Virus record (IMG/VR): IMGVR_UViG_3300029915_000165
Location: 1-20,471 of that record
Length of the DNA: 20,471 bases
Source: a virus
Strand: one strand, 5' to 3'
The notes under the pieces are model-generated. The model saw only the letters and a list, made by a program, of their open reading frames with translations, ran no database searches and was not told the DNA's origin. The first letter of the stretch is position 1; the number at the start of each line of letters is the position of its first letter. The translations under genes and the position numbers were made by a program. Of this stretch, positions 1 through 20,471 are shown piece after piece.

Positions 1-85
1 CCTGGATCTGCTCAGCAGTGCCCTCGACAGGAAGTGAATCCACATCCGCTGTGGAAACCGGCAGCAAACGGCCCCGGATCGCCAT
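1..85 (-). CDS. Partial ORF at the left edge, unknown function
   Basis: An ATG at 85 opens a frame that stays open for 28 codons to the window edge, beginning MAIRGRLLPVSTADVD. It lies 33 bases downstream of the stop of the 57-residue ORF at 119-292 and continues in the same direction as the tail genes. It is in the same frame as that ORF and is separated from it only by the TGA at 119-121. There is no clear Shine-Dalgarno sequence before the ATG. Too little of the protein is visible to name a function; a further tail or fibre accessory gene is the contextual guess. Confidence 0.4.
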   Translation of the reverse strand, partial: MAIRGRLLPVSTADVDSLPVEGTAEQIQ

Positions 86-118
86 GAGCGCCGGGGCCGA
101 TGCTTGGATGCTGCGGTT

Positions 119-292
119 TCAGTGCGGCTGCAGCTGCTCCCGCTGCCGGGGATCGAGGGTCGCGGCCCAGTCCTGCGCCAAGCGGTCGGACTCACGGATC
201 CGGGCGGCCATTCGTGCGGCAACCCGGGCTTGGCGCTGGGCCTCCCGGGTAGGCGGGGGTGGTGCGGGCCATTCAGCGGGGCGCTTGGTCAT
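119..292 (-). CDS. Small basic protein coupled to the tail fibre gene, unknown function
   Basis: This 57-residue ORF begins MTKRPAEWPAPPPPTRE. Its ATG overlaps the TGA of the tail fibre gene (ATGA at 289-292), the usual sign of translational coupling. The N-terminus is proline-rich. The rest is rich in arginine, alanine and glutamine and should form a charged helix. I do not recognise a family. Position directly behind a fibre gene is where fibre-assembly chaperones and small fibre accessory proteins often sit, but that role is inference from location only. A longer frame starting at 358 exists, but it would run inside the fibre gene, so the coupled ATG is preferred. Confidence 0.55.
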   Translation of the reverse strand: MTKRPAEWPAPPPPTREAQRQARVAARMAARIRESDRLAQDWAATLDPRQREQLQPH

Positions 293-1914
293 GAAACACT
301 CCAATGAAGAAAGTTGGCTCGGACAAGCTTGCCCAACCCTTCCGTTCGCATCCCCCATCCGAAGCTATTGGGCCCAGCACTCAAGAATGCCGATCTCGCC
401 TGGGTAAACAAGGTGTCCCAGTTTTGCCCACCGTCAGCGGATACTTGGAAATTGAGATTGGTCCCGTCATCGTAAACGGAAAGGAATAGCGGCCCTGGAC
501 ATGGAGGGAGAGCCAAGCCGCCATACAGTTGCGCATTTGGGGAAGCTGGGCTGTTCCATTGGTACGCAAAGAAGGTCGTATCCTGCACTCCGCTACCGTA
601 GTTGATGATCGAGAACTCAATCAGTTTTCCACTGCCATCCCCGACATAAATGCCCGCGCTAGTCGCACCCGAGTTGGGAAGACTGACCAAGCAAAGGGCG
701 AGGACGCACCTTTTAACACCAGAATAGGACGCTTGCATTGCGGAAATGTTGTTGCTGCTGGATGAGGGGAAATACATGGTGGATTGACCAGTTTGGAGCG
801 TTGCCGTGGCTCCCCCGTTGGAAGACTGGTTGACCCAGGTGAATGCAGTGGGATTTGGCGGTGTCAAGGCGATCGGGATCCAAGGCCAGCCACTTCCCCC
901 CGGAGGAACAGCGAACCCACCATCCTCCCTGAGGAACTTGGTGGTTCCTGCCACTGCGCCGGGATCGGGAACCAGTCCCGCGGCATGGAGCGGGCCAGAT
1001 CCCACGAAGACGGCCGAACTTCCGCCTGAGGAAGGAGGGACCGCGAATGCCCCGGTCTCGCAGAGGAACCTGGTTGTTCCGGCCGTAGTCCCGGGATCAG
1101 GGACAAGGCCCATTGAATGACCAGTGCCCGAGGCTCCGAACACGGGGGGTGCCGGCGGTACGTCCCAACTCTCGTCCTCCCGGAGATACCGGGTGGCGCC
1201 AGCCACTGCGCCGGGATCAGGAACCAGTCCGGCGGCGTGGGACGCCCCGGATGCCCCGAACGCTGCCGTCGATGCACGGCTGGTGTCAGTTGGGTGGTAG
1301 TGGTCCTGGCGGGCTCCCAGGGTTGAAGTCCCGTCACCCCCGGTCCCGGAATCCATCAGGGGAGTTGTGGTGCCCAGTCCCGTGAAACCCAGGGCCGCCA
1401 AGGCGGAGGCGTTGGCTTCTGCGGCTGCGAGGGCCGAGGCGGCGATGGCACCGGCCGTGGAAATGCCACCCTGCGTGGGATCCGCTGGGGTGATGATGGT
1501 CTGGGGCGGATAGACGGTCGTGACCCCCGCCTCCACGCTCTGGAGCCAGACGATGTGGGTTGCCCCAGCCAGGGGATAGTTGATCGTCGCCAGGACCTGC
1601 TGGCTAGCCCCGGGCGTCACCGTGAGTGGGGTGACATCCGCGGTCGGGAGCGTGGCCGGTGCGGAGCCCTGGTATGCCTGGTGGTGGAGGGTCCACTGCG
1701 CGGTGGGGCCGCCCGGCAGAGCGGCTGAGGCGGCCACCTGGAGCCCTTGTGCCCCTTGACCGGAGATTGCCACCGTGCTGAGAACGTGCGGGGACGCCTG
1801 GACAGCTGGGAAATTGGGAATGGGCCAGGACGCCTGGATTCCCGGCGCTGGGTAGAGGGAAACGTCACAGTTGATCGAGATGCCGCCCTTGATGTATTTT
1901 TGGCTGGTAGCCAC
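289..1914 (-). CDS. Tail fibre / receptor-binding protein with three 35-residue repeats
   Basis: The 541-residue protein starts at a GTG with a good AGGAG seven bases upstream that overlaps the hub stop codon. Residues 1-150 are a beta-rich head probably joining the fibre to the tail tip. An alanine-rich helical stretch follows at about 150-175. Residues about 218-340 hold three copies of a module built on HAAGLVPDPG, then AG(T/A)T(R/K)(F/Y)L, ending VPP. The last 200 residues look like a beta-sandwich, lectin-like tip; this is inferred from composition and position. The tip-coding part is near 50 % GC by spot counts of three 60-base lines, against about 65 % in the middle of the gene. The repeats are of a type common in phage fibres. 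It is expected to trimerise and contact the host surface. Confidence 0.8.
   Translation of the reverse strand: MATSQKYIKGGISINCDVSLYPAPGIQASWPIPNFPAVQASPHVLSTVAISGQGAQGLQVAASAALPGGPTAQWTLHHQAYQGSAPATLPTADVTPLTVTPGASQQVLATINYPLAGATHIVWLQSVEAGVTTVYPPQTIITPADPTQGGISTAGAIAASALAAAEANASALAALGFTGLGTTTPLMDSGTGGDGTSTLGARQDHYHPTDTSRASTAAFGASGASHAAGLVPDPGAVAGATRYLREDESWDVPPAPPVFGASGTGHSMGLVPDPGTTAGTTRFLCETGAFAVPPSSGGSSAVFVGSGPLHAAGLVPDPGAVAGTTKFLREDGGFAVPPGGSGWPWIPIALTPPNPTAFTWVNQSSNGGATATLQTGQSTMYFPSSSSNNISAMQASYSGVKRCVLALCLVSLPNSGATSAGIYVGDGSGKLIEFSIINYGSGVQDTTFFAYQWNSPASPNAQLYGGLALPPCPGPLFLSVYDDGTNLNFQVSADGGQNWDTLFTQARSAFLSAGPNSFGWGMRTEGLGKLVRANFLHWSVS
898..1262 (-). repeat. Three tandem 35-codon repeats in the fibre gene
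   Basis: Three consecutive in-frame modules lie at roughly 1147-1262, 1030-1142 and 898-1012. Each encodes a GxSGxxH start, then GLVPDPG, then an AGxT(R/K)(F/Y)L segment and a VPP end. The DNA copies share long words such as GATCCCGG but have diverged elsewhere. The middle copy carries a cysteine (FLCETG) where the others have FLREDG or YLREDE. Such repeats normally build the fibre shaft and are a site of recombination. Confidence 0.8.
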
Positions 1915-1924
1915 TGGCTGGCTC

Positions 1925-4900
1925 CTAATTGAGGCTCATGGCCGCAGCGTTATCGATCCAAAGAACTGGCGTGGGCTGTTCGACGCCTTCAATGTGGGCG
2001 ACGCTCCCGTTGGGGAGCACCTGCGCGAAAATCGAGTATTTAGTGGAGAGCGCGCCGGCCTTCACGATGTAGAAATCGGAATATGTGAGGCCAGTGGTAC
2101 CGGCGATCTGGTAGACCCCAGCCCGGTTAGCGCCCCAGACCCCAACCAAGGTGTCCAGGCCGTTGGTGAGCGGGAATGCCAGGAGCCGCTGGACGCCGAG
2201 GTTGTCCACGTAGGCCATGGCACTGGAGGATCCAGGACCTAGCGTGGTTTGATAAACTCCGTCGTAGGTCTCCAGGGCATAAAAAGCCACCCCGTAATTG
2301 CCATATTGGTTGTAGGTGTAGGGTAGAAAGAATGCCACTGTGGTCAGGCCGACTAGGGTTCCGCTAACGAGAGAACGCACTACGCCATTGTTTACATATC
2401 CTGTCGCGCTAGGATTTACGCCGGCCGTGTTCCCGAGAGAGTCGCCATAACTCCCTGAAAGGTTTTGCATGAGATTATTGTACCCATTATGAATAACCGG
2501 GTTATATGACTCAGAACAAGTCGGAGAGATTGAACCGGAAGGACCATAAGGGCTCATGAACATTGTGGATGTAATGTTCCTATTCTCGACAACAGTGTAA
2601 GGTCCATTAATCGTTGTAAGGGTATCATTAATATGGCCATTGAATATTCCATTGCTGTATTCGGACATGGAAGACGACCCATTATACAACCCACTCTCTG
2701 CACCAATAAGGCTTTCCGTGGACCCCATATTGAGTATATTGCTGCTCTCCAGGCTAAAGGTTCCGTTATTGCTGGAGTCAATTGCAATTAGTTTATAAAG
2801 GGTAATACCAGTAGGAGAGGACCGGCTATTCTCCAGATAGCTCCCTACCGAGGATGTGACCACGGTGAGAAAAAAGGCCCCACCCTGGCGATACATCCCA
2901 ATTAAGGAATACGGCACTGGAGTGCTGCCGTCTGGGGCTGCAATGGTCGCAAGAATGGAGTCCGGGACAATTGCGTAGGTTGCGAACGTGTCGTTGGTCC
3001 TGTCGGTAAGGTCTCTGACCTGTATTTCAGCGTGGCTGATAGCTGTCGCTATCCCGTTTCCGGTAACCACGGTTTTTAGGTTGTAGACCTTGTTCGACTC
3101 AAGGATGGTGCCCGGGATGTTCCAGCCCAGAGCCCCCAGGCCCAGCAGCTTGGCCTTGGCACCTCCGTTGACGATGTCCTGGGAAAGGCTCATCAGGTAG
3201 CCAGGGTTTCCTCCGTTGACCATCAACGAGGTGAACAACTGGATTCCTTCCCAGGGGGCGGCGGAATTGGCGTCCGTATAAAACCACTCCTGCTCTTGCA
3301 CCTGGCGCGGGATACCGAACCAATCGATCCATGCGCTGGCCATTGCCGCACAGTCGCTCAGGGTGTAGCAGAGCGGGTGCGTCCCCACCGTCAACAGGCC
3401 GCCGCCCCGCTGCCCGAAGGCGTCGCTATAGATGGTCCCGCTGGTGTCGCCGGTCGGGGTGATCCGCACGATGGAGCTGAATTCCGGCCAACACAGGGTG
3501 GTATCCATCGAGACCATGTCCACCGTGAGGGGGGTCGGGAATGGGTTGCCGATCCGACTGACGATGTGCAGGACCCCGTTGGCATCCGGCGTGGCGATCG
3601 CGTTGAATGTCTGGCAGATGTGCTCGATCAATTCCATGGCCGTCATGCCGGACGGCTTGAACCTCGAAATACAGAACGGTCGCACCGTGTCCAGCTGCCA
3701 GAGACTGCCCCCCAGGTGGCCGATGACGCGCCCGGGCTTGGACGGGTCGCTGATGGCGCCGACCGTGGATGGGCAGCCATTGCTGATCTGCTCGGACAGC
3801 ATGACCGAACCGTCCAGGGTGGAGTTGCCGGTCGGGGGATGGATCCGGAACAGCCAGGTGCTGGTGGTGGCGCTGGTCCCGGTCCCGACATCCTGCCGGC
3901 CAAGAATCACGATCTCGTTGGCCGTCCTGGCAATGAGGGTATTGGCGAACAGGAAGCTGACCTGGTCCACGAGGTAGCACACGCTCACCCACAGGCCACC
4001 GATGGTCAGGGCCTCGCTGGCGATGGTGCCGGTGGTGGAGCTGAGTTGGTACAGCCCAGCTCCACCTGGAACACCGCTGATCTGCTGGGTGATCGTGAGC
4101 CCGCTGAGGCTGGCCCCGCTCACGGGCATCCCCGCCACGATGACGCCGGTTGATGCTGTCACATCGAGGATCCCCGCTGCAATGGATCCGGTGGCTGAGA
4201 AGGCCTGCGCGTAGCTCACCTGGGCCAGGGATGCGGAGCCGACGAGGTAAAAACCGTAGGGGGTGGTGACGAGCGTTCCCCCAATGAGCGCGGGGTAGTT
4301 GGCCAGGGAGAGCGATGCGACGAGCCCGCCCGAGAGCCCCCAGAGTTCCAGGTGGTCAGCAGAGGTGGACGCCGACTGCCAGGGGCTCCCGTTGACGGTG
4401 CCCGAGTAAATGGTGGTATTGGCATAGGCCAGGATGTTCCCGGCCATGGCGATTGCGCTCTGAATGGTCTTTCCGCCGGGCCAGGAGTAGCCCACCGGGG
4501 CGCCCCAGGTCGAGCCGGTCCAGGGAGTCACCTGGAGGCTTCCATCTGCCGTGGCATTGAACACGAAACGCTGCATTCCCACGTAGTCATAGGCTACGAG
4601 GGGCCCGGCGACGTTGGCCCCCACGGTGGTCCAAAAGGCAAAATTAGCGACATACCCACTGGCCGAGCTGGTCGTGGTCCCGGAGTAGGTCTGCCCGTTC
4701 TGGACATAGGTAAACGTGATCTCGGAGGTCAAGGGCTGTTGGACGCTCACGATGGACACGTAATCCGCGTTGGCCAGGATGAGGCCAGACGCAGTGGTGA
4801 TCTGCATAAGGCCGTTATTCTCGCGCCGGTACAGATCCGCGTAGGCCCGGTTGCGGAGCCTCTGCCAGGGGTTGAAGGCAAAGACTTCGTACGGCATCAG

Positions 4901-7225
4901 GCTCGCCGGCGGAGTGAGTAGCTGGCAGGTCCAGTCCGCATTGGGCGCGTAGGGCACCGACGCGGGGCCCTGCCAACCGTCATCGGGGTTTCCGGTCCAG
5001 CTGTAGGAAGGCATCCGGGCGCCGGTGGCGGGGTTGATCCAGATCGCGCCCACGCTGGGCTTGATCCCGCTCAGGGTCGGTTCGATGTCACCGATGGCAT
5101 ACAGGGGGCTGTCGAGTGCCGATTGAGCCAGCCCCCGGCTCGGCAGGAAGGAGAACATCGGCTCCTGGGTCTGGGGCGCGACAAATTGGGAGAGGTCCAC
5201 CGTGAAGGGAGCCACCGCCTTCTGCAAAACAATGCGCGGATCCTCCATCACCATTTCCAACTGGCTGTCGGTGGTCCAGTAGATGTGGGTGCCCGGATCC
5301 AGGGAAGAGATGGATTCGATGGTGGTGATCCGGTTGAGGATCGGATCGACGCCCGCGACCGTCCAGGAGGATCCCCCAGTGGCTTGCAGCCCGTCACCGA
5401 GGACGATGCCGTTGACGTGATCCAGGTCGATGTAGTTCTGCGCAGCGGTGATCCCGACCATCACGGTCCAGAACTCCACATCCTGCGAGGAAGGATTGGC
5501 AAGGGAGAAATTCGCCGCCCAGTTGCCCGGAGCCCAGTTGAGATTGGAGAGTTGCCCATATTGAGGGATAAAAGAGACCGCCGGCCAGGGCGTTGGAGCG
5601 AGGGTCGCGCAGTTGTAATGACCTGAATAGATAGGGAGGGTGGTAGGGTCATAGACCGGGTTCGCCGGGCAATATTGCAGCACGGTCTGGTCTTTGCTAT
5701 CGGCGATGGTGCCAGGGGTGCCAGGGGTAGGCTTGAGAGAGGGATATAAGGCGGACCACACCTGGACGCCCCCGACCCCGGATAGCTGACTTACGAGGTT
5801 CCAGGTGTTCGCGGGGAACCCGGTCTCCCCACCGCCAACCATATACTGCTGGCCCAGAGGGTCAAGCGCGGCCTGGGCGATGGTGCCCGGGGGGAACTGC
5901 CAGGAGGGAAGGAAGAGTCCAGTTGGCCCCGGGATTTGGGTGGGCAACGTCCATGTGAATATAAAATACCCGTCGCCGAAACTCCCATCGGGCTCCCACC
6001 AGGTGGACGTTTGGACTCCTCCGTAGGGGAAAAAATCAGCATGTGCCGTTTGAACGGTGGCCTCGCCGGGAATATTCATGTCCACCATGAACACCGGATA
6101 ATCACAGGTGAGCACCTGCGATTGAGTGGCCCATGCTCCCTGGGGATCCGGAAAATACACGTCGTTCGGATGGAGCCCTGTCGACAGGCCCGGGGTGCTC
6201 AACTGTGTGAAATTGTTTATCGAACTCCCATAGGCGAATGAAAACCCTTTCTGGGTGACGGCTGCTCCGTTGGATGCCTGGATAGGGACCGGGCGCTGCC
6301 AGGAGGGCGGAACATAGCTCCAGGTGACGGTCCCGTCCACGGCCGCAGGGCCGGTGTATTCCCAGATTGCGGTCCCGTCCGTAATAGACGATCCGACGCC
6401 CGTTGGGCCAGCAGACGCGGAGATTCCACCCACAGTGCACTGATAGGCGCTGCCACCGTTGATGACCTGATTCCCCACAATATAGGCTGTGGAATCGGAC
6501 CAGGGAACCCCTCCGGTCGTTGCCACACCGGTGTATTCCCAGGTGACGGTTCCATCAGAAATGGAAGACCCCGTCCCTGCGGGTCCTGCGGCCATTGAGG
6601 TGCCCGCCGTCACGCACTGGTATCCCATCGCCCCGTTGATGACCTGGTTGCCCTCTGAATAGGTGGTGGAGGGGGTCCACAGGGATCCCGAGGTGATGCC
6701 GGTCGGGCCGTTGCTCGTGGTGCTGCTCACGCCGCCCACAATGGACAAGTAGAGATTGGAACCGTTGAGGATCAGGGTGTTGGCCGGATAGTTCGTGCCG
6801 CCTTCCCACTGGGGCGCAGACGGGCTCCCGAGGTATGAATTGGCCAGCTGCATCGACCAGTCCACCACCTTCATCTCGATGGAATAGTCATCGGCCGCCT
6901 GCCGATTTTTCAGGGTCGCCGGGTCCACGGTGCCAAGGAACAGCCTGGTGCTATCGGCGTAGAGTTCAAACCAGGGTGGCAGCAGCTCGGCCTTCCCGTT
7001 GACATCGGTGGACGCCAGGGAATTCAGGATGAAGGTCCAGATCGAACCGTCCGGATCGCCCACCTTGGTGGTGAGAGTGCCGGGCTTGACCTTGCTGAGA
7101 TTGCCCTCGCCGTCCACTTCTTGGGTGATTTCGGCCAGTTCGAAAATCTGGCCAGAGACCACCTTCAGGGCGCCCGGGGTGGTGGTGCCCGGATTCTGCC
7201 AGAGGTTGCAGGTGATCGCGCGCAT
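1925..7225 (-). CDS. Giant tail hub / tip protein with inserted binding modules
   Basis: This is the longest gene, 1766 residues. Its ATG overlaps the previous stop (TGATG). Residues 1-135 are a conserved-looking beta domain. Residues 140-300 carry repeats of the WxxxTxYxxGxxV type that resemble small carbohydrate-binding modules. Residues about 1010-1075 contain a Gly/Thr/Ser module (start SATGSIAAGILDVTASTG) of a kind common in phage tail proteins. Around 1190-1380 a hub-like segment appears, including AMELIEHICQTFNAI and GVLHIVSRIG, resembling gp27-type hub domains. Residues about 1465-1590 are Asn/Ser/Gly-rich and encoded by AT-rich DNA. Position after the tape measure gene and before the fibre gene suggests the tip or hub that receives the fibre. 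Domain names rest on pattern recognition, not a search. Confidence 0.75.
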   Translation of the reverse strand: MRAITCNLWQNPGTTTPGALKVVSGQIFELAEITQEVDGEGNLSKVKPGTLTTKVGDPDGSIWTFILNSLASTDVNGKAELLPPWFELYADSTRLFLGTVDPATLKNRQAADDYSIEMKVVDWSMQLANSYLGSPSAPQWEGGTNYPANTLILNGSNLYLSIVGGVSSTTSNGPTGITSGSLWTPSTTYSEGNQVINGAMGYQCVTAGTSMAAGPAGTGSSISDGTVTWEYTGVATTGGVPWSDSTAYIVGNQVINGGSAYQCTVGGISASAGPTGVGSSITDGTAIWEYTGPAAVDGTVTWSYVPPSWQRPVPIQASNGAAVTQKGFSFAYGSSINNFTQLSTPGLSTGLHPNDVYFPDPQGAWATQSQVLTCDYPVFMVDMNIPGEATVQTAHADFFPYGGVQTSTWWEPDGSFGDGYFIFTWTLPTQIPGPTGLFLPSWQFPPGTIAQAALDPLGQQYMVGGGETGFPANTWNLVSQLSGVGGVQVWSALYPSLKPTPGTPGTIADSKDQTVLQYCPANPVYDPTTLPIYSGHYNCATLAPTPWPAVSFIPQYGQLSNLNWAPGNWAANFSLANPSSQDVEFWTVMVGITAAQNYIDLDHVNGIVLGDGLQATGGSSWTVAGVDPILNRITTIESISSLDPGTHIYWTTDSQLEMVMEDPRIVLQKAVAPFTVDLSQFVAPQTQEPMFSFLPSRGLAQSALDSPLYAIGDIEPTLSGIKPSVGAIWINPATGARMPSYSWTGNPDDGWQGPASVPYAPNADWTCQLLTPPASLMPYEVFAFNPWQRLRNRAYADLYRRENNGLMQITTASGLILANADYVSIVSVQQPLTSEITFTYVQNGQTYSGTTTSSASGYVANFAFWTTVGANVAGPLVAYDYVGMQRFVFNATADGSLQVTPWTGSTWGAPVGYSWPGGKTIQSAIAMAGNILAYANTTIYSGTVNGSPWQSASTSADHLELWGLSGGLVASLSLANYPALIGGTLVTTPYGFYLVGSASLAQVSYAQAFSATGSIAAGILDVTASTGVIVAGMPVSGASLSGLTITQQISGVPGGAGLYQLSSTTGTIASEALTIGGLWVSVCYLVDQVSFLFANTLIARTANEIVILGRQDVGTGTSATTSTWLFRIHPPTGNSTLDGSVMLSEQISNGCPSTVGAISDPSKPGRVIGHLGGSLWQLDTVRPFCISRFKPSGMTAMELIEHICQTFNAIATPDANGVLHIVSRIGNPFPTPLTVDMVSMDTTLCWPEFSSIVRITPTGDTSGTIYSDAFGQRGGGLLTVGTHPLCYTLSDCAAMASAWIDWFGIPRQVQEQEWFYTDANSAAPWEGIQLFTSLMVNGGNPGYLMSLSQDIVNGGAKAKLLGLGALGWNIPGTILESNKVYNLKTVVTGNGIATAISHAEIQVRDLTDRTNDTFATYAIVPDSILATIAAPDGSTPVPYSLIGMYRQGGAFFLTVVTSSVGSYLENSRSSPTGITLYKLIAIDSSNNGTFSLESSNILNMGSTESLIGAESGLYNGSSSMSEYSNGIFNGHINDTLTTINGPYTVVENRNITSTMFMSPYGPSGSISPTCSESYNPVIHNGYNNLMQNLSGSYGDSLGNTAGVNPSATGYVNNGVVRSLVSGTLVGLTTVAFFLPYTYNQYGNYGVAFYALETYDGVYQTTLGPGSSSAMAYVDNLGVQRLLAFPLTNGLDTLVGVWGANRAGVYQIAGTTGLTYSDFYIVKAGALSTKYSIFAQVLPNGSVAHIEGVEQPTPVLWIDNAAAMSLN
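6290..6810 (-). repeat. 59-codon repeats in the hub gene (carbohydrate-binding-like)
   Basis: The word GGTGTATTCCCAG or a close variant recurs at 6353 and 6530 on the plus strand, a spacing of 177 bases or 59 codons. Each unit encodes W-x3-T-x-Y-x2-G-x2-V, then YxC, then GPxGxGSSI, then DGTxxWEYTG. A third, degenerate unit starts near residue 140 (NYPANTLILNGSNLYLS), and a half unit (DGTVTWSY) ends the array. The aromatic spacing resembles CBM5/12-like chitin-binding repeats. The true ligand is unknown. Confidence 0.7.
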
Positions 7226-7683
7226 CAGAACGTCCCCAGGATCTTGGAGGTGCAGATGGCGCCGCCCCGGAAGGTGACCTGAAGCCCTTTGGCGAACCCT
7301 CCGGGTTCTACCCCCGTGGGGCCTTCATGCCAGGACTGGACAACGAACCCGCCGGCCGCCGGGCCGGGGCTCACACTGAATGAAGCTGGCGCGCCGCTCA
7401 GGATGGTCATCAGGTCGGTGATGGCCGGCCGATCCCCATTCGCGGTGCCCAGGGTCCAGCCCTCGGTGGAACGATCGTCATAGGCCGACCAGGTCATCGT
7501 GAGTTGGGGAATCCACCCCTTCTGCTGCCAGACCTCGGAACCGTCAACCAGCTCTTTTACGGACCCTTTGGGGATCCACTGGATCTGGGGCAGTCCGGCA
7601 TCCGGCATGGGGAGCCAAAGGGTCGCATTCCGGACGCCCGCGGCGAGCAATCCAATTCGAGGGGTTCCTGGCTGGAAAATCAT
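7225..7683 (-). CDS. Tail protein between tape measure and hub, unknown function
   Basis: The 152-residue protein begins MIFQPGTPRIGLLAAG. Its ATG overlaps the tape measure stop (ATGA) and its TGA overlaps the hub start (TGATG), so all three are tightly coupled. It is rich in tryptophan, glycine and beta-strand patterns and has no signal peptide or membrane helix. In siphoviruses this slot usually holds the distal tail protein or a small minor tail protein that links tube and hub. That is the contextual assignment here; I do not recognise a specific family in the residues. Confidence 0.65.
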   Translation of the reverse strand: MIFQPGTPRIGLLAAGVRNATLWLPMPDAGLPQIQWIPKGSVKELVDGSEVWQQKGWIPQLTMTWSAYDDRSTEGWTLGTANGDRPAITDLMTILSGAPASFSVSPGPAAGGFVVQSWHEGPTGVEPGGFAKGLQVTFRGGAICTSKILGTF

Positions 7684-10085
7684 GATTGAGCCCGTCCGAT
7701 TCGCTGGGTGCTGGCGTTCACCATCTTGTCGACCCGCCTTTGGCCTTCTGTGGAATCCGCGTAAATGGGACTGTAGATGTGGGTCACGGTGCTGGGAGGC
7801 GTTGCGCCGCCGTTCTGCTTGAGGCCCTGGGTGGCGTAGCTGCCGGCCGCGGTGTTCAACCGGCCAACTTGGGCGTTGTGGGCCGCGAGGTTGTAGCCGA
7901 GGTTTTGGTGGGCATTCGCCCAGTCGTTGAAGTCATGGACGGGTGCCACGAGTTCCGGGCCTGCCTCACCCATCAGGGCCAAGGTGGGGGTGTCGATCAG
8001 GCCGCCGACTGCGAATGCCCCGCCGGTCCCCGAGGCCACCTTGGAGGCTCCAGACGCAGCGGCGATGCTGCCCGTCATGACGGCGATCTCCGCAAGCGCC
8101 GCGGCCTCGCCCCCGACCAGGGAAAGGGGAGCCCAACTGGCCCATATTTCAGCGGTGGCCAGGGCTTCAGCCGATCCCATCTGGGCCGCGTTTGCAGTAG
8201 ACAGCGCCGACCCGAAAGCGGCTCCGGCCGCCGCCGTCATTAGATACTGCGAGGCCATCTTGGCCAGGGCCCCCACGGCAGAGGTTTCGATGCTCTTGCC
8301 GAAAGCCTTCACCGCCTGCCCCCCCTTGGCGGTGCCTTCCACGATGGATTCAATGCTGTGCGCCATCCCATCCTGGATCCCGTTCATTGCCTGGAGGGTG
8401 GTGGAGCGGAATTCATTGAACATGCCATCGCCCTTGGCGATGAAGTCCCGCATGCCGGCCTCGGCCCCGCCGGCAGCGGTGCCGTCCCAATGCACCTCGA
8501 CCATGTATTGGAGCGCGGCATGCGCGGACGCCCCACCCTTCGCTGTCTCGGCCTTGAGCCGCTCCTCTATCTGGCCGCGGGACATCTTTCCCTGGATTTC
8601 GCTCTGCTGGGCAAGGGACTTCTTGAGCTCTTCGAAGGCCTTTTTATTGGCCTCAGCCTCGGCTGCTTTCGTCGCTGCATCCTCGGCCAGGTGTTCGGCT
8701 TTCGCGGTTCGATTCAGGGCGGCGAGCTGATCCAGATAGAGCTTGTGCGCAGCTAGCCGGGCAGCAGCCGCGGCCTCCTGGCCCTCCGGAGTATCCTTCT
8801 TCTCGATCTCCGCGTAGATTTTGCGGTAGTTCTCTTTCATCTGGGCCAGGGCCTCGGCCTCGCCCCGTTGCTTCCTCTGCTCGATGGTGGTGGCATCCAT
8901 CGTCTTCAGGTCTTCGGCGCCCAGGTGGTTCGCCTGCTCCATGAGGTTCAGCCGGGTTTCGATGCCCTTCTTGGCCTCCTCTTCGGCCTTGCGGGCGGCT
9001 TCGCGGGCAGCTGTGGCTGCCTTCTTCTGGTCCTCCGCGGCCTTCCTCTTGGCCTCCTTGGCGGCATCGATCTCTTCCTTGGTTTGCGGCTGCGGGCCGG
9101 TGTGTGCCCCTCGCATCTGCTCCCGCTGCATCTCCCCGGCGGGGTCCTCCTTTCCATGCTGCAGGGCATATACGGAAGCATCCTCCTCCTTCATGATGTT
9201 GGCCAGGTACCCAGGAACCTGCATGAGAGCATCAATCGGGTTTTCGAGCTGATTCCAGCCCCGGATGATGCCGTCGAACATCTGGGCAAACCCAAGGTTG
9301 ACTCGCCCGAAGGCCAGGTCAAGGCCGCTGGTCTGCTCCGCGATGTCCTTCTTCACCTTGTCCATGGCAATGGACACGTCGCCCGCTTGGCGCTGCATCG
9401 CGATCATGCGGGCTATGGCGTTCTGATCGATGCCCTTGCCATACTTTTCAAGAGCATCCTTCCCATCGGCCAAGGTCTCGAAGAACCGGCGCATCTGGGG
9501 GATTTCGTTGATCGCTCCCCGGCCCAGCAGTTCCTGGGTGAGGATCAGCTTTTTGTTCTGGTCCGTGCAGGACTCAATGACGGCCAGGGACGCCTTCATG
9601 ACGTCCACCGGTTTCATCTGCATCAGCGCGGCCTGGGATGCGGCGATCCCATTGGCTATGAACACCTCGCTGTTGGACTTCATGGAACGGGTCACGCCCG
9701 TGAGCCAGTCGCCCAGTTGCTCGATGCTGCCCCCCGTCAGCTTCATGGTGGCGTCGAAGATGTTCAGCCGTTCAAGGGATTCCCCGGTCTGGAAGGAGAG
9801 CCCCTCAAAGGTGCGTGCCAGTTCATTGGTATGGGCGACAGCCTCGGGGATGGCGCTGATCGCCCCCTTGACCCCCTCCAGGAGCTTGGCGCCGGCCATG
9901 GCCCCAATGACAGCCATGGATCCGAAGCCGAGCGCCGCCCTGGAAAACCCGGCGGTCATCTGGTCCGCGGCGCTGGTGGCTTCCTTGGAGGTCGAGACAG
10001 CCTTTTCCCTGAACCGATCCAGGACGACCATGGCATCGCCCGCATCGCCAGTGATCACCACCTTCAGTTCATTGGCCACGGTCAA
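7680..10085 (-). CDS. Tail tape measure protein
   Basis: The 801-residue protein sets tail length and is ejected with the DNA in siphoviruses. Hydrophobic, Gly/Ala-rich stretches lie near residues 45-85 and 620-700. A long Lys/Glu/Ala coiled-coil runs at about 330-530. Near the C-terminus is GGLIDTPTLALMGEAGPEL, the GEAGPE type signature typical of tape measure proteins. At about 0.15 nm per residue the length suggests a tail near 120 nm. The TTG start at 10085 overlaps the stop of the preceding ORF; an alternative GTG lies at 10079. The gene ends in an ATGA overlap with the next gene. Assignment is firm from signature, size and position. Confidence 0.92.
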   Translation of the reverse strand: MTVANELKVVITGDAGDAMVVLDRFREKAVSTSKEATSAADQMTAGFSRAALGFGSMAVIGAMAGAKLLEGVKGAISAIPEAVAHTNELARTFEGLSFQTGESLERLNIFDATMKLTGGSIEQLGDWLTGVTRSMKSNSEVFIANGIAASQAALMQMKPVDVMKASLAVIESCTDQNKKLILTQELLGRGAINEIPQMRRFFETLADGKDALEKYGKGIDQNAIARMIAMQRQAGDVSIAMDKVKKDIAEQTSGLDLAFGRVNLGFAQMFDGIIRGWNQLENPIDALMQVPGYLANIMKEEDASVYALQHGKEDPAGEMQREQMRGAHTGPQPQTKEEIDAAKEAKRKAAEDQKKAATAAREAARKAEEEAKKGIETRLNLMEQANHLGAEDLKTMDATTIEQRKQRGEAEALAQMKENYRKIYAEIEKKDTPEGQEAAAAARLAAHKLYLDQLAALNRTAKAEHLAEDAATKAAEAEANKKAFEELKKSLAQQSEIQGKMSRGQIEERLKAETAKGGASAHAALQYMVEVHWDGTAAGGAEAGMRDFIAKGDGMFNEFRSTTLQAMNGIQDGMAHSIESIVEGTAKGGQAVKAFGKSIETSAVGALAKMASQYLMTAAAGAAFGSALSTANAAQMGSAEALATAEIWASWAPLSLVGGEAAALAEIAVMTGSIAAASGASKVASGTGGAFAVGGLIDTPTLALMGEAGPELVAPVHDFNDWANAHQNLGYNLAAHNAQVGRLNTAAGSYATQGLKQNGGATPPSTVTHIYSPIYADSTEGQRRVDKMVNASTQRIGRAQS

Positions 10086-10249
10086 TCCTCATCCAGGGTT
10101 GGTGCTTCGGGTGGTTTGCCGCCGTTGGCGTATAGCCCCAACGCGGAATGCCAGCAGTTCTGTGCGTGGCGGAGCGCCTTGTGGGACTCCTCCCGGAGGT
10201 GGTCCTCCAGGAGGGTCAGGGCGTCATCAAAGGGCATTTGGGCGGCCAT
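10082..10249 (-). CDS. Tail assembly chaperone T-like ORF
   Basis: A 55-residue ORF (start MAAQMPFDDALTLLEDH) lies between the first chaperone ORF and the tape measure gene, where lambda encodes the T part of gpG-T. Its frame is open back to a stop at 10415-10417, so it overlaps the 3' 139 bases of the upstream ORF. A minus-one shift would join the two. The residues just before the ATG (SSRAGGWE) look like a natural continuation, which favours a fusion product. No canonical X-XXY-YYZ heptamer was found in the overlap. Independent initiation at 10249, after a G-rich leader (GGTGGGTGGGAA), is the alternative. Confidence 0.65.
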   Translation of the reverse strand: MAAQMPFDDALTLLEDHLREESHKALRHAQNCWHSALGLYANGGKPPEAPTLDED

Positions 10250-10275
10250 TTCCCACCCACCGGCCCGGGAGCTGA

Positions 10276-10701
10276 TTAGTCGGCGGATGGGGAATCGGGC
10301 TCCGTGGCCAGGGTCTTCGTCCCGGTCGCGCCGGCCGGATCTGCGGGGGCGTCCGCGAAATAGCCTGGGGTGACGCCCGCAAGCCCCAGCGCATAGCCAA
10401 AAAGCTCCATGGCCTCACCGAAGGTCTCGGCGAAGGGGCGGCCGGCGGCGGTCGCTTCCATCTTGGCCAGGTAGGCCGGATCCTTTTCGGCCTGCTCCAA
10501 CTCATTGTCGTTGGCGCTGAAGATCGCGGATAGCTTGCGAACGGAACGGGCCACCCCGGCGGACCCGAGACGCTCCATGACCATGGGCATGGCCGACGCA
10601 TCCCCAGCCTTGACCTTGGCGCGGGCCTCCATCATCTGAGCGATGGGGGCGATTAGAGGGAGCGCCATTTCCAGGCGGCGGGTGCTCTGCGTGCTGGTCA
10701 T
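10276..10701 (-). CDS. Tail assembly chaperone, gpG-like
   Basis: The 141-residue protein begins MTSTQSTRRLEMALPL. The ATG is three bases beyond the tail tube stop, and GGAG overlapping that stop acts as ribosome binding site. The sequence is mostly helical, with alternating charged and small residues and a Pro/Ala/Thr/Asp-rich tail after residue about 115. No catalytic motif or membrane segment is visible. Its location between tube and tape measure genes, and a second ORF in the minus-one frame behind it, match the chaperones that keep the tape measure soluble during tail assembly (lambda G/T, HK97 gp13-14). The family is inferred mainly from context. Confidence 0.7.
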   Translation of the reverse strand: MTSTQSTRRLEMALPLIAPIAQMMEARAKVKAGDASAMPMVMERLGSAGVARSVRKLSAIFSANDNELEQAEKDPAYLAKMEATAAGRPFAETFGEAMELFGYALGLAGVTPGYFADAPADPAGATGTKTLATEPDSPSAD

Positions 10702-10704
10702 GGT

Positions 10705-11370
10705 CTACTCCACCGGTCCGGTGACGGTGATCGGGATGAAAAAGACCGGGACGCCTTGAGCCGAATTCAGGAACAGATCGCCGCCGCAGGCCAAGGTGCA
10801 CTTGAGGACGATCTTGTCCTTCTGGCTGTATTTGACGCTGGGCTGGGTCAGGAAATTGACCCGGGGCCAGAGGTAGATGTCGTTCTGGCCGAAGACCGAA
10901 CTCGGAGTGACGAAAATGGCGACCCACTTCAGGGTGCTGTTGGGGAGAGCCAGGAGGGCGGCCTTGCGCGGGGTGGTCCCAGCAATGGTCACCAGATCGG
11001 CGGGCGCGACGCCGAACAGATCAGCCCAGTGCTGGGCGTCCGCATCGTAGATGGTGAAGTCGAGGCCGGCCTCCTTGATGCCGCTCTGGATCTTGTTCGG
11101 GACGGAGCCATCGTTGTGCGGGAAGTCCAGCGAGTCAGGGGTGACCTTGAAGTCCAGGCCGTTCTCATCGATGTCACCCCAGGGATTGCCGACCGGGAGC
11201 GTGTAAGTGGTGTCCGTCCCGAACAGCAGGGCCAGGAAACCTTCGACGATGGAGGCCTGGGTGGGGGTGGCTCCCCCGGGATTGATGGCCGGGTACGGAA
11301 ACAGGTAGAGCTTACCGGGAGCGTGGTTTTCGAACGCTTTGTTGCACTGGGCGAAAAGGGCCTGGGTCAT
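10705..11370 (-). CDS. Major tail tube protein
   Basis: The 221-residue protein begins MTQALFAQCNKAFENHAP and starts at an ATG behind GAGGAG at a spacing of eight. It is beta-rich with alternating hydrophobic residues, lacks a signal peptide and ends in a strand-like FFIPITVTGPVE. Size and position (after the terminator-like gene, directly before the chaperone pair) are those of the tube subunit that stacks in hexamers around the tape measure protein. It stands 34 bases from the preceding gene with its own strong Shine-Dalgarno sequence, in keeping with high expression. I recognise it by context more than by motif. Confidence 0.75.
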   Translation of the reverse strand: MTQALFAQCNKAFENHAPGKLYLFPYPAINPGGATPTQASIVEGFLALLFGTDTTYTLPVGNPWGDIDENGLDFKVTPDSLDFPHNDGSVPNKIQSGIKEAGLDFTIYDADAQHWADLFGVAPADLVTIAGTTPRKAALLALPNSTLKWVAIFVTPSSVFGQNDIYLWPRVNFLTQPSVKYSQKDKIVLKCTLACGGDLFLNSAQGVPVFFIPITVTGPVE

Positions 11371-11404
11371 CGGGGGGTCTCCTCAAAGGGGGCGGGGTGG
11401 GCGG

Positions 11405-11821
11405 CTACCATTCCGGGCGCCACATGTACAGGAAGCTGAAAATCATGACGGTGCCGGACAGCGGGACTTCGCCCTCGGTGCCGCCCCACTCCTGGGTTCC
11501 CCAGGTGGTTTGGGCAACCAGGCGGCCCTGGGTTCCGTCTTCGAGCAGGGCCTTCCGAATCAGGATGGCCATCGGGTCGGTGCTGTCCTCGGCCGGCCGC
11601 CCCACCCCGGTATAGTCCACGGCCACCGAATAGACCCGGGTGTGCGGGCGGGTGGAATCCGCTTCCTCGTTGACCGCCTTGTCACCGTGGGAATAGATGC
11701 AGATGGCCGGGAGAAGGGCTGGGGGCAGGTCCGTCCGGGGCGAGAGGTAAGAGGCATACCCGGTGGTCTCGAAGATGGCGCCCACCATGGCATACCGGAT
11801 CAGCTGCTGGACGGTGCTCAT
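11405..11821 (-). CDS. Tail terminator / minor tail protein, gpU-like
   Basis: The 139-residue protein starts MSTVQQLIRYAMVGAIF at an ATG overlapping the previous stop (ATGA at 11818-11821). The longer upstream frame to 11887 lies inside the connector gene and is rejected. An N-terminal helix is followed by beta strands (AICIYSHGDKAVNEE, RVYSVAVDYTGVGR) and a helix rich in LIRKALLED, the alpha/beta layout of gpU or HK97 gp10-type proteins that cap the tail tube and bind the head. It lies between the head connector and the tube gene, the usual slot for the tail terminator. Moderate confidence in the precise role. Confidence 0.65.
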   Translation of the reverse strand: MSTVQQLIRYAMVGAIFETTGYASYLSPRTDLPPALLPAICIYSHGDKAVNEEADSTRPHTRVYSVAVDYTGVGRPAEDSTDPMAILIRKALLEDGTQGRLVAQTTWGTQEWGGTEGEVPLSGTVMIFSFLYMWRPEW

Positions 11822-12114
11822 GGCGCCCCCAGGAAGGCCCGGGTGACGCTTCCGCCGCCGGAGAGCTGGATGTGCACCACCCGCCAAAGCTGGCTGTTCC
11901 AGGTGAGGGTGTCCCGGGTGGGCTGCAGGTCCGGCACGTCCGCAGAGGCGAACCGAAGGGTCCTGGTGCGCCCGGCGGTGACGTTCTCACCCACCACGGT
12001 GTCCTCGACGGACGCCACGCCCGGGACGCCAGTAACCCCGGTCCCGGAGGCCAGCGTCACCGGCTCACCAAAGTCCTTGGTCATGCTGCGGGCGTCCTGG
12101 GCGAGGTTGGGCAT
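11818..12114 (-). CDS. Head-tail connector protein, gpFII-like
   Basis: The 98-residue protein starts MPNLAQDARSMTKDFGEP. Its ATG overlaps the TAA of the preceding gene (TAATG). The sequence is a run of short strands: a threonine/valine/glycine-rich middle, then LTWNSQLWRVVHIQ and a C-terminal GGSVTRAFLGAP. This resembles small head-tail attachment proteins of the lambda FII type, which start with DDF(G)-like residues and end in a strand-rich barrel. Position between the capsid region and the tail terminator agrees. A longer frame up to 12297 overlaps the 51-residue ORF and is arginine-rich shadow, so the inner ATG is used. Confidence 0.65.
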   Translation of the reverse strand: MPNLAQDARSMTKDFGEPVTLASGTGVTGVPGVASVEDTVVGENVTAGRTRTLRFASADVPDLQPTRDTLTWNSQLWRVVHIQLSGGGSVTRAFLGAP

Positions 12115-12269
12115 TACTTGATGACCTCGGCGGCCGGGGCAACCGGGACGGGCACGGCCTTGTTCACGCTGAACAGGGTCTTGGCGTCGGAATCGGGGAT
12201 GTCGACGAGTTCGTCGGGCTCGACGGTCTGCCCGAGGACGATCGTATGGGCGGTGATCTTTACTTGCAT
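12114..12269 (-). CDS. Small phage protein behind the capsid gene, unknown function
   Basis: A 51-residue ORF begins MQVKITAHTIVLGQTVEPDE and ends APAAEVIK. GGAGA stands six bases upstream of the ATG, and the TAA shares its last base with the next ATG. The N-terminal half reads as two strands (VKITAHTIV) and an acidic loop; the end is Pro/Val/Ala-rich. Proteins of this size with a KxxxxIVxGQxVEpdElVD(I/L) pattern are frequent next to head-completion genes in phages. No enzymatic motif is present. A structural or head-completion accessory role is the likely reading, from context only. Confidence 0.65.
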   Translation of the reverse strand: MQVKITAHTIVLGQTVEPDELVDIPDSDAKTLFSVNKAVPVPVAPAAEVIK

Positions 12270-12304
12270 GGCGATTCTCCAGGAAGATGAGCGTCAAAAG
12301 GAGC

Positions 12305-12332
12305 GAGGGGGCGGGATCACTCCCACCCCCTC
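12305..12332 (-). terminator. Hairpin after the capsid gene, weak terminator or mRNA stabiliser
   Basis: The two arms are GAGGGGGCGGGA (12305-12316) and TCCCACCCCCTC (12321-12332) with a four-base loop. In the minus-strand RNA the single mismatch becomes a G-U pair, giving a 12-bp stem that begins seven bases after the capsid stop codon. Downstream comes CTCCTTTTGAC, only four U in a row, so termination would be partial. It could also protect the capsid message from 3' exonucleases. Confidence 0.6.
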
Positions 12333-12338
12333 AACCGA

Positions 12339-13637
12339 CTAGCAGAGGGCGTCCAGGGTGGCCGCGAAGCTCTGGATGTGCCGGTAGTTGACGTCCACCA
12401 GTTGCGTGGAGATGACCCGGATCAGGCCCTGGGTGGCCAGGGTGTAGGGATCGGTCAGGATGTCCAGGGCGCCCCATTCCGCGATGATCAGTTCGCGCCA
12501 GACACCGTAGAGGATGGCGCTGAGAGCCGTCCCGCTTCCCTTGGTGAGGTTGTAGGGAACCTGGTTGGTGACGTAGGCCGGATAGCCGTTGACGTCGCCG
12601 ATGCCCTTGCTCCCGATGGCGGACTCCCACACGAACCGGGCTCCCGAAGCCTGGGCGACCAGGGTCTGTTTGAGGGCGCCGCGCACCTTGGTGTTGGTGA
12701 GGTAGGCCGCGTCCGAGGTATCCACGTTGCCCAAGGCGACCTGGGTTTCCATGGCAACCACGTGGGCGAAGTCCGGGGCCGCTCCATTGGTTCCGAGGGG
12801 GACGATGGTCAGCCCGGTGGCATTGGCGATGCCCATGGGCTGGTTGCTGGAACCGGCCCCGAACATGCCGGCCATATCCACCGCCAAGGCGTGGGACTGG
12901 GCCAGATCCTGCATGACGTAGGTGTCGGCGAAGCCAGCGGTCTGAGCGAGCAGCTGCTTGGAATAGGCGCGCTGGGCCATGAGCTGCTTGGGCGTCATGG
13001 TGAAGACCTGAAGGGTGGGGTCCCCGTTGGTGACGCCAGGGGCCACCGGATCATCCCCGGTCCACTGGGCTCCAGGGGTGCTGATCTGGCGGGCGAAGGG
13101 GATGTTCCCAACGCAGCCGGGGAGGAAGGTGCAGCCAGCCCTTCGCAGCGCCAGGGCCGCGTAGAGGAACTCGATGAAGGTCACCGGCTCCTGGGAGATC
13201 AGGCCGGAGGCCGTCGCCTGGACCGTGGCATCCAGGGCGCGCTTCATGCCCAGGTTGGTGGGTACGTAGATGCCCTTGGCTTCCCGGCCCAGGGTCTTCT
13301 GGATGTCCTGGGACACCTCACGCTCGAAGCAGTTGATGCCCGTGGCCTGGGCCATGATCGCCCGGGCGATGGAGTAGGACTTCTGCTCCTTCTCGGAGAA
13401 CTGCACCGCGGCGGCCGGGGTGGAAAAGGGGTTGCCGCTGCGCTCCACCAGCTTGTCGGTGATGATCTTGCGGACGGCATCCCCGCTCAGGCCCCGGCCC
13501 AGGGCCTCCCGGACTTCCTTGTCCAGGCCCAGGCGCGCGCCGGCGCCCTGGAGTTCCAGCGCCTCGTTCATGGCGTTGGCGCGGATTTCGTCGGGGGTCT
13601 GGGTGGTGGCCTGGTTGGCCGCATCCTTGGGTTCCAT
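12339..13637 (-). CDS. Internal start product: major capsid protein alone
   Basis: Within the fusion gene an in-frame ATG at 13637 (MEPKDAANQATTQ) follows AAGGAG at 13645-13650 with a seven-base spacer. This is as good as the best start signals in the window and falls exactly between the protease domain and the scaffold-like helix. It would give a 432-residue scaffold-plus-capsid protein. Phage heads need hundreds of capsid subunits and few proteases, so a nested start solves a stoichiometry problem, much as lambda C and Nu3 share one frame. The product is inferred; the signal is seen. Confidence 0.6.
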   Translation of the reverse strand: MEPKDAANQATTQTPDEIRANAMNEALELQGAGARLGLDKEVREALGRGLSGDAVRKIITDKLVERSGNPFSTPAAAVQFSEKEQKSYSIARAIMAQATGINCFEREVSQDIQKTLGREAKGIYVPTNLGMKRALDATVQATASGLISQEPVTFIEFLYAALALRRAGCTFLPGCVGNIPFARQISTPGAQWTGDDPVAPGVTNGDPTLQVFTMTPKQLMAQRAYSKQLLAQTAGFADTYVMQDLAQSHALAVDMAGMFGAGSSNQPMGIANATGLTIVPLGTNGAAPDFAHVVAMETQVALGNVDTSDAAYLTNTKVRGALKQTLVAQASGARFVWESAIGSKGIGDVNGYPAYVTNQVPYNLTKGSGTALSAILYGVWRELIIAEWGALDILTDPYTLATQGLIRVISTQLVDVNYRHIQSFAATLDALC

Positions 13638-14219
13638 CTCGGAACTCCTTATGAGATTGGCCGGGTGGCCGTTGGTGTTGAGATCCCTGGCCCCGGGCGT
13701 TCCGGGGTCCTGGGGGTTGGGGTCGAAGTTGCGGCCTACGCCGACACGGTCATCAGCCGGAATGGCGACCAGAGAGGCCTCCATGGGCGTCCAGGATGTG
13801 ATCCGGACCTGGTCCGGGGCATCTCCGACTCCCTTGGTGACCTGGTAGTCGTTGATGCGGTAGCCGACGCTGATCTTGGAGCGAATCCCATCCTGAACAT
13901 CGTTGAAGACGTCCTGCCCCTGCTGGGAGCGGGAGAAGTGGATGTCGCCCCGCATGATCCGGTCCGCGTCAAGTGTCACGTTTTCCAGGGCCCCGATGTG
14001 CTGATCCGGATCATGGCCTAGCAGGGCGGCCGCGCCGTTCTGCATCCGGGACATGTCCACTTCGCCGGGGTTGTGGCCCAGGGTTTCCACCCCGAACCAG
14101 CGCTCCACCGGGGTCTCGGAGGAGATGGCCACCCGGACCGTCCGGGCTTCGGTATTGACCGCGGCCCGGTCCAGGGCGACCGTCCGATACTGGATACCCT
14201 TGATCGACCTACTTTCCAT
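12339..14219 (-). CDS. Prohead protease fused to HK97-fold major capsid protein
   Basis: The 626-residue protein joins two functions. Residues 1-165 are an HK97-type (U35) prohead protease: LLGHD with His69, SKISVGY with Ser117, and SWTPMEASLVAIPAD at 142-156. Residues 195 onward are a scaffold-like helical region (about 200-330) and then the HK97-fold capsid protein, ending with ELIIAEWGALDILTDPYT and a strand near the C-terminus. The protease should cut the scaffold during head maturation. Start: ATG at 14219 lies six bases behind AAGGAGG (14226-14232) and overlaps the portal stop; the frame could extend to 14258 but that lacks this signal. An internal start at 13637 probably gives free capsid protein as well. 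Confidence 0.9.
   Translation of the reverse strand: MESRSIKGIQYRTVALDRAAVNTEARTVRVAISSETPVERWFGVETLGHNPGEVDMSRMQNGAAALLGHDPDQHIGALENVTLDADRIMRGDIHFSRSQQGQDVFNDVQDGIRSKISVGYRINDYQVTKGVGDAPDQVRITSWTPMEASLVAIPADDRVGVGRNFDPNPQDPGTPGARDLNTNGHPANLIRSSEMEPKDAANQATTQTPDEIRANAMNEALELQGAGARLGLDKEVREALGRGLSGDAVRKIITDKLVERSGNPFSTPAAAVQFSEKEQKSYSIARAIMAQATGINCFEREVSQDIQKTLGREAKGIYVPTNLGMKRALDATVQATASGLISQEPVTFIEFLYAALALRRAGCTFLPGCVGNIPFARQISTPGAQWTGDDPVAPGVTNGDPTLQVFTMTPKQLMAQRAYSKQLLAQTAGFADTYVMQDLAQSHALAVDMAGMFGAGSSNQPMGIANATGLTIVPLGTNGAAPDFAHVVAMETQVALGNVDTSDAAYLTNTKVRGALKQTLVAQASGARFVWESAIGSKGIGDVNGYPAYVTNQVPYNLTKGSGTALSAILYGVWRELIIAEWGALDILTDPYTLATQGLIRVISTQLVDVNYRHIQSFAATLDALC
13635..13650 (-). promoter_or_regulatory. 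Internal ribosome binding site in the protease-capsid gene
   Basis: On the minus strand AAGGAG is followed by TTCCGAG and ATG. The surrounding codons read LIRSSEMEPKD in the fusion frame, so the site is inside an open frame with no stop on either side. It is a candidate for producing capsid protein in excess over protease. Confidence 0.6.
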
Positions 14220-15897
14220 CGGTGCCCTCCTTGGGGGGATTGGTGTCCTCGCCGTCATTGTTCACGCCCGGTTCGCCCTCGGTCTCGCCATCGTTCTTGC
14301 CGGCCGGGGCCGGGGCCTGGATCAGGGGGCCCACCCGGAGGTTCAGGGCATCAATGAGGTCCTGCTCGTCCTTGAGTTCGTAGGCGACGTCCTCCCAGTC
14401 CAGGCCCTTCTTGGCCAGCACCTTGGTCCGGGTGTTCACGGCGCCCGCGATGGATTCCAGGTCTGCGGCGCTGTCCGCCCGGGGGTCAACCCAGTCCCAG
14501 CCACGGGGGTGGAACTGGTGGGCGCTGAACTGTTCCAGGGTCACTCCTGCGGGGAGCTTGAGGACCCCGGAGAGCCACGCGCCCAGCATGAATTCCGCGT
14601 GGGCCCGATCGCACAAGGTCTGGATGAGGCGGATCTGCTGTTCCTGGAAACTCTCGTGCTGGCTGATCGTGCCCTGCCGGATGGAGCTGAAGGAAACGCT
14701 GGTCAGGTCCCCCGCCAGCTCGTGGTAGGCGACGCCCAGGCCAGAGGCGATGCCCTTGAGCATGGACTTGCTGAAGGCCTCGAAGGCCGTGCTGGGGTGC
14801 TTGACGTCCGGGAACTCCACCTCGATGCCAGCGGGGATGCCCATGTAGGCGATCCCGGTGGAATTCCCGCCCAGGTTCTGGGCGGCCATGATGGGGTCCA
14901 CCAAGGCATTGCGCTCCAGCCGGTCATCATCGTCGCCGTGTTCGTCAATGGCGCCGTTGGGGCTCTTGAGGATGCCGGGCCGCTCACTCTCATGGCGGGC
15001 GCAGGCGACCTCGGCTTCCCAGTAGTGGCCCAGCATGGAGAGGATATACATGACGCTGGCGCAGGCCGGAACGCCACGGGACTGGATGGCGCGGTCCGGA
15101 TCCAGCCCGTGGATGATCTGGTCCGCCGGGATGATGATCTTCGCGCCGTAGGCCCAGCCGCCCACCATGCCGTTGCGGATCAGCTTCGGGTCCGTGAAGT
15201 GGTACGCCACGGGCTTGCCGTAGGTGTCCATCTCGATGCCCATAACGATCGGGTTGATCCCGGGCGAGCCGGCCCGGCTGTACGTGTGGTCCAGGAGGTC
15301 CGCATCCAGAAACGCAAGGGAGAACCCGAATTTGTTGGGCGCGCCCCGGACGATCCGGATGAACACCTCCCCATCCAGGGCCAGTGTCCGCACGAAGAGG
15401 CGGCACACGTCCTGAAAGGAATACCGGCCGCTCATATCGCAGTTGCCGGGCTTGCACCATTCCTGCCATGCGGCTTCGATCTTGGTGACGTAGGGATCCC
15501 GGAGCACGCCCTTGTTCTTCGACTTGAACAGGCTCTGCATGGTGACGCCGTTCGGGCCCACCACGTTGTTGCCAAGGAGCCGGAGGTAGTGCCTCATGAA
15601 CGGGTTGTTGTTGGCCAGGCGCCTGGAGTTGGCCCGGAGGGCCAGGGCATCGCGGCGGATTTCCTCATCCTTGGACCGCATGGCCATCAGGAACCCGCCG
15701 CCGTACATCGTGGCGCCGGTGTAGAAGGCGCCGATGCCCGGGCCCACGGCTCGCTTGGCCTTGACCGGGGCCTCGAAGGTGGTCACGCCCAGGGGAGCCT
15801 GGCGCTTGGGTTCGAAGGTGGCTCCGGCACTGAAGGACACGGACGCCCGGGTTTCGGGCCCGGTGAAGGCGGAGCGGACGCGGGAAAGGAGGCTCAT
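14209..15897 (-). CDS. Portal protein, lambda gpB type
   Basis: The 562-residue protein forms the dodecameric ring at the capsid vertex through which DNA enters and leaves. It starts MSLLSRVRSAFTGPETR at an ATG overlapping the preceding stop (ATGA), nine bases from the end of the upstream frame. Typical lambda-type portal words are present: RRLANNNPFMRHYLRLLGNNVVG near residues 90-114 (given here in parts: RRLANNNP, MRHYLRLLGNNVVG), SFQDVCRLFVRTLALDGE, and FLDADLLD. The last 30 residues are Gly/Glu/Asp-rich. Residues 1-65 are a variable basic N-terminus. The frame continues upstream to 16242 but that part lies in the neighbouring gene and is arginine/proline-rich shadow. Family assignment (PF05136-like) is from these motifs. 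Confidence 0.9.
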   Translation of the reverse strand: MSLLSRVRSAFTGPETRASVSFSAGATFEPKRQAPLGVTTFEAPVKAKRAVGPGIGAFYTGATMYGGGFLMAMRSKDEEIRRDALALRANSRRLANNNPFMRHYLRLLGNNVVGPNGVTMQSLFKSKNKGVLRDPYVTKIEAAWQEWCKPGNCDMSGRYSFQDVCRLFVRTLALDGEVFIRIVRGAPNKFGFSLAFLDADLLDHTYSRAGSPGINPIVMGIEMDTYGKPVAYHFTDPKLIRNGMVGGWAYGAKIIIPADQIIHGLDPDRAIQSRGVPACASVMYILSMLGHYWEAEVACARHESERPGILKSPNGAIDEHGDDDDRLERNALVDPIMAAQNLGGNSTGIAYMGIPAGIEVEFPDVKHPSTAFEAFSKSMLKGIASGLGVAYHELAGDLTSVSFSSIRQGTISQHESFQEQQIRLIQTLCDRAHAEFMLGAWLSGVLKLPAGVTLEQFSAHQFHPRGWDWVDPRADSAADLESIAGAVNTRTKVLAKKGLDWEDVAYELKDEQDLIDALNLRVGPLIQAPAPAGKNDGETEGEPGVNNDGEDTNPPKEGTDGK

Positions 15898-16469
15898 AGT
15901 GGGTTGAACCTCACAGGGACATGGGTGAAGAACGACTTGCCCCGCTGGCGCCCGACCACCCCGGCGTAGTAGGCCCGGAGCCGCATCAGTTCGGCATGGT
16001 CCATGTGCTTGGCCTCGATGCCGTTGTCCAGCTTGTATTCCGTGATGGACTCGCTCAGCCGGCCCTCGAGCACGGCGGTGATGGCGGCCAGGCACTTTTC
16101 GGCATGGGTCCGGGGGTCGTAACCGGGCGGGGGAGCCGCGGGGTTGATCCCAACCCGGAGTTCCCCGCGGTCGAGGGTCTGGCGCTGGGTTCCATCCGCG
16201 CTCTGCACGATGAGGGTCCAGTGGTATTCGCCAGGGGTCCACGCGGCTGTCTGGGCCGGGGTCTGGGCCAGGACAAAGCAGCTGTTCCCGTCAGCCATGG
16301 CCACCAGGACCACGGGCGCCGTCCCAGGGGCCGCGCCCACCAGGAACAGATACATGGTCAGGGTCCAACCGGGCCCGGCGGGATACTGGGATCGAAGGTC
16401 AATCGGATCCCAGGAGAAGCTGTCCCCGGCCTGGATCTTCTTTGGCAATCTGATCCACTTATCGTCCAT
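15894..16469 (-). CDS. Head protein upstream of portal, C-terminus gpW-like
   Basis: The 191-residue protein starts MDDKWIRLPKKIQAGDSFSW. Its first 115 residues are strand-rich with Pro/Gly turns (PGWTLTMYLFLVG, PGEYHWTLIVQSADG) and look like an immunoglobulin-like or beta-sandwich domain. The rest is helical: HAEKCLAAITAVLEGR, HMDHAELMRLRAYYAGVVG, then a basic end. That helical part resembles lambda gpW or DUF6148-type joining proteins, which also sit directly before the portal. It is the first gene after the terminator-dyad module at 16503-16557. Start: the frame extends to 16661 through non-coding sequence; the ATG at 16469 fits the leader, although its ribosome binding site (GAAAGTTGG) is weak. 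The gpW link is inference. Confidence 0.65.
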   Translation of the reverse strand: MDDKWIRLPKKIQAGDSFSWDPIDLRSQYPAGPGWTLTMYLFLVGAAPGTAPVVLVAMADGNSCFVLAQTPAQTAAWTPGEYHWTLIVQSADGTQRQTLDRGELRVGINPAAPPPGYDPRTHAEKCLAAITAVLEGRLSESITEYKLDNGIEAKHMDHAELMRLRAYYAGVVGRQRGKSFFTHVPVRFNPL

Positions 16470-16502
16470 GGGTCCAACTTTCAGACCTGGGCGGCCGAGG
16501 AC

Positions 16503-16523
16503 TGTTGCTCTCGCATAGCAACG
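16503..16523. promoter_or_regulatory. Dyad operator candidate, head operon leader
   Basis: The sequence GTTGCTCT-CGC-ATAGCAAC (16504-16522) has 8-base arms around a 3-base centre with one arm mismatch. It matches the dyad at 19152-19170 at 16 of 19 positions with identical geometry. It lies 14 bases after a GC-rich hairpin and 35 bases before the first head gene. A dimeric regulator site is the likely meaning; no clear -10 box was seen beside it. Confidence 0.6.
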
Positions 16524-16536
16524 CCCCAAACGAACA

Positions 16537-16557
16537 CCGCCCGCGGGAGGCGGGCGG
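16537..16557 (-). terminator. GC-rich hairpin ending the lysis operon
   Basis: Perfect 8-bp arms CCGCCCGC (16537-16544) and GCGGGCGG (16550-16557) enclose a five-base loop, 25 bases after the stop of the last lysis-block gene. On the minus strand the stem is followed by TGTTCGTTTGG, only moderately U-rich. It fits a weak intrinsic terminator between the lysis and head operons. Confidence 0.6.
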
Positions 16558-16581
16558 CGGGGTGCGGGGGCGCAGGTGGGC

Positions 16582-16920
16582 CTATGGGGGGGGATCCTTG
16601 GCATCGCAGAAGTCAGGGACGGTGCAGCCCTTTCCTTGCAGGAAGCCCAGGAGGTGGGCATGGGACCGTTCGACAGCGCCGACCTGAAGCTGCAACTTGC
16701 CGATTTCCTTGAAGGCCGCTTCGATCTTCGCCACCACCATCGTTTGCAGGAGCTGCTCTACCTGGAGCAGCTGGGCCTTCTGATCCTGCTCGCGCTGCTC
16801 ATCCTGCCGCTGGCGGTCCTGATCCCGGGCCCGGCGATCAGCTTTGAGGGTGGCCCAGATCGAAACCACGCTGGTGACGATCAGGCCAAGGATGCTGATG
16901 AAAATGCCGAGGGGGCTCAC
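16582..16920 (-). CDS. Small membrane protein with one helix and coiled coil
   Basis: The 112-residue protein begins MSPLGIFISILGLIVTSV at a GTG six bases from the preceding stop. Residues 3-25 form a membrane helix; a highly charged stretch rich in RDQDRQRQDEQREQ follows, then a helix and GFLQGKGCTVPDFC near the end. The layout (N-terminal helix, cytoplasmic coiled coil) is seen in some phage holin-like and antiholin proteins and in small membrane accessories of lysis cassettes. No Shine-Dalgarno sequence is obvious, and translational coupling to the gene before it is likely. Exact function unknown. Confidence 0.65.
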   Translation of the reverse strand: MSPLGIFISILGLIVTSVVSIWATLKADRRARDQDRQRQDEQREQDQKAQLLQVEQLLQTMVVAKIEAAFKEIGKLQLQVGAVERSHAHLLGFLQGKGCTVPDFCDAKDPPP

Positions 16921-16923
16921 GCG

Positions 16924-17328
16924 TTAGGCCTGGGGGAGGAGAGAGCGCACAGGCGCGGCGGGGATGGTGACGATTTCGGGCGCGGAGGGGAACGGCGCAG
17001 GAACAGGGACCGGATCCACCGCGGCGGCGACCTTCAAGGCATCGGCCGCGACCTGGGCGTCGATCCGAGCCTCCAGCGCCTTGATCTGTTTCACCAGGGC
17101 CGCGATATCGCTCTGGACGTCCAGCTTGATGCTGGTGTAGATCCCCTCAAGGTCGCAGGTGGCCAGTTCCAGCAAGGCCTTGGCCCGCTTCTCCTCGGCG
17201 GCGACCGCCGCGGCTCGGGCGGCGAACCACGCCTTGATGGGCGGCCAGAAGTGGACGGCCAGGGCCACTGCCAGGCAGATGAAGGCCCACACGATGTGGG
17301 TTAGGTGGGTGGTGACGATGTCAGGCAT
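16924..17328 (-). CDS. Small membrane protein with one helix, lysis block
   Basis: The 134-residue protein begins MPDIVTTHLTHIVWAFI. Residues 10-30 form a membrane helix (AFICLAVALAVHFW), followed by an Ala/Glu/Lys helix (AAVAAEEKRAKALLELA), a second predicted coiled coil around ALVKQIKALEARI and a Pro/Val/Ala-rich end. The ATG has a strong AAGGAGG five bases upstream. It lies between the spanin-like gene and the other one-helix protein. A holin, antiholin or second spanin-related role is possible; nothing in the residues settles it. Confidence 0.65.
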   Translation of the reverse strand: MPDIVTTHLTHIVWAFICLAVALAVHFWPPIKAWFAARAAAVAAEEKRAKALLELATCDLEGIYTSIKLDVQSDIAALVKQIKALEARIDAQVAADALKVAAAVDPVPVPAPFPSAPEIVTIPAAPVRSLLPQA

Positions 17329-17343
17329 GCAGACCTCCTTGGG

Positions 17344-18066
17344 TCAGAAGCGCCACAGGGCGGTGCCCTGGGCTTCGATGGTGGTGTTGCCGTTCCCGAT
17401 GGGCCTACGGACCAAGGCCACGGCCACCCGGAAGGGGCCAAGGTCCCGCTCGGCGGCCGGTCCAAGGGTGCCGTTGCTGCCGTAGGTGATGCCCGCGGCC
17501 CAGGGCCTCACAGTGCTCTGCAGGGCGCCCACCACCACCCGGAGGCCGGCCGCCTCCTGCCGGTAGCTGTCGGCGGACTGCTGGAAGGCGGCGGCCTCAT
17601 CGGTCTTGGTGGCCAGCAGGGCCTGGGTGCTGGCCAGGACCGTCTTGGTGTCGGCCAGGTCCCGGGCCAGGTCATCGATCAGCTTGCGGTCCGGTGCCAC
17701 CTCTGCCAGGGACGGAGCAGCATCTGCCACAAGGCCAGGAACAGGTTTGGCTCCGGGGGCAGGTTGAACAGGACGGGAATGGAACTTGGCCACTGGCGCC
17801 CAGTCCTGATCCACTGCGGCATCGTCTCCCTTGAGCGGCGCGGTGTCTTTGACAACCTGGTCCTGCTGGTCCTTCGCTTTCGTGCCATCAGCCGCCCCCT
17901 TGGCGTAGCCCTTTGCCCCGGTCTGGTCATCCTTTGCCGCCTGGGCCATGCCGGCGGTGACCTGGTGCTGGACGTGCCGGGCCCGCGCGGCGTAGCCGAT
18001 CCAGAGGCAGACGGCGGCCAGGATTGCGATGCCGATCAGCGTGAGATGGGACTTGATCCAGGTCAT
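17344..18066 (-). CDS. Inner-membrane spanin candidate with beta-rich C-terminus
   Basis: The 240-residue protein begins MTWIKSHLTLIGIAILAA. One N-terminal helix (residues 8-26) anchors it with the bulk predicted in the periplasm. Residues about 30-100 are Ala/Lys/Asp/Gln-rich, residues 125-185 form a coiled coil (LIDDLARDLADTKTVLAS), and residues 187-240 are beta-strand-like, ending ALWRF. Topology and place behind the endolysin and holin candidates fit an Rz-type i-spanin that disrupts the outer membrane in the last step of lysis. The strand-rich end is unusual for Rz, and no Rz1-like lipoprotein frame was found inside or next to it. Confidence 0.6.
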   Translation of the reverse strand: MTWIKSHLTLIGIAILAAVCLWIGYAARARHVQHQVTAGMAQAAKDDQTGAKGYAKGAADGTKAKDQQDQVVKDTAPLKGDDAAVDQDWAPVAKFHSRPVQPAPGAKPVPGLVADAAPSLAEVAPDRKLIDDLARDLADTKTVLASTQALLATKTDEAAAFQQSADSYRQEAAGLRVVVGALQSTVRPWAAGITYGSNGTLGPAAERDLGPFRVAVALVRRPIGNGNTTIEAQGTALWRF

Positions 18067-18069
18067 GGC

Positions 18070-18270
18070 CTACTCAGCCTTCTTGGCGAGCAGGACCTGC
18101 TTGGTGCTCAGTGCGTGGATCTGGTTCTTCAGACCGTTTCCGGGCATCACCAGGGTGGTCTCCGCCTCGAGGCAGCAAAAGTTCTCATCGCCGGAGATGG
18201 ATTTGACCTCCAACTCCAAAGTGACAATGTCACCGGCCTTGATGAGGGTTCCGTTCTTGTCGTGGCTCAT
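18070..18270 (-). CDS. Small beta-rich phage protein, unknown function
   Basis: The 66-residue protein begins MSHDKNGTLIKAGDIVTLE. TAGGAGG, formed partly by the previous stop codon, stands five bases before the ATG, the clearest start signal in the lysis block. The sequence has an SH3- or KOW-like pattern: DxxGxxIxxGDxVxLxxxV, then a central FCCLEAETT segment and a closing STKQVLLAKK strand. Similar short proteins are common in Gram-negative phages next to lysis or early genes, without a known job. Paired cysteines (CC) in the middle are a noticeable feature. Confidence 0.7.
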   Translation of the reverse strand: MSHDKNGTLIKAGDIVTLELEVKSISGDENFCCLEAETTLVMPGNGLKNQIHALSTKQVLLAKKAE

Positions 18271-18279
18271 GAATTCCTC

Positions 18280-18525
18280 CTAGTCCCCGTTGGGACCGCT
18301 TTGCTTGTGATAGGCCACGCCGGCGAGACCCGCCACGGAGCCCGAGATGATGCCGAGGGCGCCCACTAGGCCGCCGTCAACGTGCTGGTCAAGACAGGCT
18401 TGGTACCAGACCGCGAGGGTCAGGACCGTAAGGCAGAAACAAAGCGTGCAGCCCGCGATCCACATCAGGGCCCGGCGAACTTCCTCCGGCTGGTCCGTTC
18501 GGATCAGCCTCTGGAAAAGGCTCAT
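18280..18525 (-). CDS. Two-helix membrane protein, holin candidate
   Basis: The 81-residue protein starts MSLFQRLIRTDQPEEVRR. It has two membrane helices, about residues 20-43 (MWIAGCTLCFCLTVLTLAVW) and 53-74 (LVGALGIISGSVAGLAGVAY), with a short loop and a charged hydrophilic tail. Size and two-helix layout directly behind the endolysin gene fit a class II holin that would release the muramidase through the inner membrane. The frame extends upstream to 18612 into the endolysin gene; the inner ATG with GGAG nine bases upstream is preferred. A hairpin at 18540-18558 sits immediately before this ribosome binding site. Confidence 0.65.
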   Translation of the reverse strand: MSLFQRLIRTDQPEEVRRALMWIAGCTLCFCLTVLTLAVWYQACLDQHVDGGLVGALGIISGSVAGLAGVAYHKQSGPNGD

Positions 18526-18539
18526 GCTCTTCTGCTCCA

Positions 18540-18558
18540 ACTGGCCAATACGGCCAGT
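18540..18558 (-). promoter_or_regulatory. Hairpin in the holin leader
   Basis: Perfect 7-bp arms ACTGGCC (18540-18546) and GGCCAGT (18552-18558) enclose a five-base loop. On the transcribed strand the stem ends one base before TTGGAG, the ribosome binding site of the holin candidate. It lies in the short gap between endolysin and holin genes. It could tune holin translation, in the way structured leaders control lambda S. Confidence 0.45.
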
Positions 18559-18601
18559 CGTAGGGGTGCTCTCCGTAGGGGTCGCCGGGATCAAACATGG
18601 C

Positions 18602-19102
18602 TCAGGCGGCATCGGGAATTTCCTCGGCCCGCTTCTCCCACCCGTTCAGGAACTTCCCTTCTCTGGGATGGGCCTGGGCCACCGCGATGTAGTGCTCCCG
18701 GGCGGCCTCGCATAGGGCTTGGAGCAGCTGGTTTGGTTCCTGGGCGTTGGTGGCCGCCAGGGTAGCAGGGCCCCACACGCCGTCATCGGCTACGCCCAGG
18801 ATTTTTTGGAGGCATCTGACCTCGGTCCCGAGACCGCAGTCCACCCCGATATCAAACAGCTTCGAAGCGACCCTCTGATCAGAGACCCCGTCATAGCGCC
18901 AGTATTCCGGCGAGCCATAGACCTGCAGCAACTGGTCCGGAGTGATGTTCCACAGCTGGTCCAGTGTGGTGAAGCCGAGCAGCCGCTGGGCGGCTATGAA
19001 GGTCACCCCATGGTTGGTCGCTCCGCCAGGGTCGGCCGAATCGTTGACCTTGCCGCCCTCGTTACGGAGGAGGAAAGGCATTGCAGCGGAGAGCGTGGCC
19101 AC
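18602..19102 (-). CDS. Endolysin, GH108 N-acetylmuramidase with PG-binding C-terminus
   Basis: The 166-residue enzyme cleaves the glycan chains of peptidoglycan. After an initiating GTG the protein reads MATLSAAMPFLLRNEGG; Glu15 in the EGG motif is the predicted catalytic acid, followed by DPGGATNHGVTF, the GH108 signature. Residues about 85-166 match the PG-binding-3 type domain (KLFDIGVDCG, LQKILGVADDGVWGPAT). No signal peptide or SAR helix is present, so release depends on a holin. Start: GTG at 19102 is eight bases behind GGAGG (19111-19115) and gives the normal family N-terminus; the frame open to 19339 overlaps the preceding gene. Confidence 0.92.
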   Translation of the reverse strand: MATLSAAMPFLLRNEGGKVNDSADPGGATNHGVTFIAAQRLLGFTTLDQLWNITPDQLLQVYGSPEYWRYDGVSDQRVASKLFDIGVDCGLGTEVRCLQKILGVADDGVWGPATLAATNAQEPNQLLQALCEAAREHYIAVAQAHPREGKFLNGWEKRAEEIPDAA

Positions 19103-19150
19103 GGGGAGGACCTCCAGAGACCCCAGAATGGAAGTCGGCCCCAGCCGGTG

Positions 19151-19171
19151 CGTTGCTATGGGATAGCAACG
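19151..19171. promoter_or_regulatory. Perfect dyad, operator candidate, lysis operon leader
   Basis: CGTTGCTAT (19151-19159) and ATAGCAACG (19163-19171) form perfect 9-bp arms around GGG. The same dyad with three changes recurs in the head operon leader at 16503-16523. It is 10 bases after a terminator-like hairpin and 48 bases before the endolysin GTG. Two such sites before two operons suggest binding by a dimeric phage regulator; a -10-like CATTCT lies about 20 bases downstream but is poor. Confidence 0.6.
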
Positions 19172-19181
19172 GGCATGGGAA

Positions 19182-19201
19182 GGCCCCCAGTGAAGGGGGC
19201 C
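19182..19201 (-). terminator. GC-rich hairpin ending the small-gene block
   Basis: Perfect 7-bp arms GGCCCCC (19182-19188) and GGGGGCC (19195-19201) enclose six bases, 16 bases after the stop of the 90-residue gene. The following minus-strand sequence TTCCCATG has no U run, so Rho-independent termination would be weak. Its place before the dyad matches the module at 16503-16557. Confidence 0.5.
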
Positions 19202-19204
19202 GAT

Positions 19205-19212
19205 CCTGGACA
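19205..19212 (-). repeat. Stop-associated octamer TGTCCAGG, copy 4
   Basis: TGTCCAGG on the minus strand, five bases after the TAG of the 90-residue gene. It is the last of four such copies behind consecutive genes and stands at the end of the small-gene block, just before the hairpin at 19182-19201. Confidence 0.65.
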
Positions 19213-19217
19213 AGAGC

Positions 19218-19490
19218 CTATTCGGCGGGGTTGCACATGAGGCTGGTGTAGTAGAAATCACGCTGGATCGGGTTCCCGCGACGGGTCCTCCCGTTGTCCA
19301 GCCGGACTCGGACCATCCCGTAACCGTCTGCGGCGCCATCGTGGCTCACCGTCACGGGCGTGGGGTTGATCTGCCCATGGCGCAACATGACGAGCAGGCG
19401 GGTGCCTTTCTGGAACCGGCGGTTCAATTCGTCCTCCACCTGCTTGTGGATGGCTTTCGCGTCCTGGAGGAGTTTTTCGATGTCAGCCAT
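19218..19490 (-). CDS. Phage protein of unknown function (90 aa)
   Basis: The protein begins MADIEKLLQDAKAIHKQV at an ATG with AGGAG five bases upstream. An N-terminal helix of about 30 residues is followed by a strand-rich part: LLVMLRHGQINPTPVTVS, YGMVRVRLDNG and DFYYTSLMC. The arginine-rich segment DNGRTRRGNPIQRDF could bind nucleic acid or an acidic partner. No family is recognised. It is the last gene of the small-gene block before the lysis operon, and it fixes the endolysin start because the longer endolysin frame would overlap it. Confidence 0.65.
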   Translation of the reverse strand: MADIEKLLQDAKAIHKQVEDELNRRFQKGTRLLVMLRHGQINPTPVTVSHDGAADGYGMVRVRLDNGRTRRGNPIQRDFYYTSLMCNPAE

Positions 19491-19514
19491 ATCGGCTCCT
19501 GAATGGGTGGTGCG

Positions 19515-19522
19515 CCTGGACA
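19515..19522 (-). repeat. Stop-associated octamer TGTCCAGG, copy 3
   Basis: TGTCCAGG on the minus strand, four bases after the TAG at 19527-19529. Together with the preceding CC it makes CCTGTCCAGG, a short inverted repeat, as in copy 2. Confidence 0.65.
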
Positions 19523-19526
19523 GGTG

Positions 19527-19940
19527 CTACGCGGGGACATCGGCCAGAGCGAACACAACGCCTTGGCAGTAGGGCTCTCCGTCATCGGAAATCTCGAAAG
19601 TCTCGTGAGGGATGGTGGTCTTGAAGGTCCAGCAGGGGCCTTTGCCCTCCTCCCGCCAAACGATCTCCAGGGGCGTGGCCGCAGCCTTTAGCTTTTCGAA
19701 GTGGGGGCACCTGTCGTTGTCGCAGTAGTTGATCAGGAGGCCAGCCTTGGTGAATCGAACCGTCTGGCCCTGCCAGGCGCTGACCTCCTCCCAGACAGCC
19801 CCGCGCAACTCCAGCAGGTCGTCACTGCCGCCGAAGGCCACGACTAGCCCGGCTTCCTTGGCTAGGGCCTCCTCCGCCTTGGTGATCTCGTTGGTGTACT
19901 CCCGGCCGTTGATGATCCGGGCCAGTTCCTTGGCGTTCAT
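19527..19940 (-). CDS. Conserved-looking phage protein of unknown function (137 aa)
   Basis: The protein begins MNAKELARIINGREYTNEIT at an ATG behind AAGGA at a spacing of six. Words such as AGLVVAFGGSDDLLELRGAV, IPHETFEI, and the ending GVVFALADVPA match a family of hypothetical phage and prophage proteins I recall from many Proteobacterial phages. It has CxNDxCPHF, with two cysteines and a histidine near residues 73-80, which could bind metal. No enzymatic role is known. The longer frame up to 20138 overlaps the previous gene and is not used. Confidence 0.75.
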   Translation of the reverse strand: MNAKELARIINGREYTNEITKAEEALAKEAGLVVAFGGSDDLLELRGAVWEEVSAWQGQTVRFTKAGLLINYCDNDRCPHFEKLKAAATPLEIVWREEGKGPCWTFKTTIPHETFEISDDGEPYCQGVVFALADVPA

Positions 19941-19957
19941 GGTTTTCCTTGCGAGAT

Positions 19958-19975
19958 AGGCTCCGGGCGGAGCCT
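19958..19975 (-). promoter_or_regulatory. Intergenic hairpin beside octamer copy 2
   Basis: Perfect 7-bp arms AGGCTCC (19958-19964) and GGAGCCT (19969-19975) with a four-base loop lie between the 72- and 137-residue genes and overlap the last bases of octamer copy 2. There is no U tract, so a processing or stability element is more likely than a terminator. Confidence 0.45.
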
Positions 19976-19980
19976 GGACA
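19973..19980 (-). repeat. Stop-associated octamer TGTCCAGG, copy 2
   Basis: TGTCCAGG on the minus strand, six bases after the TAG at 19987-19989. Its last three bases form part of the hairpin at 19958-19975. Confidence 0.65.
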
Positions 19981-19986
19981 GGTGCG

Positions 19987-20205
19987 CTAGGCGCGGTGGG
20001 GTAGCTTGAGTTCTTCCCTTGCACGGGTAGCCCATCCAAGGAGGAGGTCTGCCGCTTGGCGTTTTTCTTCAAGGACCCGCCGGATGAGGTTTCCACCCCC
20101 AGGCGGGTCCTCTTTCGCCAATTCGGAGATACAGTCATTTACGGCTAACCGAATGTCTCCCGCGCCCATTTCAACGGCTTTAACGAAGGCTTCAGTAACT
20201 TGCAT
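19987..20205 (-). CDS. Small helical phage protein of unknown function (72 aa)
   Basis: The protein begins MQVTEAFVKAVEMGAGDIRL at an ATG preceded by GGGGAAAGAAG. It is almost entirely helical, with one break at PPGGG (residues about 34-38), and ends KLPHRA. No membrane segment or catalytic motif is seen. It is flanked on both sides by intergenic gaps that carry the TGTCCAGG octamer. Function cannot be named; its place among small phage genes suggests an early or middle accessory role. Confidence 0.6.
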   Translation of the reverse strand: MQVTEAFVKAVEMGAGDIRLAVNDCISELAKEDPPGGGNLIRRVLEEKRQAADLLLGWATRAREELKLPHRA

Positions 20206-20227
20206 GGTCTTCTTTCCCCAGGCTGCA

Positions 20228-20235
20228 CCTGGACA
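20228..20235 (-). repeat. Stop-associated octamer TGTCCAGG, copy 1
   Basis: TGTCCAGG on the minus strand, four bases after the TAG at 20240-20242. It overlaps a small stem, CCAGG with CCTGG five bases later, in the leader of the next gene. Confidence 0.65.
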
Positions 20236-20239
20236 TTCG

Positions 20240-20471
20240 CTAGACGGTGGCGGGTTCGGCGGTCACTTCGGCGGCGTCATACTGCCGAACGCCCCAGGTG
20301 ATGGCGTAGAGGCACCAGATCATGCGGAAGGTGGGTCGGGTGAGGGACCATTCCCAGGAGTCATGGAACTCGAACCCCTCGAACCCGAAGTCTTGAAGGG
20401 CGTCGTGGATTCGGGTCAGGTCGGGATCGCAACCAAGCACCCTGTCCTTGATCTCCTCCCAGCAGTTCCTG
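20240..20471 (-). CDS. Partial phage protein at the right edge, unknown function
   Basis: The frame is open to the window edge; its visible part reads RNCWEEIKDRVLGCDPDL, then DFGFEGFEFHDSWEW and RMIWCLYAITWGVRQY before TAG at 20240. A GTG at 20440 could be a start, but coding continues in frame above it with the same character, so the true start is beyond the window. The DPDL - FGF - FEF pattern with aromatic residues resembles small hypothetical proteins of phage early regions that I recall in general form. Function unknown. Confidence 0.65.
   Translation of the reverse strand, partial: RNCWEEIKDRVLGCDPDLTRIHDALQDFGFEGFEFHDSWEWSLTRPTFRMIWCLYAITWGVRQYDAAEVTAEPATV

Follow-up and report, generated by a model that had tools for sequence, protein, structure and literature searches.

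In phage Mu, the site for Mor is centred at -43.5 and overlaps the -35 element (PMC4287176), and at the late promoters, the site for C is found upstream of the -35 element (PMC4461284). In the Ogr/Delta system of phage P2, several late operons share an inverted-repeat activator site of the form TGT-N12-ACA (PMC3931495). The SAS/ESAS elements of the cluster K mycobacteriophages, as far as the available part of their published description goes, comprise a repeated short motif with an inverted-repeat extension before selected genes (PMC3203893).

The locus considered here lies in an IMG/VR fragment of 20,471 bases, the whole of which is referred to as the window, from a little-known, uncultured group of temperate phages of soil and bog. 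It carries two dyads, one ahead of a lysis block and one ahead of a head block; the dyads and the surrounding genes are read on the minus strand, which an earlier plus-strand spelling of the dyads hides. As with the Mor/C promoters of Mu (Pm, Plys, PI, PP and Pmom), a dyad-symmetric site precedes separate late units, that for lysis included, and in Mu, too, the endolysin gene is separated from the gene before it by a hairpin and a promoter region. The predicted dyad centre of -43, which depends on the weak evidence of an A-n3-T match, would resemble the -43.5 of Mor. In contrast, the dyad sequences are unrelated to those of Mu, and the parts of these genomes seen have a lambda-type portal, a terminase of the lambda gpA kind and a tyrosine integrase, and no Mu transposition. 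Membership in the Mor/C system is not established.

The dyads differ from the sites of Ogr/Delta in both motif and spacing, reading GTTGCT-N7-AGCAAC with a predicted centre at -43, whereas the activator sites of P2 late promoters are found further upstream, at about -55. Assignment to the Ogr system fails on the motif, since no copy reads TGT-N12-ACA. The stoperators of mycobacteriophage L5 are outlying repressor sites, some two dozen in number and asymmetric. Like them, the dyads are short identical sites with the same orientation as transcription in intergenic gaps of a temperate phage; unlike them, they number two, are palindromic and are tied to late blocks. SAS is a translation-associated element that abuts many gene starts. 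The resemblance to SAS/ESAS, again within the part of the description available, is that of a repeated short motif before selected genes, but here there are only two sites, 34-49 nt upstream and tied to late blocks.

Dyads, hairpins and genes of the window

The features of the two blocks, in the order in which they are read, are as follows.

19201-19182, minus strand: GC-rich hairpin before the lysis dyad, without a T tract; not conserved in L012/L013
19170-19152, minus strand: lysis dyad GTTGCTATCCCATAGCAAC, a perfect 8-3-8 dyad with the endolysin start 49 nt on; kept in relatives
18602..19102, minus strand: endolysin with glycosyl hydrolase 108 and peptidoglycan-binding domains, first gene of the lysis block
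18280..18612, minus strand: small membrane protein, holin-like by position, without a family match
17344..18066, minus strand: spanin (Rz)-like protein by position, with only a weak PHROG Rz match (E 0.13)
16582..16920, minus strand: last gene of the lysis block, a membrane-anchored small protein of 112 aa with only weak holin matches
16559-16535, minus strand: GC-rich hairpin before the head dyad, terminator-like, with a 10-bp stem and a T-rich tail; G003 and L011 lack one of its arms
16522-16504, minus strand: head dyad GTTGCTATGCGAGAGCAAC, 7/8 arm pairs, with the head-joining ATG 34 nt on; kept in relatives
15894..16469, minus strand: head-tail joining protein (PHROG 5774), first gene of the head block
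14209..15957, minus strand: portal protein, lambda family
12339..14258, minus strand: fusion of prohead protease and major capsid protein

Thus, in the minus sense, accessory genes are followed by a hairpin, a dyad, the endolysin gene (GTG start at 19102) and the lysis genes to 16582, and then by a second hairpin and dyad and the genes for head joining (ATG at 16469), the portal and the protease-capsid fusion. The dyad begins 11 nt after the hairpin on the lysis side and 12 nt after it on the head side, and the one mismatch of the head dyad is an A-G at positions 7/13. The original prediction held that the two dyads agree at 16 of 19 bases and that the window contains no third copy. The agreement is correct, as are the places and distances given for it, and a scan of the window with up to 3 mismatches produced four matches, namely both dyads on both strands. 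Furthermore, apart from the two dyads, no GTTGC-N4..16-GCAAC is present in the window. A repeated dyad with 6-bp arms and any loop of 0-12 is nonetheless present in 32 of 100 shuffled windows; a dyad pair within one window, taken alone, is only mildly unusual, and consequently, the argument against chance is conservation in relatives.

As a separate matter, the stretch at 17344-18270 is variable: between lineages, its Rz-like gene shows an identity of only 32-35%, while the rest of the lysis cassette is conserved, and a 66-aa gene within it is found in the window lineage only.

Conservation in related phages

Relatives were gathered by their endolysin and portal proteins and not by the dyad. 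The close relatives comprise three lineages, the window type (L003-L005 and L007) and two others defined by portal identity, of which one has a portal ~95% identical (L008-L011 and L014) and the other a portal ~87% identical (L012, L013 and L015). Cassette and head proteins are 32-95% identical among them. Wherever the contig of a close relative from any of the three lineages reaches the sites, the dyads lie before the same two genes and in the same orientation; this holds for every close IMG/VR relative with the sites covered, and none was found with the same gene order and the dyads absent. Every record that covers both sites has exactly two copies, with identical orientation relative to the genes, and a search of the related records revealed none beyond these.

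Across relatives, the lysis copies are GTTGCTATCCCATAGCAAC or GTTGCTACCGGAGAGCAAC, and the head copies are GTTGCTATGCGAGAGCAAC, GTTGCTATGCGATAGCAAC or GTTGCTATCCAAGAGCAAC. All read GTTGCT-N7-AGCAAC: the 12 arm bases are constant in every copy, variation is confined to the central seven, and half-sites GTTGCTMY face each other, 11 bp apart with 3 bp between them. The arms of the window are 24/24 identical to those of G003 and likewise to those of G004, while fourfold-degenerate sites of the adjacent genes are 57-83% identical in the same comparisons; by our own arithmetic, the chance of 24 constant arm bases at an identity of ~0.69 per site is near 1e-4 for a single comparison. Position, copy number, orientation and arm invariance are direct observations in these records, and the paired dyads before the two late blocks are, judged from sequence, a real, conserved, operator-like element.

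The flanks conserved at the two sites differ, and each dyad stands a short and almost constant distance from the gene start. On the lysis side, a block, GGGGCCTTNCCATG, is conserved ahead of the dyad (shorter in L013), and ACTTCCATTCTGGGGTCTCTGGAG after it is invariant; in front of the head dyad, all lineages share CGTTTGGGG. The hairpins behave differently. The lysis hairpin is reduced to one arm in L012 and absent from L013, and the head hairpin of G003 and L011 lacks one arm, yet the dyads are intact in all four. It had been proposed that both blocks are led by a shared layout of hairpin, gap, dyad and gene. In the window, this layout stands, with its places and distances, but its hairpin part does not hold in L012, L013, G003 and L011, where a hairpin is missing or broken, and a conserved hairpin with a T tract before the dyad, as a module of intrinsic terminator and promoter would have, was not found. 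Because the hairpins are not conserved, the selected unit is the dyad rather than a terminator-dyad module.

The pattern of variation in the copies also bears on an improbable alternative in which the dyads act as RNA, forming a stem-loop near the 5' end of late transcripts that is bound by an antiterminator or other RNA-binding protein, or that is processed or stabilizing. The lysis copy of the window folds well (-10.3 kcal/mol, z -6.5), and a 6-bp stem is kept in all copies. However, no arm contains a compensatory change, the loss of inner pairs is likewise uncompensated, and the copies from L012 and L013 fold no better than shuffles, so that the evidence favours a site read as DNA sequence by a dimer over a structural hairpin. 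Furthermore, if the starts predicted below are right, the dyad would lie outside the transcript of its own promoter.

Records that reach further upstream, L030 (= G005) and L031 (= G004), have the order TerS, TerL, accessory genes in some, dyad 1, lysis cassette, dyad 2 and head genes, and in G005 and G003 an integrase C-terminus, a 91-residue protein and a minor-tail-Z-like protein are seen ahead of TerS. In the distant relatives L018 and L019, on the other hand, the head-joining gene directly follows TerL; no dyad was seen in L016-L019. Comparison of the two orders indicates that in this clade the lysis cassette is situated between the terminase and head genes, with dyad 2 at the point at which a new start is required for the head block. 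The accessory genes between TerL and dyad 1 differ among strains, and the dyad is kept each time; in L004, L012, L013 and L015, the lysis dyad is retained despite different accessory genes right up to it.

A heptamer, YTGTCCA, is present at or just after stop codons between these variable accessory genes, at 19207-19213, 19517-19523 and 19975-19981 on the minus strand of the window, and in relatives at L013 1694 and 1967, L015 2688 and 2961, L036 3599 and 3837, and L005 120 and 1232. It may mark cassette boundaries at which genes are exchanged.

It is highly improbable that the dyads are non-regulatory, whether as the termini of a lysis cassette that moves or recombines (direct repeats from insertion) or as REP-like dispersed repeats. 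They do stand at either end of precisely the cassette that is absent, between TerL and the head gene, from L018 and L019, and similar palindromes with compensated arms are dispersed, among the matches listed, in unrelated, mostly lower-GC IMG/VR contigs. But the cassette has never been seen without both dyads, excised or inverted, and no further copies are scattered through G003, even in its non-phage-like end. In addition, two copies per record with invariant arms are unlike the compensated arms of REP-like repeats, and the separate conserved flanks and the near-constant spacing to the genes also count against such a reading.

Among the matches listed, several palindromes like GTATGTTGCTATGCCATAGCAACATAC occur in L060/L066 (G011), L058 (G013), L103 (G019), L061, L093, L106 and L084, and the compensated arm variants in those contigs, GTTGCGAT..ATCGCAAC and GTCGCTAT..ATAGCGAC, mark a REP-like family of dispersed palindromes. 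Outside the known clade, the listed matches of an IMG/VR scan with the dyad pattern resembled chance or longer palindromes of this REP-like kind, and a scan that required GGGG ahead of the dyad returned the known clade and four unrelated matches. The region gave no blastn match to named phages. A search for hosts or prophages across 84,980 species, with one genome per species, using portal and TerL alignments with two short patterns each, a design by which prophages could be missed, confirmed none. In G003, at ~24330-26100 (L029 ~8330-10100), truncated 3' halves of tRNAs, one of them tRNA-Pro(TGG)-like, precede a second, P4-like integrase gene (24769-26100); a further integrated element next to this prophage probably has its attachment site there.

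Predicted promoter geometry and a proposed shared late regulator

No sigma70-type promoter was found near the dyads, which is as expected of an activator-dependent start. When the six site sequences are aligned on the dyad, A at +23 and T at +27 are common to all, and this A-n3-T has the spacing of the key -10 bases, -11A and -7T. The speculative -10-like hexamers that contain these bases are the following.

19125..19130, minus strand: CATTCT, lysis site, dyad +22 to +27, possible -10-like hexamer
16477..16482, minus strand: GAAAGT, head site, dyad +22 to +27, possible -10-like hexamer

Among 31 relative shifts tried, the A and T match only in the true register, which puts the support at no more than about 1 in 31, and both hexamers are poor ones. 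If A-n3-T is the -10, the dyad centre would, on this thin support, be at -43.

Taken together, these results have led to a model, to which a probability of roughly 0.55 is given, in which both dyads are operators of a single DNA-binding regulator that acts as a dimer and is most likely a late activator encoded by the phage, with weak promoters downstream and a centre near -43. In this model, a homodimer would bind the inverted half-sites GTTGCTMY ahead of the two late units, the lysis cassette and the head genes, and the bound activator would recruit host RNA polymerase to the weak promoters just downstream of the dyads. Because this clade has its lysis cassette after the terminase genes and ahead of the head genes, the head block would need its own start, and dyad 2 would place the lysis and head genes under one switch. 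Protein binding, activation, the position of the -10 and the identity of the regulator are all predictions here. A shared late regulator with separate lysis and head units had been suggested by analogy with Mu C. The regulator remains the best fit, given two copies in one orientation, 34-49 nt before the first genes, with arms invariant in three lineages; the specific analogy with Mu C is more tentative. Against a late activator, the terminase and tail genes have no dyad copy, and thus the proposed regulator would not control all late genes.

A rather unlikely alternative is that a lysogeny repressor, or a host repressor, uses the dyads as operators and so silences the late lysis and head genes in the prophage, in the manner of the L5 stoperators. 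The group is temperate, with an integrase upstream of the terminase genes, and a repressor site would look alike: homodimeric repressors, just like activators, typically have operators of such a kind, 19 bp long with half-sites spaced by 11 bp. On the other hand, there are two sites only, and no copy occurs near the integrase or terminase genes in the available sequence, which does not extend to the immunity region, the expected place of the main operators. A repressor would also be less needed, since the late genes of a lysogen are normally silent for lack of an activator or antiterminator.

For the activator model, the protein itself has been sought. A search for a Mor/C-like or other DNA-binding gene had been proposed; ten related records, whose coverage excludes the early and immunity region, encode no member of the Mor/C family (PF08765). 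Nor do these records, again without the early region, contain an Ogr zinc finger (PF04606) above cut-off, the only matches being 7-residue chance ones inside TerL. By position only, the sole candidate is the helical 91-residue protein encoded between the integrase and the minor-tail/terminase genes (L030 578-853, G003 86-358 and L035 175-447), a region that the window-lineage contigs end short of. Between L030 and L035, this protein is 93% conserved, while the adjacent minor-tail gene is 77% and the integrase end 41% identical, which suggests that it travels with the late module. It has no meaningful sequence match in Pfam, PHROG or PDB, no phage match and no match to the Mor/C profile, and its structural model is helical, of modest confidence (pLDDT 73) and without fold relatives. 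A more specific and quite unlikely version of the model has a new, unrelated family of late activators, of which this protein could be an example, acting in these uncultured temperate phages on two matching class-II-like promoters, one for the lysis genes and the other for head transcripts that almost lack a leader.

Under the main model, the dyads would be a new example of an already known type of late-gene control, working like Mu C or P2 Ogr. If the predicted -10 is right, the head mRNA would begin at or beside its own ATG and would be nearly leaderless. For this uncharacterised phage clade, the dyads provide a candidate pair of operators for late control, and their defined half-site could be used as bait for the regulator. 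Furthermore, the pair suggests how a lysis cassette located between the terminase and head genes can share the switch of the head genes.
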